DNA of 64,000 nt from Pseudanabaena galeata CCNP1313 (GTDB lineage Bacteria > Cyanobacteriota > Cyanobacteriia > Pseudanabaenales > Pseudanabaenaceae). The first letter of the stretch is position 1. The number at the start of each line of letters is the position of its first letter. Positions 1 through 64,000 of this stretch are shown here, one piece after another. The stretch spans positions 2,046,001 through 2,110,000 of the forward strand of contig NZ_CP112874.1 of NCBI RefSeq assembly GCF_029910235.1, in the 5' to 3' direction. The notes beneath the pieces are model-generated. The model made no database searches. It was not told the origin of the DNA and was given only the letters and a program-made list of their open reading frames with translations. A program made the position numbers and the translations under genes.

Positions 1-9014: not shown

Positions 9015-9130
9015 TATAGCAATGTAAGTTTAGTTTAGGACATAAAACCAAAAAGATGAGTGGCGGCGCGAAACGCCGCCACTCATCTTTTTGGTTTTGA
9101 TTTGTCCTATCTATCTCTTGCGTTGCTATA
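9015..9130. mobile_element. Family B MITE (TATAGC ends)
   Basis: Ends TATAGCAATGTAAG and, inward on the other strand, TATAGCAACGCAAGAG. The middle is a hairpin of about 25 bp per arm, with ...GATGAGTGGCGGCG paired to its complement around a GAAA-type apex. It is nested in element J. Confidence 0.75.
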
Positions 9131-9134
9131 CAAA

Positions 9135-9227
9135 TATAGCTCTCCAAATGATTTGTAAGATTTGGAGGGTTGTGAGAGTGCCGCCCCGAAGGGGCGGCAC
9201 TCTCACAACCTATTTAGGATTGCTATA
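9135..9227. mobile_element. Family C MITE (TATAGC...CCTAAAT ends)
   Basis: A 93-bp element ending TATAGCAATCCTAAAT on the inward reading of the right side, with a central hairpin gtgccgccccgaaggggcgg. Copies occur at 41240-41331, 49096-49187 and 51101-51193. It lies four bases from the family B copy. Confidence 0.75.
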
Positions 9228-9262
9228 TGTAGGGATTTGGTTTAGTTCTACGTAACATCAGT

Positions 9263-9597
9263 TAATTAAGGCTTACTGGTGTAGGCAGAAACAGTTGATA
9301 TTAGAGGATTCTAAGGATTGCAAAAGCTGATAAAATGCAAGGGAAAAGCATAAAAGTAAGAAAAACCCTTGCACCAATAAAATTTTATGTGCCGACGTTC
9401 CTCCCTAGGACAACTATCATTCGAGAACTTCTATCTCCCATTTAGTGGAAAACTATCAGGAGAGAATCGATTGGTAAAACTTGTATAGCTAATACCATGG
9501 GAAAGTTTTGAGAGTGAACCCTATTTTCCCTCTTTTATAGATAGTGTCTTTTACAACCCATTCCCGATCGCAAAAAATGCTGATCAAAATTTAAGCC
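9263..9597. other. Upstream region of the exoprotein gene
   Basis: No gene or recognisable repeat after the end of element J. The 335 bases are AT-rich and presumably contain the promoter and leader of the secreted exoprotein gene. I could not assign -35/-10 boxes with confidence, and no clear Shine-Dalgarno precedes the ATG at 9598. Confidence 0.4.
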
Positions 9598-12500
9598 ATG
9601 AAACTCACTACTCGCTATATATCTATATCTAGTGTATTTGCCGTAAGCTATTTCACAGCTATATTCTCAGCAGTAGCACAGATTGTTCCCGATCAAACCC
9701 TGCCCATAAACTCTACAGTCTCTACAGATGGATTAACCCATACGATTAATGGGGGTACAACTAACGGCGTTAATCTTTATCACAGCTTGCAAGATTTCTC
9801 GGTTCCCACAAATAATATTGTTCATTTTAATAATGTAGCCAATGTCCAGAATATTTTGACACGAGTAACGGGAAACTCTGTCTCTAGTATTGATGGGATA
9901 GTTAGAGCTAATGGTGAGGCAAATCTCTTTCTACTCAATCCCAATGGGATTACATTTGGTGCAAATGCGAAGTTAGATATTGGTGGTACTTTTGTTGGGA
10001 GTACAGCAAGTAGTTTCAAGTTTTCTGATGGCAGCGAGTTTAGTGCCACTAATCCTCAAGCACCGCCTTTATTGACAACTAGCATTACCCTTGGATTGCA
10101 GTATGGTACAAGCAATGCAGGGGCAACGATTAGCAATCGGGGGAATCTTTTCGTGGGGCAGGATTTAGTTCTAAATGCTGACAACTTAGACTTGCAGGGA
10201 CAATTGCAAGCAGGTAGAGATCTCACATTACAAGCTCAAAATATTGCTATTATTCGCGATACTGTTAACAATCCATTTATGGCAGTTTCTGGTAGGGATT
10301 TGCTATTGCAAGGTGACCAATCTGTCGATATTTTTGCTTTAAGCGATCCTAATAGCGGTTTATGGTCGGGGGGAAATATACTGTTGCGATCGCTAAATCC
10401 TGTGATTGGTGACACTCATTTCTATGCTGGTGGCAACTTAAATGTTGAGAAATTGAATGGAACTATCGGTGATTTAATTAGCCCTAACGATCCCGTTATT
10501 CTAGCTAGTGGTAATGTAACGTTAGGCAACTATACAGGCGCATCGCTGCATATTTTAGCAGGAGGAAGCGTTACGCTTAATAATGTCACAATTAATGGCC
10601 CAGGGGCTGTTAATACTACGATCAACCCCAATAATGTAGCTTTGTTTAATGCCTCAAGAAGCTATGCAAATCTAGCAACATTTAGTTTGCCTGACTATCA
10701 AGCGATTAAAAACAGTGATGGTTCAATTCAGGATGTTGTCCCAGTACAAATTCCAATTGTGATTGATGGAAGTACACAGTCAACTTTGGATGTAAGAGCA
10801 GGAGTAGACTGGACAAAATTAGGAGGCTTGCCAACTAGTCCAGTAGTTTCAGGTGCTATCCCTGCTCCTCCACCTACCTATAGTAATCCCCCTGTTAGAT
10901 CTGACATTACAGTGACAGGTAATATTCGTATAAGTCAGCCGAGTGGATTGGTCTTATTGACTAACCAGTTTATGCCTAAGCCTTTGCAAGGTAATATCTC
11001 CGCCCAAGAAATTAATACTGGTACTAATATTGTTGGTGCTAATGCTGGGGATATTCGCATCTATGGGAGCGGTAATATTGCCCTTAATTCTAATTTGATC
11101 GCATATGCAGAACCAAATATTGGGAATGCAGGAAATGGAGGCTCAGTTGCGATCTCTTCTTATTCTGGCAATATTACAATGGATGCTGATTTATATACCG
11201 ACTCGTTCACCCTATCTGGGAATGCGAGCAATGGCGGTAAGATTTCATTCTCTTCTTATTCAGGGAAAATTATCCTAGATACTATATACATTGAATCTTC
11301 TTCTTTCTCTTATTCTGGTAACTCAGCAAATGCAGGATCAGTTTCTTTAATTTCTCATTCTGGCAATATTACGATCACTCGTCCGATTTGGAAATCACCC
11401 TCAGTTTCATTGGCTTTTGGTTCTTCTGGTGATGGTGGAGCAGTCTCTTTTGCTACTTACTCTGGTGATATCACTATCAAAAATGTCAGAAGTTTCTTTG
11501 GAGATACTGGTACTTATTTGGATGCTGGTACTTATTCAGGCTCTGCCTCTTCTGGTAATGGAGGATCATTTTCCTTGGCTTCCAATTCTGGCAATATCTT
11601 ACTAGTTGAAGCACCGTTAAACTCGTCTACAGCTTCGTATTCCCCATCGCTATTAGATCATTCTGGAAATGGCGGTGCGATTTCTTTAGCTACTGCTTCT
11701 GGCAATATTATGCTGGATAATTTGACCTTATACTCATACTCATTTGCACAATCTGCCAATTCTCGCAATGGAGGTGCAATTTCTCTGTATTCTGGATCTG
11801 GAAATATTCATTTAAACAGTTCTACATTGTCAGCTTATTCACTTGCTTCTGCGGCAAGTTCTCAGAATGGAGGAAGGGTCTTTATATCTGCCCCTAAGGG
11901 CAAGATTATCAGCACCCTAACTAGCTATATACTGTCATTCTCAATTTCCAAATTAGGAGCCAATAGTGGTAACGGTGGTGAAATCAACTTAGTCGCTAAA
12001 AATCAAATTAGCAATCTTGGTCTTTTTACATCGTCAGCTTTTGGTCGCGCAGGAACTGTAAATATCAATGGATTAGGTGATTTAGCGATCGCTAATCTTC
12101 AGGTAATTACGAGTAAAACCGTCAATTTCCCCAAACGCGCCTACGATATTAACGACCCAAACACTTTCATCACTACAATTTTTGGCTCTGGACAAAGTGG
12201 GCGATCGGGAGACGTTGTGATCACAGGATCAAATAATCTTATTTTTGACAATACGTTGATTTTGAGTACAACCCAAGGGCTTGACGATGCTGGCAATATT
12301 TTCATCACTAGCCCCAACAACATCACTTTCCAAAACAACAGTGATATTTCTAGCAATACCAGTAGTAAGGGTAATGCTGGGAATATCGCCGTTAACGCAG
12401 GGCGAGATCTTGTTTTCAAAGACAACAGTCAAATTAATGCTCAAACTAGTAATGAAGGCAAAGCAGGAAATATCGATCTTAGGGCAGTAAATTCAATTCT

Positions 12501-13452
12501 CTTTACTTCGGGTACTGGCTTATTTGCAAATACAACACTAGGCTCTACAGGAGATGGCGGCAATATTACCATCGATCCACAGTATGTCACCCTTCAAGAT
12601 GGAGCAACGATCGCTGTTGGTAGTCTGGGGTCTGGGCTTGGTGGAAATATTAGCATATTTGCCAATTATCTCTCTCTACTTAATGGTTCTTCCATTACTG
12701 CCTCAACCAATAGTACAGATGGAGGCAACATTACTTTGAATGTCCCATCAATACTGCTTCTACGCTATGCCAGTAATATCACTACAACTGCAGGGAACGC
12801 GAGTGCAGGGGGCAATGGTGGCAATATCAATATTAATGCAGGTTTCATCGCTGCGGTTAAGGGAGAAAATAGCGATATCTCGGCTAATGCTTTTACAGGC
12901 AATGGTGGCAATATTAATATCACCACCAATGGTATTTACGGTTTAGAGTTCCGTCAGCAACTGACATCCTTTAGCGACATTACGGCTAGTTCTCAATTCG
13001 GTTTACAGGGAAATGTTCTGGTTACTACCCCTGAAATTGATCCTAGTCGCGGACTAATGACTTTACCTCTTAATCTGGCTGATCCATCTAAGCAAATTAG
13101 TCAAAGTTGCCCTGTTGGAGGAAGTTTATCGAATCAAGAAAATCGTTTTACGATTTCTGGAAGAGGTGGTTTGCCTAAGAGTCCTAGTGATGAGCTTACT
13201 AGTATTCAACCTCTAGTAGAGTTAGCAGAACTTGTGCCGAGTAGCTCTAATCAAATCTCTACAGTAGAAGGAGCAGTGCGAAACGTTATCCCTTCTACTA
13301 TGGAACAGAATCAGGAGGTAATAAAAGAATCTTCAAAATTTATTGTGGAAGCGAATGCGATCGCTAGGGATAATCAAGGCAGACTGCAACTGATAGCAGA
13401 TCCCAATCCTCTTAGTCCATCCTTGTCCCTGTTTTCTTGTACAACCTATTGA
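9598..13452 (+). CDS. Two-partner-secretion exoprotein (filamentous haemagglutinin type)
   Basis: 1284 residues with a signal peptide (about 1-28, cleaved near AVAQ). A TPS/haemagglutination-activity domain (about 30-140) carries the NPNGI motif (114-118). The rest is a long right-handed beta helix built of repeats such as [24 protein letters not shown] and NGGAISL, very rich in Ser, Gly and Asn. The end has the cyanobacterial C-terminal block QSCPVGG...[10 protein letters not shown]. Such proteins cross the outer membrane through a TpsB (Omp85-like) pore and act in adhesion or surface interaction. No tpsB gene lies within this window, so its partner must be elsewhere. The stop codon overlaps the end of a J-type repeat. 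Confidence 0.9.
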
Positions 13453-13555
13453 CTGATGTTGCATGGAAAGCTGAGATTGAGGCTTATTGAGGCTTGGAGA
13501 CCCTACCTTTCAAATATGTAGGAATTTGGCCTCCAAATCCTCTTTTAGGATGATA
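13452..13555. repeat. Partial J-type repeat at the exoprotein stop codon
   Basis: Starts ACTGATGTTGCATGG, continues with GAGATTGAGGC and resembles the left half of the element at 8949. Its first base is the last base of the exoprotein TGA stop. No matching right end is clear. Confidence 0.5.
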
Positions 13556-13577
13556 TGGAAACATGATGACGATCTTT

Positions 13578-13692
13578 TATAGCAACGCAAGAGATAGATA
13601 GGACAAATCAAACCCAAAAAGATGAGTGGCGGCGCTTCGCGCCGCCACTCATCTTTTTGGGTTTATGTCCTAAGCAAAACTTACATTACTAT
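13578..13692. mobile_element. Family B MITE abutting a family A MITE
   Basis: TATAGCAACGCAAGAG end, a hairpin with AAAAAGATGAGTGGCGGCGC arms around TTC, and a right end CTTACATTACTAT that varies by one base from other copies. It runs straight into the family A element at 13695. Confidence 0.7.
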
Positions 13693-13694
13693 TG

Positions 13695-13805
13695 ACGTGA
13701 GTTCGATACAGCCATTTGCGTCGTGCGAAGCACGACGCAAATGGCGAAAAATGGTAAGAATCGCTTAGCGATTCTTACCATTTTTCGCTTTCGTCGAACT
13801 GACGT
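13695..13805. mobile_element. Family A MITE (111 bp)
   Basis: Complete element with ACGTGAGTTCGATA and ACGTCAGTTCGACGA ends and both internal hairpins. The flanks (actattg / tatattg) match at 5 of 7 positions, so the target duplication has decayed or the element landed in the end of the family B copy. Confidence 0.8.
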
Positions 13806-13966
13806 TATATTGAGTGAGGCATTCATTAAGGGGGTAAAGTAGCATCACTTAGAAGCCTAGTTTCTGATCAACACAGTAGAATTGTTAAACATTCCTTAAT
13901 GCGTTATTCGCAACAAATCAAGGCAAACCAATCTATGATTTTAGTCAACCTGTAGACTGATGTGTT

Positions 13967-14614
13967 ATGCAAACAAATCGTAAACCTTATACACAATCAC
14001 AGATTTCAGCTTGGTTGCGCGGACTCATGAGCGTAGCCCTCGCAGACAATGAATACAGTGAGCAAGAGCGTACCCTTTTCGATCAGATTAGTCATAGTGA
14101 CGAATGGGGAGAAGAAATAACAATTTCTAATTTTGAACCGATTAGCGCTCAAGACTTAGTTGACGCTTTGGGTAGCGATCGCGCAGTAGGCGAAAACTTT
14201 TTGCGAATGGCTGTGATGATGGCTCTTGCCGATGGTCAATATACAGATACTGAAGATCAGGTCATCCAAGGGTTTTGCAAAGCGCTCAACCAAGAAGTCA
14301 AGCCCATAAACGATTTACGCAAAAATCTAGAAGCCAACTCTCAACATGAAGAACATCACCCTAGTGTATTAGAGCCTGTTAAAGAATGGCTTGACCATAT
14401 GGATATTCATGATTCACGCCTTGCTAATTTAATCTGTAAGGTTGTTCCTGCACAATGTCCTTTTGAACGAGATGTTGTCTTGTTTGGACGTAAAATCATG
14501 CATATACCTGCCATGTGTGAAATTAATCCTCTCTACGATCAACTGGTTGGGTTACGTTTTCGATCGCTAAGTTATCTTGCAGACAAAGGTGAAGACATTT
14601 CCAAATATTGTTAG
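13967..14614 (+). CDS. TerB-like protein with Mo-dependent nitrogenase C-terminal domain
   Basis: 215 residues in two parts. Residues about 10-110 are helical and TerB-like (LRGLMSVALADNEYSEQE and MMALADGQYTDTEDQVIQGF, the paired acidic helices of TerB). Residues about 140-210 (WLDHMDIHDSRLANLICKVV, ending LRFRSLSYL) match the cyanobacterial Mo-dependent nitrogenase C-terminal domain (PF06967), which often occurs away from nif genes. No nif gene is present in this window, so the annotation does not imply nitrogen fixation. The role is unknown; metal-stress or membrane-associated functions are suggested only by the TerB part. A family B repeat begins at the base after the stop codon. Confidence 0.75.
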   Translation: MQTNRKPYTQSQISAWLRGLMSVALADNEYSEQERTLFDQISHSDEWGEEITISNFEPISAQDLVDALGSDRAVGENFLRMAVMMALADGQYTDTEDQVIQGFCKALNQEVKPINDLRKNLEANSQHEEHHPSVLEPVKEWLDHMDIHDSRLANLICKVVPAQCPFERDVVLFGRKIMHIPAMCEINPLYDQLVGLRFRSLSYLADKGEDISKYC

Positions 14615-14730
14615 TATAGCTATAGCCACTCTTGTTAGGACACAAACCCCAAGAAGCGAGTGGCGGCGCTTCGCACCGCCACTCGCTTCTTGGGGTTTGG
14701 CTTGTCCTATTGAAAGTGACTACAGCTATA
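14615..14730. mobile_element. Family B MITE variant
   Basis: Begins TATAGCTATAGCCACT at the base after a stop codon and ends TGACTACAGCTATA. The hairpin arms (CCCCAAGAAGCGAGTGGCGG and complement) differ from other copies but are perfectly matched to each other. Confidence 0.7.
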
Positions 14731-14878
14731 ACTGACGTTGCGGGGAAGTTTCTAAAGTAGGAGTGAGTTTGATACCAATTCATGCAGGTAAATACAAACG
14801 ATAGGAACTCTGCACATAATCCACAGACCGCAAGCAAAGAGTTCTAATCTTTTCCCATGCTACGGACTACCTAATCAA

Positions 14879-14989
14879 ACGTGAGTTCGATATAGCCATT
14901 TGCGGCGTGCTTCGCACGCCGCAAATGGCGAAAAATGGGAAGAATCGCTAAGCGATTCTTCCCATTTTTCGCTTTCGTCGAACTGACGT
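14879..14989. mobile_element. Family A MITE adjacent to its putative parent IS
   Basis: Complete 111-bp copy flanked by TAATCAA at 14872-14878 and 14990-14996. The right-hand TAATCAA is also the left flank of the IS982-type element, and a third TAATCAA follows that element at 16000-16006. Confidence 0.9.
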
Positions 14990-14996
14990 TAATCAA

Positions 14997-15999
14997 ACGT
15001 CAGTTCGACGGAGTAGACAAAAGCAAAAGAAAAGCTGAGACTAGGTTTGACAAACTAAAAGCCTCAGCAATATGAACAGTATCGTATCGCACTTGGATAT
15101 CACGCGAATCTTCTGTGAAGTGGATGATTTTTGCCAAAGCTTTGAAAAACACTGGCAAGAGCAACCAATGTTGCCATCAATGCAGGGAGAAAGGAAAAGT
15201 CGCTCAAGAATGAGGTTGAGTGAAGTGATGACCATCGCGATCGCCTTTCATGGGTCAGGATACAAGACCTTCAAAGACTTCTATACCCTAACTGTAATAC
15301 CGTTTTGGCGGAAAGCATTTCCCCACTTGGTAAGCTACACCCGCTTTGTCGAGCTAATGCCTTGGACAATGATGTTGTTATGTTGCTTTCTGCATACCCG
15401 CAAAGGCGAAGTGACAGGAATATCATTCATCGACTCCACACCGATCAATGTCTGTGTACCATGCCGTGCCCATGCCCATAAAGTATTCAAAGGTATGGTC
15501 AATTGGGGCAAAAACTCAGTGGGATGGCACTTTGGCTTCAAGCTACATTTGATTATCAATGACAAAGGGGAATTGCTTGCCTTCAAGCTCACACCAGCCA
15601 ATATTGATGACCGACAACCTGTGCCTGAGATGGCTCAAGACCTCTTTGGTCAATTGTTTGGTGACCGTGGTTATATCTCCCAAAAGTTGTTTGAGAAGCT
15701 CTATGAACAAGGTTTACAACTGATTACTAAGCGCAAGAAAAATATGAAAAACTGTTTGGTCAAGTTGATTGATAAGATTTTGCTGCGTAAGCGCGCAATT
15801 ATTGAGTCCGTCAATGACCAACTCAAAAACATTTCTCAGATTGAGCATTCAAGACATCGCAGTTTTTTTAATTTTCTTGTCAACCTTTTAGCTGGGTTGG
15901 TTGCTTATACATATCGAGAGACTAAACCTGCTTTAGATCTTCTCTTCAAAGGCTTGCCTGCTCTTCCTCCTGCCATCTTTTAGTGCGTCGAACTCACGT
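14997..15999 (+). mobile_element. IS982-family insertion sequence, apparently intact
   Basis: 1003 bp with terminal inverted repeats ACGTCAGTTCGACG (left) and ACGTGAGTTCGACG (right, read inward), one mismatch in 14. It is flanked by 7-bp TAATCAA duplications. It carries one full-length transposase. Its ends are the ends of the family A MITEs scattered through the window, so it is a plausible source of the transposase that moves them. Confidence 0.9.
15072..15983 (+). CDS. IS982-family transposase
   Basis: 303 residues, full length for the family. The conserved N-terminal block RMRLSEVMTIAIAFHGSGY is characteristic of IS982. The DDE triad is visible as D121 (SFIDSTPINVC), D198 (LFGDRGYIS) and E245 (KRAIIESVNDQ). 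It catalyses cut-and-paste or copy-out transposition of DNA ending in the ACGTSAGTTCGA repeat. No frameshift or stop interrupts the frame and both ends are intact, so activity is possible. The stop lies just inside the right terminal repeat. Confidence 0.93.
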   Translation: MNSIVSHLDITRIFCEVDDFCQSFEKHWQEQPMLPSMQGERKSRSRMRLSEVMTIAIAFHGSGYKTFKDFYTLTVIPFWRKAFPHLVSYTRFVELMPWTMMLLCCFLHTRKGEVTGISFIDSTPINVCVPCRAHAHKVFKGMVNWGKNSVGWHFGFKLHLIINDKGELLAFKLTPANIDDRQPVPEMAQDLFGQLFGDRGYISQKLFEKLYEQGLQLITKRKKNMKNCLVKLIDKILLRKRAIIESVNDQLKNISQIEHSRHRSFFNFLVNLLAGLVAYTYRETKPALDLLFKGLPALPPAIF

Positions 16000-16069
16000 T
16001 AATCAAGATATTCAAGCTTAGCTAAAGTTTGAATCATGGCTTTGAGACTCAAAGCTTTAAGACTCTTCC

Positions 16070-16606
16070 CTATTCCAAACACAATAGATTAAACACATCA
16101 TCCACTGTCACCTGCCAGTTTAAAACATCCAAAATAGGCAAAACATCTGCACCAGACATTTTTTCAGGGAAGCGATCGCCTTGGTAAACCATAATCAAAT
16201 CTTGCACTGGGGAAATTAGCCAACCAAGCTCAGAACCATTGGTAATAGCCGAACTGATTTTGTTCATTACCCGCAAAGGCGATTGATCGGGCGAGAGAAT
16301 CTCAATAATCCAATCAGGAGCAATAGGAGCCGCATTAGCAACTCGTTTATTTTCCAAAAAAGGAATATTCGCCCAACGCATCACCGCAATGTCAGGCACA
16401 ATCGATATATCGCCAAAATTACAGCGCAACTCAGGGAAAGCAAAAGCAAGTTTTTGAGGCTTACCAATTAGATTAATCGCAGTTGCAATTTCTGCCTGTA
16501 AAGTACTGTGTTGAAGTTGAGGAAAAGGTTTCTGATAAATTTGACCATCAATATATTCACTAGCAGGTTTAGTTTCTGGTAAAGCATAAAACTCTTTGAT
16601 CGCCAT
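16070..16606 (-). CDS. Uma2-family (DUF820) endonuclease-like protein
   Basis: 178 residues with the Uma2/DUF820 layout: ASEYIDGQIYQKP near the start, the PD-(D/E)xK-like core IVPDIAVMRW and then APDWIIEILSPDQSP, with the acidic D and E positions kept. The family is greatly expanded in cyanobacteria. Its biological role is unclear; proposed links include DNA handling and mobile DNA. A second member lies at 44868-45566. Start at the ATG at 16606. Confidence 0.85.
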   Translation of the reverse strand: MAIKEFYALPETKPASEYIDGQIYQKPFPQLQHSTLQAEIATAINLIGKPQKLAFAFPELRCNFGDISIVPDIAVMRWANIPFLENKRVANAAPIAPDWIIEILSPDQSPLRVMNKISSAITNGSELGWLISPVQDLIMVYQGDRFPEKMSGADVLPILDVLNWQVTVDDVFNLLCLE

Positions 16607-16662
16607 TATCTAAACCTCCATAGGACTCAGAAAGCTCATTATAGGCACTATATCAAAAAAAA

Positions 16663-16693
16663 TAGAGTGGCGGCGCTACGCGCCGCCGCTCTA
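16663..16693. terminator. Terminator at the glcE stop codon
   Basis: 14-bp arms with one wobble (TAGAGTGGCGGCGC and its partner) around TAC. The arm contains the glcE stop codon, and an A-run (T-run on the transcript) follows on the minus strand. Confidence 0.75.
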
Positions 16694-18076
16694 TGAATAC
16701 AATCGATCGCAACTGAGCAAACCCCTAGGATCGAATTGCCGTTGAATCTTAAGCATCAGATCCCGCGCATTACCGCGATAACCCCAGACATTTTCGAGAT
16801 TAGAGTTATCTCCTAAAGTTCCATTGCCAAACTTTAAAGCTTGGGGTGCTTCCAAAATTGACAGAAAACCGCCGCAGGATTCGGCAATACTTCTCACTTT
16901 AGCGATTTGCAAAGCGATCGCCCCTAAATCCTGTACATCCTCCACACGCAAAATCCCTAAACCACTACCAGTATGGATTTGCAAATAATAGGATTGAGCA
17001 TCAAAAATTTGTTCGCATTCCTTGAGAAATGACACGCTAGCCGATGGCATTAGACCTAGCTTACAAACTACAGAAGTACTCTCAGGAGATTGCTCCAAAT
17101 TACGCAACTCATCTTGCCAAATCAGAATTTCTAATAACTCCCAAAATTCCTTCGCTTCACCTAAAATCTGCACTTCTAAATTTAATTCTTTAGCAAGTGT
17201 GGCAATGCGATCGCACTGCTCGATTACACTAGCTTTGAGGCTAGCAAATTGTAGAACTAAGCCGATACCCTCTCCCAAACCAAGATCGGCGATCGCAGTT
17301 GCTGATAGTAAATCGCAAGCAGTGGGCGTAAGTACCGAGGTACTAATTTTTTGTTGGGCTTGAGCGATCGATTCCGCAGTCCCAGTAACTACCACAATTT
17401 GCGTATATTCAGGCAGAGGATAGAGCCGAAAGGTCACACTCGCGGCAATGCCCAAAGTTCCGTAAGAACCCGTTAATAATTTCATCAGGTCATAGCCAGC
17501 CACGTTCTTGACTACGCGCCCACCCGCTTTTGCCAACTCGCCATCACTGCGTACAAACTCAATTCCTAAACACATATCACGCACACTGTTGTAGCGATGT
17601 CGCAATGAACCTGCACTACCTGTTGCTAAAATGCCGCCAATCGTGGCTTCAGCACTGTAAGGAGGATCGATCGCTAAAAATTGTCCTTCTTTAGCTAAGA
17701 CTGTTTGCAAATCCTGATATTTCACGCCCGACTCAACTGTGACTGTGAGATCGCCAACACAATGTTCAATCACCCGATTTAACTTAGCTGTGCTGATCAC
17801 CAGATCCGCACGACTGACTAAGCCGCCCCAGTCTAACTTCGTGGCACTCCCACAGGGCAGCACACGCAAACGGTGTTCGTATGCTAAAGCGATCGCCCTC
17901 GATAGTTCCGAGATCGTCTGAGGATAAAGCACAGATGCTGGCGGTAGACTATCAGGGGTGAGACTAGCTACAACTCGTTCGTGTAAATTGGGGGCTAAGC
18001 GATCAAATAAAACAACACTTTCGACTCCAAGTAAGTCAGTGAATAAAGCAATCAGTTGATTATCAGCAAGTCTCAC
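16691..18076 (-). CDS. glcE: GlcE-like FAD-binding subunit of glycolate dehydrogenase
   Basis: 461 residues. The FAD_binding_4 domain begins near residue 50 (PQTISELSRAIALAYEHRLR), with the flavin-contact segment LPCGSATKLDWGG and the later block IDPPYSAEATIGGILATGS and GGRVVKNVAGYDLMKLLTGS, all typical of GlcD/GlcE. The short length and diverged C-terminus fit GlcE rather than GlcD. In cyanobacteria it contributes to photorespiratory glycolate oxidation. glcD and glcF are not in this window. The gene ends in a hairpin that overlaps its stop. Distinction from other FAD-linked oxidases is good but not certain. Confidence 0.8.
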   Translation of the reverse strand: MRLADNQLIALFTDLLGVESVVLFDRLAPNLHERVVASLTPDSLPPASVLYPQTISELSRAIALAYEHRLRVLPCGSATKLDWGGLVSRADLVISTAKLNRVIEHCVGDLTVTVESGVKYQDLQTVLAKEGQFLAIDPPYSAEATIGGILATGSAGSLRHRYNSVRDMCLGIEFVRSDGELAKAGGRVVKNVAGYDLMKLLTGSYGTLGIAASVTFRLYPLPEYTQIVVVTGTAESIAQAQQKISTSVLTPTACDLLSATAIADLGLGEGIGLVLQFASLKASVIEQCDRIATLAKELNLEVQILGEAKEFWELLEILIWQDELRNLEQSPESTSVVCKLGLMPSASVSFLKECEQIFDAQSYYLQIHTGSGLGILRVEDVQDLGAIALQIAKVRSIAESCGGFLSILEAPQALKFGNGTLGDNSNLENVWGYRGNARDLMLKIQRQFDPRGLLSCDRLYS

Positions 18077-18116
18077 AAAATTAATGTCCGTACATACCTA
18101 GTTCTACAATTTAATA

Positions 18117-18167
18117 AAGAATAGATTTTTGATGGTGCGGCGGAGGCAGCATCAAAAATCTATTCTT
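18117..18167. terminator. Hairpin between spkB and glcE
   Basis: 18-bp perfect arms (AAGAATAGATTTTTGATG and complement) around a GC-rich 15-nt loop. It lies between two minus-strand genes, downstream of the kinase. Confidence 0.6.
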
Positions 18168-18225
18168 GGTTTTATGGGCAAATCCCTAATATTGGAGCAG
18201 TAATTTTGTTACCCCAGTATATTTT

Positions 18226-19854
18226 TTAAAATAAGCGTTTGCCACCATCGGGGCGAATCGTATTCCAATTAGTTTTTGCTTGGGCTAACTGCTCTTCGGA
18301 GATTTTCGCTCCTTTTAAATCAGCCCCACATAGATTTGCCCCATTTAAATTTGCCTGACTCAAATAAGCTCCCTTCAAATTAGCGCCACTTAAATTTGCA
18401 CCCGACAAATCCGCTTTACTCATATAAGCCGATTGAAGATTCGCTTCACGTAAGTCAGCCAAAATCATTGAAGCACTACCCAAATCACACTTGATCAAGA
18501 TGGCACGGTGCATCTTTGCGTCACGCAAATTGGCACTATTTAACTTAGCTTGCGATAAATTAGCTCCTTGAAAGCTAGCACCAGTGAGATCACTATGGCA
18601 GAAATCAGCCTCCACTAATTTAGAACGACTCATGACAATCCCCGGAAGAGTTGCACTTCCAAAAGCGGCTTTAGAGTAATCTTGATTCGTAAAGTTACGC
18701 TTACCTTGATTGTATTCAACAATAACTCTACGTCCACCTTTAAGTTCACTAGTGCCAATACGACTACCCGATCTGGTATTACCCGATGTCAACATGCCAC
18801 TATTATCAAACTGGATTCCCTGATTATTGCCATATTTCTGAGATTGGATGCGTGAGTTAGGTGTTTGCGTCGCAGGTCTCACAGTCACAGAGGAAGGGGC
18901 AGAAGGCGGCGCATAATTTGCCGCTGGGGTAGTGGCTTTAGGTGGCTCATCAGGAATGCCGCCAGATTCTAAGGCTCGCAAAGCTTCTTCCGCCGAGCGA
19001 AATCTCAGTGATACTGACTGCTGAAGCAATTTCTCAAAAACGACTCTCAGGCGATCGCTTAGCTTAACTTGCGATTTCCAATTGATTTCACCTGTATAGG
19101 GATCATGGGGTAAGTCCTTAGGCGATCGTCCTGTCATCAGATACAAACAACTCATCGCTGTGGCATACAAGTCACTAGAGTAAACAGGGCGCATCGCCAT
19201 CTGCTCTGGTGGTGCAAAACCAGGTGTACCGATCGCAAAATTAGTTAATAAACCACTGGGATCATCATCAGCCGAGGGTTTATTAACTTGGCTAGAAACC
19301 GCACCAAAATCAATTAGTACCAATTGCCCATCTTGTTTGCGGCGCATGATGTTCGCAGGCTTAATATCACGATGAATTACCCCGTTTTCATGCATAAACC
19401 CAAGGGCTGGAAATATTTCTGAAAGGATCTTCCGAATCTCAATTTCGTTAAAGGCCCCACGTCTCTCAAATTCTTGCTTTAAAGTTTCACCATCGACAAA
19501 TTCTTGGACTAAGTAAAAATTACTATCTTCTTCAAAATAATCAAGTAAACGGGGAATCTGCGGATGGCTACCGATTTTGCCGAGGGTAAAAGCTTCACGC
19601 TCAAATAACTCTCGAGCCATTTTCATCACACTGGCGGATTGAGTGTTTGGGCGCAGTTGCTTGACCACACATGAAGGAAATCCAGGCAAGCCCTCATCAG
19701 CAGCCAGAAATGTTGCGCCAAATCCACCTTTGCCAAGTGGACGACTGGCACGGTAGCGATTTCGCAGCTTTAGATTAGAACCACAGGTCGCGCAAGTAAT
19801 GGCAAATGGTTCATTATTCGGATTAGCACAGTTCGGATTAACGCAATAACTCAC
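18226..19854 (-). CDS. spkB: SpkB-like Ser/Thr protein kinase with pentapeptide repeats
   Basis: About 542 residues from the GTG at 19854, chosen because the family starts MSYCVNPxC; a TTG at 19887 would add 11 residues. The order is: a cysteine motif CVNPNC...CATCG (zinc-ribbon-like), a Hanks-type kinase with glycine loop LGKGGFGATF, VVKQL lysine, catalytic HRDIKPANI, DFGAV and GTPGFAPPEQ, a low-complexity Pro/Ser linker, then pentapeptide repeats (ANLxxAxLxxANL) to the end. This is the architecture of Synechocystis SpkB, which is linked to oxidative stress and phosphorylation of glycyl-tRNA synthetase beta. All catalytic residues are present. It should be a soluble or membrane-peripheral kinase. 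Confidence 0.9.
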   Translation of the reverse strand: MSYCVNPNCANPNNEPFAITCATCGSNLKLRNRYRASRPLGKGGFGATFLAADEGLPGFPSCVVKQLRPNTQSASVMKMARELFEREAFTLGKIGSHPQIPRLLDYFEEDSNFYLVQEFVDGETLKQEFERRGAFNEIEIRKILSEIFPALGFMHENGVIHRDIKPANIMRRKQDGQLVLIDFGAVSSQVNKPSADDDPSGLLTNFAIGTPGFAPPEQMAMRPVYSSDLYATAMSCLYLMTGRSPKDLPHDPYTGEINWKSQVKLSDRLRVVFEKLLQQSVSLRFRSAEEALRALESGGIPDEPPKATTPAANYAPPSAPSSVTVRPATQTPNSRIQSQKYGNNQGIQFDNSGMLTSGNTRSGSRIGTSELKGGRRVIVEYNQGKRNFTNQDYSKAAFGSATLPGIVMSRSKLVEADFCHSDLTGASFQGANLSQAKLNSANLRDAKMHRAILIKCDLGSASMILADLREANLQSAYMSKADLSGANLSGANLKGAYLSQANLNGANLCGADLKGAKISEEQLAQAKTNWNTIRPDGGKRLF

Positions 19855-20000
19855 GGTTGATCGAAAGCCCAAGTGATGGTTGATCAAATCAAGTTGTAGG
19901 AATGGTAACAGTTTAATATGTCACTGACCTACGGAGACTCATAGCTTAAATCAAAAATAAATTAATTAAGTATATTTGTGATTAACTCTAGCAAATAAAT

Positions 20001-20747
20001 CTAAAAATCGTCGCTATTTGATACATCGGTATTGCCATAGGAGGAAGGACGGCTTGATGGTCTGCGTCTGCGTCCAGATGTGGCAGCAGTATCCTTAGTA
20101 GGCTCACCATAGTTATCAGATTCACTATTCCGATTTCGGGGACGCTCTCCGTTCATATTATCATCACTAGGTCTTGGGCGACGCTTGGGGCTGACAGGAC
20201 GAATATCACTTTCGTCGATATCAATCACTGAGTCATTACTATTAGCATCATTACTACTCCTTTTCGGACGACGAGATCGACGAGTATCTGTGGTGTCTCC
20301 ACGCAATTCGCTTGCCTCCGCACTGTTAGAAGAAATAGAACCTCTCATCCGACGTGATGGGTCACGATCGCGGCGGGGAGCTATTTCACGAGTAGGATCA
20401 ATTTCAACCCGATAATCAGAACCGATCGGTTCTTCGTCATCAACTAGAGGGCTAGAAGGCGCTCTTCGGGCTTGATTGGCTAAAGCTTGGCGCAGTACTA
20501 AAGACTCTACAGCAAACCATCCTGCAAAGCCCACGACTAAGACTTGGGCTAATTGCGTTGTAATTTCCATCCGAAAATTAAAAGCTAGCAAGATAATGCC
20601 GTATACCAAGGCGATCGCCGAGAAAAAAATATCGTGGTCGCGGGCTAGTTCAGGGCGAAAGTTGCGCACAAAATATAAACCCACTCCTCCTAAAGCGGCA
20701 ACAATTGCCAAAAGAATCATTAGCGGGTTGCCACCGATGTTGATCAT
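20001..20747 (-). CDS. ycf66: Ycf66 family membrane protein
   Basis: 248 residues. The N-terminal Ycf66 domain (about 1-90) has three membrane segments (for example PLMILLAIVAALGGVGLYFV and FAGWFAVESLVLRQALANQ). The C-terminal 150 residues are charged, low-complexity and rich in Arg, Ser and Asp, including runs like RRSRRPKRSSND, and are probably disordered on the cytoplasmic side. Ycf66 is conserved in cyanobacteria and some plastids; its function is unknown. It lies downstream of psbX on the same strand, separated by a strong hairpin, so the two may be transcribed separately. Confidence 0.88.
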   Translation of the reverse strand: MINIGGNPLMILLAIVAALGGVGLYFVRNFRPELARDHDIFFSAIALVYGIILLAFNFRMEITTQLAQVLVVGFAGWFAVESLVLRQALANQARRAPSSPLVDDEEPIGSDYRVEIDPTREIAPRRDRDPSRRMRGSISSNSAEASELRGDTTDTRRSRRPKRSSNDANSNDSVIDIDESDIRPVSPKRRPRPSDDNMNGERPRNRNSESDNYGEPTKDTAATSGRRRRPSSRPSSYGNTDVSNSDDF

Positions 20748-20880
20748 GGCTCTATATTTCTCCTAAATACCTGCATTTTTTGGTCTCAAACACTAAATGT
20801 ATGATTAACCAGTGTTTGGGACAGTCTTTGTTCATCAGTATAACAATACAGCGCTTTGACTTGATGCAAATTTCTCTAAG

Positions 20881-20941
20881 TCAAAGTCCAAAATAATAAA
20901 AGGCGGCGCAATGCGCCGCCTTTTATTATTTTGGACTTTGA
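20881..20941. terminator. Strong hairpin directly after psbX
   Basis: 29-bp perfect arms (20881-20909 and 20913-20941) around AAT, with core GGCGGCGC. It begins at the base next to the psbX stop codon on the minus strand, separating psbX from ycf66. Confidence 0.85.
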
Positions 20942-21061
20942 TTAACCTTTGCGGATAATGCGATCTTTTTGGCTAACGATCAAAACGGCTGCGAAAATTA
21001 GACCAAGAACTACGCCACCTGCGATAAGGCTGCCTAGAAAATTAGTTAACGATTGTGTCAT
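20942..21061 (-). CDS. psbX: Photosystem II protein PsbX
   Basis: A 39-residue peptide starting MTQSLTNFLGSLIAGG, with one membrane helix and ending VSQKDRIIRKG. The N-terminal SLxNFLxSL and C-terminal ISQKDxIxR pattern, the length and the single helix are those of PsbX, a low-molecular-mass photosystem II subunit near the quinone-exchange side. It is too short for routine gene finders. The ATG is the only start. ycf66 follows on the same strand. Confidence 0.87.
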   Translation of the reverse strand: MTQSLTNFLGSLIAGGVVLGLIFAAVLIVSQKDRIIRKG

Positions 21062-21150
21062 ATAGATATGTAGGTAAAGTTTTGATATACAGATTAAATT
21101 CTTAACATAATTTTAGCTTAAAAAGCTCAGGAGTCAGTCTTCTAAGACTC

Positions 21151-21209
21151 AAACCAAGGAATTTTTTGAAAGTGTTTTGAAGCAACACTTTCAAAAAATT
21201 CCTTGGTTT
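21151..21209. repeat. Long perfect hairpin, GTGTT...AACAC type
   Basis: 26-bp arms around TTGAAGC. The apex AGTGTT-TTGAAGC-AACACT closely resembles that of the hairpin at 28573-28625, although the outer arms differ. Confidence 0.8.
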
Positions 21210-21230
21210 AGTTTCGTTGCAACAATAATT

Positions 21231-21345
21231 TATAGCTGTCGCCATTTGTATTAGGACAAATCAAAACCCAAGAAGTGAGTGGCGGCGCGAAGCGCCGCCA
21301 CTCACTTCTTGGGTTTGTATCATAACAAAACTGGCGACAGCTATA
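21231..21345. mobile_element. Family B MITE
   Basis: TATAGCTGTCGCCA ends on both sides (inward reading), with a hairpin of AAACCCAAGAAGTGAGTGGC arms around a GCGAAGC apex. Confidence 0.75.
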
Positions 21346-21370
21346 TATAAGGGCTTCGCTCCAAAATAAA

Positions 21371-21419
21371 GAACCAGTTTTTGATGGTTTAGCGAAGCTA
21401 AACCATCAAAAACTGGTTC
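21371..21419. terminator. Hairpin downstream of psiE
   Basis: 23-bp perfect arms around GAA, core TTTAGCGAAGCTAAA. It lies about 40 bases past the psiE stop on the minus strand. Confidence 0.65.
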
Positions 21420-21458
21420 CAAACCCAAGCAACAGGAATAGGAAAAAGGAAGCTCGTT

Positions 21459-21932
21459 TTAATTTTTAGAGTTCTTGTTTTGGCTACGCACAATCCAGTA
21501 ACTGATTGATAGAGACAGAACTGCGATCGCCAAACCCGTAAGATCACCATCAGCTTTGGTGTCAAAGATAATGACTTTACGAGCAACCGCTGTTAGAGCT
21601 GTAATGATTACTAGCTCTAGTTGGATTGTATGGTGGCGCAAGTAAGCAGTGACATTTTCCATGAGTTCGAGTGCGATTAGCACATTCAGGAACATTCCAA
21701 ATATTTTGAGCAAAGGAATGCTGAAAGCCCCTCTAGGGTCACTTAAAAACAGGTCAATGGTGAGTATCCGCAATAGGTCAAATAATGCGCCAAAAATTAC
21801 TACAACTAAGGTGATCGCCATTACTTTAGAAACAATATTTTCAATTCTTCTAATTGCTTTTAAAAAGCTCTCATCAGTAAAAGCGTTCGCCAATACGCGA
21901 AATAGATTTTTAACCTGTTGACTCACATTCAT
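21459..21932 (-). CDS. PsiE-family inner membrane protein
   Basis: About 157 residues from the ATG at 21932; a GTG at 21944 is also possible. An N-terminal helical segment precedes four membrane segments (around AITLVVVIFGALFDLL, LLKIFGMFLNVLIALELMEN, LELVIITALTAVARK and AIAVLSLSISYWIV). The pattern F-L-x-V-L-I-A-L-E-L-x-E and VIITALTAVARKVI is that of the phosphate-starvation-inducible PsiE family. Function is unknown; in enterobacteria PsiE responds to phosphate limitation. No Pho box was identified here. Confidence 0.8.
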   Translation of the reverse strand: MNVSQQVKNLFRVLANAFTDESFLKAIRRIENIVSKVMAITLVVVIFGALFDLLRILTIDLFLSDPRGAFSIPLLKIFGMFLNVLIALELMENVTAYLRHHTIQLELVIITALTAVARKVIIFDTKADGDLTGLAIAVLSLSISYWIVRSQNKNSKN

Positions 21933-22032
21933 TAACAGACTCACACCATCTAAATTTCATATATAGCGATCTTTAGCCATAGAAAGTATAGCTGTCAATT
22001 GATCCGCAACTGCTAGATGTTCTATGAGATCA

Positions 22033-22159
22033 GCAATTCTCATTATGAAAACGATTTGGGTGTTTCCAGCGCCGAAGTCGCTGGAAACACCCAAATCGTT
22101 TTTTTGAAAGCCCGCCAACGGCGAGCTTTCAAAAAAACGATTTTTATAATGAGAATTGC
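22033..22159. mobile_element. Palindromic element E
   Basis: Terminal inverted repeats GCAATTCTCATTAT (22033-22046) and ATAATGAGAATTGC (22146-22159) enclose two independent hairpins. One carries the arm GATTTGGGTGTTTCCAGC, the other TTTTTTTGAAAGC. A half copy with the same end starts at 23495. Confidence 0.7.
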
Positions 22160-22218
22160 GGCTATGCGATCGCTTAAGCAAAGATTATATAGACTAAATA
22201 CATAGAACAAAAGTATAT

Positions 22219-22264
22219 AAGAATGATAAAATCATAGAATACAATCTATGATTTTATCATTCTT
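22219..22264. promoter_or_regulatory. 19-bp palindrome touching the start codon of the LysR gene
   Basis: Perfect 19-bp arms AAGAATGATAAAATCATAG and complement (22219-22237, 22246-22264) with an 8-base centre. The right arm ends at the base before the ATG. No Shine-Dalgarno lies between. It could be an operator for autoregulation or an RNA hairpin limiting initiation. Confidence 0.6.
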
Positions 22265-23209
22265 ATGAGTTACCACCTATCTGATTCTCAATTAGCTAGT
22301 CATATCACACTGCATCAGTTGCAGGTCTTTGAGGTGGCGGCTCGACATGGTAGCTATACCCGTGCAGCCGAGGAGTTATTCCTAACCCAACCCACAGTTT
22401 CAATGCAGATTAAACATTTGACAAAGGCGATCGGGATGCCTTTGTTTGAGCAGGTAGGCAAAAAACTTTTTTTAACTCAGGCTGGTCGAGAGTTGTTCAC
22501 CACTTGCCAAGAGATTTTTGGACGCATATCTCAATTTGAGATGAGTGTTGCCGACATGAAGGGACTAAAACAGGGATATCTCAAGATAACAGTGGTGACA
22601 ACAGCAAAATATGTGATCCCACGTTTACTGGGCCCATTTTGTCAGCGTTATCCTGGGGTGGAAATATCTCTGAAGGTAACTAACCATAGCGGTATTTTAG
22701 AGAGGCTATCTGAGAATAAGGATGATCTATATATTTTGAGTCAAGTTCCCGATGAGCCTGATGTCAAGGCGCACCCATTTCTAGCCAACCCATTAGTTGT
22801 CCTAGCAAACCATGATCACCCATTAGCAAATGAAAAAAATATTCCGATTCAAAAGTTAGCTGATGAGCCATTTATCACGAGAGAGTCGGGTTCTGGGACA
22901 AGGGGATATGTACAAAGGTTATTTGATGAACACAAAGTTACGCCCAAAGTAAAAATGGAGCTTGCAAGTAATGAGGCAATTAAGCAGGCGATCGCAGGAG
23001 GTCTAGGGATCTCAGTTTTGTCGCGCCATACGATCGCCTTAGAAGGGGCTTCAGGACAAATTGCGATTTTAGATGTGGAGAATTTTCCGATCCACTGTCA
23101 CTGGTATGTTATTCATCTAGCAGGTAAGCAGCTATCGGTAGTTGCTCAGGCTTTTCTGGAGTACTTGCAAACTGAAGGAAAGCAGATTGCGGAAAATACT
23201 ACATGGTAA
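22265..23209 (+). CDS. LysR-type regulator, CmpR/CcmR-like
   Basis: 314 residues. The N-terminal winged helix-turn-helix (LHQLQVFEVAARHGSYTRAA then ELFLTQPTVSMQIKHL) is followed by the type 2 periplasmic-binding-like effector domain (about 105-305). The segments TTAKYVIPRLLGPFCQRYPG and VTNHSGILERL are close to CmpR/NdhR (CcmR), the regulators of inorganic carbon uptake genes in cyanobacteria that sense photorespiratory metabolites. The exact paralogue cannot be decided without a tree. A perfect palindrome directly before the ATG suggests autoregulation. A 15-bp-arm terminator overlaps the stop codon. Confidence 0.85.
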   Translation: MSYHLSDSQLASHITLHQLQVFEVAARHGSYTRAAEELFLTQPTVSMQIKHLTKAIGMPLFEQVGKKLFLTQAGRELFTTCQEIFGRISQFEMSVADMKGLKQGYLKITVVTTAKYVIPRLLGPFCQRYPGVEISLKVTNHSGILERLSENKDDLYILSQVPDEPDVKAHPFLANPLVVLANHDHPLANEKNIPIQKLADEPFITRESGSGTRGYVQRLFDEHKVTPKVKMELASNEAIKQAIAGGLGISVLSRHTIALEGASGQIAILDVENFPIHCHWYVIHLAGKQLSVVAQAFLEYLQTEGKQIAENTTW

Positions 23210-23241
23210 AAGAGAGTGAATGCTTTGCATTCACTCTCTTT
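23209..23241. terminator. Terminator after the LysR gene
   Basis: 15-bp perfect arms AAAGAGAGTGAATGC and complement around TTT, starting in the stop codon. It also lies eight bases past the 3' end of tRNA-Cys on the other strand and can serve both. Confidence 0.85.
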
Positions 23242-23248
23242 AAGAAAA

Positions 23249-23319
<71 letters not shown>

Positions 23320-23373
23320 GAACGGATAATGAGTATAACAAACTAATGTAATTAGTTGCAAATTTTTGATTGC

Positions 23374-23491
23374 TATAGCAATGTAAGTTTTGCTTAGGAT
23401 ATAAAACCTAAAAGATGAGTGGCGGCGCGAAGCGCCGCCACTCATCTTTTAGGTTTTGATTTTTGTCCGAGCTATCTCTTACATTGCTATA
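23374..23491. mobile_element. Family B MITE
   Basis: TATAGCAATGTAAG at both inward-read ends, and a hairpin with AAAGATGAGTGGCGGC arms around GCGAAGC. The base just before it also fits the palindrome TTGCTATAGCAA, suggesting insertion beside an older end. Confidence 0.75.
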
Positions 23492-23494
23492 GCA

Positions 23495-23599
23495 GCAATT
23501 CTCATTATAAAAACCTTTTTGAAAGCTCTCCGTTGACGGGCTTTCAAAAAACCGCTTCTGGTGTTTACATCGCTGAAGGCGCTTGAAAAAACCAGAAGC
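23495..23599. repeat. Half copy of element E
   Basis: Starts GCAATTCTCATTATAAAAAC, followed by a GAAAGCTCTCCGTTGACGGG type hairpin and a partial second stem. The right terminus is missing. Confidence 0.55.
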
Positions 23600-23646
23600 A
23601 AGATTGAAGCAAGTCAGCCTAAGGCTGACTTGCTTCAATCTTGCTT
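23596..23646. terminator. Terminator directly after corC/hlyC
   Basis: 24-bp perfect arms around TAA (23596-23619, 23623-23646). It adjoins the stop codon of the minus-strand gene. Confidence 0.85.
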
Positions 23647-24990
23647 TTAGGTTCGCTTAGTACTTTTGGGATCTTCGTCTACTGGTGGTAATGGTGGAGA
23701 GAGATTAACTAGTACTTTATCTACACGGTTACCATCCATATCAACGACTTCAAAGCGCATTCTTTCCCAAGTAAAGTGTTCGCCAACCATGGGAATATGC
23801 CTGAGATAGGTCATCATCAATCCACCGAGGGTGTGGTAATTATGCTCTTTTTCAAAGGGTAGCTCCTCAACTTCGAGGATTTCTTTGAGGCGATCGCTAG
23901 AAATCATGCCATCGATCAACCAAGACCCATCTTCTCGCTGCATCGCATCGGGATCACCTTGGCGATCGCTGGATGGCAAGTCACCAACGATCGCTTCGAG
24001 CAAATCAGTAAGAGTCACAAGTCCCTCAACACCACCATACTCATCAGTCACCATCGCGACGCGATCGCCAGATTGCTTGAACTGCTCTAATACGCTCAAG
24101 GCACTAGCTGTCTCTGCAACATATAAAGGCGGGCTGCTAACTTTAACTAGATCGATCTGCTGCCCCTTAAGACTTGCATTGAGGAATTCTTTGATTTCGA
24201 CAATGCCGACGCAATCATCGAGGTTTTCTCTGGCTACAGGAAAGCGTGAATGTCCACTCTCCAAAACTTCGCGCTGCGTTTCTTCAAACGGGGCATCGAC
24301 ATCCAGCCAGTCGATTTCAGTACGCGGAGTCATTAGAGATTTGATCGGGCGATCGCCTAAACGAAAAACACGCTCAACCATGTCATGCTCAGCTTCTTCA
24401 AACATCCCCGACTCAGCACCCTGAGCAATCATCACCTTAATTTCTTCTTCTGTAACTTGTGATTCTTCAGTTGCCTGAATCCCTAGTAAGCCAAGTAAAG
24501 CTTCGGTGGAAATGCTTAGCAAATAGACAACAGGAGTACCAAAATTAGCAAGAAATCGCATTGGCGGGGCAACGGCACAGGCAATCTGCTCGGCATTGCT
24601 CATTGCTAAGCGCTTAGGTACAAGCTCACCAACCACCAGAGATAGGTAAGTAATGATACCGACCACAATCGCAAAGCTAAAGGTTTCGCTATAGGGTTGT
24701 AGCAGGGGGACAGTATCTAATGATTTTTGCAAGGTTTTTGCCACGGTTGCGCCACCCAATGCACCGCTTAAAATCCCGATTAAGGTGATGCCAATTTGTA
24801 CAGTTGACAAAAAATTATTAGGTGAGGCGATCAGTCTTAAAGCTGCTCTGGCTTTTGCATTTCCTTCCTTTGCCCATTGCTCTAGGCGCACTCTGCGAGC
24901 AGAAACAATCGCTAGCTCGGACATCGAAAAAACACCATTGGCAATAATTAGCAAAATGATGAGTAAAGCTTCAAAAGCGAGGGAAGACAT
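23647..24990 (-). CDS. HlyC/CorC (CNNM-type) membrane protein
   Basis: 447 residues. A DUF21/CNNM membrane domain (about 1-190) contains small-residue motifs such as SELAIVSARRVRLE and GELVPKRLAMSN. A CBS pair follows (about 205-335, with MTPRTEIDWLDVD and YGGVEGLVTLTDLLEAIVGD), then the CorC_HlyC accessory domain (about 345-430). Family members are implicated in magnesium or cobalt export and resistance. The older name hemolysin C is historical and does not imply toxicity. All domains are intact. A perfect hairpin terminates the gene. Confidence 0.9.
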   Translation of the reverse strand: MSSLAFEALLIILLIIANGVFSMSELAIVSARRVRLEQWAKEGNAKARAALRLIASPNNFLSTVQIGITLIGILSGALGGATVAKTLQKSLDTVPLLQPYSETFSFAIVVGIITYLSLVVGELVPKRLAMSNAEQIACAVAPPMRFLANFGTPVVYLLSISTEALLGLLGIQATEESQVTEEEIKVMIAQGAESGMFEEAEHDMVERVFRLGDRPIKSLMTPRTEIDWLDVDAPFEETQREVLESGHSRFPVARENLDDCVGIVEIKEFLNASLKGQQIDLVKVSSPPLYVAETASALSVLEQFKQSGDRVAMVTDEYGGVEGLVTLTDLLEAIVGDLPSSDRQGDPDAMQREDGSWLIDGMISSDRLKEILEVEELPFEKEHNYHTLGGLMMTYLRHIPMVGEHFTWERMRFEVVDMDGNRVDKVLVNLSPPLPPVDEDPKSTKRT

Positions 24991-25116
24991 TGTTTTGGGT
25001 CAGAACGACTTTATGGGAATCGTTTGTGAAATTTATTAATAGTAGATATATATTCTCATACCAAATTTTGTGTCAAGTTGCTTAAGACTAAAATAAAGGG
25101 TTGGAGATTAATGCAA

Positions 25117-25153
25117 ATTTTTAATGGCGCGGCTTAGCCGCGCCATTAAAAAT
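25117..25153. terminator. Terminator after malQ
   Basis: 17-bp arms ATTTTTAATGGCGCGGC and complement around TTA, about 20 bases past the malQ stop on the minus strand. Confidence 0.85.
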
Positions 25154-25173
25154 CTAAATCGTACAGATATTTT

Positions 25174-26703
25174 TTAGCGGCTATACAGTTGGGTAATTTC
25201 AAGTAGGAGATCGCTGAGATCTTGATTTAGCAAATCGGGATCGCTATAGCGCCAGCCCCAATTGCCTGTGGCTGTGGCGGGAGTATTCATCCGCGCATTG
25301 TTGTCCAAGCCGAGAATATCCTGCAACGGCACGATCGCAATTACCGACACAGCCGCCATCGCCATACGGATTAGCACCCAGTTAATCGGTTCACCTGCGG
25401 CAAATCCGACTATATATTTGTAAAATAGTCCCTTTTCGTACTTACTCGCCCTTTGCCACCAACCCACAGCCGTATCATTGTCATGGGTTCCTGTGTAGAC
25501 AGCACTATTTCGCACATAGTTGTGTGGGAGATGGAAATTGTCAGAGCCGCCGCCAAAGGCAAACATCAAGACGCGCATCCCAGGAAACCCAAAATCATCC
25601 CGCAACTTATCAACTTCAGGAGTGATCACACCAAGATCTTCGGCAAGAATTGGTAACTCACCCATTACCTCATTTAGCTTGGTAAATAGTTCTGTCCCAG
25701 GAGCAACTTTCCATTCGCCCTTAATTGCGTTTTCTTCACCTGCGGGAACTTGCCAAAAAGCCTCAAAGCCTCGGAAATGATCGATCCGAATAATATCTAC
25801 ATAACGATTTAGAAAGCGAAAGCGATCGATCCACCATGCAAAGTGAGTTTCTTGGAGATATTCCCAGTTATAAACAGGGTTACCCCATAGTTGACCTGTG
25901 GCACTGAAATAGTCAGGTGGTACGCCTGCCATCTGCGCGACTTCATAGGTGTCAGGATCGAGGGCAAAGTTTTCGGGATTTGCCCAAACATCAGCACTAT
26001 TGTGAGATACATAAATGGGAATATCACCAATAATCTGAATGTTTCGCATATTGGCATATTGCTTTAGCTTCAGCCATTGATCAAAAAAGACGAATTGCAC
26101 AAATCTTTGAAACTCAATTTGCTCGTGTAGTTCTTCGCGCTTTTGTTGCAATGCTTGTGGCTCGCGTCTGGCGATCGCAGGTTCCCAATTATTCCAAAGA
26201 ACTTTAGGATTTTGTTCATGCAGGGTCATGAATAGCACATAGTCTTCGAGCCAGTCAGCTTCTTCGTAGCAAAACTTTTTGAATTGCTCTTGGAGCAAAT
26301 ATAGATCATGATGATGTTGGAGATCTTGATTAACATAGCCTTGTTGAAATCTCTCAAAAGCAATCTCTAGTAACTTGCGTTTGTATGGCATTACTGCCTC
26401 AAAATCAACGCGATTTTGGTCAAAATCAGGAATATCAGCCCAATCCTCTTCCTTGAGTAAATGTTGCTTTGCTAATAGTTCAGGGCTGATCAGATAAGGG
26501 CTACCTGCGATCGCGCTAAAGCTCATATAGGGAGAGTTACCATATCCTGTGGGGCCAAGGGGTAGCACTTGCCACAGCTTTTGACCACTACGCGATAAAA
26601 ACTCAATAAACTGATAAGCCGTCTCTCCTAAATCCCCAATCCCAAATTTGCTGGGTAGTGAGGTTGGATGCAACAAAATTCCACTAGCACGTTGAAAAGC
26701 CAT
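25174..26703 (-). CDS. malQ: 4-alpha-glucanotransferase (amylomaltase)
   Basis: About 509 residues from the ATG at 26703; a GTG two codons upstream is possible. This GH77 enzyme transfers alpha-1,4-glucan segments in glycogen metabolism. The landmarks are SGILLHPTSLPSKFGIGDLG at the start, IGDIPIYVSHNSADVW, the nucleophile region IIRIDHFRGFEAFW, the acid/base region PILAEDLGVI and the transition-state Asp in YTGTHDNDTAVGWW. The sequence is complete. It is monocistronic here, with a hairpin after the stop. It may work with the alpha-amylase at 49597, though they are far apart. Confidence 0.95.
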   Translation of the reverse strand: MAFQRASGILLHPTSLPSKFGIGDLGETAYQFIEFLSRSGQKLWQVLPLGPTGYGNSPYMSFSAIAGSPYLISPELLAKQHLLKEEDWADIPDFDQNRVDFEAVMPYKRKLLEIAFERFQQGYVNQDLQHHHDLYLLQEQFKKFCYEEADWLEDYVLFMTLHEQNPKVLWNNWEPAIARREPQALQQKREELHEQIEFQRFVQFVFFDQWLKLKQYANMRNIQIIGDIPIYVSHNSADVWANPENFALDPDTYEVAQMAGVPPDYFSATGQLWGNPVYNWEYLQETHFAWWIDRFRFLNRYVDIIRIDHFRGFEAFWQVPAGEENAIKGEWKVAPGTELFTKLNEVMGELPILAEDLGVITPEVDKLRDDFGFPGMRVLMFAFGGGSDNFHLPHNYVRNSAVYTGTHDNDTAVGWWQRASKYEKGLFYKYIVGFAAGEPINWVLIRMAMAAVSVIAIVPLQDILGLDNNARMNTPATATGNWGWRYSDPDLLNQDLSDLLLEITQLYSR

Positions 26704-26816
26704 AAACACAAAATTTCTAGATCTGGCTTTACTTTACCGCCTTATGAGGAGAAGTTTGTCAATGAAAATACGCTCATTTACAAACTTCTCTAGCTAACAA
26801 AGGGCTTAGTTGTAAA

Positions 26817-26873
26817 ACAAAGACTGATTTTTGACCACACGGCGAAGCCGTGTGGTCAAAAATCAGTCTTTGT
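26817..26873. repeat. 27-bp-arm perfect hairpin with GGCGAAGCC apex
   Basis: Arms 26817-26843 and 26847-26873 around GAA. It is upstream of malQ and not obviously at the end of any gene. Confidence 0.8.
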
Positions 26874-26905
26874 TTAAGTAGCTCACCATAATTCAAACCT
26901 AGAAC

Positions 26906-27018
26906 TATAGCAATGTAAGTTTTGCTTAGGACATAAAACCAAAAAGATGAGTGGCGCGAAGCGCCGCCACTCATCTTTTTGGTTTTGATTTGTCCTATCT
27001 ATCTCTTGCGTTGCTATA
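26906..27018. mobile_element. Family B MITE
   Basis: TATAGCAATGTAAG and TATAGCAACGCAAGAG ends. The stem has ...GATGAGTGGCGCGAAGCGCCGCC at the centre, with the left arm missing three bases (CGG) relative to the right. Confidence 0.75.
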
Positions 27019-27112
27019 GGAGTTGTCTCGACCTCTACGCGGGCAGGACAGTTTTTTAGGTTTTTAGTTTACTTATGTCTAGCTACTTATCAAAATGTAG
27101 AGTTCTTATTTA

Positions 27113-27179
27113 ACGTGAGTTCGATATAGCCATTTGCGGCGTGCAAAGCACGCCGCAAATGGCTATATCGAACTCACGT
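27113..27179. mobile_element. Short family A MITE (67 bp) with target duplication
   Basis: A near-perfect palindrome in which both ends read ACGTGAGTTCGATATAGCC around the gcggcgtgcaaagcacgccgc stem. The second hairpin of the 111-bp form is absent. Flanked by TTATTTA on both sides (27106-27112, 27180-27186). Confidence 0.88.
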
Positions 27180-27186
27180 TTATTTA

Positions 27187-27490
27187 AAAAGCTGGATTAG
27201 ATGACAAGCAGATTCTGGCTATAGTTGTGAAGTGAGCGTATCACTGAGTCATTTCTAGTTAGGGGACTCTATCTTGATACATTTATTGAAGAAGAATATC
27301 GGGTAGTCCTGCAAAGGGAAGAATTTGCTAAGGAAAGGATTACCGCAAAAAACGAAAGGTAATATCGTGCGGTGCAAAGCACCGCTAATCCTTGAGGGCT
27401 AAGGAAATAACACTTCTTTTGATTGGACAGAATCATGATATCCTTACAGAAAGCAACATCTTTCTTGATGCTCTATTCAGCCTTTAGAAC
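27187..27490. other. Gene-free stretch before the methyltransferase gene
   Basis: About 300 bases with no supportable gene. It includes a small gcggtgcaaagcaccgc palindrome inside a longer imperfect inverted repeat (aaggatta...taatcctt, around 27335-27405). Confidence 0.5.
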
Positions 27491-27589
27491 CCATTTAAGA
27501 ATTACTTTCTGCGGTTAAAAGCTCTAAAAGATCCCCCTCAATCCCCCTTAAAAAGGGGGACTGGGGGGATCTAGACAATTCTTAAATGG
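27491..27589. mobile_element. Palindromic element F
   Basis: Ends CCATTTAAGAATT and AATTCTTAAATGG, with an inner GATCCCCC...GGGGGGATC inverted repeat and a CCCCCTTAAAAAGGGGG stem. A related but disrupted copy begins at 48710. Confidence 0.75.
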
Positions 27590-27668
27590 TTTCTTAGGCA
27601 TTAGAGTCGTTGTTTGGGTTAGGGCTTAGTAAATGTGTTTGCCAAAACGCAATAATAAGGGTACTGAT

Positions 27669-28496
27669 ATGGACAGAATAAAATATGCATTAGGTTTGGT
27701 GTTAGCCAAATTATTTCCTAAAAAAGCTGATGAAATCCGCAAAAATTTTACGATTCCTAATTATCATTGGACTAACCTAAAAGTTCCTATTGTTGATAGA
27801 TTAATTCGGTTTTACCTTGGATACAAAATAAAGAAGCAAGAGGGTAAGATCTCAGATGAGTTGGAATCAATCCATAGAAATTTTTGGAGCAACGCAGACA
27901 CGTATTTTGCTAACACTAAAAATAGAACAGAAGAAGTACATATACCAGCACATAAGGACATCGTTCAAAGGCTAATCCCTTTATTGGTAGATAAAAACAT
28001 TCAATCTGTATACGAATTTGGGACTGGAGATGGAAGATGGTTGAATTATCTATCTCAACAATGGACAGTTGTTAAGAAATTTATTGGGATTGATATATCA
28101 GAGCGTCAAGTCGAGGACAATAATAGAACGTATGGTCATCTTACATTTGTTAGGTCAGATTTAATTGAATGGACTGAGAAAAACGCAACACACAATACTC
28201 TATATCATACCTGTGGTGGAGTTCTTGAGTATTTATCGGAAGAATCAGTTAAACGTCTCATTAAGATATTGAGAAATCAAGCAAAAGATTCGATAATATT
28301 TTTTATTGAGCCTCTTTATGGGAATTATGATATTAACAAAGATATTGCTTCAGAAATAATCGGTCAAGAATATTCATACACCCATAATTATATTCACTTG
28401 CTAGAATCAGCAGGCTTTGAAATTATAAGTCATGACGAAAAAGAAGTGGGTTATTTGGGGAGAATGCTTATTGTGTTAGCTTATAACAAGGGGTGA
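27669..28496 (+). CDS. Class I SAM-dependent methyltransferase
   Basis: 275 residues from the ATG at 27669, preceded by AAGGGT; an upstream start at 27633 would add 12. The SAM-binding motif YEFGTGDGRWLNYL is followed by an acidic strand end FIGIDISERQVEDN and a later FVRSDLIEW, the usual order of a Rossmann methyltransferase of the Methyltransf_25/31 type. An N-terminal helical region of about 100 residues precedes it. Base composition is more AT-rich than neighbouring genes, and the gene sits in a repeat-filled island between malQ and gcvT, so acquisition by transfer is possible. The substrate is unknown. Confidence 0.75.
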   Translation: MDRIKYALGLVLAKLFPKKADEIRKNFTIPNYHWTNLKVPIVDRLIRFYLGYKIKKQEGKISDELESIHRNFWSNADTYFANTKNRTEEVHIPAHKDIVQRLIPLLVDKNIQSVYEFGTGDGRWLNYLSQQWTVVKKFIGIDISERQVEDNNRTYGHLTFVRSDLIEWTEKNATHNTLYHTCGGVLEYLSEESVKRLIKILRNQAKDSIIFFIEPLYGNYDINKDIASEIIGQEYSYTHNYIHLLESAGFEIISHDEKEVGYLGRMLIVLAYNKG

Positions 28497-28572
28497 TTTA
28501 GGATTTGCGAAAGTAATATGGCGCATCTGGTTGCATATTTAGAATTACAAAGTTTTGCGCTTAAACCTAAAT

Positions 28573-28625
28573 CAAGAAATATTTTTAAAAGTGTTTCAAA
28601 GCAACACTTTTAAAAATATTTCTTG
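28573..28625. terminator. Hairpin after the methyltransferase gene
   Basis: 23-bp perfect arms around TCAAAGC, apex GTGTT/AACAC as in the hairpin at 21151. It lies about 80 bases past the stop codon. Confidence 0.6.
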
Positions 28626-28776
28626 TGGTTTGTTTGAGTGGTAATTGCCGAAATATTCAAAGAGCGATCGCCGATTATGTCGAGTCCATAAGAAATATCT
28701 AAAGCGATCGCCACAACAGTAAAGACTTGCATATTAAACTACATATTGTAGTTGTAATAGTTTTTCAAATAAATTT

Positions 28777-29865
28777 ATGGCCAACATTCTCAAACGCACG
28801 CCTTTATATGATTTCCATGTTGCTGCTGGTGCGCGATTGGTTGAATTTGGCGGCTGGGAGATGCCTGTCCAATATAAAGGGTTGGTTGCCGAACATCTAG
28901 CTGTGCGATCGCAAGTCGGGATGTTTGATGTGTCGCATATGGGCAAATTTGCAATTTCTGGGGAAGGTGTTCTCGAAATCTTGAACAAACTTGTGCCATC
29001 TAATTTAGGAAGAGTGAAGGTGGGACAGGCGCTATATACAGTTTTACTCAATGAACAAGCAGGGATTATTGATGATGTGATTTTTTATCGCCATGAACCT
29101 GATGGCGATCGCGAAAATTGGACATTAATCGTCAATGCCTCAACCACCGACAAAGATAAAGCATGGTTACAACAACATTTAGGCGATCGCCTGATTGATA
29201 ACTCGGCTTCACAAACTCTCATTGCAGTTCAAGGCAAAACAGCGATCGCTACTCTCCAAAACATCATTACTGAAGATTTATCCAAACTACCCCGTTTGCG
29301 GTTTGGTCATACCCGTACTGAAGTGTTAGGTGTACCAAGCTTCGTAGCACGAACAGGCTACACAGGCGAAGATGGCTGTGAAATCATGACCGATATCGAA
29401 ACAGGTAAGGCTCTTTGGCAAAAACTTCTCGATCTCGGCGTTGCTCCCTGTGGCTTAGGTTGCCGTGACACCCTGCGACTAGAGGCAGGAATGCATCTTT
29501 ATGGTCAAGATATGAATGATACGATTACTCCTCTGGAAGCTGATCTGATGTGGATTGTGCATCTCAAAGAGAAAGGTGATTTTATCGGACGCGCGGTTTT
29601 AGAAGATCAAAAACTAAATGGAGTCTCTCGCAAATTAATCGGTTTAGAACTAGAAGGGCGCAATATTGCTCGTCACGATTATCCAATTCGATTTGAAGGC
29701 GAAACTGTCGGCATTGTCACCAGTGGCACGATGTCACCGACTCTAGGTAAGGCGATCGCTTTCGGCTATGTACCAACACACCTCGCCAAGAATGGGCAAA
29801 TCCTCCAAGTCCAAATCCGCGATAAAGAGTTTCCTGCCAAAGTAACCAAGCGAAACTTCTTGTAG
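28777..29865 (+). CDS. gcvT: Glycine cleavage system T protein (aminomethyltransferase)
   Basis: 362 residues. It transfers the methylene group from the H-protein-bound intermediate to tetrahydrofolate, releasing ammonia, and so serves photorespiration. The N-terminus RTPLYDFHVAAGARLVEFGG with EMPVQYKG, the folate-site region FDVSHMGKF, YTGEDGCEI and GLGCRDTLRLEAGMHLYGQD are family landmarks, and the C-terminal barrel ends PAKVTKRNFL. The start is an ATG in an AT-rich leader. A 24-bp-arm terminator follows. The other gcv genes are not in the window. Confidence 0.96.
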   Translation: MANILKRTPLYDFHVAAGARLVEFGGWEMPVQYKGLVAEHLAVRSQVGMFDVSHMGKFAISGEGVLEILNKLVPSNLGRVKVGQALYTVLLNEQAGIIDDVIFYRHEPDGDRENWTLIVNASTTDKDKAWLQQHLGDRLIDNSASQTLIAVQGKTAIATLQNIITEDLSKLPRLRFGHTRTEVLGVPSFVARTGYTGEDGCEIMTDIETGKALWQKLLDLGVAPCGLGCRDTLRLEAGMHLYGQDMNDTITPLEADLMWIVHLKEKGDFIGRAVLEDQKLNGVSRKLIGLELEGRNIARHDYPIRFEGETVGIVTSGTMSPTLGKAIAFGYVPTHLAKNGQILQVQIRDKEFPAKVTKRNFL

Positions 29866-29893
29866 AATTTTGAGTAAATATAATTTCTGGGTA

Positions 29894-29944
29894 AACCCAA
29901 AAACACAAAGACGGCGCTTCGCGCCGTCTTTGTGTTTTTGGGTT
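29894..29944. terminator. Terminator after gcvT
   Basis: 24-bp perfect arms AACCCAAAAACACAAAGACG... around TTC, with a T-run on both strands. It insulates gcvT from rpoB. Confidence 0.88.
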
Positions 29945-29971
29945 GGCTAAAGATAAAACATCAAAAAGAGC

Positions 29972-30001
29972 TTGACAATTAGATCGTAGGTAAGCTAGGA
30001 T
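29972..30001 (+). promoter_or_regulatory. Candidate promoter of the rpoB operon
   Basis: TTGACA at 29972-29977, an 18-base spacer and TAGGAT at 29996-30001, about 65 bases upstream of the rpoB ATG and just after the gcvT terminator. The -35 is perfect and the -10 matches 4 of 6. Confidence 0.6.
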
Positions 30002-30068
30002 AATGTGCTTATGTCTAGAATCAAAACTAGATATATACTCCGCCCACTAAAACTGCAGTCATTAGTGC

Positions 30069-33000
30069 ATGAATAAGCCTACTCTTGTTACTCCTGCCTT
30101 CGTTCTACCAGATCTTGTAGAAATCCAGCGGGAGAGTTTTCGATGGTTCCTAGAAGAAGGACTTATTGAAGAGCTTGAGAGTTTCTCACCGATTACAGAT
30201 TATACGGGCAAAATGGAACTCCATTTCATTGCCAAAGATTATAAACTCAAGCGTCCAAAATATAGTGTTGATGAGTCCAAACGTCGGGATGCCACCTATG
30301 CCGTACAGATGTACGTTCCCACGAGGCTTATTAATAAAGAAACAGGAGAAATAAAAGAGCAAGAAGTTTTTATTGGCGATCTGCCCCTGATGACAGATCG
30401 TGGAACCTTTATCATCAATGGCGCTGAGCGAGTCATCGTCAATCAGATTGTCCGTAGCCCTGGGGTTTATTACAAACAAGAGATTGACAAGAACGGTCGC
30501 CGTACCTACAACGCCAGCCTGATTCCTAACCGAGGTGCATGGCTAAAGTTTGAAACCGACAAGAATGATCTTGTATGGGTACGTATTGACAAAACTCGTA
30601 AACTTTCCGCACAGGTATTACTGAAGGCGATCGGCTTAAGTGATGCGGAAATTCTTGATGCGCTGACTCACCGTGAGTATTTCCAGAAAACAATTGATAA
30701 AGAAGGTCAGTTCGACGAAGACGAAGCTCTGAAAGAGCTTTATCGCAAGCTCCGTCCAGGTGAGCCTCCTACGGAGTCTGGTGGACGTGAACTATTGCGA
30801 TCGCGCTTTTTTGACCCCAAACGTTATGACCTCGGAAAGGTTGGACGTTACAAGCTCAATAAGAAATTGCGCTTAAATACCCCTGACACGATGCGGGTAC
30901 TGACCGAGAAGGACATTCTCACTGCGATCAACTATCTGATTAACCTCAAATTTGATATCGGTGAAATCGACGACATTGACCACTTAGGCAACCGTCGCGT
31001 CAGGTCAGTCGGTGAATTGCTACAAAACCAAGTTCGTGTTGGCTTAAACCGTCTAGAGCGGATCATTCGCGAACGAATGACTGTCTCTGATGTTGATGCA
31101 TTGACCCCTGCATCCTTGGTTAACCCCAAGCCCCTAGTTGCCGCAATCAAAGAATTCTTTGGTTCTAGCCAACTATCTCAGTTCATGGATCAAACCAATC
31201 CTCTCGCTGAGTTAACCCACAAGCGTCGTCTTAGCGCCCTTGGTCCTGGTGGTCTGACCCGTGAACGTGCAGGCTTCGCAGTGCGTGATATTCACCCTAG
31301 TCACTACGGTCGCATCTGCCCCATTGAAACGCCTGAAGGACCTAACGCTGGTCTGATCGGTTCCTTGGCAACTCACGCTCGTGTGAATCAATACGGCTTC
31401 ATCGAAACTCCTTATTATGCAGTTGAAAATGGCAAAGTTCACAAGAACGAAGAACCTGTCTACATGACTGCCGATGAAGAAGATGAATTCCGCGTAGCTC
31501 CAGGTGACGTAGCTACTAACGATGAAGGTTATATTTTTAACGAAATTGTACCGATTCGCTACCGTCAAGAATGGGGTACAGCAACACCTGAAGAAATTGA
31601 CTATGTTGCAGTTTCTCCTGTACAGATCATCTCGGTGGCAACATCGCTGATTCCTTTCCTTGAGCATGATGATGCTAACCGCGCCCTGATGGGATCGAAC
31701 ATGCAACGTCAAGCGGTTCCTCTCTTGCGTCCTGAGCGTCCCCTCGTTGGTACTGGACTTGAAGCGCAAGCTGCGCGTGACTCAGGTATGGTAATCGTCT
31801 CGCGAGTCACAGGTGAAGTCTCCTATGTCTCTGCCGATGAAATTCGCGTTAAGGCTGATGACACTGGTTTAGAAAGCATCTACCGTCTGCAAAAGTATCA
31901 GCGATCAAACCAAGACACCTGCTTAAATCAGCGTCCTCTGGTATGGGTTGGCGATACGGTCGTCGCAGGGCAAGTACTTGCTGACGGCTCGGCAACTGAA
32001 GGTGGAGAAATTGCGCTTGGTCAGAACATTCTCGTTGCTTACATGCCTTGGGAAGGCTACAACTACGAAGACGCAATTCTGATTAATGAGCGTCTCGTAA
32101 TTGATGATGTTTATACCTCGATTCACGTTGAGAAATACGAAATTGAGGCAAGGCAAACTAAGCTAGGACCTGAAGAAATCACTCGCGAAATTCCTAACGT
32201 TGGCGAAGATTCTCTGCGTAACCTTGATGAACAGGGCATTATTCGCATTGGCGCTTGGGTAAGTTCTGGTGAAATCCTTGTTGGTAAAGTCACACCTAAG
32301 GGTGAATCTGATCAGCCTCCTGAAGAAAAGCTGTTAAGAGCAATTTTCGGTGAAAAGGCTCGTGATGTAAGAGATAACTCTTTGCGCGTACCTAACGGTG
32401 AAAAGGGTCGCGTTGTCGATGTGCGCGTATTTACTCGCGAACAAGGCGATGAGCTTCCTCCGGGGGCAAACATGGTCGTTCGTGTCTATGTTGCTCAAAA
32501 ACGCAAGATCCAAGTCGGCGACAAGATGGCAGGTCGTCACGGTAACAAGGGTATTATTTCGCGGATTTTGCCGAAGGAAGATATGCCTTTCTTGCCCGAT
32601 GGTACGCCTCTCGACATCGTGTTGAACCCTCTGGGTGTACCTTCTCGGATGAACGTCGGTCAAGTATTTGAATGCTTGCTCGGTTGGGCTGCGGAAAACT
32701 TGAATGCTCGTTTTAAGATCGTACCTTTCGATGAAATGTATGGTGAAGAGGCATCTCGTGAATTGGTACATGGTCAGCTAGAACATGCTCGTAACCACAC
32801 TGGCAAAGACTGGATCTTTAATGATGGCTTCCCAGGTAAATTGACCGTCTATGACGGACGCACTGGTGAACCCTTTGATCAACCTGTGACCGTTGGTAAA
32901 GCTTATATGCTGAAACTAGTTCACCTTGTTGATGACAAGATTCACGCTCGTTCAACTGGTCCTTACTCTCTAGTTACCCAGCAACCTCTTGGTGGTAAAG

Positions 33001-33371
33001 CCCAGCAAGGTGGTCAGCGCTTTGGAGAAATGGAAGTATGGGCGCTGGAAGCTTTTGGTGCAGCCTATATTCTCCAAGAACTGCTCACAGTTAAGTCTGA
33101 CGATATGACTGGACGTAACGAAGCGCTGAATGCGATCGTGAAAGGTCATGCAATTCCTCGTCCTGGTACGCCTGAATCATTCAAGGTATTGGTACGCGAA
33201 CTTCAGTCGCTATGTTTGGATGTATCAGTTCACAAACTCTCTGAGGATGGCAGTAACCAAGATACAGAAGTAGATCTGATGGTGGATACTGGTTCCCGTC
33301 GCACCCCAAATCGTCCAACCTATGAATCTGTCTACCGAGGCGATATCAACTTTGATGAGGACGATGATTAA
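30069..33371 (+). CDS. rpoB: RNA polymerase beta subunit
   Basis: 1100 residues, the normal cyanobacterial length. It forms half of the catalytic cleft. Visible landmarks include [19 protein letters not shown] at the start, the rifampicin region [20 protein letters not shown] and [22 protein letters not shown], the GHNKGI-like [13 protein letters not shown] and the C-terminal [20 protein letters not shown] clamp motif. Nothing is missing. A TTGACA promoter lies upstream, and rpoC1 and rpoC2 follow on the same strand. Confidence 0.98.
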
Positions 33372-33600
33372 TAATTAGCTGTTAGCAGTTGGCTATTAGC
33401 TGTTAGCTTTTGGAATATCCAAGCTAAACGCTAATAGCTAAGTGCTAAACCCTAATAGCTAACTAAATCTTGTTGCTGCAATTCAGCGATTTTCTACGCA
33501 ATGCTATCTAGCGCAATTCAATCATAAAAAAGCTAAAAGCTAACCGCTAATGGCTAACAGCTTTCAACCTAAAGAACTTAATTTAAGGACGTTGTAACGT
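33372..33600. repeat. GCTAATAGCTAA-type repeats between rpoB and rpoC1
   Basis: The 229-base spacer has three blocks of short degenerate repeats: AGCTGTTAGCAGTTGGC near 33380, GCTAAACGCTAATAGCTAAG near 33425, and AAAGCTAACCGCTAATGGCT near 33540. The first block is complementary in kind to the others, so the transcript could fold. No gene or terminator with a T-run is seen. GGACGTTGTAACGT precedes the rpoC1 start. Confidence 0.6.
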
Positions 33601-35637
33601 ATGGCGAAAGTGGAACAGCGATTTGACTATGTCAAGATTGGCTTGGCATCACCCGATCGCATTCGTAAGTGGGGCGAGAGAGTTTTACCAAATGGCAGTT
33701 TGGTTGGCGAAGTCACAAAACCTGAAACAATTAACTACCGCACACTGAAGCCAGAAATGGATGGCTTGTTCTGTGAGCGGATTTTTGGTCCTGCTAAGGA
33801 CTGGGAATGTCATTGCGGCAAGTATAAGCGTGTGCGCCATCGTGGCATCGTTTGCGAGCGTTGCGGCGTAGAAGTCACGGAGTCAAGAGTACGCCGTCAC
33901 CGTATGGGCTTCATCAAGTTAGCGGCTTCAGTTACCCATGTATGGTATCTCAAGGGTATTCCCAGTTATATGGCGACTTTGCTGGATATTCCTCTACGTG
34001 ATGTCGAGCAAATTGTTTACTTTAATGCCTACGTTGTCCTTAATCCCGGAATTCAGTCTGAGGTTGATGGTGTAATTGTTTCCGTCAATAGCCGTGAGAT
34101 CCGTATTCGTGGCGTTGATGGTATTGAAAGAGCTTATCATTTGCATCCAAAACATGTTTCTTCTGTGACGGAAGGAAAGGTTGTTGAAGCTGGAGAGGCG
34201 ATCGCTAGTGCCTACAATCTCTCATACAAGCAACTGCTTTCTGAGGATCAATGGATTGATCTAGAAGATCAAATCTATGCTGAAGATCCAGTCCTAGACG
34301 GTATTGAAGTTGGTATTGGTGCTGAAGCAATTAAGCAATTATTGCAAAATATCAATCTTGAAAAGGAAGCTGAGCGTCTTCGCACGGATATTGAAAATTC
34401 CAAAGGTCAAAAACGCGCCAAATTAATCAAGCGTTTGCGGGTAGTTGATAACTTTGTGGCGACTGGCTCTAAGCCAGACTGGATGGTGTTGGATGTCATT
34501 CCTGTAATTCCTCCCGATTTGCGTCCGATGGTACAGCTTGATGGTGGGCGCTTTGCTACCAGCGACTTGAATGATCTCTATCGTCGGGTGATCAACCGTA
34601 ACAACCGTTTAGCAAGGTTACAAGAAATCCTTGCACCTGAGATTATCGTCCGTAACGAAAAACGGATGTTGCAAGAAGCTGTTGATGCGCTCATCGATAA
34701 CGGTCGTCGTGGACGGACAGTAGTTGGCGCAAACAATCGCCCACTGAAGTCTCTCTCAGACATTATCGAAGGTAAGCAAGGTCGTTTCCGTCAAAACTTA
34801 CTCGGTAAACGGGTTGACTACTCTGGTCGTTCAGTCATCGTCGTTGGTCCTAACCTCAAGATTCACCAATGTGGTCTGCCTAAGGAAATGGCGATCGAGC
34901 TGTTCCAGCCCTTTGTAATTCATCGCCTGATCAAAACAGGTTTAGTGAATAACATTAAAGCTGCCAAGAAACTGATTCAGCGTAATGATCCAGCCGTTTG
35001 GGACGTACTAGAGGATGTGATCCGTGAACACCCCGTGATGCTCAACCGCGCTCCAACGTTGCACAGATTGGGTATTCAAGCCTTTGAACCTTTGCTAGTG
35101 AGTGGTCGTGCAATTCAATTGCATCCCCTCGTTTGTCCAGCCTTTAACGCTGACTTTGACGGTGACCAAATGGCGGTTCACGTACCTCTATCGATTGAAG
35201 CGCAAGCAGAAGCACGCTTGTTGATGTTGGCTTCTAACAACATTCTCTCGCCTGCAACAGGTCGTCCGATCGTTACACCTAGCCAAGATATGGTTTTGGG
35301 CTGTTACTATCTCACCACCGAAAATCCCTATAAGCAGAAAGGTGAAGGACGTTACTTTGCTAACTTCAACGATGTCGTGATGGCATACGAACAAGGTGAA
35401 ATTGACATTCATGCCAATGTTTGGGTGCGTTTCGAGGGAATCGTGGAAGGTCAAGGTGCAGTCAAGGAAAATGAGGAGCCTAAAGTTACGGTTCTCGAAG
35501 ATGGCACAAAGGTCAAGGAATACGATTTCCGACGGACTCGTGAAGATGCTGAAGGTGGCTTGATTTCGCAGTACATCAAAACTACTCCTGGGCGCGTAAT
35601 TTTCAATCAGGCAATTTATGCGTCTCTAGCTATCTAA
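33601..35637 (+). CDS. rpoC1: RNA polymerase gamma (beta-prime N-terminal) subunit with extra domain
   Basis: 678 residues; cyanobacterial RpoC1 is usually near 625. The zinc site C70, C72, C85, C88 and the catalytic NADFDGD (516-522) are present. After [11 protein letters not shown] (to residue 150) an insert of about 56 residues (151-206, [18 protein letters not shown] then [14 protein letters not shown]) precedes the usual [10 protein letters not shown]. The insert looks like a small beta-barrel (sandwich-barrel hybrid) and sits where some other bacteria, such as Thermus, carry the beta-prime non-conserved domain. The reading frame is intact through it. It is the second gene of the rpoB operon. 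Confidence 0.96.
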
Positions 35638-35640
35638 ATG

Positions 35641-35675
35641 TTATGAATAGCCTTGCTCTGCGTGGCTATTCATAA
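35641..35675. other. Intercistronic hairpin between rpoC1 and rpoC2
   Basis: 12-bp perfect arms TTATGAATAGCC and complement around an 11-base loop, three bases past the rpoC1 stop. There is no T-run. It may be an RNA-processing or stability element rather than a terminator. Confidence 0.55.
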
Positions 35676-35725
35676 TCATAAAATTTCGATTAATTACTCA
35701 AAAGATTATTTAATAGCTTAATACC

Positions 35726-38700
35726 ATGGCAGATTTCACGACTAGCAACACGGATTCGCCTGAAGAAAAGAAGCCTCAGCGCTTTATCAATAGCACCATC
35801 GATAAGGGGCAGTTGAAGAAGTTAATTGCTTGGGCTTTTACGCATTATGGAACAACTAGCGCCGCCAATGTTGCTGACCAATTAAAAGCACTAGGCTTTC
35901 GCTATGCAACTCAGGCTGGCGTATCAATTAGTATCGACGATTTACAAGTTCCTGCTAGTAAGAAAGCTTTGCTAGCGGCGGCTGAGCAAGAAATCGAAGA
36001 AACCGAAAGCCGTTATACAAGGGGCGAAATTACCGAGGTCGAACGTTTCCAAAAGGTAATTGATACATGGAACGTGGCTAATGAGAACCTCAAGGATGAG
36101 GTGGTGAAAAACTTTAAGAGCAATAACCCTCTTAACTCGGTATACATGATGGCGTTCTCTGGAGCGCGTGGTAACATCTCGCAGGTGCGTCAGCTAGTCG
36201 GTATGCGTGGTTTGATGGCTGATCCGCAAGGGGAAATTATCGATTTACCGATTAAGACGAATTTCCGTGAAGGGCTGACAGTTACCGAATATATTATTTC
36301 CTCCTACGGTGCGCGTAAAGGACTCGTAGATACAGCGTTACGCACGGCTGACTCTGGATATCTTACCCGTCGTCTTGTTGACGTATCGCAGGATGTGATC
36401 GTTCGTGAGAATGACTGTGGTACGACTCGCGGCATTAAGCTCAAAGCGATGCGCGATGGGGAAAAGACCTTAATCAAGTTGTCCGATCGCCTATTTGGTC
36501 GGGTGGCAGCCGAGGATATTGTCGATCCTAATACGGGCGAAGTGATCGTCATGCGTAATCAAGAGATTTCGGAAGATTTATCCTTGGCAGCACAAAAGGC
36601 TGGAGTCGAAGAAGTTTGTGTGCGCTCCGCCTTTACTTGCGAATCGACGCGATCGGTTTGTCAGATGTGCTATGGCTGGAGCTTGGCTCATGCTGAGTTG
36701 GTAGATATTGGCGAAGCAGTAGGTATCATCGCCGCCCAGTCCATCGGTGAACCAGGTACACAGCTAACTATGCGTACTTTCCACACAGGTGGTGTATTTA
36801 CTGGGGAAGTTGCTGAACAACAACGCGCTCCCTACGATGGCACAATCAAGTACAACAAAAAGCTGAAAGTCCGCCCCATGCGTACTCGTCACGGTGAAGA
36901 CGCATTCATTGTGGAATCCAATGGTGACTTTACCCTAGAAAGTTCTGAAGGTAAGAAAGTCTATGCGATTACCCAAGGTTCGACATTGTTGATGCGTGAT
37001 GGACAGAAAGTATCTCAAAATCAACTGATGGCTGAGGTATCCATCACAGGTAAAACTTCTCGCAAAACCACAGAAAAGGCGACAAAAGCGCTGAATACTG
37101 GTTTGGCAGGTGAAGTATTATTCTCGGATCTGGCGATCGAAGAGAAAAAAGACCGTCAAGGTAACACCAGCTACGTCGCTCGTGGTGAAAAAGGACGGGT
37201 TTGGGTCTTGGCTGGTGAAGTCTATGACTTGCCTCCAACGGCTGAGCCAACTGTGAAAAATGAAACCTATGTCACAGAAGGTGATGTCCTTGCGGAAACT
37301 CGCTTGATTACAGAGCATGGCGGTGTCGTACGTTTGAGTGAGGAAGATAGTCGCCATAACCGCGAAGTCGAAATTATTACGGCTTCGGTAGTATTGGATC
37401 AGGCGATCGTTAAAGAAGAAAGCTATCAAGGTCGTGAGCATTATGTTCTGGAAACTCAAGGTGGTCAAAGCTTCTCGCTCAAGGCTTCTCCCGGTTCCAA
37501 ACTGATCAATAATCAAGTCGTTGCCGAACTGATTGATGATACTTACCAAACTAAGAGTGGCGGTATTATCAAGTTCGCAGGTGTGGAAGTTGCTAAGCGC
37601 AGTAAGGGCAAGCAGGGTTATGAAGTCGTCAAGGGTGGCACTTTGCTCTGGGTTCCTGAAGAAACCCATGAAGTGAATAAGGATGCTTCCCTATTGATGG
37701 TGGAAGAGAATCAGTTCATTGAGGCTGGGACAGAAGTTGTTAAGGATATCTTCAGTCAAACCGCAGGGGTGGTGGAAGTATTCCAAAAGAATGACATTCT
37801 GCGCGAAATTGTGATCAAACCAGGTGATTTACATCTTGTTGATGATCCACAAACTGCCATGCAAAAGAATGGCACTTTAGCTCAACCAGGCACGGAAATT
37901 ATGCCAGGATTGACTTCCCCAGAACTGCGCTATGTGGAATATCTGGACTCGACGGAAGGTCCTGCCTTGCTATTACGTCCCGTGGAGGAATATCAAGTTC
38001 CTGATGTGCCAACGGTTCCTAGCCAAGAATCGGTCAACCAAGAAGGTCGTTCGATTGGATTACGGGCTGTTCAGCGTATCCCTTACAAGGACGGCGATCG
38101 CGTCAAGGCGATCGATAGCGTGGAGCTACTCAAGACTCAACTATTACTAGAAGTTGACACCGATGCCCCTCAATTGGCTGCGGACATTGAGTTTATTCCT
38201 AATGACAGCGATCCAGGTAGCTTGCGTTTGCAATTGGTAATTCTCGAATCCTTAGTGATTCGTCAAGATAACTCTGGCGACCCCGCTCACACCAACTCAC
38301 GCACTCGTTTGCTAGTAAATGATGGCGATCGCATTGATCCAGGTGCAGTTGTTGCTCGCACGGAAATTCTCTGTAAGCGGCCTGGTCAAATTCGTGGTAT
38401 TCGTCAAGGGGCAGAAGTAGTTCGTCGTTTACTGGTTGTTACCGAAGCAGATTGCATCACCACACCTTGCCCTAATCCCACGGTGCAGGCTGGAGATCTT
38501 TTGCGATCGGGTGATGAAATAGGTGAGGGCGTGATTACCGAAGAGTCGGGACAAGTTCTCAAGGTAGAAGATGGCTCCGTCGTATTTCGGATTGGTCGTC
38601 CTTATCTGGTATCCCCTGGTGCATTGTTGCAAATCCATGATGCTGACCTTGTGCAACGTGGTGACAACATTGCCCTGCTAGTATTTGAACGAGCCAAAAC

Positions 38701-39703
38701 TGGAGATATTATTCAAGGTTTGCCTCGGATTGAGGAACTCCTCGAAGCACGTAAGCCAAAGGAAATGTGTGTACTTGCGCGGACAACAGGCACTGCCCAA
38801 GTCACCTACGACTCAGACGATAATCCTGAAGTGAAGATTCTTGGCGATGATGGCGTTCTTGATGATGATTATTCATTCAATGCGGGTCAGAGTGTGATTA
38901 TCTCCGATGGTCAGAAGCTTTTGGCTGGTGAAGCACTCACCGATGGTCCCGCCAATCCCCATGATATTCTCGATATCTATTTCCATGCTTACAAGGAATC
39001 TCTGGGTGTCAGACAAGCTGCCCTCATTGGATTACAAAAGGTACAAGAGTTCTTGATGAACGAAGTCCAATCTGTATACCAATCTCAAGGTGTAGACATT
39101 TCCGATAAGCACATTGAAGTAATCGTTAAACAGATGACTTCTAAGGTACGCATCGAGGACGGTGGTGATACAACTCGTCTCCCTGGGGAACTAGTAGAAC
39201 TCCATCAAGTTGAACAAATCAACGAAGCGATGGAAATTACAGGTGGCGCTCCTGCGGACTATACGCCTGTGTTGATGGGTATTACCAAGGCTAGTTTGAA
39301 TACCGATAGCTTTATCTCGGCGGCGAGTTTCCAAGAGACGACTCGTGTTCTTACGGAAGCAGCGATCGAAGGTAAGTCTGACTGGTTGCGTGGCTTGAAG
39401 GAGAACGTCATTATCGGTCGTTTGATTCCTGCTGGTACGGGCTTTAATGCTTATGACACGCCTATCGTGGATGTCGATAATGGCTATGAGCCAGATCTCG
39501 GCTATGACGAAGAAGCGGATGATGTAATCATTGATGACAATACTGCACGTAATTATCAAATCATTGAGCCTCGAATCGAGCCAATCCGAGTTGTCGATAA
39601 GCCTCGCAGTCGTCGTAGCTTTGACGATGAGCTAGTGGATGATGATGTGGAGTTTGATGATGACGATGAGGAAGATGATGATGATTTTGAGGATGAAGAC
39701 TAA
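35726..39703 (+). CDS. rpoC2: RNA polymerase beta-prime C-terminal subunit
   Basis: 1325 residues, the expected size including the large cyanobacterial SI3 insertion between trigger-loop halves. Landmarks are the start [39 protein letters not shown], the zinc-binding C-x-C region [13 protein letters not shown] and the trigger-loop helix [19 protein letters not shown]. The C-terminal part has [16 protein letters not shown] and [15 protein letters not shown], then a very acidic Asp/Glu tail. It closes the operon and is followed by a strong terminator. Confidence 0.98.
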
Positions 39704-39705
39704 AT

Positions 39706-39740
39706 AAAAAGAAGGGTTCGCAATGCGAACCCTTCTTTTT
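39706..39740 (+). terminator. Terminator of the rpo operon
   Basis: 16-bp perfect arms AAAAAGAAGGGTTCGC and complement around AAT, ending in a T-run, three bases past the rpoC2 stop. Confidence 0.92.
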
Positions 39741-39966
39741 TGGCGTTGCATATATTCATAGTGATCAAGGAAAAATAGGGAAGGATTTTTAATTTGTACA
39801 TATTGTGTTGTCTTTGCTAGTGCAGTTTTGGGAACAGTTATCTTCTCCAGAATAAGGTGATGTAGTTGTTTAGGGGAATGTAGGACAACCTTAAACCAGA
39901 CATATAAAAGTAGGTGTTAACGGTGATTTGAGTGCAAAGATTTTATCCATGTTAAAGATATCTAAA

Positions 39967-40308
39967 TCACGAATTATTACTAATTTCTACAATAACTTCC
40001 CCTTGTTCCAATTGACTTAATGCCTCAGCCAAAGTAGCAGTGAGAAGTCGCTGCAAATTACGATTGGAGACATTGCCACAAGTCAGCCATAAAATTCGAG
40101 GAGGCGATCCCAATCGACAGACCAAATCAATAAAATCGCTATCCTTCGTCATAATCACCACATTAGCAAATCTTGCCGCCTCAAAGATTTCGATATCCTT
40201 CGCATCTCGTAGTGAGAGATACTTCAAAGACATAGCCTCAACATCAAAATTACTATTTATCCAATTTGCCAAAGCTGGAGGCAACTGAGCATCAATCCAA
40301 ATAATCAT
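39967..40308 (-). CDS. DUF5615 PIN-like toxin candidate
   Basis: 113 residues. It starts MIIWIDAQLPPALANWI, with the PIN-like first acidic residue (D6) followed by LSLRDAKDIEIFEAARFANV and the second acidic cluster TKDSDFIDLV. This is the DUF5615 pattern, a VapC-related nuclease fold. It overlaps the upstream DUF433 gene by four bases (ATGA). DUF433-DUF5615 pairs are common in cyanobacteria and are thought to be toxin-antitoxin modules; activity is not established. A decayed second copy lies at 41334-41498. Confidence 0.8.
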   Translation of the reverse strand: MIIWIDAQLPPALANWINSNFDVEAMSLKYLSLRDAKDIEIFEAARFANVVIMTKDSDFIDLVCRLGSPPRILWLTCGNVSNRNLQRLLTATLAEALSQLEQGEVIVEISNNS

Positions 40309-40538
40309 GCAGTAAGTCTAGGGAAATCAGTACGCCGCGCCGCAAAGACTAAACAAGCTTGAATATCAGCAAGCTCTAAATCAGGAAAATCTTCTAGAAT
40401 TTCAGTAATGCTTACATTTTCCGATAGCATTTCCAAAATATCCGTCACCCGAATTCGCATCCCACGAATACAAGGACGACCACCACATTGCCCAGCAATT
40501 TGGGTGATACGATTTAGTAGACTATGTTTTAAGTTCAT
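40305..40538 (-). CDS. DUF433 antitoxin candidate
   Basis: 77 residues with the DUF433 signature GGRPCIRGMRIRVTDILEML followed by ITEILEDFPDLELADIQACL, a small helix-turn-helix-like fold. It is the first gene of a two-gene unit with the DUF5615 gene and is translationally coupled through a 4-base overlap. It probably binds its own promoter and its partner. Confidence 0.82.
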   Translation of the reverse strand: MNLKHSLLNRITQIAGQCGGRPCIRGMRIRVTDILEMLSENVSITEILEDFPDLELADIQACLVFAARRTDFPRLTA

Positions 40539-40661
40539 AAGTTTTTCTTTGAGCTTATCTACTTTAATCTTAACGCCAGTTAAAAATATTTGATGCGATC
40601 AAGTAATTGCAAAAAAATTCTCAATATCGATCATAGAAATATTGTCAAATGAGCAACCACA

Positions 40662-41120
40662 ATGACAGTCATAAATGCAAAACTCTCTTTGAAGACAGTC
40701 TACGAACAAGACTACCTAATGTGGTTAGAAATGACTAGCGAACAACTCCGCACAGGGCAACTAGAAAACTTAGATATTGAGAACCTTTTAGAAGAAATAG
40801 AAGCAATGGCGCGAAAAGAAAAAGTTGCTTTAGAAAGTAATTTAGAAATCTTATTGATGCATTTACTCAAATATCAATATCAAGTCAATAAACGTACTTC
40901 GAGCTGGCGATATACTATTGACGAACACCGTAGCCGCATTATTAAAGCCCTAAAAGTAAGCCCTAGCCTAAAACCATACTTAAAACAAGTCTTTGAGGAC
41001 TGTTATCAAGAAGGTCGAAGAAAAACCGCTATTGAAACAGGATTAAATATATCTACTTTCCCAATGCGATCGCCTTTTAGCCAAGAAGAGACTTTAAATC
41101 CTGATTTTTTACCTGAATAA
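40662..41120 (+). CDS. DUF29 family protein
   Basis: 152 residues typical of DUF29: YEQDYLMWLEMTSEQLRTGQ, then the EEIEAMARKEKVALESNLEI helix and LLMHLLKYQYQ, and a positively charged C-terminal half. The family is abundant in cyanobacteria and of unknown function. It is divergent from the DUF433/DUF5615 pair with about 120 bases between, and AT-rich sequence precedes it. Confidence 0.85.
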   Translation: MTVINAKLSLKTVYEQDYLMWLEMTSEQLRTGQLENLDIENLLEEIEAMARKEKVALESNLEILLMHLLKYQYQVNKRTSSWRYTIDEHRSRIIKALKVSPSLKPYLKQVFEDCYQEGRRKTAIETGLNISTFPMRSPFSQEETLNPDFLPE

Positions 41121-41239
41121 GCCAAATTTTTGCCATTGACTCAGACTTTTTGTTCTATTCGGATATGCAGCTTGGGCAGTCTCAGATCAAACTCACGATG
41201 TTCTTGCGTGAAAAATATCCGTTTACTTGCAGATGCTCA

Positions 41240-41331
41240 TATAGCGCTCCTAAATGAGTTGTAAGATCTTGAGTGTTGTGAGAGTGCGCCCCGAAGGGGC
41301 GCACTCTCACAACCTATTTAGGATTGCTATA
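41240..41331. mobile_element. Family C MITE cutting a DUF5615 remnant
   Basis: TATAGCGCTCCTAAATG left end and ATTTAGGATTGCTATA right end around a gtgcgccccgaaggggcgcac stem. Its right edge is three bases from the first residue of a DUF5615 fragment, so it or a related event removed the start of that gene. Confidence 0.78.
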
Positions 41332-41333
41332 TC

Positions 41334-41498
41334 TCACCCAAAACAGTTGGAGATCTACAAAAACAAGGCTATGAAATTATTCGTAGCTCAGAAGTTTTAC
41401 CCGCCAACGCCCCAGACATCAATATTTTAGAATTTGCTAGAACCGAAAACTGGGTTGTATTGACTCAAGATCTAGACTTCTCAATGATTGCTATATAG
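41334..41498 (+). pseudogene. DUF5615 gene fragment
   Basis: A frame of about 54 codons reads SPKTVGDLQKQGYEIIRSSE then LPANAPDINILEFAR and VVLTQDLDFSMIAI-stop. This matches the middle of DUF5615 proteins (compare LSLRDAKDIEIFEAA and TKDSDF in the intact gene at 39967). The start is lost at the family C MITE, and the last residues come from a TTGCTATAT sequence like a repeat end, so both termini were altered by repeats. Confidence 0.65.
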
Positions 41499-41645
41499 GT
41501 TCGCGATCGCAATAAATTACTACACAATGCTTTACATTTCACCTAGGTATCACAGACTAAATGTAGAGTATTTATTAGTGATAAACGCTTATAAAAAATC
41601 CTAAGTCCAATCCCTGAAACATTAGTAAGTATAAAGATAACGATT

Positions 41646-42668
41646 ATGACTATCGCCCCTGTAGCTCCTAGGAAAGTTTTACTTAAAGTTCCTGTTGATT
41701 CTAAAACTCGTGTGAAACAGTTCATGCAATCTTTACAAGACAGCATTTGTCAAGGTTTAGAGGAATTAGATGGCAAAGCCAAGTTTAAACAGGATCAGTG
41801 GGAACGTCCTGAAGGTGGTGGCGGGCGATCTCGTGTAATTACCGATGGTGACTATTTTGATAAGGGTGGTGTAAATTTTTCTGAGGTCTATGGCTCCCAG
41901 TTACCCCCAGCCATTTTGCGCCATCATCCAGAAGTTGCAGGCGAAACTTTCTATGCAACTGGTACTTCGATGGTGCTGCATCCTAAAAATCCTTATGCAC
42001 CAACAGTACACCTGAACTATCGCTATTTTGAAGCAGGTCCAATCTGGTGGTTTGGTGGCGGACTTGACCTCACCCCTTACTATGGCTTTGCTGAAGATGC
42101 TAAGCATTTGCACAATACCCTTAAAGATGCTTGCGATCGCCACAATCCTCATTACTATCCTGTGTTCAAGCAATGGTGTGATGATTACTTCTTCCTTAAG
42201 CATCGCGGTGAGACTCGCGGCGTAGGCGGTATTTTCTTTGACTACCAAAATGGCGAAGATGGACTTTACAAAAATAGTAATGACTCCACAACTGCTCAAG
42301 TCATGAGTGACGAGATCGGTGATGTCCCTCGCACTTGGGAAGAGATTTTTGCCTTTGTTAATAGCTGCGGTAATTCTTTCTTACCTGCCTATACGCCGAT
42401 CGCCAATCGTCGTCGCAATATGGAATATGGCGATCGCGAAAAGCAATGGCAACTCTACCGTCGTGGACGCTATGTAGAATTTAACCTTGTCTATGATCGC
42501 GGCACAATTTTTGGCTTGCAAACCAATGGACGTACTGAATCAATCCTGATGTCACTTCCTCCTCTTGTTCGTTGGGATTACGACTATCATCCAGAGCCTA
42601 ATACCCCTGAAGCTGAACTGCACACAACTTTCTTGAAACCCCAAGACTGGGTTAATTGGCAAGCTTAA
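41646..42668 (+). CDS. hemF: Oxygen-dependent coproporphyrinogen III oxidase
   Basis: 340 residues. It decarboxylates coproporphyrinogen III to protoporphyrinogen IX with O2, on the path to heme and chlorophyll. Landmarks: RPEGGGGRSRVITDG near the start, FYATGTSMVLHPKNPYAPTV, the signature WWFGGGLDLTPYY, the FFLKHRGETRGVGGIFFDY segment, and RRGRYVEFNLVYDRGTIFGL near the end. Complete and followed by a terminator. The enzyme is soluble and dimeric in the family. Confidence 0.97.
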   Translation: MTIAPVAPRKVLLKVPVDSKTRVKQFMQSLQDSICQGLEELDGKAKFKQDQWERPEGGGGRSRVITDGDYFDKGGVNFSEVYGSQLPPAILRHHPEVAGETFYATGTSMVLHPKNPYAPTVHLNYRYFEAGPIWWFGGGLDLTPYYGFAEDAKHLHNTLKDACDRHNPHYYPVFKQWCDDYFFLKHRGETRGVGGIFFDYQNGEDGLYKNSNDSTTAQVMSDEIGDVPRTWEEIFAFVNSCGNSFLPAYTPIANRRRNMEYGDREKQWQLYRRGRYVEFNLVYDRGTIFGLQTNGRTESILMSLPPLVRWDYDYHPEPNTPEAELHTTFLKPQDWVNWQA

Positions 42669-42670
42669 CA

Positions 42671-42700
42671 AAAAAAGCACCCTGCAAGGGGTGCTTTTTT
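42671..42700 (+). terminator. Terminator after hemF
   Basis: 12-bp arms AAAAAAGCACCC and GGGTGCTTTTTT around a 6-base loop, ending in a T-run, directly after the stop codon. Confidence 0.88.
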
Positions 42701-42734
42701 ATTAGACTCACAAGATTTGCTCAAGAGTTAAAAC

Positions 42735-43821
42735 CGCCAATTCAAGGATGAAATGCAACACCTAGAGATCTTTGCGTAAAGGGACTCATAAGGATATTCT
42801 GATATTAATCACAATAATTAGGATACCCTCATGAGCTTTGTCCATCTTACCACCACAGAAAGAAGTGAACTGTATAAACTAAGAGTAATTGAGCAATTAT
42901 CTGTATCAGAGATAGGTCGTCGCTTGAAGCGAAACAAAAGTACGATTTCAAGAGAGTTATCGCGCAATACAGACGAGCGACAGATTGGCTATTTGCCAGA
43001 TACTGCGGTTGCCCTGATGAAAGCAAGACGGAAACAAGCAAAGGTAAGATTTCAGAGCATCAGTGCTGAGACGATCGCCGAAGTCAAACAACGGTTAGAG
43101 CAACACCACAGCCCAGAGCAACTAGCAGGGAGAATGGAAAGGGAGGGGCTAGGTAAAATCAGCTATGAGACGATTTATCTGATGATCTATGCAAACCATC
43201 AAGAGATGGGAATATATCAACAATATCTGAGGCAGAAGCAAAAGCAACGAAGGCGCAAAGGTCGCCATCAGAAGCGAGGTGGCATTCCCAATAGGGTAGG
43301 GATAGAGAATCGACCGAAGATTGCAGATTTAAAAACAGAGATTGGACATTGGGAAAGTGATACGGTAATCGGGTGCAACCACACAGGTATCGTAGTTACG
43401 CATGTTGATAAAGCATCGAAGTATTTACTTGCTGGACTAGCTAAGAACAAGACGATGGACGAGATAAACAGAGTGACATTCAATCTATTTGATCCTATAG
43501 AATCAACATCTCGAAAGACAATGACCTTTGATAATGGAAGAGAATTCTGTGGGCATGAGAAGCTATCTGAAAGATTGAAACTAGAGACCTTCTTTGCGAA
43601 TCCATATCATTCATGGGAACGTGGATTGAATGAACACACCAATGGATTAATTAGAGAGTTCTATCCCAAAAGTACAAACTTTAAAATCGTGAAAGAAGAG
43701 GACTTTCAGAAGGCAGTGAATTTGATCAATTACAGACCCAGAAAATCACTTGACTATCGTACTCCTTACGAAGTATTCTTTGCTTCATCAGAACCCGTTG
43801 CATTTCATCCTTGAATTGGCG
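42735..43821 (+). mobile_element. IS30-family insertion sequence
   Basis: 1087 bp between identical 25-bp inverted repeats CGCCAATTCAAGGATGAAAT... (42735-42759 and 43797-43821). One intact transposase is present and its stop codon lies inside the right repeat. Because even the outer CGCC matches, the exact boundary between terminal repeat and target is uncertain by a few bases. Confidence 0.85.
42831..43814 (+). CDS. IS30-family transposase
   Basis: 327 residues. The N-terminal helix-turn-helix LSVSEIGRRLKRNKSTISRE is the IS30 hallmark. The catalytic core follows with IGHWESDTVIG (first Asp), MTFDNGREFCGHE (second Asp) and SWERGLNEHTNGLIREFYPK (Glu). Length and frame are normal, so it may be active. 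It sits beside a beheaded DUF2079 gene. Confidence 0.93.
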   Translation: MSFVHLTTTERSELYKLRVIEQLSVSEIGRRLKRNKSTISRELSRNTDERQIGYLPDTAVALMKARRKQAKVRFQSISAETIAEVKQRLEQHHSPEQLAGRMEREGLGKISYETIYLMIYANHQEMGIYQQYLRQKQKQRRRKGRHQKRGGIPNRVGIENRPKIADLKTEIGHWESDTVIGCNHTGIVVTHVDKASKYLLAGLAKNKTMDEINRVTFNLFDPIESTSRKTMTFDNGREFCGHEKLSERLKLETFFANPYHSWERGLNEHTNGLIREFYPKSTNFKIVKEEDFQKAVNLINYRPRKSLDYRTPYEVFFASSEPVAFHP

Positions 43822-44000
43822 AACCTTATAAATAAAAGCGTCATGAGTGAAGCCAAGTCTTTATTTATAAGGCATTGGTCAGCTAAAAAAGTGATCGACT
43901 TATTTGAGTCTTTTCTGTCGTCATGAAATGTCCATTTCAAACCCAATTCATCTTTAACAGACCAGTGGCTATTTATACAACGTCTAAACAAGCTGAAGTG
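43822..44000. other. Scar region beside IS30
   Basis: Contains an inverted repeat CCTTATAAATAAA (43824-43836) with TTTATTTATAAGG (43860-43872). A minus-strand stretch (INSHWSVKDELGLKW, then HDDRKDSN) vaguely recalls the C-terminus of an IS4/ISAs1-like transposase. The match is too weak to call. Confidence 0.3.
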
Positions 44001-44167
44001 CTTAGTGGTGCAGAAAATTTTTTGAGGTCTTATTTTAAGATTTTATTCAGGCAAATTAATCTCTTGAAATAGCATATTTACAAGGCTTTGAGTAAAAGCT
44101 GTTAAAATACATCTTAGGTTAAGACTACGATATAGTGCGGATTTCCAGACTTTTCTGCACCACTAAG
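44001..44167. mobile_element. Small element H (TTAGTGGTGCAGAAAA ends)
   Basis: 167 bp bounded by CTTAGTGGTGCAGAAAA (44001-44017) and TTTTCTGCACCACTAAG (44151-44167). The interior has no gene. Probably another non-autonomous element inserted next to an IS30 end. Confidence 0.7.
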
Positions 44168-44206
44168 GCAAAGATCTCTAGGCGTTGCATTTCATCCTTG
44201 AATTGG
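44168..44206. repeat. Solo IS30 left end, inverted
   Basis: 39 bases equal, with one mismatch apart from its edges, to the reverse complement of the left end of the IS30 element at 42735 (terminal repeat plus the CCTAGAGATCTTTGC sub-terminal part). It marks the edge of an older IS30 copy whose body is gone. Confidence 0.8.
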
Positions 44207-44864
44207 TGTAGTTATAAAACCAAACTTGATTTTAAGTAAAGTTTTCTCAGTTGAGAGCTTGATATACTTATTGTTATTAGTTGCACCAGTTATTTGGTGC
44301 TTAAAACATGCAAATAAAACACTATTAGTAATTGCATTCCCAACCATATTAATGAGTGTTTTGTCAGCTGATCCTCAACAAAGATATTTGGCAAATCATT
44401 ATCCTTTGCCTATCTTACCGATTTTGATTGTAATGGTCATTTCTAGTATTAGTGAATTTACAGGACAAAAGAAATGGCGGTATCAATTTATATTGTTTTG
44501 GACAGCATTAGCATTTGTAACAATGTCACGTTTAAATCTATTTACTGGCGAATACTTGGGATCATTAGATACTTGGCAAGCTAATAATGAAGCTATCGCC
44601 TTGGTTAAAACTCAAGGCAGTATTCTTACCACCCATGAAATTTCTTCCCATGTTACTCATCGCCCTCAAGTCAAATTAGCCTTTTCTAATCTGAATCCTA
44701 ATCTTGAGGAGTTTGATTATATTCTGCTAAATACGAGGCATCCCGGTTATCAAAGCGATCGCAATTATGCGCTGAGTCTGGTTGAACAAGCAAAACAAAT
44801 ACCTAGTTTCAAACTTGAGTATCAGAAAGATGATGTTTATTTATTTGCGAAAAATAATTTGTGA
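44202..44864 (+). pseudogene. DUF2079 membrane protein, C-terminal fragment
   Basis: About 220 codons with no ATG at the front. The frame opens immediately inside the solo IS30 end, after a TGA. The fragment has membrane segments (LIYLLLLVAPVIWCL, LLVIAFPTILMSVL, LPIL-PILIVMVISSI) and the DUF2079 pattern YLANHYPLPILP, ILTTHEISSHVTHRP and DYILLNTRHPGY. Intact DUF2079 proteins are about twice this length. No N-terminal half lies before the IS30 at 42735, so the insertion was followed by a deletion. It is probably not translated. Confidence 0.75.
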
Positions 44865-44867
44865 TTT

Positions 44868-45566
44868 CTAGATTGATAATTGATTAGGGTCAATTCCTTG
44901 TGATCGCAAAATAGCCTCTAACTTATCAGCTCTTTCTTCTGCTGTTGGGATCAATTCGCCATCAGCAGTAAACCATCGCAATTGTTTTTCATAGATACCC
45001 AGATATAGCTCTAGTTGATCGCTCCATAGATATCCTGATTCATTCGGTGCGATCGCCTCATACTTGCCATCAACTAGCTTAAACCCAGCGAACTCTAAAC
45101 TATCGGGATCAAACCAGAAGTAATTAGGTAAGCGCCACAGATCTTGATATAGCAGTTTTTTGGTGCTGCGATCTACTTTTGCCGTAGAGTCTGACAATAA
45201 CTCGATCACTAGATTCGGATATTTATTGCCCTCATTCCACAATACCCAACTTTTGCGATCGCGCTTTTCTACATCCATCACCACAAATACATCGGGTCCC
45301 CGAAAGTCACGGTTTGTGAGTTTGTCTGGATTGTAATAGACTGTGAGGTTACCTGTCACATAGACATCTTGGCGATCACGCCAGTAATATTTCAAAAGGC
45401 GAACTAAAAGATTGATTTGTTCACGGTGTAAATCACTTTCCAATTCTGGCTCGTCACTCTCTATTTCAATCGGAAGTAGTTTGATATCTTTAGAAATACT
45501 TGCATCAATATCACCATTGACAATATTTTCACTAACAGATGGCGGGTTGACATTCAAAAGCACCAT
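44868..45566 (-). CDS. Uma2-family (DUF820) endonuclease-like protein
   Basis: 232 residues from the ATG at 45566, which has a GGAG site seven bases upstream; a TTG at 45584 would add six residues. The Uma2 core is clear: GPDVFVVMDVEKRDRKSWV, NKYPNLVIELLSDSTAKVDR, then the LYLGIYEKQLRWFTADG-type C-terminus with a charged helix. The acidic residues of the PD-(D/E)xK-like site are kept. Function unknown. Convergent with the DUF2079 fragment with three bases between. Confidence 0.87.
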   Translation of the reverse strand: MVLLNVNPPSVSENIVNGDIDASISKDIKLLPIEIESDEPELESDLHREQINLLVRLLKYYWRDRQDVYVTGNLTVYYNPDKLTNRDFRGPDVFVVMDVEKRDRKSWVLWNEGNKYPNLVIELLSDSTAKVDRSTKKLLYQDLWRLPNYFWFDPDSLEFAGFKLVDGKYEAIAPNESGYLWSDQLELYLGIYEKQLRWFTADGELIPTAEERADKLEAILRSQGIDPNQLSI

Positions 45567-45632
45567 GGCAAGTCTCCATAGCAATATTCGTTTTAGTATA
45601 GCTTAGGCAGAAAATTTGGGAGATGAGATTAA

Positions 45633-46334
45633 GTGTTAGAGATTAATAACCTTAGCGTTAACTATGGTGGCATTCAAGCCTTACAGGATATTAATTTAAC
45701 AGTCAATGAAGGCGAAATCGTGACCTTGATTGGCTCTAATGGCGCAGGTAAGACGACCACTTTACGGACTATTTCTCGTCTTGTTTCGCCACGTTCAGGA
45801 CTGATTATTTACAACGGTAAAAATCTTACGAATCTACGACCAGATCAAATAGTCAAAATTGGGATTGCCCATAGCCCAGAGGGGCGGAGAGTATTAGCAA
45901 GACAAACTGTGCTGGATAATTTGGAACTAGGGGCTTTTTTACGTAGCGATCGCTGGGGAATTAAAGCTGATATCGAAAAGCAATTTCAGATTTTTCCGAG
46001 ACTAGGTGAACGTCGTGATCAACTCGCAGGAACCTTAAGTGGTGGTGAACAACAAATGTTAGCGATCGCCCGTGCAGTAATGAGCCGCCCCAAGTTGTTG
46101 CTATTAGATGAGCCAAGTTTAGGGCTAGCACCGCAAATTGTGCGCGAAATTTTTAAAACCATTGTTAATCTCAACCAAGATGGAGTCACGATTTTATTAG
46201 TTGAGCAAAACGCCACCTTGGCTTTGCAACATGCAAATCGCGGCTATGTGATGGAGTCGGGAGTGATCACCATTGAGGGGCAAGCGTCAGACTTATTAGT
46301 TGATCAAAGGGTGCGCCAAGCTTATCTAGGATGA
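45633..46334 (+). CDS. Branched-chain/neutral amino acid ABC transporter ATPase LivF-like
   Basis: 233 residues from a GTG start. Walker A GSNGAGKTT, the signature LSGGEQQMLAIARA, Walker B LLLLDEPSL and the switch histidine-type region VEQNATLA. The text GIAHSPEGRRVLARQTVLDN is diagnostic of LivF rather than LivG. In cyanobacteria this corresponds to NatE of the N-I transporter, an inner-membrane importer of neutral amino acids. The permease, LivG and binding-protein genes are not adjacent; such dispersal is common in cyanobacteria. A terminator of the family B hairpin type follows. Confidence 0.9.
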   Translation: MLEINNLSVNYGGIQALQDINLTVNEGEIVTLIGSNGAGKTTTLRTISRLVSPRSGLIIYNGKNLTNLRPDQIVKIGIAHSPEGRRVLARQTVLDNLELGAFLRSDRWGIKADIEKQFQIFPRLGERRDQLAGTLSGGEQQMLAIARAVMSRPKLLLLDEPSLGLAPQIVREIFKTIVNLNQDGVTILLVEQNATLALQHANRGYVMESGVITIEGQASDLLVDQRVRQAYLG

Positions 46335-46339
46335 GACCT

Positions 46340-46380
46340 AAAAGACGAGTGGCGGTGCTTTGCACCGCCACTCGTCTTTT
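46340..46380. terminator. Terminator after livF
   Basis: 19-bp perfect arms AAAAGACGAGTGGCGGTGC and complement around TTT. The arms are a variant of the family B hairpin without the TATAGC ends. Confidence 0.82.
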
Positions 46381-46381
46381 A

Positions 46382-46418
46382 ACGTGAGTTCGATATAGCA
46401 GCTATATCGAACTCACGT
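46382..46418. mobile_element. Minimal family A MITE (37 bp) with target duplication
   Basis: A palindrome made only of the two ends (ACGTGAGTTCGATATAGC joined to its complement). Flanked by TCTTTTA on both sides (46375-46381 and 46419-46425). The left TCTTTTA is the last part of the livF terminator. Confidence 0.88.
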
Positions 46419-46518
46419 TCTTTTAAGCTTTATGGGAAACTTTTAGTGGATTTGTGTTTTATCCAACACTTTTAGCGCACAATTTTAAGTAGATACCTAG
46501 CGCTTCAAATTGTTTCGT

Positions 46519-47607
46519 ATGATTGAGACCCTCAATAAGTTGCCTCGTTGGTTTTCACTGGGCTTAACTTTCCCGTTAATCTTTCTAAACGGGTGGTTAT
46601 TGCTATTGCTATGCCGAGAATTGCAACCATTAGTCAGTATTCTCATTACGGCAACAGTTATTTCGTTTTTGCTAGATTATCCCATACGCTTTCTGATCAA
46701 ACTGAAGGTTAAGCGAGGCATTGCCGCAGGACTAGTAATCCTGATATTTTTCATGCTGCTTAGCACCTTAGCAATTTTTCTTGTGCCTTTAATCTTGGCA
46801 CAGGCAAATGAATTAATCGTGCGCCTACCTGAATGGATTAAGTCGGGTCAGCAGCAGCTACTAACTCTTGAAACTTGGGCGATCGCCCAGCAGTTACCGA
46901 TTGATATTAGTAGCACCTTTAATCAACTCATCGAAAAGTTAACGGGTGTCTTGCGATCGCTGACTAGTCAACTTTTTAGTATTGTCTTTGGAGCGATCGG
47001 TAGTCTTGTAAATATCTTCTTAACCTTGATATTTTCAATTTTTCTCGTCCTGCGTGGCTCCTTTTTGTGGAATGGTTTGCTAAGTTGGCTACCCCAAAAA
47101 TGGAACGATCAAGTTCGGAATTTATTGCCCCGTAATTTTGAGCGTTTTATTGTTGGACAGGTAACTTTAGCAACGATCCTCGGTGTGTCACAAACTACTG
47201 CCATGCTAATTTTAGGGGTTCCCCTTGCTCAGCTTTTTGGCTTTGGTATTGGTATTGCCAGTTTAATTCCCCTTGGTGGCTCCAGCACAATTATTACTGT
47301 AAGCCTATTAATCGCATTACAAAATTTTTGGCTTGGAGTCAAGGTGTTATTGGTCGCCGTAGCAATAATTCAAATTGTGGAGAATGTACTCGGTCCTCGA
47401 ATTGTTGGTGAGTTAACGGGTTTAAATCCCGTATGGATGCTAATTTCTCTTGATATTGGCTTTAAGTTAAATGGTGTACTCGGTTTATTGGTAGCTGTGC
47501 CGATCGCTGGTTTTATCAAAGGTACTTTCGACACAATTCGCGGTGTGAATAGTCCGCCTACTATTGAGGCGAGTCCTGAAGCTCATACAGAAGTTTCAAT
47601 TAAATGA
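46519..47607 (+). CDS. AI-2E family transporter (UPF0118)
   Basis: About 362 residues from the ATG at 46519; a TTG three codons earlier is possible. Seven or eight membrane segments, for example LTFPLIFLNGWLLLLLC, ISFLLDYPIRFLI, AAGLVILIFFMLLSTLAIFL and the C-terminal pair IGIASLIPLGGSSTIITV and IIQIVENVLGPRIVG. These C-terminal motifs are the family signature. Members may export autoinducer-2 or act as sodium/proton antiporters; the substrate here is unknown. Monocistronic, with a decayed family B element after it. Confidence 0.87.
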   Translation: MIETLNKLPRWFSLGLTFPLIFLNGWLLLLLCRELQPLVSILITATVISFLLDYPIRFLIKLKVKRGIAAGLVILIFFMLLSTLAIFLVPLILAQANELIVRLPEWIKSGQQQLLTLETWAIAQQLPIDISSTFNQLIEKLTGVLRSLTSQLFSIVFGAIGSLVNIFLTLIFSIFLVLRGSFLWNGLLSWLPQKWNDQVRNLLPRNFERFIVGQVTLATILGVSQTTAMLILGVPLAQLFGFGIGIASLIPLGGSSTIITVSLLIALQNFWLGVKVLLVAVAIIQIVENVLGPRIVGELTGLNPVWMLISLDIGFKLNGVLGLLVAVPIAGFIKGTFDTIRGVNSPPTIEASPEAHTEVSIK

Positions 47608-47622
47608 CAAATTTCTAGAATA

Positions 47623-47715
47623 TATAGCACTGTAAGTTTTGCTTAGAAAATGAAACCCAAATAGATAGAGGCGGCGCGAAGTGCCGCCTCTATCTATTTG
47701 GGTATTGTATTTACA
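47623..47715. mobile_element. Decayed family B MITE
   Basis: TATAGCACTGTAAG left end, a hairpin of CCCAAATAGATAGAGGCGGC arms around GCGAAGT, and a right end that no longer matches the family consensus. Confidence 0.6.
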
Positions 47716-47797
47716 TGTTTTTTATCATCAAAATAAGGGTAAGATTAATTTTTAGAGGGGGAATACCTATTAATTAACTTACAATATTCTAAAAACA

Positions 47798-48100
47798 ATG
47801 CTCGATTTACTTCTCAGTACAACAATAAACACTACTCAAATTCAACTTGTCGCCCAATCACAAGCAACAATTATTTATCTGCCAATCTCAACTAAACAAT
47901 CTACCACCCCTAAATGTGTTACTTATGTAGCCAAAAATTCTACTGGTAGAACAGTAAGAAATGTAAAAGTCAACCGCCGCAACAGTCAAGGCAAAATTTA
48001 TCAGGAGCGTTTAACTTCTTCATTAGCTGCTGGTAAAACTACATCGTTTGATCAATGTCAAAGTGACGGCTCATTTGTAAATGTTGAAGCAAGGCAATAA
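47798..48100 (+). CDS. Small secreted or exported hypothetical protein
   Basis: 100 residues. The first about 24 residues are weakly hydrophobic (LDLLLSTTINTTQIQLVAQ), without the basic start of a standard signal. The rest, KCVTYVAKNSTGRTVRNVKV and SSLAAGKTTSFDQCQSDGSF, looks like one small beta-sandwich with two cysteines (KCVTYV and DQCQSD) that could form a disulfide. I do not recognise a family. A hairpin at 48289 may end its transcript. Coding status is supported by an uninterrupted frame of reasonable composition only. Confidence 0.5.
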   Translation: MLDLLLSTTINTTQIQLVAQSQATIIYLPISTKQSTTPKCVTYVAKNSTGRTVRNVKVNRRNSQGKIYQERLTSSLAAGKTTSFDQCQSDGSFVNVEARQ

Positions 48101-48104
48101 ACTA

Positions 48105-48200
48105 ACGTGAGTTCTAAAAAGGCGAAAAATGGTAAGCATCGCTAAGCGATGCTTACCATTTTTCGCCATTTGCGTCGTGCTTCGCACGACGCAAATGGCG
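48105..48200. mobile_element. Rearranged family A MITE
   Basis: Starts ACGTGAGTTC, continues with GGCGAAAAATGGTAAGCATC and both hairpins in reversed order, and lacks the second terminus; the text runs into a CATTGCTATAA sequence like a family B end. It is four bases past a stop codon. Confidence 0.6.
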
Positions 48201-48288
48201 ATAGCAAAACGTACATTGCTATAAATGCATCTTTAAGTTTTTGTAACTTATGCCCCGATTCATGGATATCCTGTTAACCTAAGTAAAA

Positions 48289-48324
48289 GAAACATGAGTA
48301 GCAACCAAACGCCGCTCATGTTTC
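48289..48324. terminator. Hairpin between two small genes
   Basis: 10-bp arms GAAACATGAG and CTCATGTTTC around a 16-base loop, 28 bases upstream of the next gene. Confidence 0.5.
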
Positions 48325-48351
48325 TCTATTTAGAGAATTACTGAATAATTT

Positions 48352-48678
48352 GTGCATATGAAGCGTTTTCGGGATGAATGGATTGACGAATGGTGTCAAG
48401 AGAATGGTTGGACTGACCTATTTGTAGAACGTTGTTGTAACTATTGGGCATTTCCACCTAGTTCTGTAATGCCATTACCAATTCCTAACGATACTCTTCG
48501 AGCCATTAAAAATGCCAAAGGAATGAGTGATGATGAAAAGACTTGGACATTTGCCGCGATCGCCATTTCCTGCCTAGCATCAATCTTTAGCTTTATCCTC
48601 AAAAACCCCTTGCCGATTACCTGTGCTTTCGGCTGTGTCGCCTTTATTGTTGGTCAACTAGAAATTGAAGAATTTTAA
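48352..48678 (+). CDS. Conserved cyanobacterial hypothetical membrane protein
   Basis: 108 residues, with an alternative ATG two codons in. The N-terminal soluble block RFRDEWIDEWCQENGWTDLF and NYWAFPPSSVMPLPIP is one I associate with a conserved cyanobacterial protein of unknown function. Two membrane segments follow (WTFAAIAISCLASIFSFIL and PITCAFGCVAFIVGQL). The function is unknown. Confidence 0.7.
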   Translation: MHMKRFRDEWIDEWCQENGWTDLFVERCCNYWAFPPSSVMPLPIPNDTLRAIKNAKGMSDDEKTWTFAAIAISCLASIFSFILKNPLPITCAFGCVAFIVGQLEIEEF

Positions 48679-48709
48679 TTGAAATGTTATTGCTAAGTTC
48701 TCTAAGAAA

Positions 48710-48963
48710 CCATTTAAGAATTACTTTCTGCGGTCAAAAGTTCTAAGAGATCCCCCTCAATCCCCCTTAAAAAGGTGTTCATTTACTTAACAAACCAAAG
48801 CACTAAGCCCTCACCCCTAGCCCCTCTCCCGCAGGAGAGGGGAACAAGAAATCTAATATTTCTCCCCTTCTCCTGCGGGAGAAGGGATTGGGGGTTGAGG
48901 GGTGCGTCAAGTATGTTAACGCCCTTAAAAAGGGGTAAGAATTCAAATCCCCCCCTCTTTTTA
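48710..48963. repeat. Nested repeats: disrupted element F plus a CCCTCTCC palindrome
   Basis: An F-type end CCATTTAAGAATTACTTTC at 48710 runs to CCCCCTTAAAAAGG near 48775. There an insert begins whose core is an inverted repeat (CCCCTCTCCCGCAGGAGAGG near 48822 and its partner near 48875), a kind of repeat frequent in cyanobacteria. F-like text (CCCTTAAAAAGGGG) resumes near 48923 and is then cut by the family A copy at 48964. Confidence 0.6.
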
Positions 48964-49074
48964 ACGTCAGTTCGACGAAAGCAGAAAATGGTAAGAATCG
49001 CTAAGCGATTCTTACCATTTTCTGCCATTTGCGGCGTGCTTTGCACGCCGCAAATGGCTATATCGAACTCACGC
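48964..49074. mobile_element. Family A MITE, inverted orientation
   Basis: 111 bp, from ACGTCAGTTCGACGAAAGC to ...ATATCGAACTCACGC, the last base changed from T. The 7-bp flanks do not match well, so it is an older or rearranged copy. Confidence 0.75.
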
Positions 49075-49095
49075 TCTATTACACTTTGCGACAGC

Positions 49096-49187
49096 TATAG
49101 CACTCCTAAATGAGTTGTAAGATTTTGAGGGTTGTGAGAGAGCGCCCTGAAGGGGCGCTCTCTCACAACCTATTTAGGATTGCTATA
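49096..49187. mobile_element. Family C MITE
   Basis: TATAGCACTCCTAAATG and ATTTAGGATTGCTATA ends around a gagcgccctgaaggggcgctc stem. Confidence 0.78.
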
Positions 49188-49536
49188 TACATTCATAAAA
49201 GTGTGGTTGATATATCGAATGAAATGAGTGACTTGATGAATTACGAAATAAAATGTAACAAATGGTATTCAGCTTGTAGATATAGCGATCGCATTTCTAG
49301 TTAAAACACAATCAGAGTAGGCGCAAAACGTCATTGTCTTTAGGAAAAAACAGTTCTGACATCAAAAGTCCCACTTGCTCTTAGATGTTTGATTTGTCTT
49401 AATAATTTTGAAGATAGATGATCGCCAGCCCTTGTATCCATGGGGTGAAATTTTAAATTGCTAAAATAGTCTAGATTTCCTTAAATGCATTATTTAGGCG
49501 TGTTCCCAAAGGCTTTATTGCCAAGAGGATCTCGCA
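49188..49536. other. Gene-free leader region of the alpha-amylase gene
   Basis: About 350 AT-rich bases without a convincing gene. They should contain the promoter for the mini-frame and amylase downstream. No -35/-10 pair is assigned. Confidence 0.4.
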
Positions 49537-49575
49537 ATGAAGCAAGAACTTCTTGCTTCTAGTTTGTTTTTTTAA
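49537..49575 (+). CDS. Possible 12-residue leader peptide
   Basis: ATG to TAA encoding MKQELLASSLFF, preceded by AAGAGGA seven bases upstream, a better ribosome site than that of the amylase itself. Its codons run through the stem of a terminator-like hairpin, and the amylase ATG follows 22 bases after the stop. The layout resembles leader-peptide attenuation, but translation is unproven and a chance frame is possible. Confidence 0.35.
   Translation: MKQELLASSLFF
49539..49573 (+). terminator. Terminator-like hairpin just before the alpha-amylase gene
   Basis: 8-bp arms GAAGCAAG and CTTGCTTC around AACTT, followed by TAGTTTGTTTTTTT. It lies within 25 bases of the amylase ATG, so it would reduce transcription into the gene unless opened. 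Confidence 0.6.
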
Positions 49576-49596
49576 CCTTACACCGAGAATGTAACA

Positions 49597-51072
49597 ATGC
49601 CTGACCAGAATGGTGTGATGATGCAGTACTTCCATTGGTACTTGCCAGATGATGGAAGCCTATGGAATCAAGTAGCTGAGAAAGCCGAGGAATTAGCAAA
49701 AATTGGCATTACTTCCCTTTGGCTGCCACCTGCTTATAAAGGCACAGGTGGAGGGATGGATGTGGGCTACGGCATTTATGACTTATTTGACCTTGGGGAA
49801 TTTGACCAAAAGGGTTCCATCAGAACCAAATACGGCACTAAAGATGAATATATTCGTGCCATTAAAGCTTCCCAGAAAGCAGGAATTCATATCTATGCGG
49901 ATGTAGTGTTTAATCATAAACTAGGAGCCGATCAGACAGAAGAAGTAGAAGCAACACCATTTAGCATGGAAAATCGCAATCAAGCGATCGGTGAGTATCA
50001 AAAGATCAAGGCTTGGACGCATTTCACCTTTGAAGGTCGCAAAGGCAGATATTCCACAATGGAATGGCATTGGTGGCACTTTGATGCGATCGACTACAAC
50101 GTTTATAACGAAGGTGAAGATGCTATCTACTTACTCAAGGGCAAATCCTTTGACCAAAATGTTGATCTTGAGAAAGGGAACTTCGATTACTTAATGGGCT
50201 GTGACCTCGACATACAAAATTCTGAAGTACAGGGAGAACTCAAATATTGGGGAGAGTGGATTTATGATACTACCCATGTGGATGGCTTCCGATTTGATGC
50301 AGTCAAACATGTTTCTGCCGAATTCTTTCAAGAATGGCTAGGGCATGTGCGCCATTATGCCAAACGGGATTTATTTGCCGTAGGAGAATATTGGTCTTAC
50401 GAAGTTGAAGCTTTGCATCATTTCATCGAGGTTACTGAAGGCAAGGTTGATCTATTCGATGCACCCTTGCACCTAAATTTCCATCTCGCTAGTCAAGCTG
50501 GCAAAGATTATGACCTCAGCCAAATTTTTGAAAATACCTTGGTCAAAGAGCAACCAACCCTTGCCGTTACCTTGGTAGAAAACCATGACTCTCAACCATT
50601 GCAGTCTTTAGAATCCATCGTCGAGTCTTGGTTTAAGCCCCTTGCCTATGCACTAATTTTGCTGCGCCGTGAAGGATATCCTTGTATTTTTTACGGTGAT
50701 TACTACGGTGCACATTACAAAGATTTTGGGAAAGATGGCAATGAGTACGAAATTTGGATGGATAGCCACCAATGGTTACTTGATAAATTCCTTTTAGTTC
50801 GACAAACTTATTGCTATGGCGATCAACTTGACTATTTTGACCATCCTAATACGATTGGTTGGACGAGATTGGGCGATGATGAGCATTCTGGTGGAATGGC
50901 TGTAGTGCTAAGTAATGGCGAGGATGGACGAAAATGGATGAATATTGGACATCCAAATAGTACCTATATCGATATTACTGAGCATATCGATGAGCCTGTA
51001 ACCACCAACGATGAAGGTTGGGCAGAGTTTCGTTGCAATGCTGGTTCTGTATCTGTATGGATTAAGAAATAA
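49597..51072 (+). CDS. Cytoplasmic alpha-amylase (GH13)
   Basis: 491 residues without a signal peptide, of the bacterial AmyS/AmyA-type GH13 subfamily. Start NGVMMQYFHWYLPDDGSLW. Conserved regions: I, DVVFNHK (about 102-108); II, GFRFDAVKH with nucleophile D234; III, AVGEYW with acid/base E264; IV, VENHDSQPLQ with D331. It hydrolyses internal alpha-1,4 bonds of glycogen or maltodextrins. The gene may be controlled by a leader hairpin with a mini-frame directly upstream. A family C MITE follows. Confidence 0.93.
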   Translation: MPDQNGVMMQYFHWYLPDDGSLWNQVAEKAEELAKIGITSLWLPPAYKGTGGGMDVGYGIYDLFDLGEFDQKGSIRTKYGTKDEYIRAIKASQKAGIHIYADVVFNHKLGADQTEEVEATPFSMENRNQAIGEYQKIKAWTHFTFEGRKGRYSTMEWHWWHFDAIDYNVYNEGEDAIYLLKGKSFDQNVDLEKGNFDYLMGCDLDIQNSEVQGELKYWGEWIYDTTHVDGFRFDAVKHVSAEFFQEWLGHVRHYAKRDLFAVGEYWSYEVEALHHFIEVTEGKVDLFDAPLHLNFHLASQAGKDYDLSQIFENTLVKEQPTLAVTLVENHDSQPLQSLESIVESWFKPLAYALILLRREGYPCIFYGDYYGAHYKDFGKDGNEYEIWMDSHQWLLDKFLLVRQTYCYGDQLDYFDHPNTIGWTRLGDDEHSGGMAVVLSNGEDGRKWMNIGHPNSTYIDITEHIDEPVTTNDEGWAEFRCNAGSVSVWIKK

Positions 51073-51100
51073 GGAAAGCTGATTTAAAAACTTCTCTAGC

Positions 51101-51193
51101 TATAGCAATCCTAAATGGGTTGTGAGAGTACGCCCCGAAGGGGCGCACTCTCACAACCCTCCAAGATCTTACAAATCATTTAGGATCGCTATA
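51101..51193. mobile_element. Family C MITE, opposite orientation
   Basis: TATAGCAATCCTAAATG left end and ...ATCATTTAGGATCGCTATA-like right end around a gtacgccccgaaggggcgcac stem, 28 bases after the amylase stop. Confidence 0.75.
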
Positions 51194-51239
51194 TAAATCA
51201 CTGGATTTTTGAGACTGTCAAGTAAAATGTGTAAAGTCT

Positions 51240-51720
51240 AGAAGCTAGATGTGGAGTCGATCCTCTTCGAGGATGGTAAAGCGATTAAGAGCAGGTATCC
51301 AATCCCGAATCGGCATTGTCCATTTCTTAGAAATATTCCGCATCGCCAAATAAACGAGCTTGAAAGCAGCCTCTTCGGACGGGAAAATCTGTTGAGATAT
51401 AATCACACTTTACGCATTGGGAAAACCAGTCAAACCATCAACGCAAGCAATCAAAATATCTTTGACTCCACGGTTATGAATTTCGGTGAGTACGGACAAC
51501 CAGACTTTGGCTCCCTCATTGGGGGGGGATCCACATACCCAGAAATTCCTTGTACCCGTCCATGCCAAAAGATCCTGCTAGAAAAATTCCATTCCGTAGA
51601 TTATATTTGTCAAGCAACAGTCGAACAGCTTGCCGAAACCGACAGTTTCGGCAAGCTGTTAGCACAGCATATCTATAACCATTTCCATCCAGTCAGCAAC
51701 GCTCAATAGAAAAAGCAAAG
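51240..51720 (-). pseudogene. IS256 (Mutator)-family transposase remnant
   Basis: On the minus strand scattered fragments read [33 protein letters not shown] then [16 protein letters not shown], and [20 protein letters not shown] then [19 protein letters not shown]. These are in the order of the IS256-family core (EGxKFWLxVLTELKNRGVED, [13 protein letters not shown]) and C-terminus ([13 protein letters not shown]). A large internal part is missing and frames change, so the gene is dead. A short CTTGCCGAAACCG palindrome has inserted near 51630. No terminal repeats could be paired. Confidence 0.8.
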
Positions 51721-51744
51721 ATCTGGGCATTTACACCTAAATTA

Positions 51745-51855
51745 ACGTGAGTTCAATATAGCCATTTGCGGCGTGCGAAGCACGCCGCAAATGGCGAAAA
51801 ATGGTAAGAATCGCTTAGCGATTCTTACCATTTTTCGCTTTCGTCGAACTGACGT
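51745..51855. mobile_element. Family A MITE (111 bp) with target duplication
   Basis: Complete copy (one change in the left end, ACGTGAGTTCAATA) flanked by TAAATTA at 51738-51744 and 51856-51862. The glycosyltransferase stop codon starts at the very next base. Confidence 0.9.
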
Positions 51856-51862
51856 TAAATTA

Positions 51863-52789
51863 TTAACGGAACATCAGCTTGCTTTCTTCATCCCAATTAC
51901 GATACATCCAAATTACCGTGTACCAATTCATATAAATCCGAAAGATTTCCATCGCAACTTCCGATTTGCCGCGATCACATAGCCATATCAATAAAGGTTT
52001 GAGGGTGCGATCGTTGAGTGTTCCTCCGAGAGTGAGAATCCCCCAAAGAGCTAAATGCAGCCAAGTTTTTTGAATCATTAACTTGACTTCCCATGTGGGA
52101 TGCTTTTGATAAAAAATAATGCTCATTCGACCACGTTGTTCTTCTAAATCAAGTAAACGGGGCATTTTATCAATGGAAAATTTAGCGTGGTAATGGAAAG
52201 CGATCGCCCCTGCACAGGTCAAACGTTTTAAACCTAATTTTTTAACGCGCATTCCTAGCTCAAAATCTTCCCAACCATATTGGAAAAAGCCTGTATCAAA
52301 TTTTCCTGCTTCTAACAGCCATTTACGGGCGATCGCTAAGTTACAAGTGTCAAATAACGCCGCCGTAAAATATGGCACTGCGGAGACAGGCTCAGAATCA
52401 GGTGCTTCCAAATTGCTAGTGTCGATGATCCTGCCATAGCTATAGACTTTTTCACCTTGAGCTAGAGTCTCGGTATGGGCTTGGAGATATTCAGGATTAA
52501 CAGTAATATCGCTATCGACAAAGGCAATGTATTTGCCCTTGGCTGAGTCAATGCCATAATTGCGGGCTGTGGCGGCGGCGGCATGGTCTTGGGTTAATAG
52601 GCGCAAATGTGGATACTGATCACTATTAGCTCTCAAAAACTCTACCGTGCCATCGGATGAGCCATCATCTATCACCAAAATTTCGTAAGGCTGGGTTATG
52701 GTCTGTTTTTCCAACGCTGCTAGACATTTTTGCAAAATTGGTAGGCGGTTATAAGTGGGCACAACCACTGACCACAACATTTCTGACAC
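51863..52789 (-). CDS. Family 2 glycosyltransferase
   Basis: 308 residues from a GTG with AGGAG seven bases upstream. GT-A fold: VVVPTYNRLPILQKCL at the start, ILVIDDGSSDGT, then YIAFVDSDITV (the DxD-type metal site) and the later WEDFELGMRVKKLGL acceptor-side motif. It transfers a sugar from a nucleotide donor during surface polysaccharide synthesis; no membrane anchor is obvious. It lies at the end of the cluster on the minus strand, downstream of the WbpI-like epimerase gene. A family A MITE adjoins the stop. Confidence 0.88.
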   Translation of the reverse strand: MSEMLWSVVVPTYNRLPILQKCLAALEKQTITQPYEILVIDDGSSDGTVEFLRANSDQYPHLRLLTQDHAAAATARNYGIDSAKGKYIAFVDSDITVNPEYLQAHTETLAQGEKVYSYGRIIDTSNLEAPDSEPVSAVPYFTAALFDTCNLAIARKWLLEAGKFDTGFFQYGWEDFELGMRVKKLGLKRLTCAGAIAFHYHAKFSIDKMPRLLDLEEQRGRMSIIFYQKHPTWEVKLMIQKTWLHLALWGILTLGGTLNDRTLKPLLIWLCDRGKSEVAMEIFRIYMNWYTVIWMYRNWDEESKLMFR

Positions 52790-52885
52790 AGTATTTCTCC
52801 TAAGCGATCGCCAAAAGAATTATAAATTTATACGGATTTTGGAAATTCATATAAACAGGATTTGATTTTTGATTTCCTGAAAGTA

Positions 52886-52920
52886 TAAGGAATAGACGAC
52901 GCGAAATCGCCCATTCCTTA
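52886..52920. terminator. Hairpin overlapping the stop of the 2-epimerase gene
   Basis: 8-bp arms TAAGGAAT and ATTCCTTA around a 19-base loop. The right arm contains the stop codon of the minus-strand gene. Confidence 0.5.
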
Positions 52921-54003
52921 TTTTAATGTTTTTAGAATTTTCGTTGAGGCTGTACCATCACCATATAACTGATTAGTGTCTAATGGCGAAGGCTGATGAA
53001 TTTGATGATGCAGTTTTTGTAAGATTTTAGAACTAGTTGAATCAGGGGAAATTAAGCAATTCCATCCTGATTCAACTAGTTCTACCCATTCAGTTTGATC
53101 TCGTAAAGTTATACAGGGAACTTGATAAAAATAAGCTTCTTTCTGTATCCCACCAGAATCGGTGACAATCATTTTGGCATTTTTTTCCAGCATGATTATG
53201 TCGTAATAACCAACTGGTTCAATCAAGCATAATGTTTTAGGGATTTTATCTAACAATTGCATGTCTTCTAGGATTTTTTTAGTGCGTGGGTGTAGGGGTA
53301 AAACAACTGTAATTTCTTGGCTAAACTCACTTAAAGATTTAAAAATTGCTGTCAAGCGATCGCAGTTATCAGTATTTTCAGCACGATGGATCGTACTTAA
53401 AATATATTGTTGGGGTTGTAGGTTTAAACTATCGAGAATATGGCTGGCTAATTCTGCTTTTTGAACATAATAAAGAGATGCATCGTACATGACATCTCCG
53501 ACAAGATGCACAAGATTTCTAGAAATACCTTCTTGATACAAATTTTGGTTAGCAGTTGTAGTGGGTGTAAATAATAAATTGGCTGCGTGATCGGTTAATA
53601 CTCGATTAACTTCTTCAGGCATTCGTCGATTAAAAGATCTTAATCCAGCTTCTACGTGAGCAATGGGAATATGTAATTTCGTGGCTGCGATCGCCCCCGC
53701 TAAAGTCGAATTTGTATCTCCATAGACTAATACCCAATCTGGCTTCTCGGTAATTAAAACTTGCTCGATCGCTTCTAGCATTTTGCCAGTCTGTGCGCCA
53801 TGACTTGCGGAGCCAATACCAAGATGATAATCAGGTTTAGGAATATCTAGTTCCGTAAAAAACACATCGGACATATTCTGATCATAATGTTGTCCTGTAT
53901 GTACTAGAACCTCTGTAATATGGTCTAGCGATCTCGCTATTCGAGAAACGGCGGCGGCTTTAATAAACTGAGGTCTTGCTCCTACAATAGTTAATATTTT
54001 CAT
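52918..54003 (-). CDS. Non-hydrolysing UDP-sugar 2-epimerase, WbpI-like
   Basis: About 361 residues; the ATG at 54003 gives the family start MKILTIVGARPQFIKAA, and an ATG at 54018 is possible. The WecB fold is clear (GDTNSTLAGAIAA, HVEAGLRSFNRRMPEEVNR, TDSGGIQKEA). The text HTGQHYDQNMSDVFFTEL and LGIGSASHGAQTG fits, from memory, the WbpI type, which converts UDP-2,3-diacetamido-glucuronate to the mannuronate form, better than WecB, which acts on UDP-GlcNAc. The presence of the WbpA/B/D/E-like genes nearby supports this. Cytoplasmic. It is divergent from the next glycosyltransferase gene. Confidence 0.85.
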   Translation of the reverse strand: MKILTIVGARPQFIKAAAVSRIARSLDHITEVLVHTGQHYDQNMSDVFFTELDIPKPDYHLGIGSASHGAQTGKMLEAIEQVLITEKPDWVLVYGDTNSTLAGAIAATKLHIPIAHVEAGLRSFNRRMPEEVNRVLTDHAANLLFTPTTTANQNLYQEGISRNLVHLVGDVMYDASLYYVQKAELASHILDSLNLQPQQYILSTIHRAENTDNCDRLTAIFKSLSEFSQEITVVLPLHPRTKKILEDMQLLDKIPKTLCLIEPVGYYDIIMLEKNAKMIVTDSGGIQKEAYFYQVPCITLRDQTEWVELVESGWNCLISPDSTSSKILQKLHHQIHQPSPLDTNQLYGDGTASTKILKTLK

Positions 54004-54047
54004 TTGAGAGTTCTGCATGAGGAAAAAATTGTGCTTTTTATTCTAGA

Positions 54048-54134
54048 ATATAGCGCTTCCCTGTATATTGAAAAGCGTTTTAACGCAAGGTGAGAAAAAA
54101 TATTTGTAACTCGCTTGCGTGAAAAGCGCTATAT
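54048..54134. repeat. Small inverted-repeat element in a divergent promoter region
   Basis: Ends ATATAGCGCTTCC and GAAAAGCGCTATAT with a middle rich in GCGTTTTAACGCAAG. It occupies most of the space between two divergent genes, so it may affect both promoters. Confidence 0.55.
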
Positions 54135-54168
54135 AAGTAAGATAAATTCTCTAAATTTGGTCAAAAAC

Positions 54169-55344
54169 ATGAAAATATTAATTATCTCTACTCTTAACTT
54201 ATCTGAATCAAATGGTGGCACTGTTCATTTTACATCTATTGCTCAAGAGTTTTGTCGTGCTGGTCATACCGTAGATGTAATTATTCCTAGTACAGGGAGT
54301 AAAGAAATTGATAATCAGATAGGTGTAGGCTTTTTTGATCGGGTAATTTTTTCTAGTAATACCTTAAGCAAACTAATTCCAACTAGTAAGACAAGTATAA
54401 ATAGTTTGTCTCAATTCTTCACTGTTTTATTGCAAAATCCCAATGATTATGACTGGGTATATCTACGGAGTAATTTATTGTCATTAGTTGTTTTGTTAGC
54501 GCTAAAAATAAGAGGGTTTAAATATATTATGACTGAACACAATGGATGGTTTATTGATGAACTTAAAATGATGGGTGTCTCAGCTTGGCAACAAAACGTT
54601 ATTAAGTATTTACAAATAACTGATGCTAAACTTGCTAATTTAGTAAGGGCTGTAGTTCCTAATATCAAAGCAAAATTAATTGAAAATGGGATAAATGAAA
54701 AAAAAGTATTTGTTGCTGGAAATGGAACTGACATTAACTTTTTCCAGCGAGATAATCGAGAAACATCACTTAAAAAACTCGGCTTAGAAATAGAATACTT
54801 CTACTTGGGATTTATTGGCGATTTGGAACCTTGGCAGGGTGTAGAAGTAGCAATTAATGCTATGTCGATAATTTGTCAAAAATATCCCAAATCTCGTTTG
54901 CTAATAGTAGGCGGTGGACGACAGTTAAACTATTTAAAAGAAAAGTTTGGACATTTAGAGTTCCTCCAATTTATAGGCGCAGTTCCTTACAAAGAATCTA
55001 ATGCCTATATTAACTGTTTTGATATCGCACTATTGCCAAAACATGGTTTGGCTAATATTGGCTATTCTCCTATTAAACTTTATGCCTATGCAGCTACTGG
55101 AAGACCAATACTTGCATCAGACATTACAGGTATACGAGAATTGGAACCAGCTCAATTTTTAGTTTTACACAGCCCAGGCAGTTCTGAAGATTTAGCGATT
55201 AAAGCAATAGATATGATGTCTAAATTAGAAGATCTATCTAAGATGTCTCTGAATGCTCGGAACTATGCTGAGAAGTATTTTTCTTGGAAATTAGTAACAG
55301 AAAAAGTTCTTCAATCAATGGAAGCATATAATGATCTTCGCTAA
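54169..55344 (+). CDS. Family 4 glycosyltransferase
   Basis: About 391 residues from the ATG at 54169; a TTG at 54115 would add 18 residues. GT-B fold: MKILIISTLNLSESNGGTVH at the start, an acceptor domain to about 180, then the donor domain with VFVAGNGTDINFF, GFIGDLEPWQGVEVAI, LLIVGGGRQLNYLKE and the E-x7-E-type SPIKLYAYAATGRPILAS. It retains the anomeric configuration of the donor sugar. It probably adds one residue of the surface glycan repeat. AT-rich relative to neighbours, as is common in such clusters. Confidence 0.87.
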   Translation: MKILIISTLNLSESNGGTVHFTSIAQEFCRAGHTVDVIIPSTGSKEIDNQIGVGFFDRVIFSSNTLSKLIPTSKTSINSLSQFFTVLLQNPNDYDWVYLRSNLLSLVVLLALKIRGFKYIMTEHNGWFIDELKMMGVSAWQQNVIKYLQITDAKLANLVRAVVPNIKAKLIENGINEKKVFVAGNGTDINFFQRDNRETSLKKLGLEIEYFYLGFIGDLEPWQGVEVAINAMSIICQKYPKSRLLIVGGGRQLNYLKEKFGHLEFLQFIGAVPYKESNAYINCFDIALLPKHGLANIGYSPIKLYAYAATGRPILASDITGIRELEPAQFLVLHSPGSSEDLAIKAIDMMSKLEDLSKMSLNARNYAEKYFSWKLVTEKVLQSMEAYNDLR

Positions 55345-55404
55345 TGGACTGAGTTTTCATATCCAGCAATTATTTTAAAAATTGATTTCATAATAATTGC
55401 TAAC

Positions 55405-57315
55405 TCATGTCTGTACCTCAAATACTTTCAACCATCGACTGAAGCTAATTACGCGCCAGATAACACTTTGCATTTCTTTTTTCCTATTAAGTGTTGCTTG
55501 AAAGATTTTTTCTAGCATATCAGGATGCAACCACTTTCCTAAGTTTAAAATCGCTTCTTGCAACTCTAACTCAAAGCGATCGCTCAGATCATGGCGCATC
55601 CATTGCAACTCAGGAGTCACAAAGCCCATTTTATCCTGACGGGTACGGATTGGTTCAGGCAAAATGCCACGCATAGCTTCTCGTAAGACAGCTTTAGTTT
55701 GTCCTTGTTGGATCTTGAGTGTATCGTCAAGGGAATAGGCAAATTCCACCAAACGATAATCTAAAAATGGAACACGGGACTCGACTGAATGAGTCATTGA
55801 GTTACGATCTTCCCAATGTAAAAGCATCGGCAAACTAGTAGCAGTCATTTGTATATGGGAGAGTGTATGAATTGACTTGGGCGGGGCAAGGGCTAATTTG
55901 GCGCTAGATTGCGGATCAACTCCTAGCGATCGCAAATAGTTAGCGTTTAGCCAACTAGGAACTGCCATTTCTGAGCCATAGCCGAGTAGACGACGTAAGG
56001 GTTGACGTATCCATGCTGGTAATAGTGGCTCAATCATCCGTTGAATTTCCGTCACATTTTGGTAACGCCGACAGGTAATAATTTCACGCAATAATTTATC
56101 TAACTGCCAGCTACTGAGTAAATGTGAGAATAGGGCTGCGTAGAATTTGGTGTAGCCACCGAGTAATTCATCGGCTCCCTGTCCATCCAGCATTACTTTG
56201 ACACCTGATAAGCCAGCCTGTCGAAATATACACCACTGCGCGAAAATACTGGTTGAGCCAAAAGGTTCATCTTGCTGCCAAGTTAGGTGATCGAGCTTTG
56301 TAAATAATTCGTTAGGATCAGGAAATATAAAATGAGGCTGTACCTGAGTTTGTTGGATCGCCATTTTGATATATGAGCGCTCATCGTAGCGCAGGTCGTC
56401 AAAACAAGAGGAAAAAGTTTGAAAAGGGATATTGTTGGATGATTCGCGCCTTAGGCGATCGCTAAGACAGACAATTGAGGTGGAATCTAGCCCCCCAGAC
56501 AAACAAGAGCCAACGGTAACATCGGCTCGCAAGCGTAGTTTTACGGAATCTTGGAGCAAATCTTGCAGTTTTTGTTTTGCATCGGACATAGAAATTTTTT
56601 GCTGTGTCGATGGCAATTGATACCACTGTTTGACAATCGGCTTACCAAAGTTTTCAGCTTGGAGATCGCAGTTAAGAGTTAAGTATTCGCCGCCGCGCAA
56701 TTGCCAAACCACTGCAAACATTGTCTCCCTAGTATGGTCGAGCATCCCATAGGCGAGAAAGTCATAACAGCGTTGGGGATTGGCTCGAGCTTGCCAGTGG
56801 GGTAGTTTCGTAAACTGCTTGATCTCTGAGGCGAAGGCGATCATATTGGGCGATTGCTCCCATATATATAGTGGCTTCACCCCAAGGCGATCACGAGCCG
56901 CCCATAACACTTTTTTACTACTGTCCCATAATAAAAAAGCAAACATACCATTAAAGCGATCAAGACAGGCATATCCCCATTCTTGATAAGCCGCCAAAAT
57001 CATTTCGGTATCTGAATGACTACGAAATTGATATCCTAGATTCACAAGTTCGGCAGTCAATTCTAGGTAATTATAAATTTCACCGTTATATACCAGCCAA
57101 CATTGTTGATCGTAGCTAGACATCGGTTGATGCCCCGCCGATGACAAATCAATAATCGATAGTCTCCGATGCCCTAATCCCAAACCATAGGCGTCGTCAA
57201 AATAGTAACCACTGTCATCGGGACCTCGGTGGGCAATAACTTGTGTAAAAGTCTGTAAAAGCGATCGTTCCACAGTTTTTTGATCTCGATTCCAAATTCC
57301 ACTGATGCCGCACAT
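55405..57315 (-). CDS. asnB: Asparagine synthetase-type glutamine amidotransferase (first copy)
   Basis: 636 residues. The mature N-terminus starts at Cys2 (MCGISGIWN), with HRGPDDSG and NGEIYNYLEL of the class II glutaminase. The synthetase part has the pyrophosphatase loop SCLSGGLDSTSIVCL and later DGQGADELLGGY. It can make asparagine, but inside polysaccharide clusters such proteins often amidate uronic acids (WbpS type). It is transcribed opposite to the following dehydrogenase gene and to the second copy at 62609. Complete. Confidence 0.87.
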   Translation of the reverse strand: MCGISGIWNRDQKTVERSLLQTFTQVIAHRGPDDSGYYFDDAYGLGLGHRRLSIIDLSSAGHQPMSSYDQQCWLVYNGEIYNYLELTAELVNLGYQFRSHSDTEMILAAYQEWGYACLDRFNGMFAFLLWDSSKKVLWAARDRLGVKPLYIWEQSPNMIAFASEIKQFTKLPHWQARANPQRCYDFLAYGMLDHTRETMFAVVWQLRGGEYLTLNCDLQAENFGKPIVKQWYQLPSTQQKISMSDAKQKLQDLLQDSVKLRLRADVTVGSCLSGGLDSTSIVCLSDRLRRESSNNIPFQTFSSCFDDLRYDERSYIKMAIQQTQVQPHFIFPDPNELFTKLDHLTWQQDEPFGSTSIFAQWCIFRQAGLSGVKVMLDGQGADELLGGYTKFYAALFSHLLSSWQLDKLLREIITCRRYQNVTEIQRMIEPLLPAWIRQPLRRLLGYGSEMAVPSWLNANYLRSLGVDPQSSAKLALAPPKSIHTLSHIQMTATSLPMLLHWEDRNSMTHSVESRVPFLDYRLVEFAYSLDDTLKIQQGQTKAVLREAMRGILPEPIRTRQDKMGFVTPELQWMRHDLSDRFELELQEAILNLGKWLHPDMLEKIFQATLNRKKEMQSVIWRVISFSRWLKVFEVQT

Positions 57316-57387
57316 GAGTTAGGTCAATAAACGCTGATAGACTTAGTAAGCGATTGTGTGTCCTTAACTTTACTTGATTATGTGTGT

Positions 57388-58728
57388 ATGGAGTCTATAA
57401 GCGTGGAGCAATCATCCACTTTTGCAAACTTGCAAACCAAAATTAAAGATCATTCGGCATTGGTGGGCGTTATTGGGCTTGGCTATGTGGGCTTGCCTTT
57501 TGCAGTCGAAAAAGCAAAGGTTGGTTATTCCGTGATTGGCTTTGAGCAAAATCCTCAGCGCGCGGATCAGGTTAATGCAGGAGAAAACTATATTCCTGAT
57601 GTCAAAACTGAAGAATTACAAGCAATTGTTAGTAGTGGCAAGCTCAAGGCTGTAACTAGTTACGAGCTAGTATCACAAATGGATGCGATCGTTATTTGTG
57701 TACCAACTCCACTTACCAAAAATCTCACGCCCAATTTGAGCTATATCGAGTCTGTTACTCAGCAGTTAGCCAAATATTTGAGAGCAGGTCAATTAATTAC
57801 CCTTGAGTCAACAACTTATCCTGGGACGACCGATGAGGTGATGCGTCCAATTTTGGAGCAGGTTAGTGGTTTAAAACAGGGGGAAGATTTTTTCTTAGCC
57901 CATTCGCCTGAGCGAGTCGATCCAGGGAATTTGCGCTACACCACCAAAAATACTAATAAAGTGGTTGGCGCATCTGATCCACGTTCCTTAGAAATTGCCA
58001 AGTTATTTTACGAACAAACCATTGATCACGTAGTTCCTGTAAGTAGCGCCAAAGCTGCCGAATTAGTTAAGGTATTTGAAAATACGTTTCGGGCGGTAAA
58101 TATTGCACTTGTTAATGAGTTGGCTATACTTTGCGATCGCATGGATCTCAACGTCTGGGAAGTGCTAGATGCTGCTAATACTAAGCCATTTGGAATCATG
58201 CCATTTTATCCAGGTCCTGGGGTGGGCGGTCACTGTATTCCTATCGATCCCCATTATTTAGAGTGGAAAGCTAAGGAATTTAACTTTGAAACCCATTTCA
58301 TTGCCCTCGCAGGTGAAATCAATCGTCGAATGCCTGAATTTGTGCGCGAGAAGGCATGGCGGGTGCTTAACCAAGTTGGAGTTGCCCCATCACGATCTAA
58401 TATTTTAGTAATGGGTGTCGCCTACAAAAAAAATATTGATGATTGGCGTGAGTCTCCCTCAATTAATGTGATTAAGCGACTACTCGAAGATCGTGCCAAT
58501 ATCGTTTACCATGATCCTTTTGTGTCTGAAATCAAGATCCGAGGTCAAGTTTTACAATCAATTCCACTTACCGATGACGCGATCGCTAATGCAGATATCG
58601 TTATAATTTTGACCGATCATAGTCAAATTGATTATGCAAATCTTGTTGCTAAAGCGAAGGCAATTCTCGATACAAGAGGAGTGACAAGACATCTGCAAGG
58701 CGATCGCGCTAACGTTACACTCCTCTAA
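57388..58728 (+). CDS. UDP-sugar 6-dehydrogenase (WbpA/WecC-like)
   Basis: About 446 residues from the ATG at 57388; a GTG at 57358 is possible. NAD-binding GVIGLGYVGLPFAVEKAK, the YIPDVKTEEL segment, VCVPTPLTKNLTPNLSYIES, ESTTYPGTTDE, and the catalytic cysteine in PGPGVGGHCIPIDPHYL. The C-terminal domain includes GVAYKKNIDDWRESPS. It oxidises the C6 hydroxyl of a UDP-N-acetylhexosamine to the uronic acid in two NAD-dependent steps. As first gene of a plus-strand run of sugar genes it fits the first step of the diacetamido-uronate route. Confidence 0.9.
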   Translation: MESISVEQSSTFANLQTKIKDHSALVGVIGLGYVGLPFAVEKAKVGYSVIGFEQNPQRADQVNAGENYIPDVKTEELQAIVSSGKLKAVTSYELVSQMDAIVICVPTPLTKNLTPNLSYIESVTQQLAKYLRAGQLITLESTTYPGTTDEVMRPILEQVSGLKQGEDFFLAHSPERVDPGNLRYTTKNTNKVVGASDPRSLEIAKLFYEQTIDHVVPVSSAKAAELVKVFENTFRAVNIALVNELAILCDRMDLNVWEVLDAANTKPFGIMPFYPGPGVGGHCIPIDPHYLEWKAKEFNFETHFIALAGEINRRMPEFVREKAWRVLNQVGVAPSRSNILVMGVAYKKNIDDWRESPSINVIKRLLEDRANIVYHDPFVSEIKIRGQVLQSIPLTDDAIANADIVIILTDHSQIDYANLVAKAKAILDTRGVTRHLQGDRANVTLL

Positions 58729-58767
58729 GTTTTATAAACCTGAATCTGGATATCTCAAAAATTATCT

Positions 58768-59721
58768 ATGCAAAAAGTTATTGTGGTTGGGGCAGGTAGT
58801 TGGGGCAGAAATCTTGTTCGTAATTTTCATGCCCTCGGTGCATTGGCGGGTGTTGCCGAAATGAGTCCAGACTTACGGGCGGGGATAGCATCCAATTTTC
58901 CTGATGTGACTCTTTATCCCGATCTACAATCAGCCTTAGAAACGGATGCGGCGATCGTGTTAGCAACTCCTGCGCCATCCCATTACAAACTTGCCTTGCA
59001 AGCTCTGCAAGCAGGTAAAGATGTATTTGTGGAGAAGCCGATGACTCTTAAAACGTCGGAGGCTCGTCATCTTGCGGAATATGCGGATCGCCAAAACCAG
59101 ATTTTAATGGTGGGGCATTTGTTGCTATATCAACCTGCGATCGCTTGGATGCGTGACTATTTAGCCACTGGTAAAGCAGGCAAAGTATTTCATGTATCAA
59201 CACAAAGGGTAAAGCTCGGAAAGGTTCGCCGTGAAGAGAATGTCTGGTGGTCATTTGCTCCTCACGATGTCTCAGTGATTTTAGATTTGCTCAGCAATTC
59301 ATCAACAGCTCTAAAACTACAAGATGTTAAGGCAACTGGTCACGCCATGTTGCAGTCGGGTATTGCTGACAATGTTCATGTAGATTTACAATTCGCCAGC
59401 GGGCAAACTGCCCATGTACATACTTCGTGGTACTACCCTTTGTCTCAGCGTTCTACTGTTGTGCTTGCCGAAAAACAAATGCTGGTCTACGACGAGGTGG
59501 CTCAGACCGTTACGATTCACAACAAAACCATTGATGCCGAGTTAAACAATCAGGATCATGGTAGTGAAACAGTGGAAATTGCAGCTGCCGAGCCCTTAAA
59601 GATTGAATGCCAGCATTTTCTTGATTGTATTGCCACCCGTCAACGTCCGCGATCGGATGGTTGGAATGGGGTGGCAGTTGTGGAAGTTTTAGAAAAAGCT
59701 GAGGAGGCGATTAATGCCTGA
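58768..59721 (+). CDS. Gfo/Idh/MocA oxidoreductase (WbpB/WlbA-like)
   Basis: 317 residues. The N-terminal Rossmann fold VVGAGSWGRNLVRNF precedes the family's EKPMTLKTSEARHLAEYA (EKP motif), then GHLLLYQPAI and the substrate region VWWSFAPHDVSVILDLL. It is expected to oxidise the C3 hydroxyl of UDP-GlcNAc-uronate so that an amino group can be added next. It overlaps the following acetyltransferase gene by eight bases, so the two are translated together. Confidence 0.86.
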   Translation: MQKVIVVGAGSWGRNLVRNFHALGALAGVAEMSPDLRAGIASNFPDVTLYPDLQSALETDAAIVLATPAPSHYKLALQALQAGKDVFVEKPMTLKTSEARHLAEYADRQNQILMVGHLLLYQPAIAWMRDYLATGKAGKVFHVSTQRVKLGKVRREENVWWSFAPHDVSVILDLLSNSSTALKLQDVKATGHAMLQSGIADNVHVDLQFASGQTAHVHTSWYYPLSQRSTVVLAEKQMLVYDEVAQTVTIHNKTIDAELNNQDHGSETVEIAAAEPLKIECQHFLDCIATRQRPRSDGWNGVAVVEVLEKAEEAINA

Positions 59722-60328
59722 GATGAATTCTGTTAATTCTCCAAAAGAACAAGATTACTTTGCCCATGAATCCGCTTATATCGATGTAGGTGCAAGCATT
59801 GGCAATGGCACAAAAATCTGGCATTTCTCTCACATTATGGGCAAAGCCAAGATTGGGAATAACTGCATTCTTGCTCAAAATGTATTTGTCGCGGACAACG
59901 TGATTGTGGGCGATCGCTGCAAGATTCAAAACAATGTCTCTCTTTACGAAGGCGTAATCCTCGAAGATTATGTGTTTTGTGGTCCCAGCATGGTGTTTAC
60001 CAATGTGAAAACGCCACGCTGTGAATATCCTCGCAACACCAGTGCTGACTATGGAACAACGCGGATCAAACATGGATCGAGTATCGGCGCAAATGCTACG
60101 ATTGTCTGCGGCATCACCCTGCATGAACGCGCCTTTGTCGCCGCAGGTGCAGTGGTCACCAAAGATGTTCCTGCCTATGCCATGGTTGCAGGTGTTCCCG
60201 CCAGAATCATCGGCTGGATGAGTGCCTATGGTGATGTCCTCGAATTTGATTCTGAAGGATACGCAGTAGACTCCATTGGCGATAAATACCAAAAAATATC
60301 AGATACAGAAATCAAAAAATTAGCATGA
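59714..60328 (+). CDS. Left-handed beta-helix N-acetyltransferase (WbpD/WlbB-like)
   Basis: 204 residues from an ATG with GGAGG six bases upstream. Hexapeptide repeats build the trimeric beta helix (IGNGTKIWHFSHIMGKAKIG, CILAQNVFVADNVIVGD, IGANATIVCGITLHERAFVA, AGAVVTKDVPAYAMVAGVPA). WbpD/WlbB enzymes acetylate the 3-amino group of UDP-GlcNAc3NA using acetyl-CoA. The start overlaps the oxidoreductase stop and the stop overlaps the aminotransferase start by four bases. Confidence 0.86.
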   Translation: MPEMNSVNSPKEQDYFAHESAYIDVGASIGNGTKIWHFSHIMGKAKIGNNCILAQNVFVADNVIVGDRCKIQNNVSLYEGVILEDYVFCGPSMVFTNVKTPRCEYPRNTSADYGTTRIKHGSSIGANATIVCGITLHERAFVAAGAVVTKDVPAYAMVAGVPARIIGWMSAYGDVLEFDSEGYAVDSIGDKYQKISDTEIKKLA

Positions 60329-61482
60329 GCGATCAAAAAATCCCGATTCTCGACCTCTCTCCCCAGTACCAAAGCCTTAAGCCCGAAATCTATGCAGCGA
60401 TTGATCGCGTATTGGAGTCAGGTCAGTTCATCATGGGACCTGATGTCAAGCAGTTTGAGCAGGAGGTTGCGACTTATTTAGGTGTTAAACACGCGATCAC
60501 GGTTAATTCTGGGACAGACGCTCTGGTAATTGGCTTGCGAGCAATGGGTATTGGATCTGGGGACGAAGTGATTACCACGCCTTTTTCTTTCTTTGCAACA
60601 GCTGAGTCAATTAGTAGCGTTGGTGCAACCCCCATTTTTGTCGATATTGATCCAAAGACCTTTAATATTGACCCTGCCAAAATCAAGGACAAAATTACAT
60701 CTCGAACCAAGGCTATTATGCCTGTGCATCTTTATGGTAATCCTGCGGCAATGACGCAAATTATGGGGATTGCTCAAGCTCATGGATTGAAAGTGATCGA
60801 AGACTGTGCCCAATCCTTTGGGGCTCGTTATGCAGGTACATGTTCAGGTTGTGATGGTGCTTGTAGTGAAACTTTGCGTTCTACGATCACGGGCAAGATG
60901 ACAGGCACAATTGGCGATGTCGGGGCTTATTCTTTCTTCCCTTCCAAAAATCTGGGGGCTTACGGTGATGGTGGTTTGATTGCTACCAACGATGATGAGA
61001 TCGCTGATTTAGCAAGGATGCTGCGTGTTCATGGTGCTAAAAAGAAATATCACAATGAAATCATTGGCTATAACTCCCGCCTAGACACCTTACAGGCTGC
61101 CATCCTGCGGGTGAAGTTACCCCATATTGATGAATGGAATGCAGGTCGCCGCCGTGTGGCAAGTTTATATACTGAGTTATTAGCAGATATCCCTGAAGTA
61201 GTCGCGCCTGAGGTGGTCACTGGTCACGTTTTTCATCAATACACAATTCGGATTGTTAAAGGTGATCGGGACAAAGTGGCAAGTGATCTATCGGCTAAGG
61301 GTATTAGCACAATGATCTATTATCCAATTCCTCAAGATCGGTTACCAATTTATGCAGGTAAATATCCAGTTAATCCCATCAGCGATCAACTAGGAACACA
61401 AGTATTAAGCTTGCCAATTTGGCCAGAGCTAGATCGCTCGATCGCCGAAGAAGTGATAGGATGGCTTAGAACAAGTATTTAG
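60325..61482 (+). CDS. DegT/DnrJ/EryC1/StrS aminotransferase (WbpE/WlbC-like)
   Basis: 385 residues. A PLP enzyme of the sugar aminotransferase family: PQYQSLKPEIYAAIDRVLES near the start, VNSGTDALVIGLRAMGI, TTPFSFFATAE, HLYGNPAAM, EDCAQSFGA and the PLP lysine in YSFFPSKNLGAYGDGG. It would place the 3-amino group on the keto-sugar made by the preceding oxidoreductase. A cysteine-rich insert (TCSGCDGACSETL), after the EDCAQSFGARY block, is notable and may be clade-specific. Confidence 0.88.
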   Translation: MSDQKIPILDLSPQYQSLKPEIYAAIDRVLESGQFIMGPDVKQFEQEVATYLGVKHAITVNSGTDALVIGLRAMGIGSGDEVITTPFSFFATAESISSVGATPIFVDIDPKTFNIDPAKIKDKITSRTKAIMPVHLYGNPAAMTQIMGIAQAHGLKVIEDCAQSFGARYAGTCSGCDGACSETLRSTITGKMTGTIGDVGAYSFFPSKNLGAYGDGGLIATNDDEIADLARMLRVHGAKKKYHNEIIGYNSRLDTLQAAILRVKLPHIDEWNAGRRRVASLYTELLADIPEVVAPEVVTGHVFHQYTIRIVKGDRDKVASDLSAKGISTMIYYPIPQDRLPIYAGKYPVNPISDQLGTQVLSLPIWPELDRSIAEEVIGWLRTSI

Positions 61483-61514
61483 AACTAGTTCATCTTTCAG
61501 CTTGCCATTTATGT

Positions 61515-61553
61515 AATCAAGCAATTTAATCAAGCAATTTAATCAAGCAATTT
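61515..61553. repeat. Three tandem 13-bp repeats upstream of the epimerase gene
   Basis: AATCAAGCAATTT repeated three times without change, in the 97-base gap between the aminotransferase and epimerase genes. Confidence 0.9.
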
Positions 61554-61579
61554 GTAGAATTTGAGTAAGGAATTAGGGA

Positions 61580-62593
61580 ATGGACTTAAAAGGTAAGCGC
61601 TTTCTGGTCATTGGTGGGGCAGGATTTATTGGTTCTCATACAGTCGATCAGCTTCTTCAGGAGGATGTTGCAGAAATTCGGATCTACGATAACCTGAGCC
61701 GTGGTAGTCGTGAGAACCTTGCTGAGTCACTCAAAGATCCAAGGGTCAATATCTTCCCTCTGGGCGGGGAGTTAATGCATCGAGATATTTTAGACGTAGC
61801 CATGAAAGATATTGATGGAGTGTTCCATTTTGCGGCTCTCTGGTTATTACATTGCTATGACTTTCCTCGTTCTGCGTTTGAAGTAAATATTGGCGGTACA
61901 TTTAATGTACTTGAAGCTTGTATTAACAATGGGGTGAAAAAGCTGGTTTATTCCTCATCTGCTTCTGTTTATGGAGATGCACTAGAAGAACCAATCACCG
62001 AAGATCATCCCTACAACAACAATAACTTTTACGGCGCTACCAAAATCGCTGGCGAGCATATGTGTCGATCTTTGTACCATCGCTACAAAGGTACTGACAA
62101 ACATTTTGACTATGTAGGCTTGCGATATATGAATGTATATGGTCCACGCCAAGACTACAAGGGAACATATATTGCCGTGATTATGAAAATCTTAGATCGT
62201 CTAGATAAGGGCTTACCGCCTGTTGTTTATGGCGATGGATCACAAGCCTATGACTTTATATATGTTGGTGACTGTGCTGCTGCAAATGTATGTTCAATGA
62301 AAGCTGATAAGACAGACTCTTTCTACAACGTTGGTACAGGTGTAAAAACAACTATTCAAGAGTTAGCTGAAATGATCTTGGAAGTTACAGGCTCTCACCT
62401 CAAAATTCAGTATGAACCTGGTGGCACAACCTTTGTCAAAAATCGTGTTGGTTGTCCTAAAAAAGCAACTTCAGAAATTGGGTTTACAGCTAAAGCTGAG
62501 TTGCGCGAAGGAATCAAAAACTTGATTGAGTGGCGAAATACTCATAAAGAAGACGTGGAAATGCGTCGTTTGGCAGCTGGGCTTAAAGGATAA
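61580..62593 (+). CDS. NAD-dependent nucleotide-sugar epimerase/dehydratase
   Basis: 337 residues of the extended SDR class: VIGGAGFIGSHTVDQLL (GxxGxxG), FHFAALWLLHCYDFP, VYSSSASVYG and YGATKIAGEH (YxxxK), RYMNVYGPRQDYKGTY, DFIYVGDCAAAN and YNVGTGVKTTI. It is nearest to UDP-glucose or UDP-N-acetylglucosamine 4-epimerases of polysaccharide clusters. The precise substrate is not readable. GGGA precedes the ATG. The second asnB follows 15 bases downstream. Confidence 0.86.
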   Translation: MDLKGKRFLVIGGAGFIGSHTVDQLLQEDVAEIRIYDNLSRGSRENLAESLKDPRVNIFPLGGELMHRDILDVAMKDIDGVFHFAALWLLHCYDFPRSAFEVNIGGTFNVLEACINNGVKKLVYSSSASVYGDALEEPITEDHPYNNNNFYGATKIAGEHMCRSLYHRYKGTDKHFDYVGLRYMNVYGPRQDYKGTYIAVIMKILDRLDKGLPPVVYGDGSQAYDFIYVGDCAAANVCSMKADKTDSFYNVGTGVKTTIQELAEMILEVTGSHLKIQYEPGGTTFVKNRVGCPKKATSEIGFTAKAELREGIKNLIEWRNTHKEDVEMRRLAAGLKG

Positions 62594-62608
62594 AGGCAGA
62601 TAAAACTA

Positions 62609-64000
62609 ATGTGCGGAATTGCTGGAGTCTTCCATTTTGACGGTGAGCCTGTTTCATCGGTTATTTTAAAAAAAATGACGGATGCGATAGCTCATCGTGG
62701 TCCTGATGGCGAAGGTCAGTTTATTGAAGGTGGAGTAGGGATCGGGCATCGACGCTTAGCAATTATTGACCTATCTCCAGCAGGTCACCAGCCTATGTCA
62801 ACGGCTAACGGTCGGTTTGTCATCAGTTTCAATGGCGAAATCTATAATTTTAATGAACTTCGTGTTGAGCTTGAAGCCCTTGGTTGCCCTTTTCATTCCC
62901 GCACAGACACTGAAGTTCTGCTTTATGCCTATGCTACGTGGGGTGAAGCGTGTCTAAATCGTCTTAATGGCATGTTTGCCTTTGCGATTTTTGATCGCCA
63001 TACCCAAGAAGTCTTCATTGCTCGCGATCGCTATGGCATTAAGCCTCTGTACTACACCCTTCAGGGTCAAAAATTTATTTTTGGCTCTGAAGTAAAAGCA
63101 ATTTTAGCTAACCCTAGTTATCGAACCACGATTGACCAACCATCTCTACTCGAATACCTCACATTTCAAAATTTCTTTACGGACACCACCCTATTTCAGG
63201 ATGTCAAGCTCCTGCCAGCAGGAACCTCAATGTTGTTGTCACGAGAGTCAGGTCAAAAATTACATGTCAAGCAATACTGGGATTACCATTTTGTTGAACC
63301 CGAAAAACCTCTAGATGAACGTGAATATGTTGAAGAACTTGATCGCCTATTTCGTCAAGCGGTCAATCGACAGCTAATCAGTGATGTTGAGCTAGGTGCA
63401 TACCTCAGTGGAGGCATGGATAGCGGCTCGATTACAGCAATCGCAGCACAGCAACTCCCGTATCTCAAGTCTTTTACTTGTGGGTTTGATCTCAACTCAG
63501 CATCTGGCATTGAAGTTAGCTATGACGAGCGTGAGGCTGCTGAATATATGTCCTATTTATTTAAGACCGAACATTATGAGATGGTCTTAAAAGCAGGAGA
63601 CATGGAACGAGTGATGCCTCGCCTTGCTTGGCACTTAGAAGAGCCAAGAGTTGGGCAAAGTTATCCTAACTTTTATGTAGCCCAGCTAGCCAGTAAGTTT
63701 GTCAAGGTTGTCATGTCTGGAACTGGTGGTGACGAGTTGTTTGCTGGTTATCCTTGGCGTTATTATCGAGCTGTAGTCAATGACGATTTTGAACATTACA
63801 TTGATAAATATTATGGATTTTGGCAACGTCTCTTGGTTAATGGTGAAACGAAGTCAGTTCTTGCCCCAATATGGGATCAAGTGAAACATATTTCCACTAA
63901 AGATATTTTTAAAGGAGTTTTTCGTCAACCAAGACTACAAATGTCTCGTCCTGAAGATTATGTCAATTGTTCGCTTTATTTTGAAGCTAAAACTTTTTTG
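62609..64000 (+). CDS. asnB: Asparagine synthetase-type amidotransferase (second copy), 3' end outside window
   Basis: 464 codons to the window edge, still open. Cys2 glutaminase start MCGIAGVFHFDG, then HRGPDGEGQF, NGEIYNFNEL, and the ATP loop AYLSGGMDSGSITAI with MSGTGGDELFAGYPW. It is clearly different in sequence from the copy at 55405, so the two are paralogues and not a recent duplication. Its position after the epimerase in a plus-strand run suggests amidation of the cluster's uronic acid or a general asparagine role. Confidence 0.87.
   Translation, partial: MCGIAGVFHFDGEPVSSVILKKMTDAIAHRGPDGEGQFIEGGVGIGHRRLAIIDLSPAGHQPMSTANGRFVISFNGEIYNFNELRVELEALGCPFHSRTDTEVLLYAYATWGEACLNRLNGMFAFAIFDRHTQEVFIARDRYGIKPLYYTLQGQKFIFGSEVKAILANPSYRTTIDQPSLLEYLTFQNFFTDTTLFQDVKLLPAGTSMLLSRESGQKLHVKQYWDYHFVEPEKPLDEREYVEELDRLFRQAVNRQLISDVELGAYLSGGMDSGSITAIAAQQLPYLKSFTCGFDLNSASGIEVSYDEREAAEYMSYLFKTEHYEMVLKAGDMERVMPRLAWHLEEPRVGQSYPNFYVAQLASKFVKVVMSGTGGDELFAGYPWRYYRAVVNDDFEHYIDKYYGFWQRLLVNGETKSVLAPIWDQVKHISTKDIFKGVFRQPRLQMSRPEDYVNCSLYFEAKTFL

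Follow-up and report, generated by a model that had tools for sequence, protein, structure and literature searches.

A 37-bp palindrome of two IS982-type MITE ends in Pseudanabaena galeata CCNP1313, most likely the relic of a longer hairpin element

Insertion sequences of the IS982 family are 845–1282 bp long, have ends of the form AC(N)6T(N)5TT and generate direct repeats of 2–10 bp (PMC7335449). The same source gives their precise mode of transposition as unknown, and the words "MITE" and "miniature" do not appear in its available text. A MITE derived from IS982 has been described in Cardinium, MITECca01, which is about 240 bp long, is found in large copy number and is thought to be maintained by intact ISs (PMC9769881). 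The QMITE1 remnants of Coxiella burnetii go down to much smaller sizes (39–321 bp) and were regarded by the authors as possibly degenerate forms (PMC5896051, reviewed in PMC10969869). A literature search for a minimal IS982 spacer, or for MITEs in Pseudanabaena, found nothing. Very short MITE remnants are already known, and what is new here is what looks like a unit of bare IS982-type ends with an intact target duplication.

We have analyzed a window of 64,000 nucleotides from the genome of the cyanobacterium P. galeata CCNP1313 (5.84 Mb, G000 in what follows), the features of which are collected in Table 1. The re-reading of the sequence confirmed the palindrome described in the first-pass annotation, with the correction that the pairing of its arms, given there as near-exact, is exact (18/18). 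It is a perfect inverted repeat with the layout ACGTGAGTTCGATATAGC-A-GCTATATCGAACTCACGT, a DNA folding z-score of -9.7 and no transposase gene within its 37 bp. The TCTTTTA copies at both sides, also reported before, are perfect over their 7 bp and of the type found in the family. As in IS982 elements, the tips begin with AC and follow the pattern AC(N)6T, the direct repeats are variable (6–9 bp here) and an IS982 transposase is found in the same window; the differences are the missing transposase gene and a length of 37 bp instead of 845–1282 bp (PMC7335449). Like MITECca01, the palindrome is non-autonomous and has IS982 inverted repeats, but it is single-copy and has no internal sequence (PMC9769881). 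It resembles the QMITE1 remnants in being a very short reduced copy beside full-length MITEs, but both complete tips and the duplication are kept; the relevant passages of those papers neither name the parent IS of QMITE1 nor display the 39-bp copy (PMC5896051, PMC10969869).

Table 1. Features of the window around and related to the palindrome (positions in the window).
Feature	Position	Strand	Details
111-bp MITE	826..936	+	left + right end; duplication TGATATA
111-bp MITE	13695..13805	+	flanks differ at 2/7
111-bp MITE	14879..14989	+	duplication TAATCAA, common with adjoining IS
IS982-family insertion sequence	14997..15999	+	1003 bp; duplication TAATCAA
IS982-family transposase	15072..15983	+	303 aa
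67-bp perfect-hairpin MITE	27113..27179	.	left end at both sides; duplication TTATTTA; of the type proposed as parent
ORF upstream of palindrome	45633..46334	+	233 aa
Terminator-like hairpin behind upstream gene	46339..46381	.	site of the insertion at its 3' tail
TCTTTTA, left copy	46375..46381	.	7-bp target duplication
Ends-only palindrome	46382..46418	.	37 bp; a single A between two identical 18-bp "left" MITE ends
TCTTTTA, right copy	46419..46425	.	7-bp target duplication
ORF downstream of palindrome	46510..47607	+	365 aa
111-bp MITE	48964..49074	-	flanks differ at 3/7
111-bp MITE	51745..51855	+	duplication TAAATTA

The transposase of the window matched the NCBIfam IS982 model at 255.7 bits (cut-off 130) and also Pfam PF13612. 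The IS982 model had 23 matches in G000, 17 of them at 256.3–257.2 bits and free of stops. The ends could be paired for 15 of these 17 copies, and 14 of the 15 were flanked by a perfect duplication of 6–8 bp (one further end pair, a partial copy at locus L230, was left out of this count). This IS looks recently active, because of the 17 near-equal-score, stop-free transposases and the duplications in 14 of the 15 complete copies. A search of plasmids with the IS gave no match. The 12-bp tip ACGTSAGTTCGA is common to the 1003-bp copies, the MITEs and the palindrome, and the inner bases of the ends differ; the 1003-bp element is the probable source of transposase. Two arrangements concern neighboring elements. 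At 14872-16006 a MITE and the IS lie side by side with one TAATCAA between them and three copies in all, and at L039:1375-1546 a 110-mer and a 38-mer share one TATTTTTA in the same way, again with three copies in all. It is possible that IS982-type elements tend to insert at the duplication of an existing element.

The 16-bp end of the palindrome had 10 matches in the window at up to 2 mismatches (0.05 expected), and 264 in G000 (137+127) at up to 1 mismatch, with 0 for the reversed control. We read the first 30: 22 are parts of a MITE of ca. 111 bp, two are in 67-mers and the remaining six lie outside both types. Pattern searches, which under-count units with more mutated tips, were used to count lengths and copies; exact 12-bp tips spanned 86–116 bp at 108 places, and those listed had a length of 111 bp apart from single ones of 102, 110 and 112 bp. 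In the 111-mer, two hairpins separate a left end ACGTGAGTTCGATATAGCC from a right end of different sequence ACGTCAGTTCGACGAAAGC, while the seven 67-mers are near-perfect to perfect hairpins with one hairpin between two left ends. Both types are multicopy and retain their hairpins, and the palindrome shares with them the ends and the type of duplication. The description of the palindrome as a unit made only of two transposon ends, and its link to IS982, were borne out by elements of the same genome. We read 43 elements of up to 125 bp with their flanks (28 of 108–112 bp, the seven 67-mers and eight short units), and a perfect duplication of 7–9 bp was present in 23, against a perfect 6–10-bp match in 2.2% of shuffled flank pairs, which makes it credible that the 7-bp repeat around the palindrome is a genuine target duplication. 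Since three of the seven 67-mers have perfect duplications and two more have them with one mismatch, the 67-bp family looks mobile. A plasmid search with the 67-mer gave a single hit, a related but partial hairpin on a plasmid of Pseudanabaena.

Other repeats were noticed alongside these. A truncated 111-bp MITE at 4140-4218 has the left end and first hairpin and lacks the right end. The 111-mers at L014 and L023 have beside them another, longer MITE-like element, whose tips (ACGTGAGTTCGAGATAAGCTAC... / ...TTAACCCGAACTG) are IS982-like. A repeat of ca. 90 bp from another family (CTCCTAAATGAGTTGTAAGATTTTGAG...) is found at 49090-49129 and in L040 around 1320-1412, with many matches among those listed in genomes G009 and G018.

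As an IS982-type MITE the palindrome has the expected terminal inverted repeats matching the IS982 element of its genome, the 7-bp duplication and the absence of a transposase in a genome with 17 near-equal-score, stop-free copies of one; what it lacks is presence in multiple copies at unrelated sites. The first-pass annotation had looked to further 37-bp copies with other 7-bp flanks, and none exists in G000 within 3 mismatches. We have compared the short units with the 67-, 108–112- and 1003-bp elements at the fetched G000 loci, asking for derivation by one deletion from an element of the same genome. The 67-mer found at L030/L192 minus one contiguous stretch of 30 bp gives the palindrome exactly, with 0 bp of microhomology at the junction. 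Besides, its two ends are both of the left type, as in the seven 67-mers, while those of the 111-mers are left and right. The lack of microhomology goes against a deletion, and so does the central A, which agrees with a single one of the compared 67-mers. Because of the lone copy and the single internal deletion from a 67-bp relative, we regard it as most likely the reduced remnant of such an element rather than a unit that moves by itself. Specifically, it is probably what remained in place after an IS982-mobilized 67-bp MITE with two left ends lost about 30 bp.

In bacteria, hairpins are known to be lost, either at short repeats or through cleavage of their tips. In the scenario that we favor, TCTTTTA, in the 3' tail of the terminator-like hairpin, would have been the target of a 67-bp hairpin MITE bearing the left end twice, brought in by an IS982 transposase acting in trans and generating the 7-bp duplication; the evidence from the family supports this step. 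The perfect hairpin would later have formed in single-stranded DNA or as an extruded cruciform, and about 30 bp of its stem and loop would have been lost by slippage or by cleavage and rejoining of the hairpin tip. The two outer 18-bp arms, with both common tips, would be left behind inside the original target duplication.

There are eight such ends-only units in G000, with lengths of 34 (1), 37 (1), 38 (5) and 43 bp (1), and seven of them, the 37-mer included, can be obtained by one contiguous deletion in a 67- or 111-bp element of the same genome. The 43-mer has 1 bp of microhomology, the two 38-mers ending in CTCACGT can be derived from a 67-mer parent with 3 bp, and the three ending in CTGACGT from a 111-mer parent with 5 bp (CGTCG); for the 34-mer there was no single-deletion parent among the elements compared. 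No unit with exact 12-bp tips was found in G000 at 44–66 or 68–85 bp, as expected if whole stems are lost. Five of the eight units have no duplication (counting a one-mismatch case as present).

The alternative that survives best, although we hold it unlikely, is the claim of the first-pass annotation that the 37-bp unit itself moves. It would then have been inserted as such, almost without spacer, by the IS982 transposase acting in trans or on a hairpin or paired-sister intermediate. The perfect duplication of family type and the intact tips are in its favor, as are the five 38-mers, found at five places with one common junction (a single tip base varies); among their duplications one is perfect (8 bp) and one has a single mismatch. 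If IS982 mobilizes spacerless units, these 38-mers may be a small transposed family. Repeated deletions at the same microhomology would explain the common junction, and so would the spread of a 38-bp unit. At one 38-mer locus (L040) we tried to use synteny; the spacer beside the shared gene was too divergent to align in G018 and G009, and the anchor in G019 was spurious. Since the junction fits deletion and spread alike, the idea that the IS982 transposase can mobilize two-tip units with almost no spacer (37–38 bp here, 31–43 bp elsewhere) keeps some probability, though a low one. Work on short Tn5/IS50 transposons indicates that stiff short DNA makes the pairing of ends hard, and the stiffness of a 37-bp DNA should hamper it here. 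The single copy, and the fact that one deletion suffices, also speak against the movement of the unit.

Other genomes provide evidence on both sides. None of 25 other genomes of the genus had an identical 37-mer unit (with a pattern covering 28–58 bp); G022 has a 55-bp and a 57-bp palindrome, and the 57-bp one is flanked by a perfect 7-bp duplication. Ends-only units of up to 54 bp were found in 4 of 388 genomes of the class (G000 with 8, G295 with 2, G232 and G332 with 1 each). Favoring insertion as a short unit are a 43-bp one in the cyanobacterium G295, with a perfect 8-bp duplication, and a 31-bp one in an Alistipes MAG, with a perfect 7-bp duplication (TATTTTA). A scan of public genomes gave at least 121 distinct units that could be read. 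Most (96) were 55-mers, which we discarded as ends-only units and took as part of a longer repeat, because 94 of the 96 have a conserved flank on one side. Among those listed from the scan there were 25 units of other lengths, of which 21 lacked a perfect duplication of 6 bp or longer and 4 had one; among these four, L142 has palindromic flanks. We followed 14 loci (12 of these 25 units plus two 55-mers) into whole genomes. Matches were found in 12, and the other two had been chosen for units longer than the search pattern allows. Eleven of the 12 had one unit and one had two different units, a single-copy status that applies to exact tips and to genomes some of which are incomplete MAGs. We re-read 13 such units with their flanks; a perfect duplication (6 bp or longer) was seen for the Alistipes one and was lacking in the other 12. 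Within the limits set by exact tips and incomplete MAGs, the single-copy pattern fits scattered relics and not a proliferating class.

The palindrome lies between a gene whose product we take, from its motifs, to be an ABC-type ATP-binding protein and another that by its look codes for a membrane protein. We searched 24 relatives for this site and 21 spacers were readable (those of G007, G023 and G021 were not). No IS982-type end or element was found at the orthologous spacer of these 21, with no strain of the same species among them, and no longer (67-bp) allele either; the insertion is thus seen in this lineage only and the longer allele is likewise unseen. The mark proposed beforehand for an internal deletion was a single copy plus, in relatives, a longer element at this site; the copy is indeed the only one, and no such element was found in the readable relatives. 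The empty sites are not a clean single TCTTTTA. Compared with G020-type spacers, G000 lacks about 14 bp of the hairpin tail, and G020, G019 and G015 have TTTTTTA where G000 has the right-hand TCTTTTA. Because G020-type spacers keep these ca. 14 bp, the pre-insertion site is inferred here and not directly seen. The left TCTTTTA, besides, doubles as the 3' tail of the terminator-like hairpin, which calls for caution about the duplication.

These differences are what might be expected from a second alternative, that the palindrome arose when a deletion between two neighboring elements joined their outer ends, the TCTTTTA pair being partly a coincidence in a T-rich terminator tail. The lack of duplications in most ends-only units elsewhere, and in the five of G000, is also in line with it. 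We consider it improbable, as shuffled flank pairs so rarely match, and the two ends are symmetrical and identical over 18 bp, as expected from one 67-mer. That the palindrome is a terminator or regulator unrelated to transposons, as its place behind a gene and directly after a terminator-like hairpin might suggest, is scarcely credible: the 264 matches of the same end strongly disfavor it, the family elements are flanked by duplications, the tip is common with the IS982 element and the 21 readable relatives have no palindrome at the site. The in-place deletion of a 67-bp MITE is, then, the reading that we retain.

The terminator-like hairpin itself belongs to a repeated sequence. Its core GAGTGGCGGYGCTTYGCRCCGCCACTC is found at seven places of the window (9058, 13624, 14658, 16665, 21277, 23417 and 46347; up to 3 mismatches), and related matches recur across the genus. 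In G019 (L163) the spacer orthologous to 46335-46510 carries a hairpin insert, AGCAATTCTCATTAT...ATAATGAGAATTGCT, of 47 bp between two ACTCGTC copies. This may be another tiny palindrome, from a different family, that inserted into the same terminator-like hairpin.

As a relic, the palindrome is ordinary, yet it shows hairpin MITEs shrinking to bare ends with the tips and the target duplication kept. A natural series of lengths (34, 37, 38, 43, 67, 111 and 1003 bp) and one IS982 transposase occur together in P. galeata, so that a test of the minimal spacer would be straightforward in this mechanistically uncharted family. Should the small units prove mobile, they would rank among the smallest transposable units and limit the ways in which IS982 can pair its ends. 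The transposase could then do without a single long, bendable segment carrying both ends, which might be paired, for example, from two copies or from a hairpin.
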